Origin: an uncultured Eubacteriales bacterium
Lineage (GTDB): Bacteria; Bacillota; Clostridia; Christensenellales; Aristaeellaceae
DNA length: 64,000 nucleotides
Direction of reading: 5' to 3'
Assembly (NCBI GenBank): GCA_902765395.1
Contig: CACWZP010000001.1
Coordinates: forward strand, 1 to 64,000
Shown here: positions 1-64,000 of the stretch, piece after piece
Layout of the letters: the number at the start of each line of letters is the position of its first letter
Position numbering within the stretch: the first letter of the stretch is position 1
Program-made: the position numbers and the translations under genes
Notes under the pieces: model-generated
What the model was told of the DNA's origin: nothing
Databases searched by the model: none
The model's input: only the letters and a program-made list of their open reading frames with translations

Positions 1-227
1 ACATGGCCGAGGACTTCTGCCTCGATATCGACCTGCGAGCCTTCGGTGACATGAAGATTTCCGAGCACATCCTCCTGCACCACGACGACGTGAAGGCCGT
101 GAATACCGAGGAGAACCCGGAGAACGTGGCCCCCACGGCCGGCCCCGGCGGCGCGGTGGACGGCGGCCAGGCGCAGGTGAAGCTGCCCGCGCTGAGCTGG
201 AACGTCATCCGGTTTGAGAAGGTGTAA
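1..227 (+). CDS. Alpha-L-arabinofuranosidase (GH51), C-terminal end only
   Basis: The frame is open from the window edge, so only about the last 75 residues are visible. The stretch EHILLHHDDVKAVNT followed by ENPENV and the closing LPALSWNVIRFEK matches the C-terminal beta-sandwich of GH51 arabinofuranosidases, which remove arabinose side chains from arabinan and arabinoxylan. Catalytic residues lie outside the window. The Met codon at 3 is internal, not a start. Two hairpins follow the stop. Family assignment rests only on this tail. Confidence 0.75.
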   Translation, partial: MAEDFCLDIDLRAFGDMKISEHILLHHDDVKAVNTEENPENVAPTAGPGGAVDGGQAQVKLPALSWNVIRFEKV

Positions 228-282
228 TCAACAGACTGCCGATAAAGCCTGCAGTCTGTTGACCATTTCAACATGAAGAAAG

Positions 283-314
283 AACCGGAGCGCATCGCTC
301 CGGTTTTCTTTTTA
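283..314 (+). terminator. Rho-independent terminator after the GH51 gene
   Basis: A perfect 10-bp stem (AACCGGAGCG, loop CAT, CGCTCCGGTT) runs into a T-rich tract. A second hairpin with 11-bp arms CAACAGACTGC and GCAGTCTGTTG lies just upstream at 229-261. The converging gene ends at 329. Confidence 0.85.
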
Positions 315-328
315 TGCTGTCGCGGTTG

Positions 329-787
329 TCAATACCGCTCCTTGATCTCCAGCAGCGTGCCCAGGGCCGCAGAGGTGTCGAAGTACTCGTAGGCCTCGTA
401 GCCCTTCTCCTGCTTGAAGATGGACTGGAAGCCCGCGCCCTCGAGCACGGCCTCGTCCGCCTCGATGGGGCCGTCCGTCATCAGGCAGATGGAGCAGATG
501 GAGGTGCCGTGCGCCTTCAGCCAGGCCGCCCAGGGGTCGTCGTGGCCCAGGGGCTGGATGATCTCAAACCAGAAGTTTTCGCTGCAGACGCTGGCGGCCC
601 TCATGGGGGTGTCGGTGATGTCCCGGCCCAGGTAGCGCGTGTAGGGCGCGCGCACCTGGTTGTGGGGAAGGTCCGCCGGTTCCGGCTCCCGGTCCATACC
701 CAGCAGCGTCCGATAGGCCGAGACCGTCCTGTCCAGGTCGTCCGTGACCACGATGACCTTGATGATTTTCGTCGATGACAGCGCCAT
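329..787 (-). CDS. VOC/glyoxalase-fold protein
   Basis: The 152-residue protein has the paired beta-alpha-beta-beta-beta layout of the vicinal oxygen chelate superfamily: it opens with IIKVIVVTDDLDRTVSAYRT and has a second module ending in LGTLLEIKE. Glu and His residues at family metal-ligand positions are present, but the reaction cannot be read from sequence; members include glyoxalases, epimerases and dioxygenases. AAGGAGG lies 8 nt before the ATG. It is the last gene of the leftward sugar operon that begins at 5625, and a second VOC gene sits in the same operon, which suggests a sugar- or aldehyde-linked step. Confidence 0.75.
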   Translation of the reverse strand: MALSSTKIIKVIVVTDDLDRTVSAYRTLLGMDREPEPADLPHNQVRAPYTRYLGRDITDTPMRAASVCSENFWFEIIQPLGHDDPWAAWLKAHGTSICSICLMTDGPIEADEAVLEGAGFQSIFKQEKGYEAYEYFDTSAALGTLLEIKERY

Positions 788-829
788 GCTGCCCGCCTCC
801 TTATTCTGTCGATTGTCGCCCTCGCGCCG

Positions 830-1618
830 TCACTTCAGCGCGCCGGCGCTCATGCCCTTTTCAAAGTTCTTCTGCATGCACAGGTAGGCCGCGATCTCGG
901 GGATGGCCGTCATCACCGCCGCCGCCAGGATCTTCGTCTGGTCGTTGGTGAACTCGCCCTGGAAGAACTGGGGCAGCAGCGTCACGGTTTGCTTGGCCGG
1001 GCTCTGCAGGAACAGCAGCGGCAGCAGGTAGGCGTTCCAGGAGTTGATCAGCGTCAGCACGATCACTGCCGAGGCGATGGGCTTGGTAAGCGGGATGATG
1101 ATGCTGACGAACAGCTGGAAGGTGTTGGCGCCGTCGATGCGCGCGGCCTCCATCAGCTCGTCCGGCACGCCGTCCAGGAAGTTCCGGGTCAGCAGGATCG
1201 TGAACGGCATCTGCAGCGCCGTCTGGGGGAAGATCACCGAGAAGAAGGTGTTGTACATCCTCAGCTTCTGGAACGTGACGAACAGCGGCGTGAGCAGTAT
1301 GACCTCCGGCAGCGTCAGCGCCACCAGGATCAGCCAGAAATAGACCTCCTTGCCGAAGATGTGCAGCTTGGAAAAGCCGAAGCCCGCCGTCATGCTGAAC
1401 ACGTACACCAGCAGGATCACGCCGCCGGAGATGATGGCGGAGTTGCGGAAGAAGGTGGGCACCACGCCGGTGTCCCACACGGCCTTGTAGTTGGCAAAGC
1501 CCCGCCCGCCCAGCGAGCCGGCCACCATCTGGATCAGCGGCAGCACATAGGGCACCGTCATGATGAACAGTAGCAGCTGCAAAAGGATCTTGCTCTTGAC
1601 GCTTCTGACCTCAAGCAT
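830..1618 (-). CDS. Carbohydrate ABC transporter permease, MalG type (CUT1)
   Basis: Inner-membrane permease subunit of 262 residues with about six membrane segments. The coupling-loop signature EAARIDGANTFQLFVSIIIP, which docks on the ATPase, is intact, and the C-terminus ENFEKG-like end is typical of MalG/UgpE. The start overlaps the end of the MalF-type gene by 8 nt, so translation is probably coupled. No ATPase gene is in the operon; CUT1 systems of Firmicutes commonly share one MsmK-like ATPase encoded elsewhere. Substrate unknown. Confidence 0.9.
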   Translation of the reverse strand: MLEVRSVKSKILLQLLLFIMTVPYVLPLIQMVAGSLGGRGFANYKAVWDTGVVPTFFRNSAIISGGVILLVYVFSMTAGFGFSKLHIFGKEVYFWLILVALTLPEVILLTPLFVTFQKLRMYNTFFSVIFPQTALQMPFTILLTRNFLDGVPDELMEAARIDGANTFQLFVSIIIPLTKPIASAVIVLTLINSWNAYLLPLLFLQSPAKQTVTLLPQFFQGEFTNDQTKILAAAVMTAIPEIAAYLCMQKNFEKGMSAGALK

Positions 1619-2501
1619 GCTTTCCGCCCCCTTTGTTGGCCCGGTTCGTCAGGTAAGCCCCCGCCACCGCCAGCACCAGCAGCATCACCGATATGGCCGC
1701 CGCGTAGCCCAGGTGGGACTGGCGGATGCCCTGGCGGTAGATGTAGGTGCCCAGGAATTCCGTGGCGTGCATCGGCCCGCCGGTGGTGATCAGGTAGGGG
1801 ATGTCGAAGGTCTTCAGCGCGCCGATCACGCCCAGCATGGCCATGGACACCGTGGTGCCCCGGCAGTTGGGCAGCACCATGCTCCACAGCGTGCGCAGGT
1901 TGCCCGCGCCGTCGATGCGCGCCGCCTCCAGCATCTCCATGTCGATCTGGCTCATGGCGGCATAGTAGAGGATGAAGCTCATGCCCGTGAACTCCCAGAT
2001 GGCCACCGACATCAGCACGTACAGCGCCGTGTTGGGCCGGGACAGCCAGTCCACCGTGATGGGGATGTGGGCCCAGTTGAAGAAGCTCTGCAATATGCCC
2101 TGGGGGGAATACAGCAGCCGAAACACCGGGGCCATCGTGGCCGGGGCCAGGATGGTCGGGATGAAGATCAGGCACTTGTGCAGCGTGGCCAGCTTCACGT
2201 CCGTGTGCAGGATCGCCGCGAATATGAAGCCCAGGGAATTCTGGATCACGAAGGTGATGACGAAGTATACCACCGTGTTCTGAAGGCACTTCCAGAACAC
2301 CTTGTCCCTGAACAGCTTGGCGAAGTTCGCCAGGCCCACCCGGGTCTGGTCCGGGCTGAGGCCGTCCCATTCCATGGTGGACAGGTTGAAGGTGAAGAAC
2401 ATGGAGTAGTAGATGATGATGACCAGGAAGAGAAACGCGGGAAGAATCCAAATCAGCCCGTTGGTTCGCTTCAATTTCATGGGCGCTGCCCTGTCATTCA
2501 T
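1611..2501 (-). CDS. Carbohydrate ABC transporter permease, MalF type (CUT1)
   Basis: Permease partner of the MalG-type protein, about 296 residues. The first helix follows KLKRTNGLIWILPAFLFLV, and the EAA loop reads EAARIDGAGNLRTLWSMVLP. The ATG at 2501 is chosen because AGGGAG lies about 8 nt upstream. The longer open frame to 2573 merely translates a hairpin array and is unlikely to be coding. It lies between the binding protein and MalG, the standard CUT1 order. Confidence 0.9.
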   Translation of the reverse strand: MNDRAAPMKLKRTNGLIWILPAFLFLVIIIYYSMFFTFNLSTMEWDGLSPDQTRVGLANFAKLFRDKVFWKCLQNTVVYFVITFVIQNSLGFIFAAILHTDVKLATLHKCLIFIPTILAPATMAPVFRLLYSPQGILQSFFNWAHIPITVDWLSRPNTALYVLMSVAIWEFTGMSFILYYAAMSQIDMEMLEAARIDGAGNLRTLWSMVLPNCRGTTVSMAMLGVIGALKTFDIPYLITTGGPMHATEFLGTYIYRQGIRQSHLGYAAAISVMLLVLAVAGAYLTNRANKGGGKHA

Positions 2502-2518
2502 GGCCCTGTCTCCCTTCT

Positions 2519-2578
2519 CACGCGCCAAAGCGCAATTCATGTCCAAAGGACAATTCACGCGCCGAAGGCGCAATTCAT
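2519..2578 (-). repeat. Array of three short hairpin units between binding-protein and permease genes
   Basis: Read on the minus strand, TGAATTG is repeated three times, each followed by a different small palindrome: CGCC-TTCG-GGCG type, TCC-TTT-GGA type and CGC-TTT-GGCG type. Stem sequences differ while complementarity is kept. The array sits in the transcribed spacer of the sugar operon, where processing or stabilising hairpins often set a high ratio of binding protein to permease. Confidence 0.7.
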
Positions 2579-2579
2579 T

Positions 2580-2607
2580 GGGGCTGCCTCAGTTTTGAGA
2601 CAGCCCC
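2580..2607 (-). other. Large intercistronic hairpin
   Basis: GGGGCTG and CAGCCCC arms (12 bp with one mismatch) close a four-base loop directly after the binding-protein stop. No T-run follows on the minus strand, so it fits an mRNA-stabilising hairpin or partial attenuator better than a full terminator. The stem resembles the terminator at 25242-25266. Confidence 0.65.
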
Positions 2608-2617
2608 GTTGTTTGCC

Positions 2618-3931
2618 TTACTGCTCGGCCTGCACCTCGGCCAGGTACTCGCAGCCCTCCTCGGCGCTCATCATGCCGGAGGCCACGCCCGCCAGCACGT
2701 CCATCATCGCCTGGTTCAGGTCGGCGCTGATCTCGCCGAAGCGGGGGTTGTCGGCGTTGGACATGGCGTTGGCCAGGTAGTCCTTTACGGCCTCGTTCTG
2801 GGCGTCCGGGTTCACCAGCTGCACGGCGTCCCAGTTGGGGGTGGCGGTCTTCAGCACGGGCACCACGTTCAGGGAGTCGGCGATCAGCTGCTGGCCCTCT
2901 TCAGAGGCGCCCAGCCACACCGCGAACTTGGTGGCGGCGTCGATGTTCTCGCCCGCGGCGGCCACGGCGGTGGCGTAGTCGATGTCGCTGAACATGTAGC
3001 CCACGTTGCCTGTGCCGGCCAGGTCGGGGAAGTTGATCGGGATCATGGTGAAGGGCTCGTCGGTGGAGGAAGCGGCCTCCATGTTGGCCCGCATGGTGTC
3101 GGGCAGGGTGTTCATGGTGTACCAGGAGCCCATCATCACCATGGCGGCCTGCTGGGACAGGAACATGTTGTTGGCCTCGGGATACTGTTGGATGCCCAGC
3201 GCGCCGGGCTGCATGATGCCCTCGTCAAACAGGCTCTTCCACAGGTTCAGGCCGGTGACGAAGGTCTCGTCGGTCCACTCCACCTCGCCGCGGCAGGCCT
3301 TGGTGAACTGGCCGGGGTTCACGTTGTCACAGATGGCGTGGAAGGTGTCCATGTTGAAGGCGCCCTGGCCCGCGCCCTGCACGAAGCCGATGATGCCGTT
3401 GTCTTCAAAGGTCTTGACGGCGGCCTTCCAGGATTCCATGTCGGTGGGGATGGCCACTTCGTACTTGTCGAACAGGTCCTTGTTGATCCACAGGTTGCCG
3501 GCATACACGGTGCCCACGCCCAGGGCCTTCAGCTCGCCGTTCACGGTCATGGTGGTCAGGGAGGTCTCGCTGATCTTGTCGGCGTAGTCCTCGCCCAGGG
3601 CCTCGATCAGGGCCGGGGTCAGGTCGATGGCCTGGCTGGCGAAGATCTCGATGCCGCCGTTGGCCGAGCCCGCGGAGCACTGGAACAGGTCCACGCCCCC
3701 CTGGTTGGCCAGAGCCGGCTTGATGGTGGCGTCGTAGTCGTCGATGGAGATCTGCTTCCAGGTGACGTGGATGTCGGGATAGGTCTGGTTGAACGCCTCG
3801 ATGAAGGATTCGTTCACGGGGGAGCCGGGGGTCCAGCCGTACCAGATCAGTTCGGCCTCCTCCGCCATCGCGGCGGGGAGCATCGCGGCCAGCAGCAGGC
3901 AGGCCAGCAGGATTGCGAGGGTCTTCTTCAT
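2618..3931 (-). CDS. Extracellular sugar-binding protein of ABC transporter
   Basis: A 437-residue family 1 solute-binding protein. An N-terminal Lys-Lys plus hydrophobic segment ends in AMA-EE, a signal peptidase I type site; the Cys at residue 11 is too early for a convincing lipobox. The mature part starts ELIWYGWTPG and carries the usual LGVGTVYAGNLWINKDLF hinge region. AGGAGG precedes the ATG. It is followed by the MalF and MalG permeases, so it supplies the substrate; the ligand is probably an oligosaccharide, perhaps arabinose- or xylose-containing given the GH51 gene nearby (inference). Confidence 0.9.
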   Translation of the reverse strand: MKKTLAILLACLLLAAMLPAAMAEEAELIWYGWTPGSPVNESFIEAFNQTYPDIHVTWKQISIDDYDATIKPALANQGGVDLFQCSAGSANGGIEIFASQAIDLTPALIEALGEDYADKISETSLTTMTVNGELKALGVGTVYAGNLWINKDLFDKYEVAIPTDMESWKAAVKTFEDNGIIGFVQGAGQGAFNMDTFHAICDNVNPGQFTKACRGEVEWTDETFVTGLNLWKSLFDEGIMQPGALGIQQYPEANNMFLSQQAAMVMMGSWYTMNTLPDTMRANMEAASSTDEPFTMIPINFPDLAGTGNVGYMFSDIDYATAVAAAGENIDAATKFAVWLGASEEGQQLIADSLNVVPVLKTATPNWDAVQLVNPDAQNEAVKDYLANAMSNADNPRFGEISADLNQAMMDVLAGVASGMMSAEEGCEYLAEVQAEQ

Positions 3932-3984
3932 GATGATTGCCTCCTTGATGTCGTTTGGTTTGACTGACTATATCATGCTGTGGG

Positions 3985-4449
3985 CTACTTCCGGTAGCTC
4001 TCCAGCAGTTCCACGATGCACTTCAGCTCCGGCGCGTCAAGGTAGTTGTACTCGCCGCTGCCGTCGCCGTACACGCCGTGCTGCACCAGCTTCAGGCCCG
4101 CCGCCTCGGCGTTTTTCACCTGCTGGGCGGAATCGCGCACCTGGAAGGCGATGTGGTGCATGCCCTCGCCGTGCTCGTCCAGGAAGTTCCTCCAGGTGGA
4201 GGGCGCCTCGTTGGGCTGGATCAGCTCCAGCTGCAGGCCCGGGCCCACGTCGAAGAAGGCCATCAGGCAGCCCGCATCCGGCGCCGGCTGGCCCATGAAG
4301 GTGGTGCCGGTCACCGAATAATCGCCCACGGGCTGGGTCTCGGGCACGTCCACGCCCAGGAAGGCGGCCCACTTGCGCTTCGTCGTCTCCACGTCCTTGA
4401 CGATAAAGCCCACCTGCGCGAACAGGTGCGTTCCAACAACTCCTGCCAT
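3985..4449 (-). CDS. VOC-family protein, epimerase/glyoxalase-like
   Basis: A 154-residue vicinal oxygen chelate protein with two modules. HLFAQVGFIVKD opens the first; GEGMHHIAFQVRD carries a metal-ligand His in the second and resembles methylmalonyl-CoA epimerase and glyoxalase I. The ATG at 4449 is preferred because AGGAGG lies 7 nt upstream; an upstream ATG at 4473 lacks a site. It lies 24 nt after the oxidoreductase gene in the same operon, so it probably acts on a sugar-derived intermediate. Exact reaction unknown. Confidence 0.8.
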   Translation of the reverse strand: MAGVVGTHLFAQVGFIVKDVETTKRKWAAFLGVDVPETQPVGDYSVTGTTFMGQPAPDAGCLMAFFDVGPGLQLELIQPNEAPSTWRNFLDEHGEGMHHIAFQVRDSAQQVKNAEAAGLKLVQHGVYGDGSGEYNYLDAPELKCIVELLESYRK

Positions 4450-4473
4450 AAATATCCTCCTCTGCTCTTTCAA

Positions 4474-5625
4474 CTATATCTCGCCGAGCGCCTGGCCCGG
4501 TTCAATGGGTTCGGGAATTTCACAGCCGGTGCACATCCGGTAGAACGCGCCGGTCTCCGCCGATTCGATCAGGCCCTCGATGGCCTCGGTGATGTGGGTC
4601 GCCAGCTCGCCGCCGGCCCGGTTCGGCCGTCCCGTCTCGATGGCCCGGGCCAAGTCCAGCACGCCGATGCCCCGGGAGTAGTCCTTGGGCCGGGGGAACA
4701 GCTCCGGCAGCTCGTAGAAGGTCTCCTTCCGGGCGCGGGCCTCGTCCGTGTCCCGGAACAGGGGGTCCAGGTACTGCTCCTTGCGGTACACCCTGGGCGC
4801 GCCGCCGCCGAAGTTGGGGTCGGGATAGGTCAGCGTGCCGCCGTCGCCGTAGATTTCAAACATCGGCAGCGTGGAGCGGTAGATGTCGAAGCTGACGTTC
4901 AGGTTCACCACCGCGCCGCTCACCAGCCGAAGGATCGCGGTGTAGTGGGTGGGGATCTCCGGCGCGATCTCCTCGCCGGCGCGCGGGCCCAGGTAGAGAT
5001 GGCGCTTCTCGAGGCCCCGGGTGCCGTAGGCCGCGACGGACTCGATGGGCCCCAGCAGCGAGACGATGGCCGACAGGTAGTAGGGCGCCATGTCGTAGAG
5101 AGGCCCCGCGCCCTTTTTGTAGAAGGGCTCCACGTTGGGGTGCCAGGTCTCGTAGCCGAAGGTGGTCATGTTGGCGGTGACGAAGAAGGGCTTGCCGATC
5201 AGACCCTTGTCCAGGTACCAGCGCAGGCTCTGCAGCCCGGAGCCCAGGAAGGTGTCCGGCGCGCAGCCCACCTGCACGCCCGCCTTTTCCGCCAGGGTGA
5301 GGATCTCCCGGGCGGCGGAAACGCTCTGGGCGAAGGGCTTTTCGCTGAACAGGTGCTTCCCGGCGGCGATGATCTGCCGATCCAGCGCCACGTGCAGCTG
5401 GGGCGGCGTCAGGTTGACGACGATCTCCACCGCCTCGTCCTTCAGCAGCTCCTCGGTCACGCAGGCCTTCGGGATGTCGAACTCCCGGGCCAGCTTCTCC
5501 GCCAGCGAGCGGTTCACGTCCGCGCAGGCCACGATGTTCAGCCGGGGATAGAACGCCTTGATGTCCGCCGCGTAGGTGCGGCTGATGACGCCGCAGCCCA
5601 GCAGGCCCACGTTGAACGTCCGCAT
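4474..5625 (-). CDS. Gfo/Idh/MocA-family oxidoreductase
   Basis: NAD(P)-dependent sugar or inositol dehydrogenase of about 383 residues. The Rossmann motif VGLLGCGVIS lies near the start, followed by SEKPFAQSVS, the EKP motif whose Lys is catalytic in this family. The ATG at 5625 is supported by AGGAGG 7 nt upstream. It is the first gene of the leftward sugar operon and divergent from the AraC-type regulator. Coupling of oxidoreductase, VOC proteins and an ABC importer suggests import and oxidation of one sugar or sugar acid. Confidence 0.88.
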   Translation of the reverse strand: MRTFNVGLLGCGVISRTYAADIKAFYPRLNIVACADVNRSLAEKLAREFDIPKACVTEELLKDEAVEIVVNLTPPQLHVALDRQIIAAGKHLFSEKPFAQSVSAAREILTLAEKAGVQVGCAPDTFLGSGLQSLRWYLDKGLIGKPFFVTANMTTFGYETWHPNVEPFYKKGAGPLYDMAPYYLSAIVSLLGPIESVAAYGTRGLEKRHLYLGPRAGEEIAPEIPTHYTAILRLVSGAVVNLNVSFDIYRSTLPMFEIYGDGGTLTYPDPNFGGGAPRVYRKEQYLDPLFRDTDEARARKETFYELPELFPRPKDYSRGIGVLDLARAIETGRPNRAGGELATHITEAIEGLIESAETGAFYRMCTGCEIPEPIEPGQALGEI

Positions 5626-5775
5626 GGCAGCCTCCTGTTGCATGGGATTGATTACACAATCATAATATCACGTTCACACACTTAACGTTGCTCAGAAAAT
5701 CCGAAGGGCCTGCGCATAAATTGCGAAGATTTGCAGCGGGCCGAGGGCATTTTGTGCGCAAAAATGCGGCGGCGC

Positions 5776-5803
5776 TTGAAAAACGGGGAAAATATGATAG
5801 AAT
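5776..5803 (+). promoter_or_regulatory. Promoter of the AraC-type regulator
   Basis: TTGAAA and TAGAAT are separated by 16 nt, 54 nt upstream of the chosen start codon. The surrounding AT-rich gap of about 230 nt separates two divergent units and is the likely binding region for the regulator. Confidence 0.65.
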
Positions 5804-5856
5804 ACATGTAAACGGTTGAGTAGCCGGATATGGGAACGGCGCGCGAGGGCATCACC

Positions 5857-6711
5857 ATGGGAATCAACAAGTATTATGAGAACCTGATCTTCAGCGGCGG
5901 CTCGAAGATCAACGTGTCCCGCAAGGTGGATACGAATTATTTTGATACCGTGCACTGGCACCCCTATGTGGAGGTGCTGGTCAGCCTGAAGGACGGCAAC
6001 GCGGCCACCATCAACTTCACCCGCTACGCCCTGGCCGAGAACGACATCGCCATCGTCTATTCCGGCGACCTGCACGCGGTGCACTACGTGACGGAGGACT
6101 CCTTCCTGATTATCCAGTTCCCCATCGCACTGCTGGCGGTGATGGGGGAGCTGAGCCGCGTGCTGCCCCAGCTGTCCCGCTGCAACTGCGTGCGCCATGT
6201 GCCGGGGGACGCGGCCAGCGAGGACAGGCTGCGCTGCGTGAGGGCCATCGACGAGAGCTACCACTCCGACGATCCCTTCCGGGAGGTGCGCGCCTACGCC
6301 AGCCTGCTGGAGTTCTTCGCCCGGGTGGGGCGGCTGTGCATGTCGGCCCAGCCGGACGCCGCCGCCGGCGCCAGCACGGAGCAGGCCAACACGAAGCTGA
6401 TGGCCGAGGCCTGCCTGTACATCACCGAGAACTGCGTCAAGCCCCTGACGCTGAACGAGGTGGCCAGCGAGGTGGGCGTCAGCAAGTCCCACTTTGCCCA
6501 CCTGTTCAAGGGCTACACCAACATGACCTTCGTGGACTTCCTCACCACCGAGCGCATCAAGCTGGCGGAGAGCCTGTTCCCCAACCCCAAGCTGCACATC
6601 ATCGACATCGCCTTCGAATCCGGCTTCTCCAGCATCTCCTCCTTCAACCGGGCGTTCCGCAAGGTGAAGGGGTGCTCGCCGTCCCAGTTCCGCGCCACGA
6701 TGATCGACTGA
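5857..6711 (+). CDS. AraC-family transcriptional regulator
   Basis: A 284-residue regulator. Residues 1-150 form a cupin-like sensor (WHPYVEVLVSLKDG), and the last 100 residues hold two helix-turn-helix units, with LNEVASEVGVSKSHFAHLFK and IIDIAFESGFSSISSFNRAFRK. The ATG at 5857 has GAGGG 7 nt upstream; an ATG at 5830 with a weaker site is possible. It is divergent from the Gfo/Idh/MocA-ABC operon, so it most likely activates that operon in response to its sugar. Confidence 0.88.
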   Translation: MGINKYYENLIFSGGSKINVSRKVDTNYFDTVHWHPYVEVLVSLKDGNAATINFTRYALAENDIAIVYSGDLHAVHYVTEDSFLIIQFPIALLAVMGELSRVLPQLSRCNCVRHVPGDAASEDRLRCVRAIDESYHSDDPFREVRAYASLLEFFARVGRLCMSAQPDAAAGASTEQANTKLMAEACLYITENCVKPLTLNEVASEVGVSKSHFAHLFKGYTNMTFVDFLTTERIKLAESLFPNPKLHIIDIAFESGFSSISSFNRAFRKVKGCSPSQFRATMID

Positions 6712-6838
6712 ACGGCGCGCGGGAAGCGGCTTCAAAGTGAATACGCGTGGATTGGACAGACGCAGGGGCGCTGCTACGGCGCCCCTGCAAATGTGTGACA
6801 GAGTTTTTGGACAGCCCCTCTCCGCGGGACGCCCCGCC

Positions 6839-7552
6839 TCACCAGGGATAGGCCTCCCCGGCGTAGGTGATGAACAGGTCGCCGTCCTTCACGCGGCGGC
6901 GCGCCTCGAACAGCCGGCGCAGGGTCTCGGCGTGGTCATAGGGGATGAGCGGCGCTTCCCGATTGCCCTCGTTGGTGCGCATCCAGCCCGGGTGCACGCA
7001 CAGTATGTTCAGGTTGTCCTCGCCCTTCCAGGCGTTGAAGACGGTCTTGGTGACCATGTTCAGCGCGGCCTTGGCCACGGCGTAGTCCGTCATGTTGGTG
7101 CGGTAGCAGGCGCCGATGCTGCCGGCCTCGGAGGAGATGTTCACCACCAGGGCGGCCTCGCTCTTCTTCAGCAGCGGGTAAAACGCCTGGATCACCCGCA
7201 GCGGCCCCGCCGCGTCCACGTTGACGCTGCGCGCGAAGTAATCCGGGTCGGCCTCCATCACGTGGCTCTGGCAGTCCGGGGCGGTGGTCACCGCGTTGTT
7301 GATGATCGTGTCGAGATGATCCGCCTTCGCCGAGACCTGGCCGAAGGCGTCCCGGACGGACGGGGTGGAGCCCACGTCCATGACGACGACCGAGAGCTGT
7401 TCGGGGTATTCCCGCAGCAGAGCGTCGAAGGCGTCGGTTTCCCCGCGGACGCAGGCGAAGACCCGGTCGCCCTGCTCCAGATACCGCCGGACGAGGTTGT
7501 GGCCCAGGGCCTGGGGACGGCCCGTGCCGGTGATCAGTACATTTTGCATCAT
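6839..7552 (-). CDS. Short-chain dehydrogenase/reductase
   Basis: An SDR-family oxidoreductase of 237 residues. The nucleotide-binding start VLITGTGRPQALG is a loose version of the usual TGxxxGxG. The catalytic Ser is in VNISSEAGS and the Tyr/Lys pair in TDYAVAK. GGAGG precedes tandem ATG codons. It ends in LFITYAGEAYPW, similar to the end of a second SDR at 26710-27414 (YNGTERPW), so the two are paralogues. Substrate unknown; sugar or polyol is plausible. Confidence 0.85.
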   Translation of the reverse strand: MMQNVLITGTGRPQALGHNLVRRYLEQGDRVFACVRGETDAFDALLREYPEQLSVVVMDVGSTPSVRDAFGQVSAKADHLDTIINNAVTTAPDCQSHVMEADPDYFARSVNVDAAGPLRVIQAFYPLLKKSEAALVVNISSEAGSIGACYRTNMTDYAVAKAALNMVTKTVFNAWKGEDNLNILCVHPGWMRTNEGNREAPLIPYDHAETLRRLFEARRRVKDGDLFITYAGEAYPW

Positions 7553-7673
7553 GGCTCACCTCCATGCATATTTTCTCAATTTCGCGGGAAACGGGCTACG
7601 CCGTTGCGGCAAAAATGCCTGCCAGATCTTGCAAAAGTGGGACGAGCCGCGGCGTTCGGCGGGAAAAAACGGC

Positions 7674-7702
7674 TTGCCGATTCCATTTGCAGACGTTATA
7701 AT
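7674..7702 (+). promoter_or_regulatory. Promoter upstream of the 7849 oxidoreductase
   Basis: TTGCCG and TATAAT are separated by 17 nt. The -10 box lies in the first copy of a direct repeat. The second copy also has TATAAT (7776-7781) but lacks a recognisable -35 box. Confidence 0.7.
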
Positions 7703-7822
7703 GATTAGCGAACCGGGCCGAAGGCCGGTTGCGCGGGTCGGCGGCTCCCGCAGGGAAAGACGCCGACAATCAAGTTATAATGATTAGCGAACCCCGGGCC
7801 GAAGGCCGGTTGCGCGGGCCGG
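7695..7822 (+). repeat. Direct repeat duplicating a promoter -10 and hairpin
   Basis: GTTATAATGATTAGCGAACC occurs at 7695 and again at 7774, each followed by a small hairpin of the form GGGCC-GAA-GGCC and then GGTTGCGCGGG. The copies are offset by 79 nt, the second with two extra C. The duplication lies in the leader of the gene starting at 7849. Confidence 0.85.
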
Positions 7823-7848
7823 CAGGCCCCGAAGGGAGGAATGGAGCT

Positions 7849-8856
7849 TTGCCTTCCTATGTGATCGTGGGCTCGGGCTATCGGGCGGAGTACTTCGCCC
7901 GGGTGGCCCGGACCTGGCCGGAGCTTTTCCGGGCGCTGTTCCTCTGCCGTTCGGAGGCCAAGGCGGCGAAGCTGAAGCGGGACACCGGCGTGGACGCGGT
8001 GCTGACGGCCCAGGCCGCCGAGGCCTTCGGGCCGGACTTCGTCGTGGTGGCGGTGGACCGGGGCCACGTGGCGGACGTGGCGGAGGAGTGGATCGCCCGG
8101 GGCTATCCGGTGGTGACGGAGACCCCGGTGGGCGATACCGAGGAAAAGCTAAAGCGGCTGGAGGCGCTGGGCGAGGCCGGCGCGAAGATCGTCTGCTGCG
8201 AGCAGTATCACCGCCAGCCGATCCTGGCTGCGGGCCTGGAGGCCGTGCGCCAGGGATTGATCGGCGTGCCCCAGACGGCCTACATCTCCCTGGTGCACGA
8301 CTACCACGCCGCCAGCCTGATCCGCCGGGCGCTGCTGGTGGGCAGCGAGGGCTACACGCTGCGCGGGGCGCGTCGCGTCGGCCCCGCCGTGGAGACCGAT
8401 TCCCGCTACGGCGCGATCCTGGACGGGCGCGTGGCGAAGGAGGTGCGCGACCAGGTGCTGGTGACGTTTGAGGGCGGCAGGACGGCGATCTATGACTTCG
8501 CGCCGCTGCAGTATCGCTCCTACATCCGCGCGCGGCACATCACCGTGCGGGGCGAGAGGGGCGAGTGGAGCGACGGGACGCTCTACGGCCTGGACGAACA
8601 CAACCGGCCCTGGCGGCGGGCGCTGATGCCGGAGCTGCCGGAAAAGTATCGCTGCCTGGATACCCAGTACCTGCGGGACCTGCGCAAGACCTGGCGGGGC
8701 GAGCTGTTCCTGGACACCCTGCAGGACGAGTACGCCATCGCCACGATCCTCCTGGACATGGGCGAATACCTGGGCGGCGGGCCCTCGCCCTATCCGCTGT
8801 GGGAGGCCGTGGAGGACGCCCGGTTCTGGCTGCGGCTGATGGGCGCGGTGGAATGA
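7849..8856 (+). CDS. Gfo/Idh/MocA-like oxidoreductase with TTG start
   Basis: A protein of about 335 residues beginning with the Rossmann strand YVIVGSGYRAEYFAR and holding VTETPVGDTEEKL where family members have the EKP motif; the Lys is replaced (ETP), so dehydrogenase activity is uncertain. TTG at 7849 is chosen because GGGAGGA lies 8 nt before it and upstream codons only translate the leader repeat. A tiny out-of-frame ORF (ATG 7841, stop 7862-7864) overlaps this start. The next gene follows after 57 nt. Confidence 0.75.
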   Translation: MPSYVIVGSGYRAEYFARVARTWPELFRALFLCRSEAKAAKLKRDTGVDAVLTAQAAEAFGPDFVVVAVDRGHVADVAEEWIARGYPVVTETPVGDTEEKLKRLEALGEAGAKIVCCEQYHRQPILAAGLEAVRQGLIGVPQTAYISLVHDYHAASLIRRALLVGSEGYTLRGARRVGPAVETDSRYGAILDGRVAKEVRDQVLVTFEGGRTAIYDFAPLQYRSYIRARHITVRGERGEWSDGTLYGLDEHNRPWRRALMPELPEKYRCLDTQYLRDLRKTWRGELFLDTLQDEYAIATILLDMGEYLGGGPSPYPLWEAVEDARFWLRLMGAVE

Positions 8857-8913
8857 ACGGCCATCGGCGGCCCGATAGGGCGGCGCGAAGCCGTGGAAAT
8901 GAGAGGACAGAGC

Positions 8914-10041
8914 ATGGCGAATATCTTTGACTATCTTGAGTGGCGCTGCGACGTGCCCCTGGCCGTCGATCCGTTCAACGAGGTGGACAACCTCGTGCTT
9001 TCGGAGCTGGTCTATACGGATTTCAGGGGGATCGCGTCCATGGACAGCCGGGCGGTTCCGCTGCGGGACGCCGCGGACGCCTTCTTCCAAACCCACGACC
9101 GCGAGGAGATCCTGGAGAGCAAATCCTTCACGGCCAGGGCGCCGCTTTTGATGGAAAAGATGCTGGAGGGCGAGCGCTTCCGGGACGTGAAGCTGTGCTG
9201 GTACCAGGACGAGACCGACACCGAACAGGCGATGCAGTTTGCCGCCGTGACGTTCCTGCTGCCGGACGGGAGCGCCTATGTGGCGTTTCGCGGCACCGAC
9301 GGGACGTTGGTGGGCTGGCGCGAGGACGCCAACCTCAGCTTCCTGCGGGACACCGAGGGGCAGCGCAGGAGCGCGGCATACCTGAACCGGGTGGGCGGCC
9401 GGCTGGATGGCGCGATCCATGTGGGCGGCCATTCCAAGGGCGGCAACATGGCGGTTTACGCGGCGGCCCATTGCGATATGGCGCTGCAGGACCGGTTACT
9501 GGCCGTCTACAACAACGACGGGCCCGGCTTCCACGAGGAGATGCTCCAGACCGAGGGCTATCGGCGGATCCTGCCGAAGCTCGTCCGAATCATCCCGGAA
9601 ACCTCCATCATCGGGCTGATGCTCTCTTCGCTGGCCGAGAACCGCGTGGTCAAGAGCGCGCAGAACGGCATCTTCCAGCACGACGGCTTCAGCTGGGAGG
9701 TTTCACGCAATCGTTTCGTCGGGGCCGAACTGTCCGACGCGAGCCGGTGGTTCCGGCGGTTTTTGAGCGAATGGCTGGACCATAACGACGAAGAGGCCCG
9801 GCGCGCCATGACGGAGATCGTGTTTTCGCTGTTCGAGTCCACCGGGGCGGACAGCTTCCGGGAGATCGGCCAGCAGAAGTGGAGGAGCGCGGAGGCCATC
9901 CTTGCGGCGATGGTGAAGCTGCCCCGGGCGAAGCAGCAGGAGGCCCTGTCGTTTATCCAGAAGCTGGGGGCCAGCGGCGGCCAAGCGGTGGCCGAGTACA
10001 TCTCCTCCAGGATCCGGAAGGACCTGGGCCGCGACGACTGA
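8914..10041 (+). CDS. DUF2974 alpha/beta-hydrolase-like protein
   Basis: A 375-residue protein with the N-terminal signature NIFDYLEWRCDVPL and a lipase-like core. The nucleophile elbow GGHSKGGNMA puts Ser at about 174, after YVAFRGTDG, as in class 3 lipases. The Asp in YNNDGPGF is a candidate acid. This matches the DUF2974 (Mbeg1-like) family common in Clostridia. AGAGGA lies 7 nt before the ATG at 8914. No signal peptide, so probably cytoplasmic; substrate unknown. Confidence 0.85.
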   Translation: MANIFDYLEWRCDVPLAVDPFNEVDNLVLSELVYTDFRGIASMDSRAVPLRDAADAFFQTHDREEILESKSFTARAPLLMEKMLEGERFRDVKLCWYQDETDTEQAMQFAAVTFLLPDGSAYVAFRGTDGTLVGWREDANLSFLRDTEGQRRSAAYLNRVGGRLDGAIHVGGHSKGGNMAVYAAAHCDMALQDRLLAVYNNDGPGFHEEMLQTEGYRRILPKLVRIIPETSIIGLMLSSLAENRVVKSAQNGIFQHDGFSWEVSRNRFVGAELSDASRWFRRFLSEWLDHNDEEARRAMTEIVFSLFESTGADSFREIGQQKWRSAEAILAAMVKLPRAKQQEALSFIQKLGASGGQAVAEYISSRIRKDLGRDD

Positions 10042-10154
10042 CATGCCGGGGCGTGACGCGCCATCGGAGCCGCCGAAACGGCGCTGGCTGACCCGCCGTC
10101 CCGGGAAATCAGGGGGTGCGCCCGGGCTAACCGCTGACTGTGGAGGAATTTACC

Positions 10155-10973
10155 GTGAAGAAATATGCCGTGCCCATCCTGATGCTGGCGGTCTTCGAGG
10201 CCGTCGCCGTCACGCTGTGGCTGACCAAGGACAATATCTTTTACCTGTTCAACTTCAGCTACATCGGCTGTTCGATCGCGCTGGGGACGTTTCTGTTCAT
10301 CCGCAACAACAGGCACGCGCGGCGCGTGGTGCAGCTGCTGGTGGGGCTGTACATGCTGATCTACCTGGGTCTGATCTGCGGGGAGAACATGCAGATCGAG
10401 GGCTTCTGGTACTACCTGTTCACCGGCGTATTCGAGGCCGCCACGATCCACTACGCGGTGGCCAAGATCTTCGGCCCGCTGATCTTTGGCCGCGGCTGGT
10501 GCGGCTATGCCTGCTGGACGGCGATGGTGCTGGACTTCCTGCCCTTCAAGGCGCCGCAGCGGCCCCGGAGGAAGCTGGGCTGGATCCGGTACGTCGCCTT
10601 CGCGCTGTCGCTGGCGTTCGTGGCCGCGCTGTTCCTGGCCCGTGTGGGGAACATCGAAAGGATCATGTTTTGGGCGTTCATCGTCGGCAACGTCCTGTAC
10701 TACGCCGTGGGGATCGCCCTGGCCTGCGCCTTCCGGGACAACCGCGCCTTCTGCAAGTACATCTGCCCCGTTACGGTGTTCCTGAAGCCCATGAGCTATT
10801 TCGCGCTGGTACGGGTGAAGTGCGATGCGGAAAAGTGCGTATCCTGCGGCAAGTGCCGGCGCGTCTGTCCCATGGACGTGGACGTGACGGACAATTCCAG
10901 GAACCGGAAGAACGGCACCGAGTGCATTCTCTGCATGGAGTGCGTCCGGAATTGCCCCAGGGGAGCGCTCTGA
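10155..10973 (+). CDS. Membrane 4Fe-4S protein, NapH/YccM-like
   Basis: A 272-residue membrane protein with about five hydrophobic segments, the motifs GRGWCGYACW and FCKYICPVTVF typical of NapH/NosR/YccM proteins, and a C-terminal ferredoxin part with two 4Fe-4S sets (CVSCGKCRRVCP and CILCMECVRNCP). Such proteins pass electrons across or along the membrane. The GTG at 10155 is selected because GGAGG lies 8 nt upstream. The following flavodoxin-fold reductase starts 49 nt later, which suggests a redox pair; the electron acceptor is not evident. Confidence 0.87.
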   Translation: MKKYAVPILMLAVFEAVAVTLWLTKDNIFYLFNFSYIGCSIALGTFLFIRNNRHARRVVQLLVGLYMLIYLGLICGENMQIEGFWYYLFTGVFEAATIHYAVAKIFGPLIFGRGWCGYACWTAMVLDFLPFKAPQRPRRKLGWIRYVAFALSLAFVAALFLARVGNIERIMFWAFIVGNVLYYAVGIALACAFRDNRAFCKYICPVTVFLKPMSYFALVRVKCDAEKCVSCGKCRRVCPMDVDVTDNSRNRKNGTECILCMECVRNCPRGAL

Positions 10974-11021
10974 CGGGACCCGGGCCGGGAGCCAATAAAC
11001 ATGAGTTGAATGAGGTGCGAT

Positions 11022-11597
11022 ATGGAAAGGCCGATCCTGTACATCAATGCCTGCGTGCGCAGGGGCTCCAGGACCAGGAAGCTGGCGGAGAAGCTGCTTT
11101 TGAAGCTGGACAGGCCCTTTGAGGAGCTCCGCCTGGGGGGCATGGCCCTCCCCGCGGTGGACGAGGACTATCTCAACCGGCGCGACCGGCTCATTGCCGG
11201 GGGCGATTTCCTTGACCCGATGTTTGACCTTGCGCGGCAGTTTTCCAGGGCGGAGACCATCGTTATCGCGGCCCCGTACTGGGATCTGTCTTTTCCCGCC
11301 GCGCTTAAGCAGTACCTGGAGCTGGTTAACGTGGTGGGCATCACCTTCAGGTACTCGGAACAAGGCGTGCCGGTGGGCCTTTGCAGGGCGGACAGGCTGT
11401 ATTACGTGACCACTGCGGGCGGGCACTATGTCCCGGAGGCGTATGGCTTCGGCTACGTCAAGGCGCTGGCACAGGGCTACTATGGCATCCGGGACGTCCG
11501 GAAGATCGAGGCTGTTGGCCTGGACATCGTCGGCGCCGACGTCGACGGGATCATGGGGGCCGCGGAGGCCGCCCTGTCAGGGGAAACCCTGGACTGA
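11022..11597 (+). CDS. NAD(P)H-dependent flavodoxin-fold oxidoreductase
   Basis: A 191-residue protein of the NAD(P)H quinone reductase/azoreductase type. It begins ILYINACVRRGSRTRKLAEK, the FMN phosphate loop region, and has IVIAAPYWDLSFPAALKQY, the conserved APxWxxxxPAxLK pattern. GAGGTG precedes the ATG at 11022. It probably reduces quinones or azo/nitro compounds using FMN and may use or feed the 4Fe-4S membrane protein upstream (inference). Confidence 0.85.
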   Translation: MERPILYINACVRRGSRTRKLAEKLLLKLDRPFEELRLGGMALPAVDEDYLNRRDRLIAGGDFLDPMFDLARQFSRAETIVIAAPYWDLSFPAALKQYLELVNVVGITFRYSEQGVPVGLCRADRLYYVTTAGGHYVPEAYGFGYVKALAQGYYGIRDVRKIEAVGLDIVGADVDGIMGAAEAALSGETLD

Positions 11598-11611
11598 CGC
11601 ACGGCGGCGCG

Positions 11612-12211
11612 TCACCGCTTGTCCGGATCGTAGCGCAGGCGATAGGCGCAGCACTCCGCGCCCTCCGAGACTGCGGAATGGCGCTCGTAGCGGATGTGGC
11701 GGAAGCCCTGGGAGTAGGCCTTGTCCATGTGGCAGATGCACAGCACGGCGCGCTCGTCGCCCAGCGCCTTCGCCAGCTCGTGGTAGGGGCAGGAGAGGAT
11801 GTCCACGCCGTACATCTCCGGGGGCTCGGACACCAGACGCCGCCGGTAGCCGAGGCGCTCGCTGCTCATCCTGTCTGCGAGGGATCCCACGTGCCGCCAC
11901 ACCAGCCTGTCCACGCCGGGGAGGCTGGTGAGGGCGTGGACGAGGCCCGCGAACTTGTCGCCCATGGCCGTGCCGTAGGCGTTCAGCAGGCCATCGGCGT
12001 CCAGGCCCCCGGCCGTCAGCGCCCGATGGAGGGCCACCGCCGGCAGGGCCATGGCGCCCCTGTGCCGCTTCAGCTCCGGCTGGCGGGCCAGCATGCGTTC
12101 GTATTCCGCGCCGGCGGCCTTCCAGACGCCGTCGGCCTGCTCCGCGGGCAGCTGCCTGCGCAGCGCCCTGCGGAAGCCCCGGTAGAACCACTGGCGGTTC
12201 AAAGGATTCAT
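11612..12211 (-). CDS. ATC-hydrolase-like protein (L-2-amino-thiazoline-4-carboxylate hydrolase family)
   Basis: A 199-residue protein. The C-terminal half has the family pattern DILSCPYHELAKALGDE, then LCICHMDKAYSQGF and the RYERHSAVSEGAECCAYRL ending typical of this group. The reference enzyme opens a thiazoline ring on the way to cysteine, but most clostridial members are uncharacterised. AAGGGG precedes the ATG at 12211. It converges on the flavodoxin gene, with 14 nt between stops. Confidence 0.75.
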   Translation of the reverse strand: MNPLNRQWFYRGFRRALRRQLPAEQADGVWKAAGAEYERMLARQPELKRHRGAMALPAVALHRALTAGGLDADGLLNAYGTAMGDKFAGLVHALTSLPGVDRLVWRHVGSLADRMSSERLGYRRRLVSEPPEMYGVDILSCPYHELAKALGDERAVLCICHMDKAYSQGFRHIRYERHSAVSEGAECCAYRLRYDPDKR

Positions 12212-12388
12212 TCGCACATCCCCTTTCGTGTTGGAAGCGACGGCGGGCCGCGGCTGTGGGATGCGGGCGAGACGCCGCTGCGCGCCCGCCGCGCGTGGCC
12301 GCGACGGCGGTTAGTTTTATATATCTTACTACGAATCCCGGGGAATTGCAAGGCGTGCGCGCCGTTTCACAAATGAGCGGCATCGCTA

Positions 12389-12417
12389 TTGCCCGATGTT
12401 TCGCATCGTGCTATAAT
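12389..12417 (+). promoter_or_regulatory. Promoter of the GNAT-phosphatase unit
   Basis: TTGCCC and TATAAT are 17 nt apart, with TGC directly before the -10 box (extended -10). The start codon of the GNAT gene lies about 110 nt downstream. Nothing coding was recognised in the leader. Confidence 0.7.
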
Positions 12418-12527
12418 AGCGTATCGAAGCTGTGGGACGGACGCGTGCCGTCCATCTGGCGCAGCATGGCCGGACAGGGCGCCGCTTGCGTCAGCACGCG
12501 GTCATTCTCTTGAAGGGAGAAGCACGG

Positions 12528-13127
12528 ATGAGGCTTGAAACGAGAAGGGCGGAAGCGAGGGACGTGCCCCAGCTCAAGCGCATGATCGACGAATGTCTCG
12601 CGCCGGATTACTATACGAATGAGAAGCTGGAGGCGAGCATCCGGGGCGAGCGGAACCTGTTTTACGTCGTGACGGACGCGGACCGGGACGGCGCCGTCGC
12701 CGCCTTTTTCTACGCGTTTTTGTCGTCGCTGGACGAGGCGCTGGAGATCATGCAGGTCAGACAGAGGCCGGAGGCGCTCGCCGGTTACGACGGCCGCACG
12801 ACGGTGGGCGTCTACAAGACGGTGAGCACGGGGAAGGATTACCGGAAGGCCGGCATCTGCTCGTCCTTCGTTCGCAGCCAGGAGCCGGTGCTTCGGGCGC
12901 GGGGCGCGAAGCTGATCCTGGTCCCGGCCATGCGCTCTCCGGCCGGCGCGGTTCCGGCGAAGGACATCCTGCAGGACAACGGCTTTGTCCCCATCGCCGA
13001 AATCATCCGGCCCTGGGCGGACATGGACATCTATTGCCCCTACTGCGGGCATTACCACTGCATCTGCGACGCGGTGTTTTACATGAAGAAGCTGGAACAC
13101 AGGGAAGGCGGGGATGTCCGTGAATAA
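12528..13127 (+). CDS. GNAT-fold acetyltransferase-like protein
   Basis: A 199-residue protein that opens RLETRRAEARDVPQLKRMID, a common GNAT first strand and helix, and has VGVYKTVSTGKDYRKAGICSSFV where the acetyl-CoA loop lies, although the classical RxxGxG is replaced by RKAGIC. The C-terminal CPYCGHYHCICD cluster (Cys and His) looks like a small metal site, unusual for GNAT enzymes. Its last 14 nt overlap the phosphatase gene, so the two are co-translated. Substrate unknown. Confidence 0.7.
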   Translation: MRLETRRAEARDVPQLKRMIDECLAPDYYTNEKLEASIRGERNLFYVVTDADRDGAVAAFFYAFLSSLDEALEIMQVRQRPEALAGYDGRTTVGVYKTVSTGKDYRKAGICSSFVRSQEPVLRARGAKLILVPAMRSPAGAVPAKDILQDNGFVPIAEIIRPWADMDIYCPYCGHYHCICDAVFYMKKLEHREGGDVRE

Positions 13128-14712
13128 CGACGGGAAAACCGGGCGCGCGCGCTCCAGCATCAGCAAGCGGCTGCTGCTGAATGTCGCGCTGCTGACGATA
13201 CTGATCTGCGTGGTTTCCACGGCCAGCGGCTATTTGCAGTACAGCAATACGATCCGAAAGATGTACAACGACAACGGCTATGCCGTGGCGAATATCATAC
13301 TGGACCACATCGACCACGACAAGATCGGCCATTATGCCCAGACCTGGACCGAGGACGAGGACTACGCCGAAATCGCGGATTACCTGAAGGACGTGGCGGA
13401 TGCCTCCGGCGTGGCGTTCATCTATATCGTCACCCTCAACGAGGACCAGACCATACGCTACATCTTTGACAGCACCGGCGTGCCCATCGGGTCGTCCGAC
13501 CCGGTTCCGGCCAATTTCGACGTGGCGTGGAAGGCCTATACCGAGGGAAAGCGGCCGGCCAGCTACATGGTGCGCCATTCCCCAAAATACGGCTATCTGA
13601 CGTCGAGCATGCTGCCGATCATCGACAGCCAGGGCAAGGTCGTGGCGATGCTGTCGGTGGACGTGTGGATGAAGGTGATTATCGGCACGATGCAGCGCTA
13701 CATCCTGCGCATGGTGCTGATCTCGCTGGGCACCCTGGCGGTGTTCGGCGTGGTCTACTGGACGCTGATGCACCGCAGCTTCATCAGCCCGCTGAGGCGG
13801 ATCCGCGATAACGTGACGGAGTTCGCCCGGAACAACACGGTGACCACCACGTCGCTTTCGGACATCCGCACCGGGGACGAGATCCAGGACCTGGCCCGGT
13901 CCGTGAGCCAGATGGAGGACGAAATCGTCCAGTACATCGACAACATCCAGGCCATCACGGCGGAGAAGGAGCGCATCAGCGCTGAGCTGAACGTGGCCAC
14001 CCAGATCCAGGCGGACATGCTGCCGCGCATCTTCCCGCCGTTCCCGGAGCGGCACGATTTTGACATCTACGCAACGATGGACCCGGCCAAAGAGGTTGGC
14101 GGCGACTTCTACGATTTCTTCCTGATCGACGACGACCACCTGTGCCTGGTGATGGCGGACGTGTCCGGCAAGGGCGTGCCGGCGGCGCTGTTCATGGTCA
14201 TCGCCAAGACACTGATCAAGAACCACGCGCTGCGCGGGGAGAGCCCGTCCAGCATCCTGTACAACGTGAACAACCAGCTCTGCGAGGGCAACGAGGCGGA
14301 GATGTTCGTCACCGTCTGGCTGGCGATCATTGAGCTGTCCACCGGCAAGGGCGTGGCGGCCAACGCCGGCCACGAGCACCCGGCCATCTGCCGCAGAGAC
14401 GGAAAATATGAGCTGGCGGTCTATCGCCATTCGCCTGCCGTGGCGGCCATGGACGGCATCCCCTTCCGGGAGCATGAGTTTGAACTGCACCCCGGGGACA
14501 GGCTGTATGTGTACACCGACGGGGTGCCGGAGGCCACCAACGCCCAGGACGAGCTGTTCGGCGCCGAGCGCATGGTGAACGCCCTGAACCGCGACCCGAA
14601 CGCCGACCCGCAGACGCTGCTCGACACCGTGCGGCGGGAGATCGACGCCTTCGTGGGCGACGCGCCCCAGTTTGACGACATCACCATGCTGGGCCTGCAT
14701 TACAAGGGATAG
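13114..14712 (+). CDS. Membrane-bound PP2C-type (RsbU/SpoIIE) serine phosphatase with HAMP
   Basis: A 532-residue signalling protein. A transmembrane helix (about 19-38), an extracytoplasmic sensor of about 155 residues, a second helix (about 197-218), a HAMP linker, and a C-terminal SpoIIE domain with VGGDFYDFF (Asp 331) and MADVSGKGVPAALFM (Asp 349), the metal-binding Asp pair. Such enzymes dephosphorylate STAS anti-anti-sigma proteins. No sigma, STAS or anti-sigma kinase gene is nearby, so its target lies elsewhere. The start overlaps the GNAT gene. Confidence 0.92.
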   Translation: MSVNNDGKTGRARSSISKRLLLNVALLTILICVVSTASGYLQYSNTIRKMYNDNGYAVANIILDHIDHDKIGHYAQTWTEDEDYAEIADYLKDVADASGVAFIYIVTLNEDQTIRYIFDSTGVPIGSSDPVPANFDVAWKAYTEGKRPASYMVRHSPKYGYLTSSMLPIIDSQGKVVAMLSVDVWMKVIIGTMQRYILRMVLISLGTLAVFGVVYWTLMHRSFISPLRRIRDNVTEFARNNTVTTTSLSDIRTGDEIQDLARSVSQMEDEIVQYIDNIQAITAEKERISAELNVATQIQADMLPRIFPPFPERHDFDIYATMDPAKEVGGDFYDFFLIDDDHLCLVMADVSGKGVPAALFMVIAKTLIKNHALRGESPSSILYNVNNQLCEGNEAEMFVTVWLAIIELSTGKGVAANAGHEHPAICRRDGKYELAVYRHSPAVAAMDGIPFREHEFELHPGDRLYVYTDGVPEATNAQDELFGAERMVNALNRDPNADPQTLLDTVRREIDAFVGDAPQFDDITMLGLHYKG

Positions 14713-14854
14713 AACGACGCTGCCTGAACCGCGCGATGGCGCGACGGGCGCGACAGCAGGGACGGCACTGTGCCGCCCCTGCCGCCGTATCAGGGTCGCC
14801 ATTCAAACCGGGCGGACGCGGCGCCCGCCGGGGATCGACGATATGAGGAGGGCG

Positions 14855-15151
14855 ATGACCGTGTTGGAGTGGCTGAAGGCGCTGTTCGCCGGGAGCGGAC
14901 AGGCCCGGGCATCCCGGGGGATGATCACGAGGACGTGCAAGGTGTGCGGGAAGACCTTTACCCTTCCCGAGGAAGTGCAGCACTGGCCGGACTGCTGCCA
15001 GGCGTGCAGGGCGAAGGTCCGGCCGGCGGAGACGGTCACCCGGGCGTGTCGCCGCTGCGGCAGGAAGTTCACCTTCTCCTCGGCTGAAAGGAACTGGCCG
15101 AAGGAATGCCCGGAGTGCCGGGCGAGGCGGAACGGCCGACAGGCGCGCTGA
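14855..15151 (+). CDS. Small zinc-ribbon protein with two CxxC-CxxC modules
   Basis: A 98-residue protein with two homologous ribbons: CKVCGKTFTLPEEVQHWPDC with a following CxxC, and CRRCGRKFTFSSAERNWPKE followed by CPEC. This resembles the probable zinc-ribbon (zf-trcl type) family; function unknown. The start is uncertain: AGGAGG at 14846 is 3 nt from ATG 14855 but 9 nt from GTG 14861. Confidence 0.75.
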   Translation: MTVLEWLKALFAGSGQARASRGMITRTCKVCGKTFTLPEEVQHWPDCCQACRAKVRPAETVTRACRRCGRKFTFSSAERNWPKECPECRARRNGRQAR

Positions 15152-15210
15152 ACGGAAAAGCGCGGCAGGCATGCCCGCGCCGCTCATCAGAGGACACAGG
15201 GGGGATGGAG

Positions 15211-15771
15211 ATGGGAGACAAGAAGCTGGCGGTGCTGTTTCCGGGCATCGGCTATCACTGCGACAAGCCCCTTCTGTACTACGCGGCGAAGCTGGCGAGG
15301 GCGGCGGGCCATGACGTGCGGCCCGTGCCCTACGCGGGCTTCCCGGAGAAGGTGCGGGGCGACGGGGACAAGCTGCGCGCGAGCCTCGAAATCGCCTGGG
15401 AGCAGGCCGTGGAAATGCTGGCGGACGTGGACTGGGCCGCGTGGAGCGACGTGCTGTTCATCGGCAAGAGCATCGGCACGATCGTGGCGTCCCGCTACGC
15501 GCTGGAGAAGGGCCTGGCGGTGAAGAACGTGCTGCTCACGCCGCTGGCGGACACATTTCCATATGTCCGGGGCCGCGCCGTCGCCTTCCACGGCACCGCC
15601 GACCCCTGGGCGGACACGGGGGCCGTCGCCGCCGCCTGCCGGGAGAAGGGCATACCGCTCCATCTGACCGAAGGGGCCAACCACTCCCTGGAGACGGGGG
15701 ACGTCATCGCCGACGTGCGAACGCTGGAGGAGACCATGGCCCGGATTGACGCGTTCATCCGGGAAGGGTGA
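15211..15771 (+). CDS. Small alpha/beta hydrolase
   Basis: A 186-residue alpha/beta hydrolase. It starts LAVLFPGIGYHCDKPLLYY; the nucleophile elbow is IGKSIGT (GxSxG), and late FHGTADPWAD and GANHSLETGD supply the Asp and His of the triad. The protein resembles short clostridial dienelactone-type hydrolases of unknown substrate. ATG 15211 is favoured over ATG 15205 because the G-rich ribosome site abuts the latter. Confidence 0.8.
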   Translation: MGDKKLAVLFPGIGYHCDKPLLYYAAKLARAAGHDVRPVPYAGFPEKVRGDGDKLRASLEIAWEQAVEMLADVDWAAWSDVLFIGKSIGTIVASRYALEKGLAVKNVLLTPLADTFPYVRGRAVAFHGTADPWADTGAVAAACREKGIPLHLTEGANHSLETGDVIADVRTLEETMARIDAFIREG

Positions 15772-15858
15772 GCAGCGGGAGCCCCGGGTTCCGCGCCTGC
15801 CGCCTGTCCGGCGGGGCGGACGGGCCGCGAACGATTCGATTCCCCTGGAGGAGATTCC

Positions 15859-17301
15859 ATGAAGAAGACCTACATCACCACCATGCCCAACCACATCGGC
15901 GCCTTCCTGAAGGCCAGCGAGTGCTTTGCGAAGCTGGGCGTGAACATCACCCGCGTCAGCTACAACAAGGCCGTGGACTCCCACACGCTGTTCATCGACG
16001 CCGAGGGCACCGAGGAGCAGCTGGGCCGGGCGGACGCGGAGCTGGCGAAGATCGGCTACCTGAACGGCGCGGGGGACGAACGCGGCATCGTGCTGCTGGA
16101 ATTCCACCTGCGGGACGAGCCCGGCAGCGTCACGGCGGTGCTGCGGCTGATCCACGAGTTCAGCCTGAACATCTCCTATATCAGCTCCCAGGAGAACGGC
16201 ACGGACTACCAGGCCTTCAAGATGGGCCTGTTCGTGGAGGACGAGGAGCGGCTGCGCGCGTTTTTGAGCCGGGTGGAGGCGCTGTGCCCGGTGCGGGTGA
16301 TCGACTACAACCACTCCGAGCGGGTGTACGACAACAGCATCTTCTATCGCTCCTTCGTCTCCGGGCTGATGCGCACCATGGGCCTGCCGGAGGACTGCCG
16401 GGAGGCGCTGCTGGTGAACAGCAACCTGGTGATGCAGATGCTGGACGAAAAGGGGCTGTCGCCCTACAAGACCTTCGAGAGCATCGGCCGCTTCGCCCAG
16501 CTGCTGGCGGACTGCCGGGGCGAGACCTTCGCGCCGCGGATCACGGAGCACGCCGTGACGGAGGAGACGAAGATCACGCTGATCGAGCCGCCCTGCGGCA
16601 GCAACACCGCCATCATCCAGAGCCGGGGCGAGACGCTGTTCATCGACAGCGGCTACGCGCTGTACCGCGAGGAGATGGAGGCCCTGTTCCGCCGGCTGCT
16701 GGGGGATTGGGACGGCATGAAAAAGCGCATATTCATCACCCACGCGGACGTGGACCACTGCGGGCTGCTGCCGCTGTTCGACGAGGTGCTGGCCAGCGCG
16801 AAGTCCAGGGAGTGCCTGGCGCTGGAGCACGCCGGGGAGAACGGCTTTCGGGAGCAGAACCCGCTGCACCGGCCCTACATCAGCATCTGCAAGACCCTGA
16901 CGGGCTATCGTCCGCCGGAGCCGGGGAAGGTGCGCGGCCTGTGGGACGACCGGGGCGGGCAGACGGAACCGCTGCAGCAGATCGGCTTCTTCCGCTTCGG
17001 GGAGTTGAACTTTGAGGTGTACCAGGGCAACGGCGGGCACCTGAAGGGCGAGACGGTGCTGATCGACTACGGGCACCACATCGCCTTCACCGGGGACATC
17101 TACGTGAACGTGCACGGCATGACCCGGGAGCAGGCCGCCTACAACCAGTACGCGCCGGTGCTGATGACCTCGGTGGACACCGACCCGAAGCTGTGCGCCG
17201 AGGAGCGCCGGGCCATCCTGCAGCGGCTGGGCGCGGGGAAGTGGCAGGTGTTCGGCGCCCACGGCATGAAGAAGGACTATCAGGTTGAGGCCCAGCGGTG
17301 A
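15859..17301 (+). CDS. ACT-ACT-metallo-beta-lactamase-fold fusion protein
   Basis: A 480-residue protein. Residues 4-70 and 76-150 are two ACT-like ligand-binding modules (TMPNHIGAFLKAS; DEPGSVTAVLRLI). After a helical linker, residues 235-480 form a metallo-beta-lactamase-like hydrolase with THADVDHCG at 294-302, a variant of HxHxDH in which the second His is Asp. FTGDIYVN and GAHGMKKDY may supply later ligands. ACT domains often bind amino acids, so allosteric control of a hydrolase is likely but unproven. GGAGG precedes the ATG; the EF-G-like gene starts 13 nt after the stop. Confidence 0.85.
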   Translation: MKKTYITTMPNHIGAFLKASECFAKLGVNITRVSYNKAVDSHTLFIDAEGTEEQLGRADAELAKIGYLNGAGDERGIVLLEFHLRDEPGSVTAVLRLIHEFSLNISYISSQENGTDYQAFKMGLFVEDEERLRAFLSRVEALCPVRVIDYNHSERVYDNSIFYRSFVSGLMRTMGLPEDCREALLVNSNLVMQMLDEKGLSPYKTFESIGRFAQLLADCRGETFAPRITEHAVTEETKITLIEPPCGSNTAIIQSRGETLFIDSGYALYREEMEALFRRLLGDWDGMKKRIFITHADVDHCGLLPLFDEVLASAKSRECLALEHAGENGFREQNPLHRPYISICKTLTGYRPPEPGKVRGLWDDRGGQTEPLQQIGFFRFGELNFEVYQGNGGHLKGETVLIDYGHHIAFTGDIYVNVHGMTREQAAYNQYAPVLMTSVDTDPKLCAEERRAILQRLGAGKWQVFGAHGMKKDYQVEAQR

Positions 17302-17314
17302 AGGAGCGGACGCC

Positions 17315-19240
17315 ATGCGCAATATCGGCATATTCGCCCACGTGGACGCGGGCAAGACGACGCTGTCGGAGCAGCTGCTCCTGAAGGCGGGCGCGATCCG
17401 CAGCGCCGGCAGCGTGGACAGCGGCACCGCCCACACCGACACACTGGACGTGGAGCGCCGCCGGGGCATCTCCGTGCGGTCCAGCTGCGTGCGGCTGAAC
17501 TGGCGGGGCGAGGCCATCAACCTGATCGACACCCCCGGCCACGCGGACTTCTCCGCGGAGATCGAGCGGGCGCTGTGGGCGCTGGACGGCGCGGTGATCG
17601 TGGTCTGCGGCGTGGAGGGCGTGCAGCCCCAGACGGAGCTGCTGTTCGAGGCGCTGCGCGCCCAGGGCCTGCCGGTGCTGTTCTTCATCAACAAGATGGA
17701 CCGGGACGGCGCGGATGCGGACCGGGTCTGCGGGCAGCTGAGAAGGCGTCTGTCCCCGCGCGCGGCGATGCCCGGCGACCGGGAGGGGCTGACCGAGGCG
17801 CTGTGCGACGCGGACGACGGCTTGATGGAGCGCTGGCTGGAGGACGGCGACCTGCCCGACGGGGAGCTGCAGGCGGCGCTGGCGACCCTCGCGAAGAAGG
17901 GCGAGGCGTTCCCGGTGCTGACCGGCTCGGCGCTGCGGGGACAGGGCATCGAGGCGCTGCTGGACGGCATCCTGTCCTTCCTGCCCCCGCCGGACGCGTC
18001 CCAGGGCGCGCTGTGCGGCGTGGCCTTCGCGGCGGCCTCGGACCGGCTGCTGGGCAGGGGCCTGTGGGTGCGGCTGTTCGGCGGGCGGCTGGCCAACCGG
18101 GAGGCCGTGACCCTGCCGGGGCGCATCGACCCGCTCACCGGCGAGCGCACCGCGGTGCAGAACAAGGTCACCCAGATCCGCGGCGTGGACGGCAGCGACG
18201 CGGGCAGCCTGTCTGCCGGGGAGATCGGCATCGTCTACGGCCTGGGCGCCCTGCGGGTGGGCCAGGCGCTGGGGGACGAGGCCCTGCTGCCGCGCAAGGT
18301 GCGGCCCGGGACGCTGCGCGCGCCGCTGACCACCATGCGGGTGGAGGCGGAGGACCCGGCGCAGGTGAAGGCGCTGGCGGCGGCCTGCCAGGCGCTGGCC
18401 GACGAGGACCCGCTGCTGAGGACCCGGTACGCGCGCGACACCGGGGAACTGCAGATGGACGCCATGGGCGCCATCCAGCTGGAGATATTGCAGGAGGCGC
18501 TGAAGAGCCGCTTCGGCCTGTCCGCCCGGTTCGCCGACCCCACGGTGATCTACCGGGAGACCATCGCCCGCGAGGCCGTGGGCCATGCGGAGTACACCTG
18601 GCCCAAGCCCTGCTGGGCGATCCTGGAATTCGTCGTCCGGCCCGCGCCTCGGGGCAGCGGCGTCACGTTCCGAAGCGAGGTGCCGGCCCGCCAGATCCTG
18701 CCCCGATACCAGCATCAGGTGGAGCAGGCGCTGCCGCTGGCGCTCTCCCAGGGGCGGCTGGGCTGGCCGGTGACGGACGTGGAAATCGCGCTGGTGGGCG
18801 GCAGCCATCACCAGTTCCACACCCACCCGCTGGACTTCATCGTGGCCACGCCCTGGGGCATCCAGGACGCCCTGCGCGCGGGCGGCAGCGCGCTGCTGGA
18901 GCCGATACTGGAGATGCGGCTGCGGGTGCCGCCGGAGTGCGCGGGGCGGATCATGGGCGACGTGAACGCCATGCGGGGCGAGGTGCTGCGCGTGGAGACC
19001 GCCGACGACTTCGCCTCGCTGACGGCGCTGGTGCCGGTCTCCGAGAGCCTGGACTATCCCACCCGGCTGGCCCAGGCCACCGCGGGCCGGGGCGGCATGA
19101 GCACCCGGCTGTCCGGCTATCGGGAGTGCCCGCTGGAGCTGGGCGCGACGGCCCCGCGCCGGGGCGTGGACCCTCTGGACACCAGCTGCTATATCCTGGC
19201 GGCCCGGAGCGCCCTGGAGGGCGGCATATTCGACCTTTGA
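17315..19240 (+). CDS. EF-G/Tet(M)-like translational GTPase
   Basis: A 641-residue GTPase with AHVDAGKT (8-15), DTPGHADF (72-79) and NKMD (126-129). Length and domain order match ribosomal-protection proteins of the Tet(M)/Tet(W) group, with domain IV/V regions ending RGGMSTRLSGYRECP and LDTSCYILAARSALE. Chromosomal homologues are common in Clostridia, and resistance cannot be assumed: the C-terminal tail differs from that of Tet(M). GAAGGAG overlaps the preceding stop, showing tight coupling with the ACT-MBL gene. Confidence 0.87.
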   Translation: MRNIGIFAHVDAGKTTLSEQLLLKAGAIRSAGSVDSGTAHTDTLDVERRRGISVRSSCVRLNWRGEAINLIDTPGHADFSAEIERALWALDGAVIVVCGVEGVQPQTELLFEALRAQGLPVLFFINKMDRDGADADRVCGQLRRRLSPRAAMPGDREGLTEALCDADDGLMERWLEDGDLPDGELQAALATLAKKGEAFPVLTGSALRGQGIEALLDGILSFLPPPDASQGALCGVAFAAASDRLLGRGLWVRLFGGRLANREAVTLPGRIDPLTGERTAVQNKVTQIRGVDGSDAGSLSAGEIGIVYGLGALRVGQALGDEALLPRKVRPGTLRAPLTTMRVEAEDPAQVKALAAACQALADEDPLLRTRYARDTGELQMDAMGAIQLEILQEALKSRFGLSARFADPTVIYRETIAREAVGHAEYTWPKPCWAILEFVVRPAPRGSGVTFRSEVPARQILPRYQHQVEQALPLALSQGRLGWPVTDVEIALVGGSHHQFHTHPLDFIVATPWGIQDALRAGGSALLEPILEMRLRVPPECAGRIMGDVNAMRGEVLRVETADDFASLTALVPVSESLDYPTRLAQATAGRGGMSTRLSGYRECPLELGATAPRRGVDPLDTSCYILAARSALEGGIFDL

Positions 19241-19252
19241 CGGGGGATTGGC

Positions 19253-19816
19253 ATGGGAATCATTGTGACGGGGTTTGAACCCTTTGGCGGCGCAGAGGTC
19301 AACGCCTCCTGGGAGGCGGTCAGGCGGCTGGACGGCGTGGAGAGGATCCTGCTGCCGGTCTCCTTTGCCGCCGCCGTGAAAGGGATCCGCAGGCTCGCCG
19401 GACGTGGGATCGACGCGGTGATCTGCGTGGGCGAGGCGGGCGGACGGTCGGCGATCTCAGTGGAGCGCGTCGCCGTCAACCTGATGGATGCGCGGATGCC
19501 GGACAACGACGGCGCGCGGCCCGTGGACGCCCCCGTTGTGCCGGGCGGCCCCGCGGCGTACTTTTCCACCCTGCCGACGCGCCGGATCGCGGCGCGCCTG
19601 GAGGAAGCCGGCATCCCGGCGGAGCTGTCCTGTACCGCCGGGACCTACGTCTGCAACGCGGTCTTTTACGCGCTGATGGACGCCGTCGCCCGAAGCGGCA
19701 GGCCGATCCCGGCCGGGTTCATCCACGTTCCCGTTAGGGGCATGCCGACGGAGACGATCGCGGCAGGGCTGCGGATCGCCGTCGAAGAAGTGAAACGACT
19801 TGGGGAGGGACGATGA
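19253..19816 (+). CDS. pcp: Pyroglutamyl-peptidase I
   Basis: Cytosolic cysteine peptidase (C15) that removes N-terminal pyroglutamate. It starts IIVTGFEPFGGAEVNASW, the family signature. Candidate catalytic residues are Glu 71 (ISVERVAVN), Cys 134 (GTYVCNAVFY) and His 158 (GFIHVP). At 187 residues it is slightly shorter than the usual 200-215. It lies 12 nt after the EF-G-like gene and its stop abuts the nitroreductase start. Confidence 0.9.
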   Translation: MGIIVTGFEPFGGAEVNASWEAVRRLDGVERILLPVSFAAAVKGIRRLAGRGIDAVICVGEAGGRSAISVERVAVNLMDARMPDNDGARPVDAPVVPGGPAAYFSTLPTRRIAARLEEAGIPAELSCTAGTYVCNAVFYALMDAVARSGRPIPAGFIHVPVRGMPTETIAAGLRIAVEEVKRLGEGR

Positions 19817-19817
19817 T

Positions 19818-20342
19818 ATGACGTTCATGGAACTGGCGCAGAACCGCTTTTCCGAGCGGCACTTCGACCCACGGCCCGTGGAGGATGAGAAGCTTTTGAG
19901 GATCCTGGAGGCGGGGCGCATCGCACCGACGGCCTGCAACCTGCAGCCCCAGCGCGTCTACGTCATCAAGAGCAGCGCGGCCATGGAAAAGGCGAAGGCC
20001 ACCGGGGCGTCCCTGTGCGGGTGCCCGGTGGCGCTGCTGGTGTGCTATGATAGCAGGGCCGTATGGCGCAATCCCGGCGACCGCTGCTACGAGGATTACA
20101 ACGCCGGTGAGCAGGACGCCAGCATCGTGGCGGCCAGCATGATGTTCGAGGCCGAGGAGCTGGGCGTCCACAGCCTGTGGATCAGGGGCTTTGATTCCAG
20201 GGACGTGATCGAGGCATTCGACCTGCCGGAAAACCACGTGCCGGTGATGATGCTGGCGCTGGGCTATCCCGGCGAGAAGAGCCATCCGGCCCACCTGCAC
20301 GCCAAGCGCAAGCCGATGGAGGAGACGGTCCGGGAACTGTGA
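19818..20342 (+). CDS. Nitroreductase-family flavoprotein
   Basis: A 174-residue FMN-dependent oxidoreductase. The N-terminal NRFSERHFDPRPVED holds the FMN-contacting RxSxRxF pattern, and the end LALGYPGEK is typical of the short clostridial NfnB-like group. It probably reduces nitro or quinone compounds with NAD(P)H. The ATG overlaps the end of pcp (TGATATG), giving coupled translation. A GC-rich hairpin at 20385-20407 follows. Confidence 0.88.
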   Translation: MTFMELAQNRFSERHFDPRPVEDEKLLRILEAGRIAPTACNLQPQRVYVIKSSAAMEKAKATGASLCGCPVALLVCYDSRAVWRNPGDRCYEDYNAGEQDASIVAASMMFEAEELGVHSLWIRGFDSRDVIEAFDLPENHVPVMMLALGYPGEKSHPAHLHAKRKPMEETVREL

Positions 20343-20384
20343 GCGGGGGACGCGCGCCACAGGCCGGCGCGCGGGCGCAAATAT

Positions 20385-20407
20385 GGCCCACGCGGGCTGC
20401 GTGGGCC
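20385..20407. other. GC-rich hairpin between converging genes
   Basis: A 9-bp perfect stem, GGCCCACGC and GCGTGGGCC, with a 5-nt loop. No T-run follows, so terminator activity is uncertain. Confidence 0.5.
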
Positions 20408-20491
20408 TGAAGCTGTTCATGGAAAGCGAGGGCGCGGACACCGCCGCCGGGGCGGGTCATGCCGTCCATGGGACGGATCGTGGGTGGGCCG

Positions 20492-21660
20492 TCATTGAAT
20501 ATCGGCGCCCAGGTTGGCCTTCAGGGCGTCGACCTCCTCGCGGGTCAGGCCGATCTCCAGAAGGTAATCGTCGGCTTCGGCGGCCAGGTCGGCGTCGTAG
20601 ATGCTCTCGATATCAAAGGCCGCGGCGAGGCTGCTTGCGAGGTTGCTGCGCACGATGGCGTCGTACTTCTCGGTGCCGGGCAGGACGCCGTAGAAGTTGG
20701 CGTAGGTGACCATGTAGTCCGACACGACCTCTTCGGCGGAAGCGCCCATCAGGCACTCCAGCGCGGCCATGGCGAAGCCGGTGCGATCCTTGCCCTCGTT
20801 GCAGTGGACCAGATAGGGGCCCTCGTGGCCGGCGAGGAAGCGGAAGCCCTCGGCCAGACCGGCGCGGAAGTTGTCGGTGGTGAAATCCATGCCCAGGTTC
20901 AGGGCGATCACATCCAGGGCGGAGTAGTAGGTTTCGGCATAGCCCTCGTAGCCCTTCATGATCTCCTCGTTGTCGGCCATGTTCATGACCGTGCAGATGC
21001 CGGCCGCGTTGACGGCGGCGTCGGCCTCGCGGCTGCGGTTGATATCCGGGTTCACCGGCGAGGAGGAGCGATACAGTACATAGGCGCCCATGCCGGTGAT
21101 GGCCACGTTGCGGAAGTTGGCGTACTGCTCGTCGGTCAGGTCGGGATAATCCTCGCGGACCTCGCTGCGCGCGAGCTGGTGGATCGCGTATTCATCCGCG
21201 TAGCCGCCCTTTTCGCCCATGGCGATGGCGACGGTCAGCGTGTCGTCATAGCCCTCGTTGTAATCTCAGCGGAAGCCGGGGCCCTCCTCGATGGCAGACT
21301 TGGTGGCGATGCCCAGCGAGGTGGCGAGATCGCTCATGTTGATCGCGAGCAGGACGATGTTCTCATCGGGGTTGTCCGAGGGAGTGACGCGGATGAGCAT
21401 CTGGCCGTTGTCCACGTCGGTGTAGTTGGAAACCACGGGCACATCATAGGTTTGGCCGTCGATGGTGACGGCGGCGATGTCGCCGTACTCGTAGCCCCTC
21501 TCCAGCAGACCGGTGGCGGAGATGGTCAGCACCAGGTTGCCGTACTTGTTGATCCCCCGTATGCCGGCCTCGATGGGCTCGGCCGTCTCAGCCAAGGCCC
21601 GGCGGGCAGCGCCGTCAGCAGCAGCGCCATGAGGCAGATCAGCGCGGTCACTGCCGCGTG
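20492..21660 (-). pseudogene. Secreted dual-specificity/tyrosine phosphatase, broken by a frameshift and an in-frame TGA
   Basis: The C-terminal part (from 21220 down) has the phosphatase loop VHCNEGKDRTGFA (Cx5R) and matches clostridial secreted tyrosine phosphatases. The N-terminal part (about 21595-21269) has GINKYGNLVLTISATGLL and is in the same frame but separated by a single TGA at 21266-21268, between GPGFR and DYNEGYDD. The hydrophobic signal-like segment TALICLMALLLTALPA lies in another frame, so a shift near 21600 is also needed. Two lesions favour a pseudogene; readthrough or recoding of TGA cannot be excluded. The 5' end overlaps the end of the MATE gene. Confidence 0.8.
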
Positions 21661-22994
21661 AGCCGCCTGACCCAGCGATAGCTGTTCACGCGGATGAAGG
21701 CCGGGACGCACTTGAAGACCTGGTCGGAATTGACGATGAACATGATGGCCAGCGGCGGCCAGCCCAGCGTGAACGCGCCCACCAGGGCCAGCGGGTACAT
21801 GATCAGCTGGGAGATGATGTCCAGGATCATCATGAACCGGGTGTCGCCGCCGCCGCGGATGATGCCGCTGTTCACCGGCATCTGGTAGGACATGGTGAAC
21901 AGCACCAGCGTCTGGATGTTCATGAAGGCGTTTGCCATGGAGCGGGTCTCGGGGGAGACGCGGTACAGGGCCAGCAGCGGGAAGCGGATCAGCGTGTAGA
22001 GCAGCGCCAGCGCCGCGCCGATCATCACAAAGAGCACCTGCAGCGTGCGGGTGTAGTCCTTCAGCCTGTCCATGTCACCGGAGCCGATGGTCCGGCCGAT
22101 GATGACGCTGGCGGCGGAGGCCGCGCCCACGCTGGTCACCTTCAACAGCTGGAACGGCGTGGCGCTGATGGACTGGGCGGCGATGGCGCTGTTGTCCATA
22201 TGGCCCAGGATCATGGTCTGCACCGCGTTGGAGACGCCCCACAGGATGGAGGCGAAGATGATCGGCGCGCTGACGCGCAGGTAGTCCCTCAGCATCTGCC
22301 CGTCCAGGCGCAGGCAGTCCGCGCCCTTCATTTGAAGCTGCTCCTCCCTGCGGAACATATAGCGCGCCACCACGAAAAACTCCACCAGCCTTGCGGTGAG
22401 CGTGCCGATGGCCGCGCCGCGCACGCCCAGCTCCGGCAGGCCGAAGCGGCCGGGGATCAGCAGGAAGTTGATGGCCACGTTGATGACCAGGGACAGTATG
22501 GACACCCGAAGCGCGATCTTCACCGTGCCGGCGATGCGCATGGTGCCCAGCATCACCGCCGTGAACCCGAAGCACACGTAGGAAAAGCGCATGATGCTCA
22601 GGTAGGCCATGCCCTGCTCGGCGATCCCTTCGTCGCGGGTGAACAGGCCCAGCGCGCCGCGGGGGAACAGGCTCACGGCCATGAACAGCAACAGCGTGAT
22701 GACGAGGTTGCACCACAGGCCGATGGCGCTCAGCTTCTTCACCGCGTCCGGCCGGTTCTGGCCCCAGTACTGGCTGCCCAGCACGATCACGCCGTTGGCG
22801 ACGCCGTAGACCAGCTGCTGCAGCACGAACTGGATCTGGTTCACCGCCGCCACGCCGGACAGGGCGCTTTCGCTGTAGGAGCCCAGCATGACGTTGTCCG
22901 CCAGGTTGACGGACAGGATCACCGCCTGCTCGGCCATCAGCGCCAGCGACAGGGCGATAAAGGATTTGTAGAAGGTCTTGTCTCTGGTGAGCAT
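21648..22994 (-). CDS. MATE-family efflux transporter
   Basis: A 448-residue membrane protein with about 12 helices and MATE-type halves: NLADNVMLGSYSESALSGV in the first and FQLLKVTSVGAASAASVIIG in the second. It probably exports cationic drugs or metabolites using an ion gradient. The ATG at 22994 is chosen because GAGGA lies 6 nt before it. It follows the ABC exporter by about 30 nt in the same direction, making a two-exporter unit. Confidence 0.9.
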   Translation of the reverse strand: MLTRDKTFYKSFIALSLALMAEQAVILSVNLADNVMLGSYSESALSGVAAVNQIQFVLQQLVYGVANGVIVLGSQYWGQNRPDAVKKLSAIGLWCNLVITLLLFMAVSLFPRGALGLFTRDEGIAEQGMAYLSIMRFSYVCFGFTAVMLGTMRIAGTVKIALRVSILSLVINVAINFLLIPGRFGLPELGVRGAAIGTLTARLVEFFVVARYMFRREEQLQMKGADCLRLDGQMLRDYLRVSAPIIFASILWGVSNAVQTMILGHMDNSAIAAQSISATPFQLLKVTSVGAASAASVIIGRTIGSGDMDRLKDYTRTLQVLFVMIGAALALLYTLIRFPLLALYRVSPETRSMANAFMNIQTLVLFTMSYQMPVNSGIIRGGGDTRFMMILDIISQLIMYPLALVGAFTLGWPPLAIMFIVNSDQVFKCVPAFIRVNSYRWVRRLTRQ

Positions 22995-23025
22995 GGGTTT
23001 TCCTCGCAATTTCTGTAATCCGCGA

Positions 23026-24765
23026 TCAGGCGCCTTGCGCGTCGCCCTGGATGGCGCTCATGCGGGCGTATTTGCCGCCCAGGGCCACCAGCTGCTCGTG
23101 GGTGCCCCGCTCGATGACGCGGCCCTCCTCGATCACCAGGATCTGGTCCGCGCCGCGGATGGTGGACAGCCGGTGGGCGATGGCCACGATGGTGCGCTGG
23201 CCGGCCAGGTTCGATATGGCCTGCTGGATCTGGCGCTCTGTCTCCACGTCCACCGAGGCCGTGGCCTCGTCCAGCACGATGATGGGCGAGCGCCGCAGGA
23301 TGGCCCGGGCGATGGCCACGCGCTGCTTCTGGCCGCCGGACAGGCGCAGGCCGCGCTCGCCGATGGCGGTGTCGTAGCCGTCGGGCATGTCCAGGATGTC
23401 CCGGTGGATGTTGGCGGCCTTGGCCGCGGCTTCGATCTGCTGCCGCGTGGCGGTGGGGCAGGCATAGCCGATGTTCTCGGCGATGGTGCCGTTGAACAGG
23501 AACGTGTCCTGCAGCACCGGGGAGATCGCCCCGCGCAGGCTCTTAAGCGTGGCGTGGGCGATGTCCTGGCCGTCGATGAGTATGCGGCCCTCGTCCGGCT
23601 CGTAGAACCGGGAGATCAGCTGGGTGAGGGTGGTCTTGCCCACGCCCGTGGGGCCCACCAGCGCCAGCATCTTTCCGGGCTCGCAGTGGAAGGACACGTC
23701 CTTCAATACCGGCATGTCCGGCTGGTAGGCGAAGCTGACGTGCTCGAAGGTGATGCCGCCCTTCACGTCCTTTAGGGGCACGGCGCCGGGGCGGTCCACG
23801 ATCTGAACCGGCGCGTCCAGTATGTCCAGCACGCGCTCGGCCCCGGCCAAGGACTGCTGCATGTTTTCAAGCAGCGTGGCCAGCCCCGTCACCGGCGTGT
23901 AGAACAGCGACAGGTACAGCAAAAAGGCCACGATGTCCGACACCCGCAGCCGGCCCTGATACGCCATCCAGCCGCCGAAGCCGGCCACCAGGATCGTGCC
24001 CAGGGCGGAGATGAACTCCACCGACGGGTGGAACACCGCGCTCACCTTCAGCGCCTTCAGCATGGCGCGGATGTGGGCGAAGTTCTTTTCGTTTACCCGC
24101 TCCGTCTCGTAGGCCTCCCGGCCGAAGGACTGGATCTCGTGCACGCCGGACAGGTTGTCCTGCAGCTTGCCGTTCAATTCGCCCATCTTCTTCTGGGACA
24201 CTCGGAAGAAGGGGCGCACCTTCCTGGCGAAGATCACGCCGGAGACGAGGATCAGCGGGATCGGCGCGCAGGTGACCAGCGCCAGCCGCCAGTTGATGGT
24301 GGCCAGCACGACGAGCACGCCCACGAACGTGACCAGGTTGGTGATGGATTCCGGGATGATGTGGGCGTAGAGCAGCTCAAAGTCCCGGGTGTCGTTCACC
24401 ACCCGGCTCATCAGGTCGCCGGTCTGCTTGTCGTGGAAGAAGCCCAGGTGCATCCGCTCCAGCTTGTCGTAGGTGCGGGTGCGCAGGTCGCCCACCAGGT
24501 ACCAGGCCGCCCGGTGGGCCAGGTAGTTGCTCATGAAGCGGAACAGCACCCGCATCAGGTAAAGCGCCGCCAGCGCGGCCGTCAACGTCAGGATCCTGCG
24601 CAGCCCGGCCTCGTCCACGCCGCCCTCCACCACGCCCGTCACCGCGGACAGCAGCTTCGGCGCGGCCAGGTTCACGCCCGTCAGCGCCAGCGTGGCCAGT
24701 ATGGCCGCCAGATAGAGCCCCTTGTACCTCGAGGCCTCGCGGCTGAGCTGCCAAAGTAGTTTCAT
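23026..24765 (-). CDS. ABC transporter, fused permease and ATPase (exporter type)
   Basis: A 579-residue half-transporter. Six membrane helices occupy about 1-310; the ATPase has VGPTGVGKTT (Walker A), LRLSGGQKQRVAIARA (signature), IIVLDEATASVD (Walker B) and AHRLSTI (H-loop). It matches MsbA/LmrA-like exporters that act as dimers. Substrate unknown. The ATG at 24765 has GAGGGG about 9 nt upstream; the extra upstream frame has no ribosome site. Confidence 0.9.
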   Translation of the reverse strand: MKLLWQLSREASRYKGLYLAAILATLALTGVNLAAPKLLSAVTGVVEGGVDEAGLRRILTLTAALAALYLMRVLFRFMSNYLAHRAAWYLVGDLRTRTYDKLERMHLGFFHDKQTGDLMSRVVNDTRDFELLYAHIIPESITNLVTFVGVLVVLATINWRLALVTCAPIPLILVSGVIFARKVRPFFRVSQKKMGELNGKLQDNLSGVHEIQSFGREAYETERVNEKNFAHIRAMLKALKVSAVFHPSVEFISALGTILVAGFGGWMAYQGRLRVSDIVAFLLYLSLFYTPVTGLATLLENMQQSLAGAERVLDILDAPVQIVDRPGAVPLKDVKGGITFEHVSFAYQPDMPVLKDVSFHCEPGKMLALVGPTGVGKTTLTQLISRFYEPDEGRILIDGQDIAHATLKSLRGAISPVLQDTFLFNGTIAENIGYACPTATRQQIEAAAKAANIHRDILDMPDGYDTAIGERGLRLSGGQKQRVAIARAILRRSPIIVLDEATASVDVETERQIQQAISNLAGQRTIVAIAHRLSTIRGADQILVIEEGRVIERGTHEQLVALGGKYARMSAIQGDAQGA

Positions 24766-24863
24766 AGCGCAGTCCCCTCGTGTGTTCAGGTCGCGAATGC
24801 CAGTGTATCGCTGATATTTTAGCACAGGAACGCCAGCGCGTCCATATGCGGCAAGAAATATAC

Positions 24864-24892
24864 TTCACACGGGGCTGGCCGTGTGATATAAT
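24864..24892 (+). promoter_or_regulatory. Promoter of the 48-residue gene
   Basis: TTCACA and a perfect TATAAT are separated by 17 nt. The small gene starts 84 nt downstream, and no other rightward gene lies between this promoter and the terminator at 25159. Confidence 0.75.
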
Positions 24893-24976
24893 AGCGACAG
24901 CGTTGATGGGATAGCCGGGGTTTGTGCCCGCCGGCGTCCCGTCGCAATGAAAATCCCGGAACAGGAGGCGAACCGC

Positions 24977-25123
24977 ATGAAGGAGTGGCTGGCGAGGCTG
25001 ACGGAAGCCCAGAGGGCAAAGTTCGCGGAGCTGGGCGAGCACATCTCCCTCGTTACCCTCGCGAAGTTCTGCGAGGACGAGGGGCTGGAGCTGCCGGACG
25101 TGGAATTGGACGTGGGAAAGTGA
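24977..25123 (+). CDS. 48-residue orphan small protein
   Basis: ATG at 24977 with AGGAGG 8-9 nt upstream, stop TGA at 25121-25123. The protein begins MKEWLARLTEAQRAKFAEL and ends in ELPDVELDVGK. It is predicted mostly helical and acidic, with no signal peptide or membrane segment. It has its own promoter (24864-24892) and terminator (25159-25183), which supports a real monocistronic gene. No family recognised. Confidence 0.7.
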   Translation: MKEWLARLTEAQRAKFAELGEHISLVTLAKFCEDEGLELPDVELDVGK

Positions 25124-25158
25124 CCGACGGGGGCCGTCGATGGCCGCGGGGACGCGCC

Positions 25159-25183
25159 GCGGCTGTCGGCAGCCGCTTTTTTT
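25159..25183 (+). terminator. Rho-independent terminator of the small gene
   Basis: A 7-bp GC-rich stem (GCGGCTG, loop TCGG, CAGCCGC) followed by seven T. Confidence 0.88.
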
Positions 25184-25234
25184 GTGCGGAACCCCGTGAA
25201 TGGCGCGCCGCTGACCGGGCAGCCTCCCGGATCA

Positions 25235-25271
25235 CAAAAAAGGGCTGTCTCGAAAGGAGACAGCCCTTTTT
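25235..25271. terminator. Bidirectional terminator at the end of the xylan operon
   Basis: Arms GGGCTGTCT and AGACAGCCC enclose a CGAAAGG loop. AAAAAA lies on one side and TTTTT on the other, so it can terminate both directions. The leftward xylanase gene ends at 25279. Confidence 0.88.
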
Positions 25272-25278
25272 CGCAGCC

Positions 25279-26490
25279 TTACGCCAGCGTGACATCCACG
25301 GCGTCCGAAGCGCCGTCCAGCCGGAACCCGGCGGCGCGTTCGCCGTCGGTGAGGGCATAGCCGCCCTTGAAGCCGGTGACTTCGGCGCGGCCGCTTGCGT
25401 CGGTGGTGATCTCGCCGTGGGTTTCCCATTCGCCGTGGATCAGCCGCTGTAGCGCGTGATAGGCGGGCTTTTCCCGGTTGTCTTTGGCGATTACGCCGCT
25501 GGGCGCGCCCAGCCAGGCGCCGTCGGCGAAGTCCCAGCCGGTGACGGCCTCAACCAGCGGGTGGTCGAACAGGATGCGGTACATCTCCTCCCACTCCCGG
25601 GCCTGGCGTTCCTCACCCTCCGGCGTGCTGGGCCACTCGGGGATCTGGTAGTCGTTCAGATCCACGATGTGGGGCGACATCAGGTGGCCGGAGACCAGCG
25701 TGTTCTCGGTGAAGTGCAGCGGCAGGCCGAAGCCCTCGAAGCGCTTCAGGATCTCGCCCAGCTTTTGGGCGCCCATGTAGCCCTGGTGCTGGTGGGTCTG
25801 CAGGCCGATGGCGCCGATGGGCGCGCCGGCGTCCAGGCAGTCGGCGATCAGCCGGGCGTACTTGTCGGAGAGGTTGAAGTCGTTGATGAGCAAGAGCGCG
25901 TTGGGGTTGGCCGCCTTCGCCGCGTCGAAGACCTCCTTCACCAGCTGGACGCGGCCGTAGCGCTTGCAGACGCGGGTGATGGCGTTGTCGTACCGGTCGA
26001 ACACCGGCATGATGACCACCTCGTTGATCACGTCCCAGATGTCGATCACGCCGGCGAAGGCGGTCACGTCCCGGTGGATGCGCTGAAGCTGCTTGTCCAG
26101 GATGGTCTTGTCGTCGTAGGCCATCAGCCAGTCCGCGCAGGCGGTGTGCCAACACAGCGGGTGGCCCTTCACGGTCTTGCCCTGCTCCACCAGGAAGCGG
26201 GAGGCGTTCATGCGGCTGACGTACTCCGGCTTTCCCTCCTCGGGCTCATAGCGCCCCCAGTAGAAGGACATGGTGCCGTAGTTGAACAGGCGCAGCCACT
26301 TGTCCATGCGGTCTCTGAAGAAGGGATCGTCCTTGTGCTCGTTGGTCCGGGGGATGGCGTCGAAGGCGCCGGAACCGAACAGGAAGTCGTGGGAAGTCTG
26401 GTCGAGACGGAGCTTGCGGCCCGCGACGGGGTTGCCTGTGGCGTCCACCACGCGCAGGGCGACGGTTGCTTTGCGATGCTCAAGGGACAT
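25279..26490 (-). CDS. GH10 endo-1,4-beta-xylanase, probably intracellular
   Basis: A 403-residue GH10 enzyme. GHPLCWH (109-115) is a family subsite motif; the acid/base Glu 157 is in IWDVINEV and the nucleophile is probably Glu 262 in LPLHFTENT, a departure from the usual TELD. A short beta-rich N-terminal part and a C-terminal ITTDASGRAEVTGF extension flank the barrel. No signal peptide: it likely cleaves imported xylo-oligosaccharides. GAGGAGG precedes ATG 26490. It is the last gene of the operon with the SDR and ABC permease. Confidence 0.87.
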   Translation of the reverse strand: MSLEHRKATVALRVVDATGNPVAGRKLRLDQTSHDFLFGSGAFDAIPRTNEHKDDPFFRDRMDKWLRLFNYGTMSFYWGRYEPEEGKPEYVSRMNASRFLVEQGKTVKGHPLCWHTACADWLMAYDDKTILDKQLQRIHRDVTAFAGVIDIWDVINEVVIMPVFDRYDNAITRVCKRYGRVQLVKEVFDAAKAANPNALLLINDFNLSDKYARLIADCLDAGAPIGAIGLQTHQHQGYMGAQKLGEILKRFEGFGLPLHFTENTLVSGHLMSPHIVDLNDYQIPEWPSTPEGEERQAREWEEMYRILFDHPLVEAVTGWDFADGAWLGAPSGVIAKDNREKPAYHALQRLIHGEWETHGEITTDASGRAEVTGFKGGYALTDGERAAGFRLDGASDAVDVTLA

Positions 26491-26709
26491 GGCGATCCTC
26501 CTCTTTATACGGTTTTCGGCTTGATCCAGCCATTCGGCAGGCGCCTTTTTCTGGCTGTTTAAACTGAGAGCGGTATTTCGGCGTGATTTGCGACTGGTTT
26601 CACTCTGAGTATACAACTTTTTCGGCGGGCAGGCTGCGCGGTTGTGATACAGGTGCTTGCCACATCTTGCGAATGTGGGCCAGGCCGCGAAGGAATGGAA
26701 CCGGGCGCC

Positions 26710-27414
26710 CTACCAGGGGCGCTCGGTTCCGTTGTAGTTCCAGTACATGTAGCTGTCCAGCCTGCCGCGAAGCCCTGCCGCCACGTCGGCGATGCCCCGG
26801 GCGGCGTCCGCCGGGTCGATCGGGGCCTCCGGCCCGCCCATGGGCGTGTGCATCCAGCCGGGATGGAACAGCAGCACCCGGATGCCCTCCGGCTTCAGGT
26901 AGCGCTGGAGGATGATGGACTGGATGTTCAGCGCCGCCTTGGACATGCAGTAGTCGTAGCGCTGGATGTACTCGGCGTGGGAGGTCATGCTGCCCGCCTC
27001 GGAGGAAACGTTCACCAGCAGCTTGTCCTCGCCCCGGCGCAGCAGGCCGATGAAGGCCTTTGCCATGCGCAGCGGCCCCAAGGCGTTCACGTCGAACAGG
27101 TGCATGGAGCCGTCCACGTCGAAGTCCTCCAGCAGGTATTCGCTCTCCGGACGGAACAGGCCGGCGGCGTTGACGAGGATGTCCAGGGAAGGCGCCTCGG
27201 CCCTGACGCGCTGGGCGACTTCCTCGATGGCGGCGGTGTCGGTGACGTCGGCCTCAAAGAAGGCATAGCGCCCTTCCGATGCGGCCAGCAGCGCCTCCGT
27301 TTCCGGGCGGCGGGCGATGTCCAGGCCGAAGATGCGGTAGCCCCGATCCAGGTATTCCCGCACCAGGCAGACGCCCAGCCCGCCCGCCGCGCCGGTGATC
27401 AGTGCGTTTTTCAT
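26710..27414 (-). CDS. Short-chain dehydrogenase/reductase in the xylan operon
   Basis: A 234-residue SDR with a classical NALITGAAGGLG cofactor loop, NAAGLF, catalytic Ser in VNVSSEAGS and YDYCMSK (Tyr/Lys). A paralogue of the SDR at 6839-7552: both share PLRxxxAF, VNxSSEAGS and HPGWM motifs. AGAGGA precedes the ATG. It lies 23 nt after the permease gene, so a role in oxidising or reducing a xylan-derived sugar is likely (inference). Confidence 0.87.
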   Translation of the reverse strand: MKNALITGAAGGLGVCLVREYLDRGYRIFGLDIARRPETEALLAASEGRYAFFEADVTDTAAIEEVAQRVRAEAPSLDILVNAAGLFRPESEYLLEDFDVDGSMHLFDVNALGPLRMAKAFIGLLRRGEDKLLVNVSSEAGSMTSHAEYIQRYDYCMSKAALNIQSIILQRYLKPEGIRVLLFHPGWMHTPMGGPEAPIDPADAARGIADVAAGLRGRLDSYMYWNYNGTERPW

Positions 27415-27436
27415 GATGGCTTCCTCTCTTTGGGGG

Positions 27437-28273
27437 TCATCCCTTCACCGCGCCGGCGATCAGGCTCTTCTGAACCTGGCTGCTCATGCACAGGTAGAGG
27501 ATCAGGGTGGGCAGGGTGCCGATCACCAGGGCCGCGCCGATGGGGCCCCAGTCCGTCTGATACTGGCCGAACATCTGCTGGATGCCCACGGTCAGCGTGC
27601 GCACGTTGTCACTGGAGACGAACACCGAGGCCATCAACAGCTCGTTCCACACCTGCAGGAACACGAAGATCGCCGCGGTGACCATTGCGGGCACCAGCAT
27701 GGGCAGGATGATTGTGAAGGCGGTGCGATAGATGCCGCTGCCGTCGATGAAGGCGGCCTCCTCCATGTCGAGGGGGATGGACCCGATAAAGCCGGAGATG
27801 ATAAGTATCGCCATGGGGATGTTGAAGGCCGTGTAGGGGATGATCAGCCCCCAGTGGGTGCTCAGCACGCCCAGCTTCAGCATCGTGCCCAGCAGGGGCA
27901 GCAGCGCGGCGTGCATCGGGATCATCAATCCCAGCAGCAGGTAGGTCATCGTGACCTTCTGGCCCTTCCAGCGCATGCGCAGCAGGCCATAGGAGGACAT
28001 GAAGCTGAGCAGCAGCGTGAAGAACAGCGTGGCCGCCGTGGTGATGATGCTGTTGCGCAGGTACAGGCTCATCTTTCCCGCGCCCCAGGCGTCGACGTAG
28101 TTGCTCCAGATCCAGTAGTTGGGCAGGCCCACCACGTTGCCGCCGAAGATCTCGTTGTTGGTCTTCAGCGAAAAGGTGAACAGCCAGTAGAGCGGGAACA
28201 GGCAGGCCACCGTCCAGATCAGCAGAAAGACTGTCTTGACGACGCCCTTGACGGTAATCGGGCTGTGTTTCAT
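27437..28273 (-). CDS. Carbohydrate ABC transporter permease, MalG type
   Basis: A 278-residue permease with about six helices and the EAA loop EEAAFIDGSGIYRTAFTIILP. It ends MSSQVQKSLIAGAVKG, as in other MalG-type proteins. Its ATG overlaps the stop of the chimeric gene (ATGA), which preserves the original operon junction. Its MalF-type partner survives only as a C-terminal fragment in that chimera, so this permease may now lack a partner unless another one substitutes. Confidence 0.9.
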   Translation of the reverse strand: MKHSPITVKGVVKTVFLLIWTVACLFPLYWLFTFSLKTNNEIFGGNVVGLPNYWIWSNYVDAWGAGKMSLYLRNSIITTAATLFFTLLLSFMSSYGLLRMRWKGQKVTMTYLLLGLMIPMHAALLPLLGTMLKLGVLSTHWGLIIPYTAFNIPMAILIISGFIGSIPLDMEEAAFIDGSGIYRTAFTIILPMLVPAMVTAAIFVFLQVWNELLMASVFVSSDNVRTLTVGIQQMFGQYQTDWGPIGAALVIGTLPTLILYLCMSSQVQKSLIAGAVKG

Positions 28274-29271
28274 AGCCTGGCCAGCTCCTTTCCCGGTCGC
28301 GCGTCGCGCTCGCGGAACACCCAGTTCAACAGCACCGTGAACACCAGGCATTCCGCCACGATGAACATCGCCATGGCGCTGCCCACGCCGTAGTGGTGCT
28401 GCTTGAAGATCTCCCGATACATGGTGGTGGCGGGCACCTCCGTGCCCAGGTTGCCGGCTTCCCACTGGCCCATGACATACATGGCCACCTCGCCGTTGTG
28501 CCACGGCACCTCGGATTCGTCGCGGGTCAGGGCTGCCACGTCGTCCGGGAAGGCGCCCGCGTCCACCAGGTCCCTGAGGGCCTGGGCGCCGGCGATCATG
28601 CCGTCGGTCAGGAAGGTGCCGCCCTCCTCCTTGAAGCAGGCCTTGCGCAGGTCGGCGTCGCCGGCGAAGCGGAGCAGCAGGATGTCGCCCAGCATGTTGG
28701 TGGGCCAGCGGTCGCTGCCGCCGGCGATCATCGGGGTCACGCCCGCAGCCTTGAAGGCTTCAACCGCCGCCAGCACGTCGTCCCAGGTCTCGGGGATGGC
28801 CACGTTGTTGGCCTCGAACAGCGCCTTGTTGCAGTACATCACGGAGCAGGCGTTGGTGTAGGGCAGGCCGTAGATCTGGCCGTCGAAGGTCATGCTGGCC
28901 AGGGCGCCGTCCATCAGGCGGCCCATGGTGTCGTCGTCGATGTAGTCGTTCAGGGGCAGGATCTGGCCCATGTCCACCTTCTCCTTCAGGATGCCGCCGG
29001 CGTTCCAGTAGAACACGTCGGGCATGGCGTCCTGGGTGGCCAGGGTGTCGCCCTTTTCCTTCCAGGCGTTGGCCTCGTTCCAGTCCACCTCCACGGTGAT
29101 CCAGGGATAGGCCTCCTTGAACTCCTCCAGGGTCTTCAGGAACGGGGCGCGGGTGGCCTCGGATTCAGAGGACCAGATGGAGCCGAAGGTCAGGGTCACT
29201 TCCTCGTGCTCCTCGGCCATGGCGGACACCAGGCCCAGGCACAGAGTCAGCGTCAGCAGGATGGCAAACAA
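28270..29271 (-). pseudogene. In-frame chimera: sugar-binding protein fused to the end of a MalF-type permease
   Basis: About 280 codons encode a family 1 solute-binding protein (FAILLTLTLCLGLVSAMAEE signal peptide, then LTFGSIWSSESEATRAPFLK, and VAMYVMGQWEAGNLG). After TEVPA (near 28430) the sequence becomes a permease end, TTMYREIFKQHHYGVGSAMA, followed by a hydrophobic helix. The binding-protein C-terminus (roughly 150 residues) and most of the permease are missing. The 5' end also lacks a convincing start: an AT-rich stretch with no ribosome site replaces the expected MKK region. Likely a deletion remnant; an assembly collapse is possible. Confidence 0.8.
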
Positions 29272-29285
29272 TAAGAATTCATAGA

Positions 29286-29328
29286 CAAAAAATAATTAAA
29301 TAAGCGTTAACTGTTGCCAGTTAACGCT
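29286..29328 (-). terminator. Terminator after the alcohol dehydrogenase gene
   Basis: A perfect 11-bp inverted repeat, AGCGTTAACTG and CAGTTAACGCT, with a 4-nt loop. On the minus strand it is followed by an AT-rich tract that includes TTTTTT. It separates the dehydrogenase from the decayed transporter gene. Confidence 0.75.
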
Positions 29329-29352
29329 CAATCGTGGTTCAACGCCGCCGGT

Positions 29353-30528
29353 TTACAGCATCATGCGATAGATGTTTTCGCAGTCTTCCTGGTTCAGCGT
29401 CACGAAGCCGGTGATGTGGCCGGGGCGGCCGTCGCCGTTGCACAGCGCGTCCACCAGCTTGGGGATGTCGGCCTCGTGGGCGCCCAGCTCGTAGAAGTTC
29501 CGGGGCATGCCCAGGTCGGTGAGGAAGCGGCGCAGGGCCTCGATGCCCGCCCGGGCGGTGGCCTCGGGATGGTTGAAGTCCATCGCGCAGCCCCACACCC
29601 GCACGGCCACCTGGGCAAAGCGCATCACGTCGTGGTCAAGCACATAGCTGAACACCGCCGGCATGGTCACGGCCAGGCCCGCGCCGTGGGCGCAGTCGTA
29701 CAGCGCGGACAGCTCGTGCTCGATGTTGTGGCTGTTCCAGTCCTGGCTGCGGCCCACGCCGCAGGAGTTGTTGTGGGCCATCATGCCCGCCCACATGATG
29801 TTGGCACGGGCCTCGTAGTTGTCGGGGTTCTCGATCACCCGCGGGCCCTCGTGGATCATGGTCAGCATCAGCGCCTCGATCATCCGGTCGGTGACCTCCA
29901 CTTCCTTCGTGTTGGTCAGGTAGCGCTCGTACAGGTGGGCCAGGATGTCGGTGATGCCGCAGGCCGTCTGGTAGGGCGGCAGGGTCTGGGTCAGCGCCGG
30001 GTTCAGCACGGAGAAGCGTGGGCGGATGGCGTCGCCGCTGGCGCCGCGCTTGAACATGCCGTGTTCGTTGGTGATGACGGAGTCCGGACTGCCCTCGCTG
30101 CCCGCCGCCGCGATGGTCAGCACCGTGCCCACGGGCAGGGCCTTCTCGATGGGCTTGCCGGAGTAGAAGTCCCAGAAGTCGCCGTCGTAGACCGCGCCCG
30201 CGGCGATGGCCTTGGAGGAGTCGATGGTGCTGCCGCCGCCCACGGCGAGGATGAAGTCCACGCCCTCGCTCCGGGCCAGGTCGATGCCCTCGTACACCAG
30301 GCCGCTGCGGGGGTTGGGCTTCACGCCGCCCAGGGACACGTGGTCGATGCCCGCGCCGTCCAGCGAGGCCTTCACCCGCTCCATCAGCCCGGAGCGCACC
30401 ACGCTGCCGCCGCCGTAGTGGATGAGTACCTTCGTGCCGCCAAAGCGCTTCACCAGCGCGCCGACGTCCTGTTCGCGATCCTTGCCGAAGGCGAAGTAGG
30501 TGGGGGAATAGAAGTTGAAGTTGTTCAT
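29353..30528 (-). CDS. Iron-containing alcohol dehydrogenase (butanol dehydrogenase-like)
   Basis: A 391-residue group III dehydrogenase. It starts NNFNFYSPTYFAFGKDREQ, like BDH/YqhD; the NAD(P) loop is VGGGSTIDSSKAIA (97-110), and metal ligands are Asp 194 and His 198 (GITDILAHLYE) plus His 267 and His 281. It interconverts aldehydes and alcohols in fermentation. GGGAGGG precedes the ATG at 30528. The promoter overlaps an 18-nt inverted repeat (30600-30617), so it is probably controlled by a dimeric repressor or activator. Confidence 0.9.
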   Translation of the reverse strand: MNNFNFYSPTYFAFGKDREQDVGALVKRFGGTKVLIHYGGGSVVRSGLMERVKASLDGAGIDHVSLGGVKPNPRSGLVYEGIDLARSEGVDFILAVGGGSTIDSSKAIAAGAVYDGDFWDFYSGKPIEKALPVGTVLTIAAAGSEGSPDSVITNEHGMFKRGASGDAIRPRFSVLNPALTQTLPPYQTACGITDILAHLYERYLTNTKEVEVTDRMIEALMLTMIHEGPRVIENPDNYEARANIMWAGMMAHNNSCGVGRSQDWNSHNIEHELSALYDCAHGAGLAVTMPAVFSYVLDHDVMRFAQVAVRVWGCAMDFNHPEATARAGIEALRRFLTDLGMPRNFYELGAHEADIPKLVDALCNGDGRPGHITGFVTLNQEDCENIYRMML

Positions 30529-30580
30529 GGAATCCCTCCCGATGGATTTGGGTCGGTCGCGCGGCTGTGTGGTTTGTTCC

Positions 30581-30617
30581 ATTATAACCCGGAAAGCCGT
30601 TTTACACAAGTGTAAAA
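30581..30617 (-). promoter_or_regulatory. Promoter and palindromic operator of the alcohol dehydrogenase
   Basis: On the minus strand TTGTGT (30609-30604) and TATAAT (30586-30581) are 17 nt apart. The -35 box lies inside the inverted repeat TTTTACAC-NN-GTGTAAAA (30600-30617), a classical operator position. The regulator is unknown; the site does not closely match the usual Rex consensus. Confidence 0.75.
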
Positions 30618-30674
30618 AATCCCGCGGGTGCCGCGCCGAGCCCGCCGGCGTCCATGGGGCGGTTTACGATTGCC

Positions 30675-30703
30675 TTGCCAAGGGGTTTCGCTTGTGTTAT
30701 ATT
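30675..30703 (+). promoter_or_regulatory. Promoter of the small Cys protein-flavin reductase-MBL operon
   Basis: TTGCCA and TATATT separated by 17 nt, 62 nt upstream of the first start codon. Confidence 0.7.
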
Positions 30704-30764
30704 ATTGGCAAACGCGCCGTGCACCATCGGCCTGTCGCGGCGGCCAAGCGAAGGAGAGGGAAAC

Positions 30765-30998
30765 ATGAAGAGCCTGCTGATCGCCGACACCACCCGCGAG
30801 GAGCGGGAGCGGATCGTGGCGGAGTCCATCGGCAACATCGACGGGGCCTGCGACGGCTGCAGCCCGGGGCTGGTCAAGATGTATCAAGACTATATCGAGG
30901 GCAAGAGGGAGCTCAGGGAGATCAACATGGAGTTCAATGCCCGCTACACCTCCGGCGCGACGGGCCCGGAGCGCGGCGGCTGCGATTATGCCAACTGA
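30765..30998 (+). CDS. Small cysteine-containing protein of unknown function
   Basis: A 77-residue protein starting MKSLLIADTTREERERIVAE, with CDGC at about 29-32, a helical YIEGKRELREINMEF segment and a C-terminal GGCDYAN. GGAGAGGG precedes the ATG. The three Cys could bind a metal or take part in redox chemistry, but no domain was recognised. It is first in a three-gene run with a flavin reductase and an MBL hydrolase, pointing to a redox role (inference). Confidence 0.7.
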   Translation: MKSLLIADTTREERERIVAESIGNIDGACDGCSPGLVKMYQDYIEGKRELREINMEFNARYTSGATGPERGGCDYAN

Positions 30999-31028
30999 CC
31001 TGTCAAAGCGAGAAAGGAGATCGGGACC

Positions 31029-31562
31029 ATGAAGGAAACCATCCGTGTCAACGATTACGCGGGCCAAATCATCAGCGCCATCCCCAGGGGCGTGCTGCTG
31101 AACACCGACGGCGACAAGTTCAACGCCATGGTGATCGGCTGGGGCCACCTGGGCATGCTGTGGAGCCGGCCCACCTTCCACGTGTACGTCCGCCAGGGGC
31201 GCTACACCAAGGGCCAGCTGGACAGGACGGGCGAGTTCACTGTCAGCATCCCGCTGGACGGGGTGGACGGAACCATCAACCGCGTCTGCGGCGGACAGTC
31301 CGGCTTCAACATCGACAAGGTGGAGGCGGCGGGGCTTCAGCTGGAGGACGCGCGGACGATCCACACCCCCGGCGTGCGGCAGTATCCGCTGACGCTGGAG
31401 TGCAAAATCCTCTATGCCCAGGACCAGGACCTCGACCGCATCCCCGCGGACATCCGCGAGCGGATGTATCCCCGGGACGTGCCCGGCACCGCGCCGCTGG
31501 CGAACCGGGACTGCCACACGATGTACGTGGGCGAGATCGTGGACGCCTACGTCATCCGGTGA
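31029..31562 (+). CDS. Flavin reductase-like FMN-binding protein
   Basis: A 177-residue protein of the flavin reductase/FMN-binding split-barrel family. It begins with an IPRGVLLNT segment, then NAMVIGWGHLGMLWSRPTF, the FMN-contact region, and TGEFTVSIP. It may shuttle electrons or reduce a small substrate using FMN. GAAAGGAGA precedes the ATG. Next gene begins 33 nt after its stop. Confidence 0.85.
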   Translation: MKETIRVNDYAGQIISAIPRGVLLNTDGDKFNAMVIGWGHLGMLWSRPTFHVYVRQGRYTKGQLDRTGEFTVSIPLDGVDGTINRVCGGQSGFNIDKVEAAGLQLEDARTIHTPGVRQYPLTLECKILYAQDQDLDRIPADIRERMYPRDVPGTAPLANRDCHTMYVGEIVDAYVIR

Positions 31563-31595
31563 CGCGGCGAACCCGCATAAAAGGAGGATAAGAGC

Positions 31596-32354
31596 GTGAA
31601 CTATGAGATGAGGAGCCCGAACGTCGTGCCCGTCAACGACCACATCTGGCTGATGGACGACCACGGCGACGCCACCTGGTACGTGGTGGCGGGCAGCGAG
31701 CGGGCCATGGTGATCGACACGTCCATCGGGCTGAGCAATGTGCGTAAGGAGGCGGAGAAGGTGACGGGCCTGCCGCTGATCTGCGTGAACACCCACGGCC
31801 ACGGCGACCACATCGGCGGGAACTGGAGCTTCGACAGGGCTTATATGAACCCCGCCGACCTGCCCCTGGCGGAGGAATCCATGAACTGGCCGGAGGTGCA
31901 GGAAGCGATGCGCCGGATGGGCATCCGCTTTCCGAAATTCGAGCCCATCGAGGACGGCCAGGCGTTCGACCTGGGCGGGCTGAGCCTTCAGGCGCTGTAC
32001 CTGCCGGGGCACACGCCGGGGGAGATCGTGCTGCTGGACCGGCAGGATAGAATCCTGTTCTCCGGCGACGGCATCATCGGCCACCTGTGGCTCCAGCTGG
32101 AGGATTCCCTGCCCGTCAGCCGGCAGATCGAGAGCATGGAGCGGCTTTTGCCGCTGCGGGATCAGTTCGACACGATCCTGCACGGCCACTGCCAGCGGCC
32201 CGTCGGCGCGGAGCTGTTCGACACCCTGCTGGCCGCGCTCCGGGACCTTGAGGGCGGGAACACCGCCGGGGACATCGACTATGAGTGGCACGGCAAGGTG
32301 AGCCGGGCGCACCCCTACCAGCCCGAGGACAGGCGCATCGTCTACAAGGGCTGA
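31596..32354 (+). CDS. MBL-fold metallohydrolase with GTG start
   Basis: A 252-residue metallo-beta-lactamase-fold hydrolase with intact VNTHGHGDHIGG (HxHxDH), YLPGHTPGEIVLL, FSGDGIIG and ILHGHCQ metal-binding regions. The GTG at 31596 has GGAGG about 9 nt upstream. The substrate cannot be told; thioester and lactone hydrolases share this layout. Last gene of its operon, closed by the terminator at 32362. Confidence 0.88.
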   Translation: MNYEMRSPNVVPVNDHIWLMDDHGDATWYVVAGSERAMVIDTSIGLSNVRKEAEKVTGLPLICVNTHGHGDHIGGNWSFDRAYMNPADLPLAEESMNWPEVQEAMRRMGIRFPKFEPIEDGQAFDLGGLSLQALYLPGHTPGEIVLLDRQDRILFSGDGIIGHLWLQLEDSLPVSRQIESMERLLPLRDQFDTILHGHCQRPVGAELFDTLLAALRDLEGGNTAGDIDYEWHGKVSRAHPYQPEDRRIVYKG

Positions 32355-32361
32355 CGCCATG

Positions 32362-32390
32362 AAGAGGCCGGGCCCATCCGGCCTCTTTTC
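32362..32390. terminator. Terminator shared by converging genes
   Basis: A perfect 10-bp stem (AAGAGGCCGG with CCGGCCTCTT) followed by T residues. It lies between the MBL hydrolase and the radical SAM gene and overlaps the latter's stop. Confidence 0.85.
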
Positions 32391-33267
32391 ACAGGTCGAA
32401 CAGGCTCAGCTGCACGTGTTTCTCCGGCAGCTCATACATGTACCGGAAGCAATCCTCGGGCGTGGACAGCATGCCGCGCCTTTCGCAGGTTTTGCGGAAC
32501 AGGGCGGCAAGCGCCTTCGCGTTCGGGCTGGGCAGCTCGTAGGCGCTGCCGTAGCGCCGGATGTATTGCTGCTTCAGGCCGGGGAAGTGGCGATCCAGCG
32601 CCGCGTAGTAGTATTCCCGGTCGCCGTCCCGCAGGGTCAGCCCCATGCCGAAGTCGATCACGCCCTTCACGCCCGCCCCGGCGCAGGCGTCCAATATGGC
32701 CGCCACGTTTTCCTCCGTGTCGTTGATCCAGGGCAGTATGGGCGTCATCCAGACCACGGTGGGGATGCCCCGGTCGCGCAGGATATGGAGCACCTCCACC
32801 CGGCGCCGGGTGTCGCACACGTTCGGCTCCAGGATCCGGCACAGGCCGCTGTCCCAGGTGGTCAGCGTCATCTGCACCACGCACTTGGCGGCGCGGTTGA
32901 TCTCATCCAGCAGGTCGATGTCCCGCAGGATGCGGTCGGACTTGGTCTGGATCGCCGCGCCGAAGCCGTGCCGCAGGATGACCTCCAGGCACCGCCGCGT
33001 CAGGCCCAGCTTCTCCTCGCAGTGCATGTAGGGGTCCGACATCGAGCCCGTGCCGATCATGCACCTCTTCCGCCTCGATCTCAGCGCCAGCTCCAGCAGC
33101 TCCGGCGCGTTTTGCTTCACCTCCACGTCCTCAAAGGGATGGGTGAACCGATAGCAGGCGCTGCGGCTGTCGCAGTACACGCAGCCGTGGGTGCAGCCGC
33201 GGTAGATGTTCATGCCCATATGCCCGCCGCTGCCGGTGAGGATGCCCTTCGCGTCCACAAAATGCAT
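32389..33267 (-). CDS. Radical SAM protein, spore photoproduct lyase-like group
   Basis: A 292-residue radical SAM protein. The cluster motif is RGCTHGCVYCD with Cys 25, 29 and 32 (CxxxCxxC). GTGSMSDPYMHCEE and QTKSDRILRDIDLL are typical of the SPL/Rv2578c-like branch. The protein ends KHVQLSLFDL, possibly a clamp-binding QLSLF peptide. Function unknown; DNA repair or modification is possible. ATG 33267 has AGGAGG upstream. Confidence 0.88.
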   Translation of the reverse strand: MHFVDAKGILTGSGGHMGMNIYRGCTHGCVYCDSRSACYRFTHPFEDVEVKQNAPELLELALRSRRKRCMIGTGSMSDPYMHCEEKLGLTRRCLEVILRHGFGAAIQTKSDRILRDIDLLDEINRAAKCVVQMTLTTWDSGLCRILEPNVCDTRRRVEVLHILRDRGIPTVVWMTPILPWINDTEENVAAILDACAGAGVKGVIDFGMGLTLRDGDREYYYAALDRHFPGLKQQYIRRYGSAYELPSPNAKALAALFRKTCERRGMLSTPEDCFRYMYELPEKHVQLSLFDL

Positions 33268-33371
33268 GCCGCCCGCCTCCTGTCCGATACTCCCGCCGGA
33301 AAAGCTTTCGACATCATTATAAACGATTTGCGCGGGATACGCCACCCCGATTTCGCGGCGGTGGGAAGCGA

Positions 33372-33400
33372 TGGCAAAAATGCCGCAGCTGTGCTATAAT
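33372..33400 (+). promoter_or_regulatory. Promoter of the metallophosphoesterase cluster
   Basis: TGGCAA and TATAAT separated by 17 nt, with TGC before the -10 box. It is closely similar to the promoter at 48334-48362. Confidence 0.75.
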
Positions 33401-33473
33401 GGGGACGAAAGAGAGAGGGAGGTGGCCCCATGAGGGATCGCGGAGACGGGTGGAGCATGCCCGGGGCGGCGGC

Positions 33474-34217
33474 ATGAGCCTGTATGCCATCGGAGACCTG
33501 CACCTGCACTTCCAGTCCCAACTGAAGGCGCCGGGGCAGTTGACGGACCCGGTGTGGAAGGGCCACGAGCAGCGCTTCCGGAAGAACTGCGCCGCGCTGG
33601 TGCGGGAGAGCGACACGCTGGTGCTGGCGGGCGACCACAGCTGGGGCAGGAACCTGGCCGAGTGCGAGCGGGACCTGCAGTACATCATGGACCTGCCCGG
33701 GCGCAAGGTGCTGCTGCGGGGCAACCACGATATGTTCTGGGACGCGAAGAAGACCGAGGCGCTGAACCAGCAGTTCGAGGGCCGGCTGTTTTTCCTGCAG
33801 AACAACTACTTTCCCTACCGGGACTGCGCCATCGTGGGCACCAAGGGCTATACCTTCGAGGGCCCCTTCTACCTGGACCGCCGCCGCCGGGTGACGGGCT
33901 GGGACGAGGAGGAGGCCGCGCACGCCGAAAGGCTGGTGGAGCGGGAGGCGGAGCGCCTGCGCGCGTCCTTCGAGGCGGCGCGGCGGGACGGCTTCAGCCG
34001 GTTCATTATGTTTCTGCACTACCCGCCCACGAACATCCTGGAGAGGCGCAGCGTCTTCACGGACATGGCCGAGGAGTACGGCGCGGAGCAGGTGATCTAC
34101 GCCCATTGCCACGGAAAATCCCGGTTCAACGACAGCATCCGGGGCGTGTTCCGGGGCGTGGAATACCGGCTGGTATCGGGGGACTGCCTGCTGTGGAACC
34201 CGGCGCGGATCCTGTGA
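33474..34217 (+). CDS. Calcineurin-like metallophosphoesterase
   Basis: A 247-residue metallophosphoesterase with the full motif series: AIGDLHLHF, LAGDHSWG, LLRGNHDMFW, FLHYPPTN and YAHCHGKS. It is the YfcE/serine-threonine phosphatase-like type; substrate unknown. The start is chosen at the first motif; the ribosome site (GGGGCGGC) is weak. It heads a run of four closely spaced genes. Confidence 0.85.
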   Translation: MSLYAIGDLHLHFQSQLKAPGQLTDPVWKGHEQRFRKNCAALVRESDTLVLAGDHSWGRNLAECERDLQYIMDLPGRKVLLRGNHDMFWDAKKTEALNQQFEGRLFFLQNNYFPYRDCAIVGTKGYTFEGPFYLDRRRRVTGWDEEEAAHAERLVEREAERLRASFEAARRDGFSRFIMFLHYPPTNILERRSVFTDMAEEYGAEQVIYAHCHGKSRFNDSIRGVFRGVEYRLVSGDCLLWNPARIL

Positions 34218-34255
34218 CGGCGCGGCGGGGAAGTGCGTGTGAAAAGAGGATGGAT

Positions 34256-35077
34256 ATGCGGATCGAGACGGTGAGGACGGGCGGTTTCTCCATGAACTTC
34301 TGCCGGTTCGGGCGGGGCGGGGAGCCGCTGGTGATCCTGCCCGGGATGGGCGTGCAGCGGGTGCTCGACTCGGCGGACGCCATCGCGTCGGCCTACCGGG
34401 CGCTGGCGGAGGACTTCACCCTCTATGTGTTCGAGCGCAGGAACGACATGCCCGCCGACTATCCCGTGCGCGACATGGCCCGGGACACGGCGGCGGCCTT
34501 CGAGGCGCTGGGCCTGGGGGCGGTGAACCTGTTCGGCGCGTCCCAGGGCGGCATGATGGCCCTGGTCATCGCGGCGGAACATCCGGCGCTGGTGAAGCGG
34601 CTGGCGCTGGGCTCCACGTCGGCCCGGGTGACGGACGCGCGGTACCGGGCGGTATTTGAACCCTGGGCGGCCCTGGCGCGCTCCGGGGACGCGGCGGCGC
34701 TCTATTTGGCGTTCGGGGAGGCCCTCTATCCCGGGCGGATGTATGAGAAGCTGAAGCCACTGCTGCGGGACGCCGCGAAGGCCGTGACGGACGAGGACAT
34801 GCGCCGCTTCGCCACGGAGGCCCGGGCCATGCGGGGCTTCGACATATTGGATGAACTGGGCGGGATCGCCTGTCCGACGCTGGTGCTGGGGGCCGCGGAC
34901 GACCGCGTGCTGGGCGGGGCGGCATCCGGGGAGATCGCGGAGCGCGTCAAGGGTGCCGCGCTGCATATGTACGACGGCTACGGCCACGCCGCCTACGACC
35001 TGGCCCCGGATTACAAGGCGAGGCTGTTGCAGTTCCTGGCGGGGCGCGGGCAGGCCGATGGGGAGGACGGGACATGA
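34256..35077 (+). CDS. Alpha/beta hydrolase
   Basis: A 273-residue hydrolase. LVILPGMGVQRVLDSAD begins the fold, the nucleophile is in LFGASQGGMMAL, the acid in VLGAADDRVLG and the His in YDGYGHAAYD. It resembles 3-oxoadipate enol-lactonase-like esterases. AGAGG precedes ATG 34256. The stop overlaps the NUDIX start (ATGA). Confidence 0.88.
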   Translation: MRIETVRTGGFSMNFCRFGRGGEPLVILPGMGVQRVLDSADAIASAYRALAEDFTLYVFERRNDMPADYPVRDMARDTAAAFEALGLGAVNLFGASQGGMMALVIAAEHPALVKRLALGSTSARVTDARYRAVFEPWAALARSGDAAALYLAFGEALYPGRMYEKLKPLLRDAAKAVTDEDMRRFATEARAMRGFDILDELGGIACPTLVLGAADDRVLGGAASGEIAERVKGAALHMYDGYGHAAYDLAPDYKARLLQFLAGRGQADGEDGT

Positions 35078-35541
35078 CGGGATATATAGCGGAAATGCGG
35101 AAGCTGGTGGGGCATCGGACGCTGATCCAGTGCGCCGCGAGCGTCATCTGCGTGGACGGCGCGGGCCGGGTGCTGATGGGCCGGCGCACCGACAACCACC
35201 TGTGGGGCTACTCTGGCGGCTCCGTGGAGATCGACGAGCCCGTGGAGACCTGCGCGCGGCGGGAGCTGATGGAGGAGATGGGCCTCGAGGCGGAGGAATT
35301 GACGTTCTTCTGCGTCAACTCCGGCCCCGAGGCGCACTACGTCTATCCCAACGGGGACGAGGTGTCCAACGTGGAGATCATCTACTTGTGCCGGAAGTGG
35401 CGGGGCGAGCCCGCGGCGCGGGACGGGGAGCTGGAGGCGCTGCGCTTCTTCGCCGTGGACGAGATCGACCTGGACCAGATCTCCCCGCCCATCCGGCCCG
35501 TGGTGGCGAAGTACATCCGGGAAGCGGGCCGGGGTGAATGA
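35074..35541 (+). CDS. NUDIX hydrolase
   Basis: A 155-residue NUDIX protein. The box spans residues 49-71 with Gly 49, Glu 55, REL at 63-65, EE at 67-68 and Gly 70, all key positions intact. It hydrolyses a nucleoside diphosphate linked to another group; specificity unknown. Translationally coupled to the hydrolase upstream by a 4-nt overlap. Confidence 0.9.
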   Translation: MTGYIAEMRKLVGHRTLIQCAASVICVDGAGRVLMGRRTDNHLWGYSGGSVEIDEPVETCARRELMEEMGLEAEELTFFCVNSGPEAHYVYPNGDEVSNVEIIYLCRKWRGEPAARDGELEALRFFAVDEIDLDQISPPIRPVVAKYIREAGRGE

Positions 35542-35545
35542 GCAT

Positions 35546-36439
35546 ATGAAGGCCTGCTATCACCTGCCGGGGCTGTTTGAGTTTTACGAGCTGTATCGGG
35601 CCTTTTTGCCGCTGTACCGCGACCACCGGGACTGGTTCTACGACTGGTGCGAAATCGGCTCCGTCTACGGCGCGCCCGCGGACTGCCTGTGGGGCGGCGG
35701 CCGGGTGGGCTTCGGCGAGGCCCGGGCGGAGGACGTGGCGGCGCTCATGCGGGAATATGGCATTTCCGCGCGGCTCACGTTCAGCAATTCCCTGCTGCGG
35801 GCGGAGCACCTGTCGGACAAGAAGTGCAACGCCCTGTGCGCGCGGTTTGAGCGCAACGGCGCGGCCCAAAGCGGCGTGATCGTCCACTCTGATTTACTGC
35901 TTAACTGCCTGCGAAGGCGCTACCCCGGCTTCTATTTCGTGTCCTCCACCACCAAGGTGCTCACGGATTTCGCGGAATTTGAAGCCGAGCTGGACCGCCC
36001 GGAGTTCCGCTTCGTGGTGCCGGACTTCCGGCTGAACAGGGCCTTCGACCGGCTGGACGCGCTGACCGCCGCCCAAAAGGCCAGGGTGGAGTTCCTGTGC
36101 AACGAGTGCTGCTGGTTCGAGTGCCCCCGGCGCAGGGCCTGCTATGAGAACGTCAGCCGGAAGAACCTGGGGGAGGACTGCCCGGACCACGTGTGCTGCT
36201 CGCCCACGGCGGCGCGGGGCTACCGATTCTCCGACGCCATGGAAAACCCCGGCTTCATCGGCGTGGACGACATTCGAAACATCTACCTGCCCCGCGGCTT
36301 TTCCCACTTCAAGATCGAGGGCCGCAGCCTGGGCAGCGCCGTGGTGCTGGAGTTCCTGCTCTACTACATGACGAAGCCGGAGCACCAGCTGAAGGTGCGG
36401 GAGGAGATCTACCTGGACAGCGCGCTGGACCTGTTCTGA
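35546..36439 (+). CDS. U32-peptidase-like protein with a cysteine cluster
   Basis: A 297-residue protein. The end GFSHFKIEGRSLGSAVVLEF recalls the KIEGR motif of U32 peptidase-like proteins, and LCNECCWFECPRRRACYE holds five Cys in a short stretch, as in the iron-sulfur or zinc site region of that family. The N-terminal half lacks the usual U32 start. The ATG at 35546 follows the NUDIX stop by 4 nt; a GTG at 35534 is also possible. Function unknown; substrate or RNA modification is possible. Confidence 0.65.
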   Translation: MKACYHLPGLFEFYELYRAFLPLYRDHRDWFYDWCEIGSVYGAPADCLWGGGRVGFGEARAEDVAALMREYGISARLTFSNSLLRAEHLSDKKCNALCARFERNGAAQSGVIVHSDLLLNCLRRRYPGFYFVSSTTKVLTDFAEFEAELDRPEFRFVVPDFRLNRAFDRLDALTAAQKARVEFLCNECCWFECPRRRACYENVSRKNLGEDCPDHVCCSPTAARGYRFSDAMENPGFIGVDDIRNIYLPRGFSHFKIEGRSLGSAVVLEFLLYYMTKPEHQLKVREEIYLDSALDLF

Positions 36440-36524
36440 CGGAAGATGAGAGGCCGAAGCGCGGCGGCCAGTGTCCCCGGCTGCCGCAAGGGGAGAATAA
36501 CGGATTTTGCGAAGCGATCTGAAC

Positions 36525-37196
36525 ATGAGCAGAAAAACGGACGCGCGCGCCTTTTTCGCGAAATGGCGCGCGGACTACGATTTTAAAACCCTGATTGGCT
36601 CCACGGGCGCCATGCTGGTCACGGCGGCGTTTGCCGTCTACAACGGCTATCTGGGCATCGCCCACGCGTCCCCCAGGCACGGCGGCATATGCGTCTACTA
36701 TCTCCTGCTGCACCTGCTGCGCCTCATCGTCATCCGGGCGGAGCGGGCGCCGAAGGATCGGGCCGGCGCGGACAGTCGGAAGGAAAGGGCCGTGCTGGCC
36801 GCTTCGGGGCTGCTGCTGGCGCTGAACCTGTGCCTCATCGGGCCGTTTTACCTGATGGTCAGCCAGAGGCGGCCGGTCACGCTGACGCTGATCCCGGCCA
36901 TCGCCATGGCGGCCTACACCACCTACAAGGTCACGATGGCCGCCGTCAACCTGAAGCGGAAGGGTCGCAGCGACAACCGGTCGGTCCGGTTCCTGCGGAC
37001 GCTCAACTTCATCGACGCGCTGCTGTCCATCGTGACGCTGCAGAACACGCTGATCATGGTGAACAGCGCTGACGGCGGGCGGTCGATGCTGCCGCTGACG
37101 GCGGCGACGAGCGGGCTGATCTGGGCGGCCATGCTGGCGATTTCGATCTATGAACTGCACGCCGAGTGGAAGCGTGTTCATACAAGGGAGGCATGA
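36525..37196 (+). CDS. Multi-pass membrane protein of unknown function
   Basis: A 223-residue protein with about five or six hydrophobic segments (for example ICVYYLLLHLLRLIVI and AVLAASGLLLALNLCLIG). No conserved enzyme motif was recognised. ATG 36525 has a weak site; TTG 36507, with GGGGAG 12 nt upstream, is an alternative that adds six residues. The next gene starts 3 nt after the stop, so it is co-transcribed with the rhodanese. Confidence 0.7.
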   Translation: MSRKTDARAFFAKWRADYDFKTLIGSTGAMLVTAAFAVYNGYLGIAHASPRHGGICVYYLLLHLLRLIVIRAERAPKDRAGADSRKERAVLAASGLLLALNLCLIGPFYLMVSQRRPVTLTLIPAIAMAAYTTYKVTMAAVNLKRKGRSDNRSVRFLRTLNFIDALLSIVTLQNTLIMVNSADGGRSMLPLTAATSGLIWAAMLAISIYELHAEWKRVHTREA

Positions 37197-37199
37197 AAC

Positions 37200-37721
37200 A
37201 TGAAAAGGGCGATGATCTGCCTGCTGCTGGCGGCGCTTGTGCTGATGAGCGCGGGAGTGTGCGAGGAGATCTACTACCAGCAGATCACACAGGAGGAGGC
37301 CGCGCGCATCCTGGACGGGGAGGCGGGCTTCATCCTGCTGGACGTGCGCACCGAGGAGGAGTACGACGAGGGGCACATCCCCGGGGCGGTGAACCTGCCC
37401 AACGAGGATATCGCCGCCGAAGAGCCGGAGCTGCTGCCGGACAGGGACCAGATGATCCTGGTCTACTGCCGCAGCGGGCGGCGCAGCAAGGAGGCCGCTG
37501 CGAAGCTGGCCGCCATGGGCTATACGCAGGTGCTGGAGTTCGGCGGCATCATGGACTGGACGGGCGAGGTGATCTCCACCGAGGCGGAGGCGCTCATAGA
37601 GGACGACCCCTTCGAGGCGGCGGAGTACGGCAGCCCGGAGGACTTCTACGAGGACTACGGCGACAACTTCGACGACTTCGAGGAGGCCGAGGAGTACTAC
37701 TACGAATATGGCGGCTGGTGA
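37200..37721 (+). CDS. Secreted rhodanese-domain protein with acidic tail
   Basis: A 173-residue protein with a signal peptide (MKRAMICLLLAALVLMSAG) and a rhodanese domain: FILLDVRTEEEYDEGHIPGA, and the catalytic Cys 90 in LVYCRSGRRS. Rhodaneses carry sulfur as a persulfide. The tail after about 130 is very acidic and rich in Tyr and Glu. The Cys after the signal is not a convincing lipobox. Extracytoplasmic sulfur transfer is likely. Confidence 0.87.
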   Translation: MKRAMICLLLAALVLMSAGVCEEIYYQQITQEEAARILDGEAGFILLDVRTEEEYDEGHIPGAVNLPNEDIAAEEPELLPDRDQMILVYCRSGRRSKEAAAKLAAMGYTQVLEFGGIMDWTGEVISTEAEALIEDDPFEAAEYGSPEDFYEDYGDNFDDFEEAEEYYYEYGGW

Positions 37722-37742
37722 GCCGGGGAGGGGGACGCGCTT

Positions 37743-38915
37743 ATGATCACCAATGGATTTACCTATGTGGCCGTGCTGCTGTTCATGGCGGGCGCGCTGG
37801 TGACGCTGGAGAAGACGGCCAAGGGGCCGCTTGCGAAGTTCTTCAAGTATGTGCCCTCCATGGTGCTGTGCTATCTGGTGGCGATGCTGCTTTGCACGCT
37901 GAAGGTGTGGGACCTGGGCGAGACGAAGGCGGCCTACGGGGCGCTGAAGAACAACCTGACCTACGCGATGGTGTTCGCCATGCTGCTCAGGTGTGACATC
38001 CGCAAGGTGCTGCGCCTGGGGCCGCGGATGCTGCTGGGCTTCTTTTCCGCCACGCTGACCATCATGTTGGGCTTCATCGCCGCGTTCCTCATCATGAAAC
38101 GGTTCATCGGCGGCGAGGCCTGGATGGGCCTGGGCGCGCTGTGCGGCTCGTGGATCGGCGGCAGCGGCAACATGGTGGCCGTGCAGGCGGCGCTGAACAT
38201 CTCCGAGGCCGACATGGGCTATGCGCTGGTGATCGACTCCATCGATTACTCCCTGTGGGTGATGTTCCTGCTGTGGGCCATCCAGCTGGCGCCTTCCTTC
38301 AACAAGTGGACGAAGGCGGACACCGCGAAGCTGGACGAGGTTTCCGTGAAGCTTTCCGACGAGGCAAAGCAGAACGCGAAGCCGGTGACGCTGCAGAGCC
38401 TGCTGCTGCTCATCGGCTGCGCGTTCCTGGTGAGCGCCGTGGCCACGGGCGTGGGCGCGAAGCTGTATGAGCTGACGGGCTTTTCCGACAAGGCCACCTG
38501 GACGGTGCTGTTCGTGACCGCCGTGGCGCTGGTGTGCGCGCTGACGCCGCTGGGGAAGGTGGCCGGGTCGGGCGAGGTGTCCAACCTGCTGCTCTACGCG
38601 GTGATCGCGCTGCTGGCCTCCCGGGCGAGCCTCACGGAGCTGGGCGACGCGCCGGCCTGGATCATCACCGGGTTCATCGTGCTGGCGATCCACGCGGCGC
38701 TGATGCTGGTGATCTGCAAGCTGCTGAAGCTGGACCTGTTCACCGCGGGCGTGGCCTCCCTGGCCAACATCGGCGGCACGGCCTCCGCGCCGGTGCTGGC
38801 GGGGTCCTACGCCGGCTCGCTGGTGCCCGTGGGCATCCTGATGGCGCTGATGGGCTATGTGGTGGGCACGCCCCTGGCCACGCTCTGCGCCAACATCATG
38901 AAGGCGCTGGCGTGA
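37743..38915 (+). CDS. DUF819-family membrane transporter-like protein
   Basis: A 390-residue protein with about ten helices. LGALCGSWIGGSGNMVAVQAA and SLANIGGTASAPVLAGSY are matching repeats in the two halves, characteristic of the DUF819 (YjcL-like) family, distantly related to sodium-dependent transporters. Substrate unknown. It starts 21 nt after the rhodanese gene, so a sulfur-related or anion transport role is conceivable (inference). Confidence 0.85.
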   Translation: MITNGFTYVAVLLFMAGALVTLEKTAKGPLAKFFKYVPSMVLCYLVAMLLCTLKVWDLGETKAAYGALKNNLTYAMVFAMLLRCDIRKVLRLGPRMLLGFFSATLTIMLGFIAAFLIMKRFIGGEAWMGLGALCGSWIGGSGNMVAVQAALNISEADMGYALVIDSIDYSLWVMFLLWAIQLAPSFNKWTKADTAKLDEVSVKLSDEAKQNAKPVTLQSLLLLIGCAFLVSAVATGVGAKLYELTGFSDKATWTVLFVTAVALVCALTPLGKVAGSGEVSNLLLYAVIALLASRASLTELGDAPAWIITGFIVLAIHAALMLVICKLLKLDLFTAGVASLANIGGTASAPVLAGSYAGSLVPVGILMALMGYVVGTPLATLCANIMKALA

Positions 38916-38985
38916 TGGCGCAGGACAGCCAGGGATGGATTTATGAGGCAGTGATCCCATATTGAAAAACGGGGATAAATACTTC

Positions 38986-39013
38986 TTGACAATTCCGAAT
39001 CATCTGCTATACT
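38986..39013 (+). promoter_or_regulatory. Promoter of the SAM riboswitch transcript
   Basis: A perfect TTGACA and TATACT are 16 nt apart, with TGC before the -10 box: one of the strongest promoters in the window. The riboswitch begins 9 nt after the -10 box. Confidence 0.85.
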
Positions 39014-39021
39014 GTTATCAG

Positions 39022-39105
39022 CCTATCAAGAGTGCGCGAGAGATCAAGCTCGATGACCGCACAGCAACCTGCCCGCGGGGTAAGGTGCTAACGCTTGGCG
39101 ATAGG
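39022..39105 (+). ncRNA. SAM-I (S-box) riboswitch
   Basis: P1 is formed by CCTATC (39022-39027) and GATAGG (39100-39105). Between them are the conserved S-box pieces in order: TATCAAGAG, CTCGATGACC, CAGCAACC and AAGGTGCTAA. The 3' side of P1 (GCGATAGGGTGC, 39098-39109) can instead pair with the left arm of the terminator (GCACTCATCGC, 39124-39134), the expected antiterminator. It should switch expression off when S-adenosylmethionine is abundant. Confidence 0.9.
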
Positions 39106-39121
39106 GTGCAGACAGACAAAA

Positions 39122-39156
39122 CAGCACTCATCGCAGCGATGGGTGCTGATCTTTTT
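39122..39156 (+). terminator. Riboswitch-controlled terminator
   Basis: CAGCACTCATCG and CGATGGGTGCTG form a 12-bp stem (one G-T pair) with loop CAG, followed by a T-rich tract ending in five T. Its left arm overlaps the antiterminator sequence. Confidence 0.88.
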
Positions 39157-39204
39157 CAGTGACCCTCCTCATGATGGGCAAATAAACATCAAGGAGGCAT
39201 TCCC

Positions 39205-39555
39205 ATGAACCATCGTCCCATTTCCGAACTCTTCAGGCACGAAGGCGCGCTCTACATCCACTGCGCAAATCCCGCGATGAGGGCCATGCTGGCCCGCGAT
39301 CTGACCGATCAGGGCTTCCGCTTCCGCGACGGCGCGTCCCCCGAACAGCGTGGGATCGATTCCCTGATGCGCATCCACCGGGACTACACCATCGGCTTCT
39401 GCGGCTACGTCTGCCGGGTGCAGGACAACATCGGCCGGCCGGACCAGCTGGAATACTGCAGGAAAAACAGCGAGCGCGGCGCCACGCGCATCGACTATGC
39501 CCGCTTCATCAGCGGCGGGGAGAAATACGTGCTGCGCCGGAAGAAGGCAGTCTGA
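39205..39555 (+). CDS. 116-residue uncharacterised protein under SAM-I control
   Basis: The protein begins MNHRPISELFRHEGALYIHC, has RDYTIGFCGYVCRVQDNIG in the middle and a basic end YVLRRKKAV. Four Cys and several His are present; no signal peptide or membrane segment. AAGGAGG precedes the ATG. It is the only gene behind the riboswitch before a terminator hairpin, so its expression should respond to S-adenosylmethionine. No known methionine-pathway enzyme was recognised; a role in methionine or SAM economy is inferred only from the riboswitch. Confidence 0.75.
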   Translation: MNHRPISELFRHEGALYIHCANPAMRAMLARDLTDQGFRFRDGASPEQRGIDSLMRIHRDYTIGFCGYVCRVQDNIGRPDQLEYCRKNSERGATRIDYARFISGGEKYVLRRKKAV

Positions 39556-39572
39556 CGGCGGGGCATGCAGAC

Positions 39573-39609
39573 AGAGGGCGCCGCGACAATCCCTGTCGCG
39601 GCGCCCTCC
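39573..39609. terminator. Hairpin between converging genes
   Basis: A perfect 15-bp GC-rich stem, GAGGGCGCCGCGACA and TGTCGCGGCGCCCTC, with a five-base loop. The T-tract is poor (CGTTTG), but the position suits bidirectional termination. Confidence 0.75.
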
Positions 39610-39632
39610 GTTTGTCCGCATACCGTTTCCCG

Positions 39633-40805
39633 TCACCGGGCCGCCTTCGGCCGGCGGGACTTCATCTGCGCCTTGTCCATGTACAGGTTTTTATCCGCCC
39701 GCTGCTGGCAGGCCTGGAAGGTGTCCCCGTCGTCGCCGAGCTGGCTGTAGCCCGCGCCGATGGACAGCGTATAGGGCGCGCCCCTGGACTTGCAGGTGTC
39801 CATGATCTGCCCGCGCAGGTCCCGGATCAGCGCGTCCACCTCGCCCGCGTCCGTGGGATGGACGATGTAGATGAACTCGTCTCCGCCGTACCGGGCCAGG
39901 AACAGGGGCATGTTGTGCCTGCGGATGACGGCCCGCAGGGAGTCGGCCACGATCAGCAGCGCCTTGTCGCCCTCAGCGTGGCCGTAGGTGTCGTTGATGG
40001 ACTTGAAATCGTTGATGTCGAACATGATCACGAAGGTCATTCGGCCCTCGCGGCGCATGTTGGATTTCTGCAGGGTGTAGCGCATCAGCTGCCCCCGGTT
40101 GTTCAGGCCGGTGAGCGGGTCGCTGGAGATCCGGGTCTCCATGGCGTTGATGTAGAATATCAGCATCAGTATCGCGCTGCAGAAGCAGAAGATGGGCGTC
40201 TCCGGCAGGAACAGGACCTGCAAAAGCCCCCCGGCGATGACCATCAGCGGGAACATGCCCACGAACAGGTGCTTGCGCCGCTCCAGGGGGTTTTCCTCAA
40301 TGATGGCCTTGCGCGAGGTGTAGACGACCACCGCCACGATGTACACGCAGGGCACGGCGATCTGGAACGCGTTGTAGAGCGGCTGGAGCACAAAATCCTC
40401 GCTCAACAACAGGGTCGGCTTCCACAGGTAGGTGGCGATCAGCGCGATGGTGGAGAGGTAGAAGGGGGATTGTATGGCGAAGCGGGTGCGCCTGTCGTCC
40501 CGGTTCTTCACCTGCTCCACCACCATGACATAGCGCAGCCAGGTGTAGGTGATGGCGGCCATCAGCACGTAGTTGCAGAAGGTGACGGGCAGCACCGTGA
40601 AATGGTTCTTCGGCAGCACGCCGGCGATGACCGACGCCCAGCACGCGTCGCACACGAAATAGAGCATGAACGCCACCAGGGCATGGTCATACTTGATCTG
40701 CTTCTCCTGCCGGTCCACGCTCATCAGGTCGCGAAACAGCATGATGGCGAATATGATCATGCAGACGACGCTGGCCTCGGTGTAGTAGATGAAATAACTG
40801 GACAT
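39633..40805 (-). CDS. Membrane diguanylate cyclase (GGDEF)
   Basis: A 390-residue protein with about six N-terminal helices (1-215) and a C-terminal GGDEF domain. SSDPLTGLNNRGQLMRYTLQ starts the domain, FVIMFDINDFKSINDTYGH binds GTP and metal, and the active site is ARYGGDEF (about 307-311). The inhibitory RxxD site upstream of it is absent. It makes cyclic di-GMP; the membrane part may sense an unknown signal. No EAL or PilZ gene is nearby. Confidence 0.92.
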   Translation of the reverse strand: MSSYFIYYTEASVVCMIIFAIMLFRDLMSVDRQEKQIKYDHALVAFMLYFVCDACWASVIAGVLPKNHFTVLPVTFCNYVLMAAITYTWLRYVMVVEQVKNRDDRRTRFAIQSPFYLSTIALIATYLWKPTLLLSEDFVLQPLYNAFQIAVPCVYIVAVVVYTSRKAIIEENPLERRKHLFVGMFPLMVIAGGLLQVLFLPETPIFCFCSAILMLIFYINAMETRISSDPLTGLNNRGQLMRYTLQKSNMRREGRMTFVIMFDINDFKSINDTYGHAEGDKALLIVADSLRAVIRRHNMPLFLARYGGDEFIYIVHPTDAGEVDALIRDLRGQIMDTCKSRGAPYTLSIGAGYSQLGDDGDTFQACQQRADKNLYMDKAQMKSRRPKAAR

Positions 40806-41004
40806 CTGTGCGCAGCCACCTTCTCGGGATGCCAAAAATATACCAAAAGTATTATATGCAATATATGTGAAGAAAAAGTGACAAATCCAGGGAAATCGTG
40901 TAATGGGTATGGCGGAGAGAAAAAAATGCCCCGCCGGCACGGGGCTTGACAGGGCGAATGAAACAAGGCCCCTGCCGGGCAGGGGCCGCCTGTGTGTTAC
41001 GCGG

Positions 41005-41229
41005 TCAGACCGTCTTCTCCAGATAGGACACGATGTCGCCCACGGTGTGCATCGTGGGGATGATCCGCTCGGGGATCTCGATGCCGAACTCGTCCTCAAA
41101 GGCGAGCACGATGTTGATCACCTCCAGGGAGCTGAGCCCCAGGTCGTCCACCAGGGTGCTTTCCATGGACATGGGCGTGTTTTCGTTGTTGGTGTACTCC
41201 CGGAGAATCGCGGTCACTTTCTCAAACAT
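41005..41229 (-). CDS. Acyl carrier protein
   Basis: A 74-residue acyl/peptidyl carrier protein. The phosphopantetheine attachment Ser is in DLGLSSLEVIN (Ser 34), followed by an acidic helix, FEDEFGIEIPE, typical of ACPs. It lies 22 nt after an AMP-forming ligase gene rather than in a fatty-acid synthesis cluster, so it is probably a dedicated carrier loaded by that ligase. GGAGG precedes the ATG. Confidence 0.9.
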   Translation of the reverse strand: MFEKVTAILREYTNNENTPMSMESTLVDDLGLSSLEVINIVLAFEDEFGIEIPERIIPTMHTVGDIVSYLEKTV

Positions 41230-41251
41230 GGGTATATCCTCCTTGCCGATA

Positions 41252-42847
41252 TCAGGCCTTTGTGTTCTGGGGCACGTTCTTGTAGCGGACGATCTTTCGC
41301 GTGGTGTTGCGCACGAAGTCCTCCTTGCGCAGCACGATGCGGGCCACCTGCTTGTAGGCCGGCCGGCCCTGGTTCACCTTCTGCTTCAATTCGTTGAAAT
41401 AGGCCTCGTTGCCGGCGAATTCCTCCTCGGGGAAGATCTCCGCCACGATCAGGCCGTCCTGCTCGTAGACCAGCGCTTCCTTCACGCCGTCGTCCCGGTT
41501 GAAGTCGTTTTCCAGCTCCTCGGGGGAGATGTTCTCGCCGTTGCTCAGTATAATCAGGTTCTTCGTCCGTCCCGTCAGGAACAGGAAGCCGTCCTCGTCC
41601 ATGTAGCCCAGATCCCCGGTGGCGTACCAGCCGTCCTTCAGCACCTTCGCCGTCTCCTCCGGGTTCTTGTAGTAGCCCTTCATCACCATCGGCCCCCGGG
41701 CGAGCACCTCGCCCTCCGGGGAGATTTTGATCTCCACGTGGGGCATCAGCTGCCCGGCGCTGCCGTCGCGGTAGTGGTGGTTGCGGTTGATGGACAGCGA
41801 GGGGGAGCACTCGGTGGCGCCGTAGCCGTTGATGATCTCCACGCCGATGTCCCGGAAGAACTTCACGTAGAACGGATCCAGGTAGGCCCCGCCGCAGATC
41901 AGGTACTTCAGCCTTCCGCCGAAGGGCTCCAGGATTTGCGCAAACAGCTTCGGCCGCACGTCGATGCCCAGCTTCAGAAGCGCGCGGCTGATCCGCACGC
42001 CCCACTTGAAGGTGTTTTCCTTGCCGCTCTTTTTCACGCCGTCCCTGATCTGCTTGTAGAACACCTCCACGAACAGCGGCACCAGCGTGATGATCCCTGG
42101 CTGCGCCAGCAGCATGTCCTCCTTCAGGCGCTTCAGACTGCGGTTGATGAAGATGGTGGCCCGGAAGTGGAACCCCATCATGATGGTGACCACCAGGCCG
42201 AAGGCGTGGTGGAACGGCAGCACCGACAGCACCGAGCCGCCCTCCGGGCTGAACACCCGCGCGCCGCCGGACACGTCGCTGGCCAGGTTGCCGTGGCTGA
42301 GCATCACGCCCTTGCTGCGGCCGGAGGTGCCGGAGGTGAAGAAGATGCAGGCCAGGTCGTCGTCCTCGGGGTGGAACGGGCTGTAATCCTCCCAGCCCTC
42401 GCACTCCGCCTTTGAAAGCGCCTTCAGCGTGGTGACCGCCAGGCCCTCGATGCCCTCGGTCAGGTCTGTGTAGGCGGGGGACACGAACGCGGCGTCCACG
42501 TCCGCCTCCCGGATCATGTCGGCCACTTCATTGGCCGGCAGGTCCTTGTCGATGGGCACGGCCACGTTGCCGCTCAGCAGCGCGCCGAAGAACGCCAGCA
42601 GCCACTCGTAGGAATTTTCGCCGATGACGGCGATATGCCTGCCGCGCCCGCAGTTCTTTTCGATCCAGCAGGCGGATTTGCGCACGTCTGAGAGCACTTC
42701 CCGGCAGGTTTTGCTCTCCACGCCGTCCCGACCCGCCCGGTAGCGAAAGGCCACGAAGTCCGGCCGCTCGCGCGCGGCGGTCTCCAGCATGTCGGCGACG
42801 CTTGTGATGTCGGGGATGTCGTAATAGGGATATTTGCAGTTCTTCAA
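41252..42847 (-). CDS. AMP-forming acyl-activating ligase (long-chain acyl-CoA/acyl-ACP synthetase-like)
   Basis: A 531-residue adenylating enzyme. FFTSGTSGRSKGVMLSHGNL is the ATP loop, INGYGATECSP the acid-recognition motif, YATGDLGYMDEDGFLFLTGR the hinge region, and the late RKIVRYK Lys is probably catalytic. It activates an acid and passes it to CoA or, given the next gene, to the acyl carrier protein. TTG at 42847 is chosen because AAAGGAG lies 8 nt upstream; an ATG at 42874 lies before the ribosome site. Confidence 0.87.
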   Translation of the reverse strand: MKNCKYPYYDIPDITSVADMLETAARERPDFVAFRYRAGRDGVESKTCREVLSDVRKSACWIEKNCGRGRHIAVIGENSYEWLLAFFGALLSGNVAVPIDKDLPANEVADMIREADVDAAFVSPAYTDLTEGIEGLAVTTLKALSKAECEGWEDYSPFHPEDDDLACIFFTSGTSGRSKGVMLSHGNLASDVSGGARVFSPEGGSVLSVLPFHHAFGLVVTIMMGFHFRATIFINRSLKRLKEDMLLAQPGIITLVPLFVEVFYKQIRDGVKKSGKENTFKWGVRISRALLKLGIDVRPKLFAQILEPFGGRLKYLICGGAYLDPFYVKFFRDIGVEIINGYGATECSPSLSINRNHHYRDGSAGQLMPHVEIKISPEGEVLARGPMVMKGYYKNPEETAKVLKDGWYATGDLGYMDEDGFLFLTGRTKNLIILSNGENISPEELENDFNRDDGVKEALVYEQDGLIVAEIFPEEEFAGNEAYFNELKQKVNQGRPAYKQVARIVLRKEDFVRNTTRKIVRYKNVPQNTKA

Positions 42848-42988
42848 CGCGTCCGCTCCTTTCCGGGTGCGCATGGCGCTGGGTCGCTTCGGTGGGTGGT
42901 TTTTGGGATGTCTGTTTTTGACTATCATATCACAGGAAGCCGGAAGTTACAAGCGATTATTGTTTCAATATTTCCATTTGGCGGGCGC

Positions 42989-43018
42989 TGGACAGCGAGC
43001 AGCGTTCCCTGCTATAAT
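42989..43018 (+). promoter_or_regulatory. Promoter of the amidotransferase-flavodoxin pair
   Basis: TGGACA and TATAAT separated by 18 nt, with TGC before the -10 box. Confidence 0.7.
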
Positions 43019-43082
43019 AATGTTGATAAAACAGGGGGATGGGGGCGCTGTGCGGCCCTCCCCGGGAAGTGAGGGCAGGGCC

Positions 43083-43796
43083 ATGAAGGTGCGCTTCATC
43101 CAACAGGAAGACTGGGTCGCGCCGGGGGAATACCTCGGCTGGGCGCGGCGGAACGGCTGGGAGGTCGCGGTCACCCGGTGCTGGCTCTATGAGGAGCTGC
43201 CGCAGGCGGCGGACGCCGACCTGCTGGTGGTGCTGGGCGGGTACCAGAACCCGGCCATGACGAAGGAAGAGTGCGACTATTTCGACGCCGCGGCAGAGCG
43301 GGCGCTGATCCGGGAATACGCCCGGGCGGGCCGGATGGTCGTGGGCGTGTGCCTGGGGGCGCAGCTGGTGGGCGAGGCCCTGGGCGCGGCCTACGGCCAC
43401 AGCCCGGAGAAGGAGATCGGCCCCGTCCGGGCGCGCCTGACGGAGGCGGGCCGGGCCGACCCGTTCCTGCGGGCCTTCCCGGAGGTGTTCGACGCCGGGG
43501 AGTGGCACAACGACATGCCGGGCCTGACGGCGGACGCCGCGATCCTGGCCGAAAGCGAGGGCTGCCCGCGGCAGATCGTGCGCTATGGCCGGTACGTTTA
43601 CGGCTTCCAGACCCACATGGAGTTCACCCGGGAGATCATCGCCGCCGGGATCGAAGCCGTCGGCGGAGCCATCCGGGAGACGGGCCGCTTCGTGCAGTCG
43701 GCCGAGGCGCTGCTGGACTATGATTATACGGGCATGAACCGCCTGCTGTCCGCGTTCCTGGACGCGATGGCGGCGGACTACGCGAAGGCGCGGTGA
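43083..43796 (+). CDS. Class I glutamine amidotransferase-like protein
   Basis: A 237-residue GMP synthase-type amidotransferase. Nucleophile Cys 90 is in VVGVCLGAQL; His 178 and Glu 180 in GFQTHMEFT complete the triad. Free-standing members include gamma-glutamyl hydrolases and enzymes of unknown acceptor. GAGGGCAGGG precedes the ATG. It is followed by a flavodoxin-like gene 28 nt later. Confidence 0.87.
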   Translation: MKVRFIQQEDWVAPGEYLGWARRNGWEVAVTRCWLYEELPQAADADLLVVLGGYQNPAMTKEECDYFDAAAERALIREYARAGRMVVGVCLGAQLVGEALGAAYGHSPEKEIGPVRARLTEAGRADPFLRAFPEVFDAGEWHNDMPGLTADAAILAESEGCPRQIVRYGRYVYGFQTHMEFTREIIAAGIEAVGGAIRETGRFVQSAEALLDYDYTGMNRLLSAFLDAMAADYAKAR

Positions 43797-43824
43797 AAGT
43801 GTCGATATGAGAAGGGAGATCGCC

Positions 43825-44460
43825 ATGGGAAAGACAATCGTCGTCGTGAACGCCGGCCCCAGGAAGGGCTGGAACACCGATACGCTGATCACCGAGGCCG
43901 CGAAGGGCGCGGAGGCCGCCGGCGCGGGCATTGAGCGCTTCGACCTGTTCCGGCTGGAGAAGTACACCGGCTGCATCTCCTGCTTCGGCTGCAAGCGGGA
44001 GAGGAACAAGGGCCGCTGCGTGTGCCGGGACGGCCTGACGCCGGTGCTGGACGCCATCCGGGAATCCGACGGGCTGATCATCGGCTCCCCGAACTATTTG
44101 GGCGAGCTGACGGCCTCCTTCCGGGCACTGTACGAGCGGCTGATATTCCAGAACCTGACCTACAACCTGGAGACGCCCTGCTGCAACCCGCGGCCCGTGC
44201 CCGTGCTGCTGGTGATGACCAGCAACGCGCCGGATACCGCCTATCGGGCCCTGGTGCAAAACTACCAGCAGACGCTGAGCCGCTTCGTGGGACCGGCCCA
44301 GGCGCTGGTCAGCGGCGACACGCTGCAGCTGAAGGACTACGGCAAGACCGACTGGCCCTGGACGCTGTTCGATCCCGAGGAGAAGCAGCGCCGCCACGAG
44401 ACGGTGTTCCCGCAGGAGTGCCGGCGGGCCTTTGAGATGGGGGCGGCGCTGGCACGCTGA
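43825..44460 (+). CDS. Flavodoxin-family (NADPH-dependent FMN reductase-like) protein
   Basis: A 211-residue flavodoxin-fold protein. It opens TIVVVNAGPRKGWNTDTLI (phosphate loop), has a GCISCFGCKRERNKGRCVC Cys-rich insert seen in iron-sulfur flavoproteins, and IIGSPNYLGELTASF. The Cys spacing suggests a 4Fe-4S cluster next to the FMN. AGGGAGA precedes the ATG. A terminator follows at once. Confidence 0.85.
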   Translation: MGKTIVVVNAGPRKGWNTDTLITEAAKGAEAAGAGIERFDLFRLEKYTGCISCFGCKRERNKGRCVCRDGLTPVLDAIRESDGLIIGSPNYLGELTASFRALYERLIFQNLTYNLETPCCNPRPVPVLLVMTSNAPDTAYRALVQNYQQTLSRFVGPAQALVSGDTLQLKDYGKTDWPWTLFDPEEKQRRHETVFPQECRRAFEMGAALAR

Positions 44461-44463
44461 AAA

Positions 44464-44525
44464 AGTTCCCCGGTGCCCTGCCGGATTTGGTTTCCGAAGA
44501 GGCAACGGGGAATGCACTTTTTGGC
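44464..44525 (+). terminator. Terminator of the flavodoxin gene, inside a repeat
   Basis: Arms GTTCCCCG and CGGGGAA enclose about 40 nt with inner hairpins, and CACTTTTTGG follows. The same outline recurs in inverse orientation at 45132-45199. Confidence 0.65.
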
Positions 44526-45131
44526 GGTGCAACGCATCTTCAAAGCCTTCCCCCATGGGGGAGGTGGATTTGGCGGAAAATGCTTGCATTTTTCGTCAAA
44601 GACGGATGAGGCCTTTGCGACAGTTGTACGGAAATGGGGAACCGAAGGACGGCTCTTTTTGGCGGCCTGCGCTCGCTGTTCAGTGAAGCTTCGCGTTCGG
44701 CACCCTGCGCCGAGCCGATCGCTTCAATTCACGGCTCGGCAGGCCGCCGCGTGATGGGGGTGCAGCGATAGATGTGGCAGTCCTGAAGAGGGGTGCCCCA
44801 CCGTCTCGCCTGCGGCGAGCCACCTCCCCATTGAGATGGGGAGGCTTTTGGTTTGCACATAATCTTCTGTAGGGGCGGCGTTGCGGCGCCCGCCCAAAGC
44901 CTTTCCCCTTCAGGGGCATCGAGCGCCAGGAAAAATGTCCAGTGGACATTTTAGTGGTTCGAGTGCCCGGGAAACAGTCCAGTGGACTGTTTCAAGCGAG
45001 AATGGGTCGGCAGGCTCCCGTCGATGGGGTCGGTAGACCCGCGGCAGGTAGCCGAGCGCAGCCCGGAGGGCAAGACGCAGGCGAAACCCGCGCTTGCCGT
45101 GAGGCAGAAGCACGGGGCGTTTTGTTCTGAA

Positions 45132-45199
45132 ACATGCCGCCAAAAAAGTCCGTTCCCCGGTTTCCTCCCGAAGCAATTTCGAGAGAGGAACCGGGGAAC
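45132..45199 (-). terminator. Terminator after the DUF4342 gene
   Basis: On the minus strand GTTCCCCGGTT and AACCGGGGAAC arms close a hairpin, followed by GGACTTTTTTGG. The DUF4342 gene ends at 45235. Confidence 0.75.
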
Positions 45200-45234
45200 G
45201 GCATTCATATTCACCTAATGTATATCTGTTCCGC

Positions 45235-45825
45235 TTACGCCTTCGCAGCGGCCCGCTTCATGGAATCGGCGGCATCGGCGGCCTTGCCCAGGGCGTTGTT
45301 GATGCTCTCGCGGCCCAGCTCCTTGCCGGAGAAGCTGTAGCGGCAGCCGGCGAACAGGCCGATCACCAGCAGCGGCACGCACACCCAGAAGGCGCACAGC
45401 AGCAGGATCGCCAGCGCGGTCACGGGCATGGTCAGCAGCTGCTCCTCGCCCCGCTGGACGGTGAAGCGGTTGCGGTTGCCGCAGGCCAGCAGGCGGCGGA
45501 TGTGCTCGCCCAGGTTCTTCAGGGCCTTGCCGTGGCAGCTCTTCTTGGATTCAGTGTGCTTCGGCGCTTCCACCACTTCGATCTTCACGCCTTCCTCCGT
45601 CGCGGTTTCCTCGGCGGCGGCCTCCTCCGGGGCGGCCTGCACAGCGGTGGCCGTGCCGGACTCGGCGAACTCGTGCAGCTCCTGCATCCGGCGGAACTTC
45701 TCCTTTTCCAGCAGGTGGGTGGCCGTCAGCGTGTTCCAGTCGCTGGCCTCCAGGGCGGTCTTGGCTTCCTCCAGGGTCACGTCGCACTTCTCAGAGAGAT
45801 TCTCGGTCATTTCATACTGCGTCAT
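45235..45825 (-). CDS. UBA-like/DUF4342 small membrane protein
   Basis: A 196-residue protein. Residues 10-40 (LSEKCDVTLEEAKTALEASD) form a UBA-like three-helix unit; a charged linker rich in Ala and Glu follows; the C-terminal part NRFTVQRGEEQLLTMP plus a hydrophobic segment (VTALAILLLCAFWVCVPLLV) matches DUF4342. Function unknown. GGAGG precedes the ATG at 45825. It has its own promoter and a terminator, so it is monocistronic. Confidence 0.85.
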   Translation of the reverse strand: MTQYEMTENLSEKCDVTLEEAKTALEASDWNTLTATHLLEKEKFRRMQELHEFAESGTATAVQAAPEEAAAEETATEEGVKIEVVEAPKHTESKKSCHGKALKNLGEHIRRLLACGNRNRFTVQRGEEQLLTMPVTALAILLLCAFWVCVPLLVIGLFAGCRYSFSGKELGRESINNALGKAADAADSMKRAAAKA

Positions 45826-45856
45826 GGTTTTGTCCTCCGTTCGTTTTGATGGGCCC

Positions 45857-45884
45857 ATTATAGCAGTCGAAAATGAGATGGCAA
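45857..45884 (-). promoter_or_regulatory. Promoter of the DUF4342 gene
   Basis: On the minus strand TTGCCA (45884-45879) and TATAAT (45862-45857) are 16 nt apart, with TGC before the -10 box. Confidence 0.75.
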
Positions 45885-45932
45885 GAAAACTGGATTAGGG
45901 TTTCATTAGAAAACGATTTCGCCCTTCTCATA

Positions 45933-45968
45933 AAACGCCCCGCGCTTCGATGATGGAACGCGGGGCTT
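45933..45968 (-). terminator. Terminator of the YczE-like gene
   Basis: GCCCCGCG and CGCGGGGC arms with a 14-nt loop; on the minus strand the stem is followed by TTTTA. Confidence 0.7.
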
Positions 45969-45977
45969 CAATGGGTT

Positions 45978-46625
45978 TCACTTCCCGGCGATCTCCCGCA
46001 CCACCTGCGCCGCGTCCCTGTGGACGACGCTGCGGGGCTCAAAGCGCAGCAGGCTGTAGACCAGCTGCATCACCAGGCCGGCGCCGAAGGTGCTGATGAG
46101 GGTGCCCACGCCCACGGGCCCGCCCAGCAGCCAGCCCGCCAGCAGCACCGCCGCCCAGAGCAGTATCTCCACCACGCCGATGGGCAGCCGGGGCATGCGC
46201 TTGCCAAGCCCCACCAGCAGCGCGTCCCGGGGGCCGCAGCACTGCCCGGCGCTCATGTAGATCCACATGCCCAGCGCCATGAATGCGAAACCGGCCGCCA
46301 TGATGGCGATGCCCAGCCACATGTTCCCGTTGGCGGGCAGGGGGTTCAGGTCGTTGAACATCTGCACGAAGTTGCCGGTGAGCAGCGCGTCGATGATGGT
46401 GCCGAAGCCGATGCGCTCCTTCAGCAGCAGGTCGACGCCCAGGATCACCAGGGCCATGGCCGTCATGGACAGCCCGTAATTCAGCGGCGTGTGCCCGGCG
46501 ATGCCCATGCCCAGGCAGTCCCAGGGCGCCAGGCCGATGTTGGCGAATATGGTCAGGTGCACGCCCAGGGCGAACACCAGCAGCCCTGCCGCGATCTGCA
46601 GCCATTGGAGAAGCGCGCGTTTCAT
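45978..46625 (-). CDS. YczE/YitT-like membrane protein
   Basis: A 215-residue protein with about five helices. GVHLTIFANIGLAPWDCLGMG at the start and SAGQCCGPRDALLVGLGKR in the middle are hallmark motifs of YczE-like proteins. Transport function is likely but unproven. It lies 22 nt after the GH43-like gene and may be co-transcribed with it. Confidence 0.85.
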   Translation of the reverse strand: MKRALLQWLQIAAGLLVFALGVHLTIFANIGLAPWDCLGMGIAGHTPLNYGLSMTAMALVILGVDLLLKERIGFGTIIDALLTGNFVQMFNDLNPLPANGNMWLGIAIMAAGFAFMALGMWIYMSAGQCCGPRDALLVGLGKRMPRLPIGVVEILLWAAVLLAGWLLGGPVGVGTLISTFGAGLVMQLVYSLLRFEPRSVVHRDAAQVVREIAGK

Positions 46626-46647
46626 GGCATTTGTACCTCCGGCTTCC

Positions 46648-48258
46648 TTATAATACCCGCACGCGCAGGCGCACCGAGCGCGCCGCCTCCGGCAGGTCCT
46701 CCTCCGCGCTCATCTGGAAATAGGGCGTGCCGTCCGCACGGAAGTGCACCCGGCGGATGCCGTCGCAGCGCAGGTGCTCGTGCAGGGCCGTCTCCCCGTG
46801 ATAGGCGATCATCCACTCGCCGTACTCATTCTGATAGAAGGAATGGTGGCCCGGGCCGTACTCCCCCGGCACGGAGTGGAAGGAAAGCACCGGCGGGATG
46901 CTCTTTTCCCAGCTGGAAAGCAGCGTCAGGTCGTCCGCGCCGTCCGCGGTCAGCAGCCCCAGGGCGTAGGTATAGGCGTTGGCGGAGCCGCCGGAGTAGG
47001 CCAGGTACACCTTCCCGTCCAGCACCAGCGCGTGGGGGCCTTCGTTGTTGATGGTCCCGGCCACGTTCTCCCAGCCGTACAGCGGCCGGGTGAGCAGCAC
47101 CGGCTCGCCGGTCAGCCGCCAGGGCTCCCGCTCGTCGATGGTGGCGATGTACAGCATGGAGCCGGTGTCCATGGGCGTGCCGATGTGCCGCCGGTAGGAC
47201 CAGGTCACGTAGGCGCCGCTGGCGGCGCGGATGAACGTCATGTCCAGGGTGATGCCGTCGGTGGAGAGGGGGCTTCCGTCCCGGCGCACCACGGGCACCG
47301 GGTCCTCCCAGTCCTCGGCGCGGATGACGCTGCCGCCCTTCTTCAGCCGCATCATGTGGCACTGGGGGCCCCATTCGTGCCCGCTGACGGCGAAGAGGAT
47401 GTAGGCCTCGCCGCCGATCAGGTGCCATTCCGGGGCCCAGAAGGTCTGCTCGAAGCCCCGGGCCGCATCGAAGGGCAGGATCAGATGCTCCTCGACGCCC
47501 GGCGCGAACAGGCCTTCCACGGTGTCCGCCTCGCGGATGTAGAGCCCGATGTCGTCCAGGTTGTCGTTGGTGCCCAGGAAGTGCCACTTGCCCTCCCAGC
47601 GGAAGATGACCGGGTCGCCGTAGCCCTCCGCCAGCGGGAAGGGGAAGGCCTGCCGGATGATCTCGCCGCCAATCTCATGGACGCCGGGGCGGCTGAAGTC
47701 CACGGAGGCCGCGTCCCACCGGACGGACTTGACCGCCCGGGAGCCGTCGCTGTAGAGCACCTCCGCGCAAACCCTCTCGAGTTCGGCGGGGCTCTTCACC
47801 GCGGCCTCCTCCGGCAGGACCACCCTCTGCTGGCGTATCGGGCTCCAATACGCGATGGCCGCCCCGGCGATCTCCGCGTCCACGGCCAGGGCGTCGGTGG
47901 CCGGGTAGTCGGCCCCGTCCACCATCCCGACCTCCTCGAAGCGGATCAGGTCCCGGGTCTTCCACAGGAAGCTGCCGCCCGCCGGCTCGCCGCTCTCGTA
48001 CACCAGGCGGCCCAGTATGCCGATGGCGCCGTCCTCCATGGGGAAGATGGCGGGTTCGACCACGCCCAGGGGCACGATGGTGTCCTCGTCCGAGACGCAG
48101 CCCCGGGGGAACAGCACGCCGTAGTTGCGGTTCAGCGGCTGCCGCTCCCCGCCGGGGCGCTGATACGCCAGGTGCACGGCATTGGCCAGCCCCGCCGGAC
48201 AGGCGTCCGGGTCCACCGGGCGGGTGTATACGGAAAACAGTATCGGCTGGTTGCTCAT
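46648..48258 (-). CDS. GH43-like glycoside hydrolase
   Basis: A 536-residue protein. The five-bladed propeller features of GH43 are seen in the second half: EGYGDPVIFRWEGKWHFLGT (Asp 215), FWAPEWHLIGGEAYILFA, and the candidate catalytic Glu in GTINNEGPHALVLDG. These enzymes cut arabinan, xylan or related side chains. No signal peptide, so it may act on imported oligomers. An N-terminal part of about 200 residues is divergent. AGGAGG precedes the ATG at 48258. Confidence 0.82.
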   Translation of the reverse strand: MSNQPILFSVYTRPVDPDACPAGLANAVHLAYQRPGGERQPLNRNYGVLFPRGCVSDEDTIVPLGVVEPAIFPMEDGAIGILGRLVYESGEPAGGSFLWKTRDLIRFEEVGMVDGADYPATDALAVDAEIAGAAIAYWSPIRQQRVVLPEEAAVKSPAELERVCAEVLYSDGSRAVKSVRWDAASVDFSRPGVHEIGGEIIRQAFPFPLAEGYGDPVIFRWEGKWHFLGTNDNLDDIGLYIREADTVEGLFAPGVEEHLILPFDAARGFEQTFWAPEWHLIGGEAYILFAVSGHEWGPQCHMMRLKKGGSVIRAEDWEDPVPVVRRDGSPLSTDGITLDMTFIRAASGAYVTWSYRRHIGTPMDTGSMLYIATIDEREPWRLTGEPVLLTRPLYGWENVAGTINNEGPHALVLDGKVYLAYSGGSANAYTYALGLLTADGADDLTLLSSWEKSIPPVLSFHSVPGEYGPGHHSFYQNEYGEWMIAYHGETALHEHLRCDGIRRVHFRADGTPYFQMSAEEDLPEAARSVRLRVRVL

Positions 48259-48292
48259 GGCGGGGCCCTCCTGCGCGTTTTTGCTGCTCAAC

Positions 48293-48321
48293 AGTATACC
48301 ATGCCCCGCCCCCGCGATCAA
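48293..48321 (-). promoter_or_regulatory. Promoter of the GH43-like gene
   Basis: On the minus strand TTGATC (48321-48316) and TATACT (48298-48293) are 17 nt apart. It is back to back with the patatin promoter. Confidence 0.65.
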
Positions 48322-48333
48322 GTAGAAGAGAGA

Positions 48334-48362
48334 TGGCAAAATCGGCGGCGCTGTGCTATAAT
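48334..48362 (+). promoter_or_regulatory. Promoter of the patatin gene
   Basis: TGGCAA and TATAAT separated by 17 nt, with TGC before the -10 box, 31 nt before the start codon. Nearly the same sequence occurs at 33372-33400. Confidence 0.78.
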
Positions 48363-48393
48363 GGGGCCATGGGAGAAACCGGAGGCGATATCA

Positions 48394-49251
48394 ATGAAGA
48401 CGGCGCTGGTCATGGAGGGCGGGGCCATGCGGGGCATGTTCACCTGCGGCGTGATCGACGCGCTGATGGAGCGGGGCATTGCCTTCGACGGCGCCGCCGG
48501 GATCTCCGCCGGGGCGGTGTTCGGCTGCAACTACAAGTCCGGCCAGAGGGGCCGGGCGATCCGCTACAACAAGCGCTACTGCGGCGACCCGCGGTATTGC
48601 AGCGTGCGCTCGCTGCTGACCACCGGAGACCTGTACGGCGCGGACTTCTGCTATCGCGAGCTGCCGGACGAGCTGGACGTGTTCGACCGGGCGGCGTTCC
48701 GGGAGAATTCCATGGCCTTTTTCGTGGGCGCCACGGACGTGGAGACGGGCGGGTGCGTCTATCGCGAATTGAGGGACGGCGGCGCGGAGGACATGCTCTG
48801 GCTGCGGGCGTCGGCGTCCATGCCGGCGGTGTCCCGGCCCGTGGCCGTGGACGGGCGCAGGCTGCTGGACGGCGGCATCAGCGACGCGGTGCCCTTTGCG
48901 TTCATGGAGGGCCTGGGCTACGACCGCAACGTGATCGTGCTCACCCAGCCCAGGGGCTATCGCAAATCGCCCGCCGCCGGCATGCCGCTGATGCGGCTCA
49001 TGCTGCGAAGGTACCCGCGGGTGGCCCGGGCCATGGCCGCGCGGCACGAGATGTACAACCGGCAGATGGAGCAGATCGACGCCCGGGAGGCGTGCGGCGC
49101 GGCGCTGGTGATCCGGCCGCCGGAGCCGCTGGGCATCCGCCGCACGGAGAAGCGGCCGGAGGAGCTGGAGCGGGTGTACCGGATCGGCGTCCGGGAGGCG
49201 CAGCGGCGGATGGATGAAGTCGCGGCCTTCCTGGCCGGTGAGCGGAGCTGA
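48394..49251 (+). CDS. Patatin-like phospholipase
   Basis: A 285-residue patatin of the YjjU/RssA-like group. ALVMEGGAMRGMFTCGVID is the oxyanion Gly-rich motif, Ser 38 in GISAGAVFG is the nucleophile and the Asp of LLDGGISDAVP completes the dyad. It probably hydrolyses lipid esters in the cytoplasm. GGAGGCG precedes ATG 48394. Confidence 0.9.
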   Translation: MKTALVMEGGAMRGMFTCGVIDALMERGIAFDGAAGISAGAVFGCNYKSGQRGRAIRYNKRYCGDPRYCSVRSLLTTGDLYGADFCYRELPDELDVFDRAAFRENSMAFFVGATDVETGGCVYRELRDGGAEDMLWLRASASMPAVSRPVAVDGRRLLDGGISDAVPFAFMEGLGYDRNVIVLTQPRGYRKSPAAGMPLMRLMLRRYPRVARAMAARHEMYNRQMEQIDAREACGAALVIRPPEPLGIRRTEKRPEELERVYRIGVREAQRRMDEVAAFLAGERS

Positions 49252-49268
49252 AAACGGGAGGAACAAAG

Positions 49269-51218
49269 ATGCGTGAATTGCGATTGGACGCCCGGGGACG
49301 GGACGAGGCGTACCGGCCCCTGGAGGAGATGGGCCTGCGCGGCCAGTGGACGGCGCTGTCCGGCGGCGGCGCGGCGGACGACCCCATCATCTGCCGGGTC
49401 CGCGTGAAGAATGAAACGGACGCGCCCTTTTCGGGCGTGGTGCGGCTGCGCCTGCCCCTTGAATCGGCGGAGCCCCGCTTCTTCCTGCCGGGGTTCATGT
49501 ACGGCACCAACCGGGGGGACGCCCCGCTGGTGGTGGACAGCCAGACGCCCCGGCTGCGCCATGCGCCCGCAGATTTCCCGGCCTCGCCCTGGTGGCTGAC
49601 CCGCGCCGACCGGCTGTCCCATCCCGTGGCGCTGGCCTTTGCCGGCGGGCGGGTCGCGGGGCTGTGCGCGTCGCCGTACTTCGTGAAAGCGGGCGGAAAG
49701 CGGCGGGCCTGGATGCCCGGCGCGGCGGGGGACTTCGACCAGTACGCGGGCTTCGGCTGCGACATCGACGCGGGCGAGGTGTGTTACACCCTGGGCTATG
49801 AGAACGCGCCCTGGTTCTTCCTGGACTCCCACAACTACAGCCCCCGTTCGCCGCTGGGCGACAACGCCTTCGTCCTCGCGGCGGGGGAGGCGTTTGAATT
49901 CGAGGCGGCGGTGTTTGACTATCCCGCCGGGGCCGAGCGCGCCATCGACGGGGCGATCCGCTGGGTGTACGGCCGCTTCCACCAGCCGCCCCGGGAGGGC
50001 CTGCCGACGCAAACGGTGGTTTCGGACATCGCGGGTGCGGTGTCCGGCGCGGCCTGGCTGGAGGACAGCAGCGCCTATGCCGGGTTCGTGTTCGACTGGC
50101 AGCACGAAAACGAGGTGCGGCGGCTGCCCTCCATCACCTGGACCAACGGCCTGTCCGTGGCGGTGCCCATGCTGCAGGCGGCCCACCGGCTGGGTCGGGA
50201 GGACATGCGCGCGCAGGCGCTTGCGTGCATCGGCCACATCGTCGAAACCTCCGTCAACCCGAAAAACGGCCTGCCCTTCACTGCGGAGGTGGACGGCGCC
50301 TGGGGCAACCGGGGCTGGTGGTACGACAAGCAGCCCGTGCCCGGCCACGCGGGCTATCTGGTGGGCCAGGCGCTGTACTACATCCTGAAGGCCTATGAGC
50401 TGGAGAAGGGCCATGGCGCGGAGCACCCGGACTGGCTGGCTTACGTCGAAAGGGCGCTGGAGGTCACGGAGCGCAGCCGCAACGGTGACGGGGAGTATCC
50501 TTATATCTTCTCGGAAAACTCCGGCGCGGGGCTGTGCTACGACTCCATGTCCGGGGCCTGGTGCCTGGCCGCGGCGGCGTATTGCGCGTTTCTGACCGGC
50601 GACAGGAGCCGCCTTGGCGCGCTGCTTCAGAGCGAGGCCCACTACCACGCCGCCTACGTCGTGCCCATGGCCTGCTACGGCGGGCCGCTGGACATCGACA
50701 AGCAGGTGGATTCCGAGGGCGTGCTGGCCTACATCCGCGCCGCGCGCTGGCTGCACGCGCTGACCGGCGACGCGGATCTGCTCCGGCGCATGGGCGAGGC
50801 GATCGAATACGAATTCACCTTCAAGTTCTGCTACAATTCGCCCATCCAGGTGCCGCCGCTGAGCAAGGTGGGCTGGAGCAGCTGCGGCGGCAGCATCACC
50901 TCCGTCACCAATCCCCACATTCACCCCATGTCCTCGTCCGTCGTGGACGAGCTGGCCTACTATGTGGAAAGGAACGGCGACGAATACGTGCGAAGCCGCC
51001 TCCTGGACACCGTGCGCTGGAGCCGGCAGCTGTCCAATACCTTCGACGGCGAATACGACTACGGCAGGCGGGGCTGGATGAGCGAACGCTTCTGCCACTG
51101 CCAGGGCCTGCTGACGGAGCATTATCCCGACGGCGCGCCGGCCAGCACCTGGTTCGCGCTGATGCCCTGGGCCTGCGGCTGCGTGCTGGAGGCGCTCTGT
51201 GGGTCAGTTTGGGAATGA
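49269..51218 (+). CDS. Large alpha/alpha-barrel-like protein, probable carbohydrate-active enzyme
   Basis: A 649-residue protein with no recognised family. Residues 30-250 look beta-rich (IICRVRVKNETDAPFSGVV). The rest is helical with repeated hairpins and motifs such as WGNRGWWYDKQPVPGHAGY, GLCYDSMSGAWCLAA and STWFALMPWACG, reminiscent of (alpha/alpha)6-barrel glycoside hydrolases. No signal peptide. It follows the patatin gene by 17 nt; the next gene starts 34 nt after the stop. Sugar hydrolysis is an inference from fold pattern and the GH43 gene nearby. Confidence 0.65.
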   Translation: MRELRLDARGRDEAYRPLEEMGLRGQWTALSGGGAADDPIICRVRVKNETDAPFSGVVRLRLPLESAEPRFFLPGFMYGTNRGDAPLVVDSQTPRLRHAPADFPASPWWLTRADRLSHPVALAFAGGRVAGLCASPYFVKAGGKRRAWMPGAAGDFDQYAGFGCDIDAGEVCYTLGYENAPWFFLDSHNYSPRSPLGDNAFVLAAGEAFEFEAAVFDYPAGAERAIDGAIRWVYGRFHQPPREGLPTQTVVSDIAGAVSGAAWLEDSSAYAGFVFDWQHENEVRRLPSITWTNGLSVAVPMLQAAHRLGREDMRAQALACIGHIVETSVNPKNGLPFTAEVDGAWGNRGWWYDKQPVPGHAGYLVGQALYYILKAYELEKGHGAEHPDWLAYVERALEVTERSRNGDGEYPYIFSENSGAGLCYDSMSGAWCLAAAAYCAFLTGDRSRLGALLQSEAHYHAAYVVPMACYGGPLDIDKQVDSEGVLAYIRAARWLHALTGDADLLRRMGEAIEYEFTFKFCYNSPIQVPPLSKVGWSSCGGSITSVTNPHIHPMSSSVVDELAYYVERNGDEYVRSRLLDTVRWSRQLSNTFDGEYDYGRRGWMSERFCHCQGLLTEHYPDGAPASTWFALMPWACGCVLEALCGSVWE

Positions 51219-51252
51219 CACCATCGACAATAATAGAAAGAAGGCATAGAAA

Positions 51253-51690
51253 ATGACGTTTGAAACCCTGCACAAGGACATGGTCGCGGCCATGAAGGCC
51301 CGGGACAAGGAGCGCAAGAACGTGATCTCCACGCTGATCGCCGATGTGAAGAAGGCCGCCATCGACGCCGGGAACCGGGAGGACATCCCCGAGGCGCTGG
51401 TGGACCAGGTGATCCTGAAGTCCAAGAAGACCGCGAAGGAGCAGCTGGACACCTGCCCCGACGAGCGCTCGGAGCTGAAGGCGGAGTATCAGTTCGCCTA
51501 CGACGTGATCTGCGAATACGCGCCGAAGATGATGTCCGACGACGAGATCCGCGCGTTCCTCGCCGCCCATTTCGCCGACGTGCTGGCCACGAAGAACAAG
51601 GGCCAGATCATGAAGGCCATCATGCCCGCGCTGAAGGGCAAGGCCGACGGCAAGGCGATCAACGCCATCGTGGCCGAGCTGTGCCAGTAG
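51253..51690 (+). CDS. yqeY: GatB/YqeY domain protein
   Basis: A 145-residue YqeY protein, homologous to the tail domain of GatB. TLHKDMVAAMKARDKERKNV opens it and NKGQIMKAIMPALKGKADGK is the conserved end. Such proteins are widespread and may bind tRNA; the role is unclear. Found outside the usual rpsU-yqeY context. Confidence 0.9.
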   Translation: MTFETLHKDMVAAMKARDKERKNVISTLIADVKKAAIDAGNREDIPEALVDQVILKSKKTAKEQLDTCPDERSELKAEYQFAYDVICEYAPKMMSDDEIRAFLAAHFADVLATKNKGQIMKAIMPALKGKADGKAINAIVAELCQ

Positions 51691-51702
51691 AGGGAGGCTG
51701 CC

Positions 51703-52491
51703 ATGAGGATACTCGTCACCGGCCCCCGGGGCTTCGTGGGGGCCAGGATCATCCGGGCGCTGGACGGGGCCGTCCCCGCGCCGTCGCTTCGCCACGCGCG
51801 GGAGGACGACGTCAAGCGGCTAGTGGATGAAACCGAGCCGGACGTCATCGTCCACACCGCCGCCATATCCGACATCCGCGCCTGCGCGGCGGACCCGGAG
51901 GCGTCGTATCGCGCCAACGTGGCGCTGCCCCTGATGCTGGCGAAGACGGGCGTGAAGAGCGTGCTGCTGAGCACCGACCAGGTGTACAGCGGCTGCGCGG
52001 GGGAGGGCCCCTATGCCGAGGGCGACGCGGTTCCGGCGAACCTGTACGCCGAGCACAAGCTGGAGATGGAGAAGCGGGTGCTGGATGTCAACCCCGACGC
52101 CGTGCTGCTTCGGGCCACGTGGATGTACGACATGCCCCTGTACGGCGTGCCCAACCGCTGGAACTTCCTGGTGGGCATGCTCCGGGAGCGGGCGCTGGCC
52201 TTCTCCGGCACGTCCCACCGCGCGGTGAGCTACGTGCGGGAGGTGGCCGCCCGGATGGAGCAGGCCGTGGCGCTGCCCGGCGGGGTGTACAACTACGGCA
52301 GCGAGAGCGATATGACCATGCTTGAAATCGCCCGCTGGCTGGCGGAGGAATTGAAGCTGGACGTGCGGCTGAGCGACGCCGGGCCGGAGCACAACCTGTG
52401 GATGGACTGCTCGAAGCTGAAGCGCCAGGGCATCGCCTTCAACGACACCCTGGACGCCCTCAGGCAGTGCATACGGGATTACAGTTTGTAA
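51703..52491 (+). CDS. RmlD-like NAD(P)-dependent sugar epimerase/reductase
   Basis: A 262-residue extended SDR. RILVTGPRGFVGARII is the nucleotide loop (GxxGxxG), LLSTDQVYSG carries the catalytic Ser/Thr region and NLYAEHKLEME the YxxxK. It resembles dTDP-4-dehydrorhamnose reductase but lacks rhamnose neighbours. It lies 12 nt after yqeY and ends in a strong hairpin. Confidence 0.85.
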   Translation: MRILVTGPRGFVGARIIRALDGAVPAPSLRHAREDDVKRLVDETEPDVIVHTAAISDIRACAADPEASYRANVALPLMLAKTGVKSVLLSTDQVYSGCAGEGPYAEGDAVPANLYAEHKLEMEKRVLDVNPDAVLLRATWMYDMPLYGVPNRWNFLVGMLRERALAFSGTSHRAVSYVREVAARMEQAVALPGGVYNYGSESDMTMLEIARWLAEELKLDVRLSDAGPEHNLWMDCSKLKRQGIAFNDTLDALRQCIRDYSL

Positions 52492-52522
52492 GAAACGGAA
52501 GGGGCAGCGCCCCTTCCGTTTC
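52492..52522 (+). terminator. Hairpin terminator after the RmlD-like gene
   Basis: A perfect 14-bp stem, GAAACGGAAGGGGC and GCCCCTTCCGTTTC, with a 3-nt loop, directly after the stop codon. Confidence 0.8.
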
Positions 52523-52561
52523 CTATGCGATTGTATTTCATTCAACCCCTGTGACAGGATG

Positions 52562-53884
52562 TCATCCCCGCCGCTTCACGGCGTGGTACACCGGCAGGCC
52601 GAGCAGGGTGACCGCCACGCTGCCCAGCGCCATGATCGTGGCCCGGGTGCCGGAGAGGAACAGCTGGCTGACGATCACGAACAGGCCGCTCAATATGGCC
52701 AGCGCGGGGATCACCGGGTACAGGGGCACCCGGTAGGGGCGCTCCCAGTCGGGGTGGAGCTTCCGCAGCCGGATCACGCAGGCGAAGGTGAGCGTGTAGA
52801 AGATCCAGCAGGAGAACACGCCCAGGTCGGTGAGCAGGTCGAACTCGCCCGACAGCGAGTACAGGCAGGCCAGCGCGCCGATCAGCAGCACGGAGTTGGC
52901 GGGCACCTGGCTTCCGTTCAGCTTCGACAGCGCCCGGCTGGCCGGCAGCGTCCTCTGCGCCGCCAGCTGGTAGGCCACCCGGGAGCCGGACATCAGAAAG
53001 CCGTTGGCCGCGCCGATGACGGAGATGATGATGCCGATCTTGATCAGCAGCCCGCCGGATTCGCCGAACAGCCGCGTGGCCACCGCCGCCGCCGGGGACT
53101 CCAGGTTCATCAGCTCGTCCGCGGGGATCACCCGCAGGTAGGCGATGTTGATGACCAGGTACACGGCCATGATGATGGACACGCCGGCCACGATGGCCCG
53201 AGGCAGATCCCGTCCGGGGCGCTTCATCTTCCCGGCGATGGCGCCCACGTTGGTCCAGCCCTCGAAGGCGAACAGCACGGCCAGCAGCGTGGAGCCCAGC
53301 ACGCCGCCCAGGCTCTTGCCCTCGCCCACCATGGGCGTGAACACCGGCCGGGCGACCTCGCCCCGCAGGATGCCGAACACCATCAGAAGCGCCAGCGGGA
53401 TCAGCTTGCAGACGGTGGAGACCACCTGCATGCCCCCGGCGGCCCGGGAGCCCAGGCTGTTCAGCGCCACCAGCGAGAGGATCAGGGCCATGGCCACGGG
53501 CAGCGCCCACTGGGGGCCGATCCACTCCGCCAGCTCCGCGCCCACCTTCACGCCGTAGCCGGCCAGGAACGCGGGATAGAACAGGATCACCTGCATCCAC
53601 CCGGCCAGGAAGCCCAGCCGCTCGTCGTAGGCCTCGGACAGGTAGGCCACCATGCCGCCGGTCCTGGGGATGAGTATGGCCACCTCGGAGAAGGTCAGCG
53701 CGGCGAACAGGCTGACCAGCCCGCCGATGATCCAGGCCAGCATGCCCATGCCCGGCGCGCCGCCGGTGGCCTGATAGATGGCGTAGGGCTTGAAGAACAC
53801 CCCCGCGCCGATCACGCAGCCCACCACCAGGGAGGTGGCGGTCATAAAGCCCAGGTTCTTTTTCATGCGCTGTTTGTCGTCCAT
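52562..53884 (-). CDS. APC-family amino acid permease
   Basis: A 440-residue transporter with about 12 helices. MTATSLVVGCVIGAGVFFKP is the conserved first-helix motif (GxGxF) and FAFEGWTNVGAIAGKMKRPG the helix-6 region, similar to serine/threonine exchangers of the LAT/SteT type. GGAGG precedes the ATG at 53884. It has its own promoter. Confidence 0.88.
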   Translation of the reverse strand: MDDKQRMKKNLGFMTATSLVVGCVIGAGVFFKPYAIYQATGGAPGMGMLAWIIGGLVSLFAALTFSEVAILIPRTGGMVAYLSEAYDERLGFLAGWMQVILFYPAFLAGYGVKVGAELAEWIGPQWALPVAMALILSLVALNSLGSRAAGGMQVVSTVCKLIPLALLMVFGILRGEVARPVFTPMVGEGKSLGGVLGSTLLAVLFAFEGWTNVGAIAGKMKRPGRDLPRAIVAGVSIIMAVYLVINIAYLRVIPADELMNLESPAAAVATRLFGESGGLLIKIGIIISVIGAANGFLMSGSRVAYQLAAQRTLPASRALSKLNGSQVPANSVLLIGALACLYSLSGEFDLLTDLGVFSCWIFYTLTFACVIRLRKLHPDWERPYRVPLYPVIPALAILSGLFVIVSQLFLSGTRATIMALGSVAVTLLGLPVYHAVKRRG

Positions 53885-53943
53885 GGCGCGATGCCTCCGC
53901 AAATGGAAATGAATGGCGCGCGCCGCTGAAGGCGCACCTGTAC

Positions 53944-53972
53944 AGTATACGCCATTTACCCTTCGATGTAAA
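53944..53972 (-). promoter_or_regulatory. Promoter of the amino acid permease
   Basis: On the minus strand TTTACA (53972-53967) and TATACT (53949-53944) are 17 nt apart, 60 nt before the start codon. Confidence 0.72.
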
Positions 53973-54008
53973 GGCCGGCTTGGCGCGACAAAGGCGGACA
54001 AGAATATC

Positions 54009-54038
54009 AGGCGGACAGAAGTATCTGTCCGCCTTTTT
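54009..54038. other. Hairpin after the GntP permease gene
   Basis: Arms AGGCGGACAG and CTGTCCGCCT with a six-nt loop and TTTTT on the plus strand only. It lies after the leftward GntP gene but lacks a T-run in that direction. Confidence 0.6.
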
Positions 54039-54055
54039 GGCGCCGACATGGGCGT

Positions 54056-55315
54056 TTACCCGAAGATCAGGAACATGACCACGCTGATGATCGTGGCAGT
54101 CAGGCCCACGCAGGCCTCGCAGGGGATCAGCTTCATGCGGTCGCCGATGGACAGGTTCACGCTGCCGCCGGTGGCGTGGAAGAAGGAGCCGTGGGGCAGG
54201 GAGTCCACCACGGTGGCGCCGGCGTGCACCATGGCGCCCGCCGCCAGCGCGGGCACGCCCTGCTCGATCAGGGTGGGCGCGAAGGTCTGGGCGGCGATGG
54301 TGGCGCCCGCGGTGGTGGAGGCGGTGGCCCCGGCCATCAGGATGCCGGCCAGCGGAGCCAGCACGAAGGCGGGCATGTTCAGCTTCTCCAGCAGCGCGAT
54401 CACGTCGTACTGCAGCGCGGAGGCCTTGATGATGCCGGCGATGGTGCCGGTGCCGATCAGCAGGATGGACACGCCCACCACCTTCGACAGGCCGAATTCG
54501 GTGATGCCCACCACGCCCTTGATGTGGCCGGTGACCAGCATGCAGGTGAGGCCGCCCACGGGCAGGGCGATCAGCGGGTCGATGGACACGCCGGCGATGG
54601 GCCGCAGCGCCAGCAGCACGATCACCACCAGCGGGCCGACGATGGCCGGCAGGAACCCGGGCAGCGCGTTGTCGCTGGTCTCGATGTCGCCGGAGGCCAC
54701 CGCCAGGCCGTTCTTCTTTTTGGAGAGCACCGTGGCCAGCAGGATGGCCATGGCCAGCGCGAACAGGGCCGGCACGATGTTCTTGAACATCAGCGAGGTG
54801 AGATCCACGCCGAAGGCCTCCGAGGCTGCGATGGTGTTGGGGTTGGGGGAGATGATGTTGCCCGCCTTGCCGCCGCCGATCATGGCCAGCAGCAGGCTCT
54901 GCTTGCTGAGCTTCGCCTTCTTGCCGATGGCCAGGGCGATGGGGGCCACGGTGATCACGGAGATGTCGATGAACACGCCCACCGCGCAGATGATCATCGT
55001 CGCCAGGGCGATGGCCGCCAGCGCCAGCTTTTCGCCCATTCTGTCCACGATGGTCTCGGCGATCTTCTGGGCCGAGCCGGTCTTGATCAGCGCCCCGGCC
55101 AGTATGCCGGAGGTCATGATCCGCAGCACGGAGGACATCATGCTCTGTGCGCCGGAAACCATGGTGTTCACCGTGGTCACCAGCCCGCCGCCGCCGATGA
55201 TGCCGCCCACCAGCGCGCCCAGGATCAGGCTGTAGGCGGGGTGTACCTTGCGGATGATGAGTACGATGGCGATGGCGAGGCCGATCACGGCCCCGAGGGT
55301 GGTGAAGTCATACAT
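54056..55315 (-). CDS. GntP-family permease, probable glycerate or gluconate importer
   Basis: A 419-residue permease with about 12 helices. LLAMIGGGKAGNIISPNPNTI and GATASTTAGATIAAQTFAP are GntP/IT-superfamily half-repeats; GAMVHAGATVVDSLPHGSFF is the conserved late motif. It follows the glycerate kinase gene by 15 nt and is presumably controlled by the divergent CdaR protein, so D-glycerate is the best substrate guess. Confidence 0.88.
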   Translation of the reverse strand: MYDFTTLGAVIGLAIAIVLIIRKVHPAYSLILGALVGGIIGGGGLVTTVNTMVSGAQSMMSSVLRIMTSGILAGALIKTGSAQKIAETIVDRMGEKLALAAIALATMIICAVGVFIDISVITVAPIALAIGKKAKLSKQSLLLAMIGGGKAGNIISPNPNTIAASEAFGVDLTSLMFKNIVPALFALAMAILLATVLSKKKNGLAVASGDIETSDNALPGFLPAIVGPLVVIVLLALRPIAGVSIDPLIALPVGGLTCMLVTGHIKGVVGITEFGLSKVVGVSILLIGTGTIAGIIKASALQYDVIALLEKLNMPAFVLAPLAGILMAGATASTTAGATIAAQTFAPTLIEQGVPALAAGAMVHAGATVVDSLPHGSFFHATGGSVNLSIGDRMKLIPCEACVGLTATIISVVMFLIFG

Positions 55316-55330
55316 GGCCTTGTCCTCCTT

Positions 55331-56473
55331 TTATTTCTTCAGCTCCATACCCGCCTTCAGGAAGCGGAACATGCGCACGGCGCCCAGGTAGTAGAGCTCC
55401 TCCGCCCGGCCCAGGGCCTCCTCCAGGGGCATGGGCGCGTCCACGGTGGTCATCAGCGAGGCGATGCCGTGGTCGAAGATCCGGGCGGCGTCCCTTCCCA
55501 GCGAGCCGCTGAGCCCCACGGCCACCACGCCCTTTTTCGCGGCGCGCTCGCCCACGCCCTGCATCACCTTGCCGAAGCAGCTCTGCCAGTCGGTGCGGCC
55601 CTCGCCGGTGACCACCAGGTCGGCGCCCTCCAGGCGGCTGTCGAAGTCGATCAGATCCAGCACGGTGTCGATGCCGGACTTCATCTCGCCGCCCAGGAAC
55701 ACCATCAGCGCCGCGCCCAGGCCGCCCGCCGCGCCCGCGCCCTGGATGGCGTCGGGGTCGATGCCGAACTGGCGGCGGATCACGTCGCGATAGTTCACCA
55801 TGCCACTCTCCAGCCGCTGCTGGATCTCCGGCGTCGCGCCCTTCTGGGCTCCGAAGGTCCAGGTGGCGCCGTTTTCGCCGCACAGGGGGTTGGTCACGTC
55901 GCACATCACGGTGATCTTCGCGTTTGCGATGCGGTGGTCCAGGTTGGACACGTCGATGGCGCTGACCTGCTCCAGGTCCTCGCCCCGGCCCTCCAGCTCC
56001 CGGCCCTCGCCGTCCAGGAACCGCACGCCCAGCGCCCGGGCGCAGCCCATGCCGCCGTCGTTGGTGGCGCTGCCGCCGATGGCGATGGAGATGTCAGTAA
56101 AACCCATGTCCAGCGCGTGGCGGATCAGTTCGCCGGTGCCGTAGCTGGTGGCCTTCAGCGGGTTGCGCCTGTCCAGGGGCACCAGCGGAAGCCCCGAGGC
56201 CGCCGCCATCTCGATCACCGCGCGGCGCTCGTCCAGCCTGCCGTAGCGGGCCGTGACCTTCTCCATCATCGGGCCGCAGACCTCGCACTCGATCCACTGG
56301 CCGTTTTCCGCGGCCACCACCGCGTCCGTGGTGCCCTCGCCGCCGTCGGCCACCGGCACGCCGCTGTACTCGATCTCGCCGAAGACCGCCTTCGCGGCCT
56401 TCGCCAGCAGCGCGACGGTCTGCTCGCTGGTCAGGGTGCCCTTGAAGGAATCCGATGCAAACAGGAACTTCAT
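55331..56473 (-). CDS. Glycerate kinase (class II, GarK/GlxK type)
   Basis: A 380-residue kinase that phosphorylates D-glycerate. FLFASDSFKGTLTSEQTV at the start, PVADGGEGTTDAVV, IAIGGSATNDGGMGCARALG and GAGAAGGLGAAL are family motifs; VTGEGRTDWQS lies in the C-terminal part. GGGGAGG precedes the ATG at 56473. It is in an operon with the GntP permease and divergent from CdaR, the textbook sugar diacid/glycerate arrangement. Confidence 0.95.
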   Translation of the reverse strand: MKFLFASDSFKGTLTSEQTVALLAKAAKAVFGEIEYSGVPVADGGEGTTDAVVAAENGQWIECEVCGPMMEKVTARYGRLDERRAVIEMAAASGLPLVPLDRRNPLKATSYGTGELIRHALDMGFTDISIAIGGSATNDGGMGCARALGVRFLDGEGRELEGRGEDLEQVSAIDVSNLDHRIANAKITVMCDVTNPLCGENGATWTFGAQKGATPEIQQRLESGMVNYRDVIRRQFGIDPDAIQGAGAAGGLGAALMVFLGGEMKSGIDTVLDLIDFDSRLEGADLVVTGEGRTDWQSCFGKVMQGVGERAAKKGVVAVGLSGSLGRDAARIFDHGIASLMTTVDAPMPLEEALGRAEELYYLGAVRMFRFLKAGMELKK

Positions 56474-56509
56474 GTTGGTTGCCTCCCCGCTGTTTATTCT
56501 GCTGGATTC

Positions 56510-56570
56510 ATTATAGCATTCTCCGCGGATGTGTGGTATATTATATATGACAATAAATATCGGATAATAC
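56510..56570. promoter_or_regulatory. Divergent control region of the glycerate module
   Basis: On the minus strand TGC-TATAAT (-10 at 56515-56510) faces the kinase gene, with a weak -35. The stretch 56535-56570 is strongly AT-rich with an imperfect inverted repeat (ATATTAT and ATAAATAT) and probably binds CdaR. No clear rightward promoter was fixed. Confidence 0.55.
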
Positions 56571-56608
56571 ACTTCATTTATATCATGCATGACAGGGAGG
56601 CGGCGCCC

Positions 56609-57712
56609 ATGCCCGCGCAGATCCGCACCCGGCTGGCAGGCCAGATCGTGGACACGCTGAAGACGATCTGCAGCCACGACATCAACTTCATCGACATCCA
56701 AGGCAGGATCATCGCCAGCACCGACGCGGCCCGAGTGGGCGGCTATCACGTGGGCGGCCACGAGGCGGCCCGGAGCGGGCAGATCGTGGTCATCGAGGCG
56801 GACGACCCCCAGCGGGACGTGCGCCACGGCATCAACATGCCCATCCGCTTCCACGGCAGCACCGTGGCCGTCATCGGCATCACGGGCGCGCCGGGGGAGG
56901 TGCAGAAGTACGCCGACCTGGCCCAGCGCATCACCCTGCTTCTGCTGCGGGAGCACGAGATCGACACCCGGAACTACGACGTGCGCACCCAGACGGGCTA
57001 TTTGGTGCGAGCGCTGGTGGACCGGGAGACGGTGACGGCCGCCTATATATCGGAGGTGCTGGAGAAGAACGGGCTGTCGGATCGGGGCGAGCTCTGGCGC
57101 TGCATGGTCATCCAGCTGCGGGAGGGCCACGAGCACCCGCTGTCCGCCATCGAGGCGGCGACCCAGGAGGTGGCGCGGGGGCTGGGCAAGTGCCTGTATG
57201 CCTACCGCTTCCCCAACGAATACGTGCTGCTGGTGAAGGAGCGGGACAGCGGCCGCTGGGAGAAGGCGCTGCGGGCGCTGTCAGGCGCCTGGCCCCGGGA
57301 CATCCGGGTGGGCGTCGGCTCCTCCCGGCGGCTGTCCCGGCAGGATCTGTCCTTCCAGGCGGCGAAGCTGGCCATCCAGAGCCTGGAGGCGGGGGAGAAC
57401 TTCGCTTCCTATGAAGACGTGCGGCTGGAGATTTTGCTGGGCAGCGTGTCGGAGGCGGCGGCCGGCGCGTACCTGGAAAAGTGCCTGAAGGGGCTGGACG
57501 AGGGGGACAGGGCGCTGCTGGGCGTCTATTTCGCCAGCGAGATGTCCCTGAAGGAGACGGCCGAGCGCTGCTTTTTGCACGTGAACACCGTGCAGTACCG
57601 CCTGAAGCGCGTGCGGGAGCGCTGCGGCCTGGACCCGCGCCGGTTCCGGGAGGCCTCGCTGCTCTACACCGCCCTGCGGGTTGAGGCCATGAGCCGGCAG
57701 GAGGGGACATAA
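56609..57712 (+). CDS. CdaR-family sugar diacid/glycerate regulator
   Basis: A 367-residue transcriptional activator. Residues 1-135 form the diacid-recognition domain (RLAGQIVDTLKTICSHDINF), with a GGDEF-like middle part and a PucR-type helix-turn-helix at the end (SLKETAERCFLHVNTVQYRL). AGGGAGG precedes ATG 56609. Divergent to the glycerate kinase and GntP permease, it probably activates them when glycerate is present, as in E. coli. Confidence 0.92.
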   Translation: MPAQIRTRLAGQIVDTLKTICSHDINFIDIQGRIIASTDAARVGGYHVGGHEAARSGQIVVIEADDPQRDVRHGINMPIRFHGSTVAVIGITGAPGEVQKYADLAQRITLLLLREHEIDTRNYDVRTQTGYLVRALVDRETVTAAYISEVLEKNGLSDRGELWRCMVIQLREGHEHPLSAIEAATQEVARGLGKCLYAYRFPNEYVLLVKERDSGRWEKALRALSGAWPRDIRVGVGSSRRLSRQDLSFQAAKLAIQSLEAGENFASYEDVRLEILLGSVSEAAAGAYLEKCLKGLDEGDRALLGVYFASEMSLKETAERCFLHVNTVQYRLKRVRERCGLDPRRFREASLLYTALRVEAMSRQEGT

Positions 57713-57713
57713 A

Positions 57714-57747
57714 AAAACGCGCCACACAGGCCTGTGTGGCGCGTTTT
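57714..57747. terminator. Perfect bidirectional terminator
   Basis: A 34-nt perfect palindrome with arms of 17 nt (AAAACGCGCCACACAGG and its complement), A-run on the left and T-run on the right. It serves CdaR and the converging small membrane protein. Confidence 0.92.
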
Positions 57748-57758
57748 CGCCTTCGCGT

Positions 57759-58064
57759 TCAGATCAGCTGGATATCCCCCACGATGGGCAGCGGCTCGTC
57801 GCTCCCCCTCGCGGCGCGGACGATGCCCATGATGACCAGCACCAGCACGCCGATGCCCAGCACATCCCCGGCCAGGCTCAACAGGCCGTGGAAGCGGTTG
57901 AGGATAGCGGAGATCGAGCCCGCGATGGCCAGCAGGAAGCCCTGGTTCAGGTGGCGGCGGGAGAGTTGGTCGTCCTTGTTGCGGATGATAAAGGCGACGA
58001 CCCAGAAGATCCAGCCCAGATAGCTGAAAATGGCGGCGACCTTGTCCTTCTTCTCGGTATACAT
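57759..58064 (-). CDS. Small membrane protein, DUF4870-like
   Basis: A 101-residue protein with three hydrophobic segments. KVAAIFSYLGWIFWVVAFII and a charged NKDDQLSRRHLNQGFLL loop, then VLGIGVLVLVIMGIVRAARG. The pattern matches small Tic20/DUF4870-like proteins. AGGAGG precedes the ATG at 58064. Function unknown. Confidence 0.75.
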   Translation of the reverse strand: MYTEKKDKVAAIFSYLGWIFWVVAFIIRNKDDQLSRRHLNQGFLLAIAGSISAILNRFHGLLSLAGDVLGIGVLVLVIMGIVRAARGSDEPLPIVGDIQLI

Positions 58065-58113
58065 AGCGTTTTCCTCCTGTGGTGAAGTCTTGGTTTTCCC
58101 GGTTGACGATGGC

Positions 58114-58141
58114 ATTATAGCACCCGGGCATGAGAACACAA
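58114..58141 (-). promoter_or_regulatory. Promoter of the small membrane protein
   Basis: On the minus strand TTGTGT (58141-58136) and TATAAT (58119-58114) are 16 nt apart, with TGC before the -10 box. Confidence 0.7.
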
Positions 58142-58170
58142 GGATAATTACATTAGAAAGGGATGAGAAA

Positions 58171-58659
58171 TCAGCCGAAAGGCGCGCTCTGGCGCAGCTC
58201 GGTGTAGATCATGCCCCGCTTGCCCCGGTCGGAGCGCATCAATGACACATGATCCACCGTCATCCCGGCCTTCGGCACCCGGACCGGGCTCACGCCCACG
58301 CCGCGCCGGAGCAGCGTGATGTGGGGCGAGAACCGCTTGCGGTCGAAGGGAATGCCCTCCTCGCTCAGCGCGTGGCGCAGGGCTTGCACGTATTTTTGAA
58401 GCGGCGGACATTGCTCCAGGCCCGCCCACCACAGATCGCCGAAGCAGCCGAAGCCGTCCAGCTGGATCTCAAAGGGCTTCACCGGCGGAAGGGGCACGGC
58501 GTCCGGGTCGGGATATTCCCCGATGAAGGCCAGCGTCAGGTGCATGTTTTCATCGGGGGTGTAGCTGCCCGCGACGCCCCGGGCCTTCATCTGCCGCTGC
58601 ACGTTCCCAAGGGCGCGGCGCATCTCCTCCGACAGCGCGATGGCGATGAACAGCCGCAT
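58171..58659 (-). CDS. thpR: RNA 2',3'-cyclic phosphodiesterase (2H family)
   Basis: A 162-residue 2H phosphoesterase. RLFIAIALSEEMRRAL opens it, and the two catalytic motifs are MHLTLAFIGE (His 40) and SPHITLLRRG (His 113). Such enzymes open 2',3'-cyclic phosphates in RNA or nucleotides. It begins 2 nt after the stop of the C_GCAxxG_C_C gene, so it is co-translated with it. Confidence 0.9.
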   Translation of the reverse strand: MRLFIAIALSEEMRRALGNVQRQMKARGVAGSYTPDENMHLTLAFIGEYPDPDAVPLPPVKPFEIQLDGFGCFGDLWWAGLEQCPPLQKYVQALRHALSEEGIPFDRKRFSPHITLLRRGVGVSPVRVPKAGMTVDHVSLMRSDRGKRGMIYTELRQSAPFG

Positions 58660-58661
58660 GG

Positions 58662-58991
58662 TTACTTCGCCAGCTCCTCTGTCAGCCGCGCCGCGCAGCC
58701 CACCAGGTCGTTGCAGCGCTTGCCGGACAGCCGCAGCGCCCCGCAGTTGACGGCGCCGTTCTCCTCCCGGAAGCGCCGCTGGAATTCCTCCACCGCCTCC
58801 GGCTTCAGCCGCTGAAGCAGCTGGCATCCCGCCAGATACGCCCCGCACTTGCCGCCGTCGCTCCGGGGCCGGGGCGCGATTTGGGCGGCGGCCTCCGTGG
58901 AAAGGCCCAAATCCCGGTCGAAGGCCATCGTCACCGACTGGGCGCAGTTGTTCCCGCCCTTGTGGTTGCCGCGGGCGATATCCTCGCGCAT
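58662..58991 (-). CDS. C_GCAxxG_C_C family protein
   Basis: A 109-residue redox-like protein. NHKGGNNCAQSVTMAF, then KCGAYLAGCQLL as the variant of GCAxxG, NCGAL and RCNDLVGCAARL place the conserved Cys. Members are often linked to electron transfer, function unknown. GAGGAG precedes the ATG at 58991. Confidence 0.85.
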   Translation of the reverse strand: MREDIARGNHKGGNNCAQSVTMAFDRDLGLSTEAAAQIAPRPRSDGGKCGAYLAGCQLLQRLKPEAVEEFQRRFREENGAVNCGALRLSGKRCNDLVGCAARLTEELAK

Positions 58992-59013
58992 ATTCGTCTC
59001 CTCACTTTCGCGA

Positions 59014-59793
59014 TCATGTTTCATTCAGGAACCCCAGATACTCGTCGAACACGTTGAACAGCATGTCCCCGGAGCAGACCGGCAGCAGGAACCCGGTCTT
59101 CCCGACGGAGGTGAAGTCGAAGAACTCCCTGGCCCCGGTGAGCACCAGCGCGGGCAGCACCTCGTATTCCGGGCCGAACACGATCTCCAGGTACGGGCAG
59201 TACTTGGCCGCCTGGGCCGCGTCCTCCGGTTCGATCACGTCCTTCATCTTGAACTCCAGCGAGAACACCCGGTCCTCGGTGATCACCAGCACGTCCGCGT
59301 AGATGCGCACACGGCGTGCGCGCTTCAGCCGGAACTCGAAGGCGATCTCCCACTTCAGGCAGCGGTCGCCCGCCATGTCCAGAAGGTCCTCGAACAGGCG
59401 CACCATGCAGGCGCGGCAGTCCCGAAAGGAGTGGTAGAGCCCCCGGGCGTCGCTGACGCTGCGGCCAATCCGCTGGCAGCCCTCGATCAGCCTGTCCAGC
59501 CACTCATTCTCCGTCAGGTCCATGAACTCGGCGGCGCTGCCGTAATAGCCGCAGAATTCAAACAGCCCCGCGTGGGGCCGCTCCTGGCGGATGATGCCGT
59601 GCCAGCGGTAATCGCCGTCCTGCCAGCACAGCTCCTTCAAAAGGGGCGAGGCGTACAGCACGTGGTTGACGGCGCTCCTGTCCAGCTTCAGGCGGCTGGC
59701 GATGTCCCTGGCCTTCAGTCCGTCCGACTGGCAGATGACGGCGCAGACCTTCCGCTCCAGCTGGTCGGCGTCGTGGGTGTATGCGGTCTTCAT
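59014..59793 (-). CDS. Winged-HTH plus PD-(D/E)XK (RecB-like) nuclease protein
   Basis: A 259-residue protein. Residues 10-65 form a helix-turn-helix (LKARDIASRLKLDRSAVNHV). The second half has IYADVLVITEDRVFSLEFKM, giving Asp 167 and Glu 180-x-Lys 182, an earlier Glu 149 and the QAAKY pattern (Gln 194, Tyr 198) typical of RecB-like nucleases. It probably binds and cuts DNA; partner unknown. The promoter -10 ends 6 nt from the ATG and no ribosome site exists, so the mRNA may be leaderless. Confidence 0.7.
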   Translation of the reverse strand: MKTAYTHDADQLERKVCAVICQSDGLKARDIASRLKLDRSAVNHVLYASPLLKELCWQDGDYRWHGIIRQERPHAGLFEFCGYYGSAAEFMDLTENEWLDRLIEGCQRIGRSVSDARGLYHSFRDCRACMVRLFEDLLDMAGDRCLKWEIAFEFRLKRARRVRIYADVLVITEDRVFSLEFKMKDVIEPEDAAQAAKYCPYLEIVFGPEYEVLPALVLTGAREFFDFTSVGKTGFLLPVCSGDMLFNVFDEYLGFLNET

Positions 59794-59799
59794 ACGCCC

Positions 59800-59828
59800 A
59801 GCATACCACATCGCGGGCCGGTTTTCAA
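59800..59828 (-). promoter_or_regulatory. Promoter of the nuclease gene, probably leaderless
   Basis: On the minus strand TTGAAA (59828-59823) and TATGCT (59805-59800) are 17 nt apart. Transcription would begin at about 59793, which is the A of the start codon. Confidence 0.6.
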
Positions 59829-59848
59829 CCTTTTCATGCCCGCGGTGG

Positions 59849-59877
59849 TGGACAGTGGCGGGGCCACCTGCTATAAT
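59849..59877 (+). promoter_or_regulatory. Promoter of the ICMT-like methyltransferase gene
   Basis: TGGACA and TATAAT separated by 17 nt, with TGC before the -10 box. Confidence 0.75.
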
Positions 59878-59946
59878 AGTGGAAAGTCGGGCGCAGGGCA
59901 TCGGAGCCTGCGCCGGAGGCCGTTCGATCAACAGGGGGGAATGAAG

Positions 59947-60618
59947 ATGGATGGTAAGCTGTTTGGCCGGGCGATCGGCAAGTTTACGGGCGGCGTGCTG
60001 CTGCTGGGGATTCTGCTGTTCCTGCCCGCGGGCACGCTGAACTGGTGGCAGGGGTGGCTCCTGATGGGAATCCTGTTCGTGCCCATGTTTGCCGCCGGGC
60101 TGGTGATGATGAAGAAGTCGCCGCGGCTGCTGGAGAAGCGGTTGAACGCCAGGGAGGAGCAGGGCGAGCAGAGGCTCGTGATCCTGCTCAGCGGTCTGAT
60201 GTTTCTTACTGCGTTCGTGGTGGCGGGGCTGAACTTCCGCTTCGGCTGGCTGGTGCTGCCGGACTGGGTGAGCTGGACGGCGGCGGGGCTGTTCCTGCTG
60301 GCCTACGCGCTGTACGCCGAGGTGCTGCGGGAGAATGAATGGTTGTCCCGCACGGTGGAGGTGCAGCGGGACCAGAAGGTGGTGGACACGGGCCTCTACG
60401 GCGTGGTGCGCCATCCCATGTACATGAGCACGCTGCTGCTGTTCCTGTCCATGCCGCTGGTGCTCGGCTCGACGATCTCGTTCTTCATCATGCTGCTCTA
60501 TATTCCCATCATCGCCCGGCGCATCCGCAATGAGGAAGAAGTGCTGGAGCTGGGTCTGGCGGGCTACGCCGAATACAAGCGGAAGGTCCGCTGCAGGGTC
60601 ATTCCCTATATCTGGTGA
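59947..60618 (+). CDS. Isoprenylcysteine carboxyl methyltransferase-like membrane protein
   Basis: A 223-residue protein with about five helices. The conserved C-terminal core GLYGVVRHPMYMSTLLLF and RRIRNEEEVL, ending YAEYKRKVRCRVIPYIW, matches the ICMT/PEMT-like family, which methylates lipids or prenylated thiols using SAM. In bacteria the substrate is usually unknown. ATG 59947 is preferred over ATG 59941 because of ribosome-site spacing. Confidence 0.88.
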   Translation: MDGKLFGRAIGKFTGGVLLLGILLFLPAGTLNWWQGWLLMGILFVPMFAAGLVMMKKSPRLLEKRLNAREEQGEQRLVILLSGLMFLTAFVVAGLNFRFGWLVLPDWVSWTAAGLFLLAYALYAEVLRENEWLSRTVEVQRDQKVVDTGLYGVVRHPMYMSTLLLFLSMPLVLGSTISFFIMLLYIPIIARRIRNEEEVLELGLAGYAEYKRKVRCRVIPYIW

Positions 60619-60638
60619 AGAGCGGAGGAGAGAGGCGC

Positions 60639-61736
60639 ATGAACATCACGGTGTACCTGGGCGCGAACCCGGGCAATGACCCGTCGCTGGCGCGGGCGGT
60701 GCGCGAGCTGGGAGCCTGGATCGGCGAAAGCGGCCACAGCCTCGTCTACGGCGGCTTGAAATCCGGCCTGATGGGCGAGCTGGCCCAGAGCGTCCTGCAG
60801 GCGGGCGGCGAGGTGACGGGCGTGGAGCCCCGGTTCTTCGTGGACGCCGGGTTCGTCTATGACGACATCACCCGCCTGATCGTCACGGAGGACATGGCCA
60901 GCCGCAAGGCGAAGATGATCGAGCTGGGCGACGCATTCATCGCCTTTCCCGGCGGCACGGGCACGCTGGAGGAGATCGCCGAGGTGATGAGCCAGGTGTC
61001 CCTTGGGCACCTGGACGCGCCCTGCATCCTCTACAACCTGAACGGCTATTACGACGGCCTGAAGGCGCAGCTGAACCACATGATCGAGATGGGCCTGTCG
61101 TCGCCGGAGAAGCAGGCGGGCATACTGTTCGCGGACGACCTGGCGGCGATTCGGGCGCGGCTGTCCGAACGGACATTTCGCGTGCAGGCGCTGGACATCG
61201 GGCAGGTTCGCGAGATCTACCATCGGCGCATGATCCGGGATTTCCCCCGGGACGAGCTGAAGCCCCTCAGCTGGATCGAGAAGGCGCTTGACAGGGGCGA
61301 GTACGCGTGCTATGGCGCGGTGGCGGGGGAGAGCGTGCTGGCCTACGCGTTCTTCGTGCTCTCGGGCAGGCAGGCCCTGTTCGACTACTACGCGGTGGAC
61401 GAGCCCCTGCGGGACCGGGGCATCGGCAGCCGGTTTATGCGCGCGCTGATCGAGGGCCCGCTGAAGGACATGGACTGCGTGCTGCTGGAGGTGGACGACC
61501 CCGCCAGCGCCAGGACCCCCAAGGAGCGGGAGATCCGCGACCGGCGGCTGGCCTTTTACCTGAAGAACGGCCTGCGCGAAACCGGCGTGAAGGCCAGGGT
61601 CTACGGCGTGGACTTTGCCATCCTGTCGCTGCCGGTGGGGCGGCCGCCCTTCCCGGACCAGGCGCGGCGGGTGTACGCCGACCTCTATCACGTGATCCTG
61701 CCGCCGGAGCTGTACGAGCGCTGGGTGGTCCTGTGA
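60639..61736 (+). CDS. LOG-family protein fused to a GNAT acetyltransferase
   Basis: A 365-residue two-domain protein. Residues 1-180 have SRKAKM (88-93) and PGGTGTLEE (104-112), the signature of LOG/TIGR00730 cytokinin nucleoside phosphate hydrolase-like enzymes. Residues 185-365 form a GNAT domain with DEPLRDRGIGSRFMRALIEG (RxxGIG acetyl-CoA loop). Such a fusion is uncommon. It starts 20 nt after the ICMT gene and is followed by DUF4177. GGAGGAG precedes the ATG. Confidence 0.88.
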   Translation: MNITVYLGANPGNDPSLARAVRELGAWIGESGHSLVYGGLKSGLMGELAQSVLQAGGEVTGVEPRFFVDAGFVYDDITRLIVTEDMASRKAKMIELGDAFIAFPGGTGTLEEIAEVMSQVSLGHLDAPCILYNLNGYYDGLKAQLNHMIEMGLSSPEKQAGILFADDLAAIRARLSERTFRVQALDIGQVREIYHRRMIRDFPRDELKPLSWIEKALDRGEYACYGAVAGESVLAYAFFVLSGRQALFDYYAVDEPLRDRGIGSRFMRALIEGPLKDMDCVLLEVDDPASARTPKEREIRDRRLAFYLKNGLRETGVKARVYGVDFAILSLPVGRPPFPDQARRVYADLYHVILPPELYERWVVL

Positions 61737-61761
61737 CAGACGACAGAGAGGAGAAGACAAT

Positions 61762-61947
61762 ATGAAGGAATACAAGCTGGTCTATCTGAACAAGGGCTTC
61801 AAGACCTCCCGGGAGAAGGACCTGGAGCAGGCCGAGGGGATCATCAACGAATACGTCCGCGCGGGCTGGACCCTGCAGCAGATCACCACGCCCGACGACG
61901 GCGCGGGCGCCATGGTCGGGGTGTTCTACCGGGAGGAGCGGCTGTGA
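61762..61947 (+). CDS. DUF4177 small protein
   Basis: A 61-residue protein: YKLVYLNKGFKTSREKDLEQ, then INEYVRAGWTLQQIT, typical of DUF4177. Function unknown. GAGAGGAG precedes the ATG. It lies in the same run as the LOG-GNAT and deformylase genes, with spacings of 25 and 19 nt. Confidence 0.82.
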   Translation: MKEYKLVYLNKGFKTSREKDLEQAEGIINEYVRAGWTLQQITTPDDGAGAMVGVFYREERL

Positions 61948-61966
61948 CGGCCGGGGAGGCTAAACC

Positions 61967-62377
61967 ATGATTCGACCCATCGTGCGCGACGTGTTCTTCC
62001 TGGGCCAGAAGTCGAAGGAGGCCGCGCCCCAGGACGCGGCCCTGGGCCGGGACCTGCAGGACACGCTGCGGGCCAACCGGGACAGGTGCGTGGGCATGGC
62101 GGCGAACATGATCGGCGTGGGCAAGCGGGCGATCATCGTGAGCATCGGCCCGGCGGACGTGGTGATGTTCAACCCCGTGCTGCTGGCGAAGGACGCGCCC
62201 TATGAGGCGGAGGAGGGCTGTCTGTCGCTGGACGGCACGCGCAAGACCATGCGCTTTCAGAACATCGAGATCGAGTACCGGGACGCGGCCTGGAAGAAGC
62301 GCCGCCAGAAGTACTCCGGGTGGATCGCCCAGATCATACAGCACGAGATGGACCACCTGGAGGGCATCATCATATGA
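61967..62377 (+). CDS. def: Peptide deformylase, short form
   Basis: A 136-residue metallopeptidase that removes formyl from new proteins. The motifs are GMAANMIG (43-50; the usual Gln is Asn here), EGCLSL (83-88, metal Cys) and QHEMDHLEG (metal His pair and catalytic Glu). It is shorter than typical deformylases of 150-190 residues and is not next to fmt or priA, so it may be an accessory copy. GGGGAGG lies upstream. Confidence 0.9.
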   Translation: MIRPIVRDVFFLGQKSKEAAPQDAALGRDLQDTLRANRDRCVGMAANMIGVGKRAIIVSIGPADVVMFNPVLLAKDAPYEAEEGCLSLDGTRKTMRFQNIEIEYRDAAWKKRRQKYSGWIAQIIQHEMDHLEGIII

Positions 62378-62394
62378 AGAACGGAGGCCTGAAC

Positions 62395-63159
62395 ATGAGG
62401 GAGATACCGGGGGCATACCTTGAGCCCTGCGCCGGCGCGGGCCGGGTGGAGAGGCTGGATTACGGCGAAAAGTTCCTGCTGGTGTACACGCCCGCGAAGC
62501 CGGCAAGGCACATCCTCTACCTGATCCACGGGGGCGGCGGCGACCAGTACGCCTTCTTCTGCCCGGCGTTTCTGAACACCGTGGACCATATGATCGCGGA
62601 CGGCCTGCTGGAGCCGTTGTACATGGTTTCGCCCTGCTTCTACGACCCGGCGGAGACGGACAAGACCCCGGCGTCCTCGGGCGTGGCGGTGAAGAAGTTC
62701 ATGAGCGAGCTGCGGGATCAGGTCGTGCCGCTGGCGGAGGGCTTCATCGGAAGGAGCTTCGCGCGGAAGGACCGGGCCATCGGCGGGTTCTCCATGGGCG
62801 GCGTCACCACCTGGTATGCCTTCATGCGGGCGCTGGACCTGTTCCGCTGGTTCCTGCCGCTGAGCGGCGACTGCTGGGCCTGCGGCGAGAAGGGCGGCGG
62901 CGAGCACCCGGCGGAGACCGCGAAGGCGCTGGTCGACGCCATGCGGGAGCAGGGACAGCGCGACTTCCGCATCCACGCCGTCACCGGCTCGAAGGACATC
63001 GCCTTCCCCAACCTGGACGGCCAGATCCGCGCCATGGCGGATTACCCGGAGTTGTTCGGGGACAGGCTGCGCTACGACGTGATGGAGGGCGGCGTCCACG
63101 ATTACGAGACCATCTTCCGCTACCTGTACAACATCCTGCCGGGGGCGTTCGCGGAGTAG
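62395..63159 (+). CDS. Feruloyl-esterase-like alpha/beta hydrolase (CE1/esterase D type)
   Basis: A 254-residue esterase. IPGAYLEPCAGAG, LYLIHGGGGDQYAFF, the nucleophile Ser 133 in IGGFSMGGVTTW and the His in GGVHDYETIFRYLYN match the xylanase Z-type feruloyl esterases. It could release ferulate or acetate from arabinoxylan fragments; no signal peptide. GGAGGCC precedes ATG 62395; an ATG at 62374 overlaps the deformylase stop and is less likely. Confidence 0.87.
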   Translation: MREIPGAYLEPCAGAGRVERLDYGEKFLLVYTPAKPARHILYLIHGGGGDQYAFFCPAFLNTVDHMIADGLLEPLYMVSPCFYDPAETDKTPASSGVAVKKFMSELRDQVVPLAEGFIGRSFARKDRAIGGFSMGGVTTWYAFMRALDLFRWFLPLSGDCWACGEKGGGEHPAETAKALVDAMREQGQRDFRIHAVTGSKDIAFPNLDGQIRAMADYPELFGDRLRYDVMEGGVHDYETIFRYLYNILPGAFAE

Positions 63160-63210
63160 GGCGTTGCCACGGATTCCACGAGAATAAATGAAGAACAAAA
63201 AGGGCATAGC

Positions 63211-63245
63211 GAAAGCCCCTTCCGGTTTCCCGGAAGGGGCTTTTC
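63211..63245. terminator. Terminator after the esterase gene
   Basis: A 15-bp stem, GAAAGCCCCTTCCGG and CCGGAAGGGGCTTTTC, with a 4-nt loop. Useful also for the converging tRNA operon. Confidence 0.9.
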
Positions 63246-63321
63246 ATGGCCCGATCAGCGGACCGCCGCGCGGCGGGGTCGCGCGGTTTCGTCGGAGCCG
63301 AAGGCTTCGGCGAAGATCGAA

Positions 63322-63398
63322 TGGCGATGCGGAAGGGGCTCGAACCCTCGACCTCCAGCGTGACAGGCTGGCATTCTAACCAACTGAACTACCGCACC
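63322..63398 (-). tRNA. tRNA-Asp (anticodon GTC)
   Basis: Acceptor arms GGTGCGG and CCGCATC pair, the anticodon loop reads CTGTCAC, discriminator G and CCA are encoded. Last gene of the leftward tRNA operon. Confidence 0.93.
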
Positions 63399-63399
63399 A

Positions 63400-63475
63400 T
63401 GGTGGGCCTTCAGGGACTTGAACCCCGGACCGATCGGTTATGAGCCGACTGCTCTAACCACTGAGCTAAAGGCCC
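63400..63475 (-). tRNA. tRNA with CAT anticodon (Met or lysidine-type Ile)
   Basis: Acceptor arms GGGCCTT and AAGGCCC, anticodon loop CTCATAA, CCA encoded. Elongator Met and Ile2 tRNAs share this anticodon and cannot be separated with confidence by eye; it is not an initiator, since the acceptor arm is fully paired. Confidence 0.88.
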
Positions 63476-63500
63476 TTGATCCCTGTGGGCTTAAATAAAA

Positions 63501-63575
63501 TGGCGACCTCTACGGGACTCGAACCCGTGTTACCGCCGTGAAAGGGCGGTGTCTTAACCGCTTGACCAAGAGGTC
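63501..63575 (-). tRNA. tRNA-Glu (anticodon TTC)
   Basis: Acceptor arms GACCTCT and AGAGGTC, anticodon loop CTTTCAC, discriminator G and CCA encoded. The body closely matches known Firmicute tRNA-Glu. Confidence 0.93.
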
Positions 63576-63579
63576 GCAG

Positions 63580-63656
63580 TGGTCGGGGTGACAGGATTCG
63601 AACCTGCGGCCCCATGCTCCCAAAGCACGTGCGCTACCAAACTGCGCCACACCCCG
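63580..63656 (-). tRNA. tRNA-Pro (anticodon TGG)
   Basis: Acceptor arms CGGGGTG and CACCCCG, anticodon loop TTTGGGA, discriminator A and CCA encoded. First gene of the tRNA operon. Confidence 0.93.
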
Positions 63657-63690
63657 ACAATGGAGGCTGTGCCTCACAAGCAACAGAAAG

Positions 63691-63720
63691 ATTATAGCAT
63701 GTGGGTGGTTGGATTGTCAA
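63691..63720 (-). promoter_or_regulatory. Promoter of the tRNA operon
   Basis: On the minus strand a perfect TTGACA (63720-63715) and a perfect TATAAT (63696-63691) are 18 nt apart, with TGC before the -10 box, 35 nt upstream of tRNA-Pro. Confidence 0.88.
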
Positions 63721-64000
63721 GCCCTTGGCGCGTATATTTTTCGCAAAGTCGCCGCCCTGGCGGGCCTTTTCGCGGGGATGGGAGGGCGGCGCGGCGGGGC
63801 TCCGGCGGATCGCCGGGAGCCCAGGCGGCTGGCCTCCCATGAAAACTGCGCAGACGCGGGATAGACAAAAAATGAGCTATTTTATAAGGATTTTAATTAG
63901 GATAAGCGGAAAATACGCAAAGTAGACATTAAAAACCGGGTGTTCAGCAGAAAAATAGATCGGTTTCGATGAAACAGGCCGAATATGCCCGAATTATGAC
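63721..64000. other. Non-coding end of window
   Basis: No gene supported. The first half is GC-rich; the part from about 63870 is clearly AT-rich, as expected for an upstream control region of a gene beyond the window. Confidence 0.5.

What the first reader, a model, noticed from the sequence alone, without database searches (positions are those of the whole stretch)
38986..39555. SAM-I riboswitch controlling a single uncharacterised 116-residue protein
A strong promoter, complete S-box core, antiterminator/terminator pair and good ribosome site lead only to one small protein with no recognised methionine enzyme motif. SAM-I riboswitches normally control methionine, cysteine or SAM synthesis and transport, so the protein may be a new member of that regulon.
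Basis: partly seen in the sequence, partly recalled or inferred. Interest (0 to 1): 0.8.

Follow-up and report, generated by a model that had tools for sequence, protein, structure and literature searches.

The report
Phage-borne SAM switch with double gate
A small gene of unknown function sits behind an RNA switch predicted to sense the metabolite SAM; the same switch-plus-gene unit recurs on bacteriophages and in bacterial genomes, and the RNA looks built to shut the gene off twice, at transcription and at translation.

Summary
A SAM-I riboswitch (39020-39107, 59.9 bits, cut-off 44.4) with its own promoter and terminator leads only to a 116-residue protein without a match in Pfam, NCBIfam, PHROGs or PADLOC. 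The ordinary reading, another methionine gene, is probably wrong. All 26 homologous loci found by protein search (10 bacterial genomes, 15 viral contigs, 1 named phage; near-copies included) have this riboswitch directly upstream. The aptamer lacks P4. After the terminator most leaders carry a second hairpin that hides the ribosome site; its 5' arm and loop are complementary to the aptamer's own 5' strand. One aptamer could therefore gate transcription (3' strand of P1) and translation (5' strand) together. Pairing energies, a swap test and metK-leader controls support this; it is not proven, and 12 of 30 leaders do not favour the pairing at equilibrium. Of 32 same-type S-boxes on viral contigs, 25 precede this family; 4 precede unrelated small proteins and carry the second hairpin too. 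I read it as a mobile, phage-associated cassette expressed when SAM runs low. What the protein does is unknown.

The parts
38986..39013 (+). sigma-70 type promoter TTGACA-16-TATACT, ending 6 bases before the Rfam start of the aptamer
   Evidence: a site of at least 9 of 12 lies upstream in 29 of 30 leaders with enough sequence, against 9% of shuffled stretches and 4 of 30 stretches further upstream
39020..39107 (+). SAM-I aptamer, P4-less variant, with a 5-bp CAAGC/GCTTG pseudoknot
   Evidence: 59.9 bits to RF00162; RF01725 36.9 bits, below its cut-off of 41.1; pseudoknot pair in 29 of 29 distinct aptamers, by pattern
39021..39032 (+). 5' strand of P1 plus J1/2 (GCCTATCAAGAG), predicted to pair with the anti-SD arm when SAM is absent
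39098..39109 (+). 3' strand of P1, predicted to pair with the 5' arm of the terminator (antiterminator) when SAM is absent
39122..39156 (+). intrinsic terminator, stem 39122-39148 plus T tract
39158..39201 (+). second hairpin that sequesters the SD; 39168-39179 (CTCATGATGGGC, 5' arm and start of the loop side) is complementary to 39021-39032, 11 pairs
39191..39197 (+). Shine-Dalgarno AAGGAGG
   Evidence: sequence
39205..39555 (+). 116-residue protein of an undescribed small phage-associated family
   Evidence: no family in Pfam, NCBIfam, PHROGs or PADLOC; homologues

Best explanation
This is a self-contained cassette (promoter, SAM-I aptamer without P4, terminator, SD-hiding hairpin, one small ORF) of a mobile, phage-associated family; the window holds a solo copy in a bacterial genome. 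With SAM bound, P1 is closed, the terminator forms, and any transcript that reads through keeps its ribosome site locked in the second hairpin. Without SAM, P1 opens and its two strands do two jobs: the 3' strand pairs with the 5' arm of the terminator (antiterminator), and the 5' strand pairs with the anti-SD arm, which frees the ribosome site. The small protein is then made only when SAM is low. I propose that it is a prophage-type accessory protein that acts in SAM-depleted cells. Shown by computation: the riboswitch match, its constant linkage to the family, phage carriage, the second hairpin and its complementarity to the aptamer. Inferred: SAM binding, the direction and the double nature of the switching, and the protein's role.
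For: Riboswitch in 26 of 26 homologue loci found by protein search. Phage carriage: NatCom_28274 and 15 IMG/VR contigs. Second hairpin: mean folding z -3.5 over 31 leaders, four of them before other proteins (26 of 31 below -2), against -0.9 in 23 metK leaders of the same genus (4 of 23). 5'-strand/anti-SD duplex: mean -11.6 kcal/mol over 30 distinct leaders against -5.15 with shuffled platforms. Swapping partners among leaders weakens it by about 1 kcal/mol: 0 of 5000 permutations reach the observed mean (30 leaders), 9 of 5000 for 20 dissimilar leaders. One pair column shows C-G, A-U, G-U, U-A and U-G. Forcing P1 lowers predicted SD openness from 0.45 to 0.10 (higher when free in 22 of 30; window 0.43 to 0.03); the 5' strand pairs with the arm at probability over 0.5 in 18 of 30 leaders (window 0.99) against 1 of 23 metK leaders. 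Antiterminator duplex -16.3 against -6.9 shuffled, 31 of 31 below -8. Protein under purifying selection, dN/dS 0.06-0.33 in six pairs, three with saturated dS.
Against: No binding or expression data. The SAM-I core AAGAG resembles an SD, so an anti-SD arm can pair with it by accident; metK leaders average -8.4 kcal/mol. In metK leaders, too, forcing P1 lowers SD openness somewhat (0.42 to 0.30; higher when free in 9 of 23). Twelve of 30 leaders do not favour the 5'-strand/arm helix at equilibrium. Five of 31 leaders have z above -2, and L020 has no SD hairpin (z -0.79, SD 0.87 open). Leaders are related, so permutation figures are not clean probabilities. In SAM-IXcc an anti-SD stem persists without SAM and another factor opens it (PMC7270179, passages); the same could hold here. 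The protein's function rests on context only.
Confidence: 0.62

Rival explanations
1. Ordinary transcriptional S-box: only the terminator matters; the SD hairpin is an incidental stem or a guard against translation of transcripts that read through from upstream.
For: Terminator and antiterminator are clear. Anti-SD arms pair with the AAGAG core by similarity alone; metK leaders average -8.4 kcal/mol. Twelve of 30 leaders do not favour the helix at equilibrium.
Against: Loop-side bases such as AUAGG are not needed for SD pairing yet match the 5' strand; swap test 0 of 5000, 9 of 5000 in the reduced set; hairpin and helix are rare in metK leaders.
Confidence: 0.2
2. The second hairpin is a separate gate opened by another factor, for example uncharged initiator tRNA as reported for SAM-IXcc, so that the leader reads two signals.
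For: Precedent: uncharged tRNA-fMet binds the anti-SD sequence of a SAM-I leader (PMC7270179, passages). In 12 of 30 leaders the SD stays locked without the 5'-strand helix.
Against: The complementarity to the aptamer 5' strand explains the arm and loop without a further factor. tRNA complementarity was not tested here.
Confidence: 0.1
3. The protein serves SAM homeostasis or DNA modification of the phage: the phages encode DNA methyltransferases that use SAM, and the protein raises or spares SAM when it falls.
For: In one phage clade the gene overlaps the end of a gene cluster (C3, 9 members) whose tested member is a C5 DNA methylase, next to a cluster (C5, 8 ORFs) whose tested member is an N6/N4 methylase. 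A third cluster of 3 members (L023, L026, L031), one tested, matches the SAM-synthetase N-terminal domain.
Against: No methylase among the 10 neighbouring ORFs of L014, L015 and L017 that were tested, and none noticed by eye beside the bacterial copies. In the clade the methylases are on the opposite strand.
Confidence: 0.25
4. The protein is an effector against competing phages or a host-shutoff factor: SAM loss, for example by a phage SAM lyase, is the alarm.
For: Gene with its own promoter against the direction of its large neighbours in NatCom_28274; the same leader type drives different small proteins; a double lock suits a costly product (inference).
Against: No PADLOC match for three members; no toxicity or defence data.
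Confidence: 0.2
5. A new enzyme, regulator or transporter of methionine/SAM metabolism in the bacterium.
For: SAM-I riboswitches usually control such genes; in this genus 22 of 25 further hits lead to metK.
Against: Patchy, phage-borne, no methionine gene noticed beside it; no enzyme family match.
Confidence: 0.08
6. The protein is a phage SAM lyase.
For: Small alpha/beta phage protein tied to SAM.
Against: No SAM lyase among the PDB sequence matches or the listed fold matches; an off-at-high-SAM switch is the wrong sign for a SAM-destroying enzyme.
Confidence: 0.02

Closest known systems
SAM-I (S-box) riboswitch, RF00162
   Same: Above the gathering score; in the window J1/2 AAGAG, GCAACC, GGTGC, P1-P3 and the pseudoknot are present; terminator platform.
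   Different: No P4 in the 29 distinct aptamers looked at; extra SD-sequestering hairpin complementary to the aptamer 5' strand; downstream gene of no known methionine role; carried by phages.
SAM-I of Xanthomonas campestris met (SAM-IXcc, PMC7270179, passages read)
   Same: A SAM-I riboswitch whose platform hides the SD with an anti-SD stem.
   Different: SAM-IXcc has no intrinsic terminator, controls the met operon and also binds uncharged initiator tRNA; here a terminator and an SD gate stand in series.
SAM-I/IV variant, RF01725
   Same: Same clan; a P4-less core (recalled, from no call).
   Different: Scores 36.9 bits at the window site, below its cut-off of 41.1.
Phage SAM lyases (T3 SAMase, Svi3-3; PMC7877911, passages read)
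   Same: Small phage proteins connected with SAM.
   Different: No sequence match, none among the listed fold matches; the regulation has the opposite logic.
Small uncharacterised phage proteins in BFVD (for example A0A8S5SUX2, D4N4K7)
   Same: Weak fold similarity, TM up to 0.54 in the top rows, best E 0.012.
   Different: No match at E 0.001 or better; any riboswitch link was not examined.

Membership tests
SAM-I riboswitch (RF00162) | covariance score above the gathering threshold | tested here: met
   59.9 against 44.4 bits
SAM-I riboswitch (RF00162) | pseudoknot between the P2 loop and J3/4 | tested here: met
   29 of 29 distinct aptamers by pattern; L037 changes both sides, CAGAC/GTCTG
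SAM-I riboswitch (RF00162) | P4 stem | tested here: not met
   19 model positions of that region are replaced by 1 base in the Rfam alignment; the P1 3' strand follows the pseudoknot after a few bases in all 29. I therefore call it a P4-less variant, not a canonical SAM-I.
SAM-I riboswitch (RF00162) | binds SAM and discriminates against SAH | not testable with these tools
   needs in-line probing
SAM-I riboswitch (RF00162) | terminator/antiterminator platform | tested here: met
   terminator; antiterminator duplex
SAM-I/IV (RF01725) and SAM-IV (RF00634) | score above the family cut-off | tested here: not met
   36.9 of 41.1 bits; no SAM-IV match at the window site among the six weak hits
Methionine/SAM regulon protein | homology to a known methionine, cysteine or SAM enzyme or transporter | tested here: not met
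   no Pfam or NCBIfam family
Phage SAM lyase | sequence or fold match to SAM lyase structures | tested here: not met
   not among the sequence matches nor the 50 rows shown of 71 and 101 fold matches
Known anti-phage defence protein | PADLOC model match | tested here: not met
   no match for three members

The most novel reading that the evidence does not exclude
Phages and prophages carry exchangeable SAM-depletion alarms: cassettes in which a P4-less SAM-I aptamer uses both strands of P1 to gate transcription and translation in one molecule, each cassette driving a different small effector that acts when infection or starvation drains SAM. This would be a new class of metabolite-sensing phage accessory gene and a new double-gate riboswitch design.
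Probability: 0.25. Interest if true: 0.9.

Novelty: new variant of a known kind. Interest (0 to 1): 0.74.

Why it matters
My literature searches (open-access library; titles and abstract starts seen) listed no description of SAM-I riboswitches on phages. PMC7270179 (passage) says that all functionally characterised SAM-I riboswitches before it used a terminator, and its own acts mainly on translation; a terminator and an SD gate tied to the two strands of one P1 would be a compact double lock. It also makes a question testable: whether phages listen to the host's SAM level and what they do in answer.

Tried and rejected
A methionine enzyme: no family match for the window protein. Across 19 members the best family matches were weak: phrog_10971 E 0.0039 (1 of 19, no function), PF18346 SH3_15 E 0.0067 (3 of 19), PF07922 E 0.014 (1 of 19); the divergent L055 member matched phrog_35549 at 0.0073. 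PDB sequence relatives: chance-level matches. Fold: the window model was moderate (pLDDT 75.8) with no PDB match; the phage member gave a good model (pLDDT 91.6) with no PDB match and only weak viral ones. Autoregulation by the protein at the second hairpin: dropped because the hairpin also precedes unrelated proteins in L054, L056, L060 and L068. SAM lyase: see rivals. Plasmids: no match. A first viral scan with the window protein alone found nothing.

Rows dropped: L009 and L010 (E 3.5e-4 and 7.5e-4), CtsR-like proteins by eye and recall, without S-box at the cut-off; L011 (E 0.155). In the antiterminator script the arm was misplaced in 8 of 31 leaders; one search repeats it with the whole segment. 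The tree does not settle how often the gene moved between phages and bacterial genomes: it needs 3 label changes, but well-supported branches force only 1. My note that promoters end about 10 bases before the leader was wrong: mostly 4-7 bases.

Full report
Observation. RF00162 scores 59.9 bits against a cut-off of 44.4. The genome search found one other SAM-I riboswitch, before metK. In the genus, 23 of 28 genomes have a hit; of the 25 hits other than the own two and the G108 copy of this cassette, 22 lead to metK, 2 run off their contig and 1 (L110) leads to another small protein.

The protein. No family in Pfam, NCBIfam, PHROGs or PADLOC. Genome searches found it rarely: 7 of 300 genomes of the family (5 after dropping two chance hits), 2 of 297 of the order, 2 of 398 of the phylum and 5 of 391 of the class, the own genome being in each; 10 different genomes in all. 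Viral scans found it on 15 IMG/VR contigs (none), and the phage collection gave one record, Ruminococcus phage NatCom_28274. The plasmid collection gave none. Purifying selection: dN/dS 0.33 for the window against its sister copy and 0.06-0.24 for five phage pairs, three of them with saturated dS.

Linkage. Loci found by protein search: window, L001, L006, L007, L008, L013, L020, L035, L037, L038 in bacterial genomes; viral contigs L014-L017, L023-L031, L043, L044; phage L018. All 26 of 26 carry RF00162 above its cut-off directly upstream. Several are near-copies (L026/L027/L028, L029/L031, L015/L016, L007/L008, L018/L024), so independent cases are fewer.

The converse. A DNA pattern for this aptamer type gives 32 stretches on viral contigs. 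By eye, 25 precede the family (L050, L055 and L064 divergent; some are copies of each other or of loci above). Six precede something else: L054 and L068 (52% identical to each other), L056, L060, L076 (56 aa, like DpnD/PcfM below the Pfam cut-off) and L074 (an ORF of 732 aa). L063 has no ORF over 34 aa there. The 14 of these loci given to Rfam all confirm as SAM. The L060 protein has a 50%-identical relative behind an S-box in a genome of the window's genus (L110); no terminator is evident there.

Aptamer. In 29 of 29 distinct aptamers the P2 loop and J3/4 can form a 5-bp pseudoknot, changed on both sides in L037, and the P1 3' strand follows within a few bases, leaving no room for P4 (motifs sought by pattern). 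SAM-I/IV scores below its cut-off and SAM-IV does not match at the site.

Expression platform. Terminators: 29 of 31 below -8 kcal/mol. The 3' strand of P1 pairs with the segment that holds the terminator's 5' arm: -16.3 against -6.9 shuffled. A second hairpin covers the SD: mean z -3.5 over 31 leaders, SD openness under 0.3 in 27 of 31; 23 metK leaders give -0.9 and 12 of 23. Its 5' arm and loop match the aptamer's 5' strand: duplex -11.6 over 30 leaders against -5.15 shuffled and -8.4 for metK. Swap test: -10.4 own against -9.5 swapped, 0 of 5000; in 20 dissimilar leaders -10.3 against -9.3, 9 of 5000. The window covaries: its own pairing is -16.4, its arm with other 5' strands -8.6. Forcing P1 lowers SD openness from 0.45 to 0.10 (30 leaders); in metK from 0.42 to 0.30. 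Strong 5'-strand/arm pairing: 18 of 30 against 1 of 23. Against: 12 of 30 leaders do not favour the helix, L020 lacks the hairpin, the leaders are related, and equilibrium folding ignores the order of transcription.

Setting. 29 of 30 leaders have a promoter-like site of at least 9 of 12 upstream, mostly 4-7 bases before the leader; shuffled stretches reach that in 9% and stretches further upstream in 4 of 30. The unit looks self-sufficient. The bacterial copies were judged by eye, without a family search. Most sit alone among unrelated genes of housekeeping type. L007 and L008 are exceptions: their neighbours look like a relaxase, a MobC-like protein and, in L007, an integrase fragment, hence a mobile element (by recall); transposase-like ORFs lie near L006 and L037. 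In NatCom_28274 the gene runs against its large neighbours. In its phage clade it overlaps a C5 DNA methylase gene and lies near an N6/N4 methylase (one member tested of each cluster) and, in three loci, a protein with a SAM-synthetase N-terminal match (one tested).

Structure. The phage member models well (pLDDT 91.6, pTM 0.82), with no PDB match and weak similarity to uncharacterised phage proteins.

Literature. Passages of PMC7270179, PMC7877911 and PMC10907184 were read; the other papers were seen only as search listings (one search listed none). No title or abstract start in them named a phage SAM-I riboswitch; full texts were not checked, and the library holds open-access papers only.

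Verdict. A real riboswitch match, a new protein family tied to it, and a likely double-gate platform on a mobile phage-associated cassette. The function of the protein stays open.

Noticed in passing
L031:11821-12675 (minus strand); same cluster in L023 and L026: Phage protein with a SAM-synthetase N-terminal match (PF00438, E 5.7e-10) but only 285 aa, phrog_1569 of unknown function; 30% identical to host MetK over 130 aa.
   Followed up: partly
L110 (G266:C138:2712-2812): S-box in a genome of the same genus with an SD-pairing CCTCCTT/AAAGGAGG stem and no evident terminator, before a relative of the L060 phage protein.
   Followed up: partly
L054:8359 and L068:8761: A second small protein family (about 138 aa) behind the same type of S-box leader on two viral contigs; no Pfam or PHROGs match for the L054 protein.
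   Followed up: partly
L079 and L080: The cassette copies of G082 and G055 lie beside relaxase-, MobC- and integrase-like ORFs (by eye), so they seem to sit in a mobilisable element.
   Followed up: no
L068:5466-5621 and L065:5503-5550: DUF2800 RNA motif and gut-2 RNA on contigs that also carry the S-box cassette.
   Followed up: no
window 37200-38915: Rhodanese-domain protein followed by a DUF819 membrane protein, just upstream of the cassette on the same strand.
   Followed up: no
window 63325-63656: Cluster of four tRNA genes on the minus strand.
   Followed up: no
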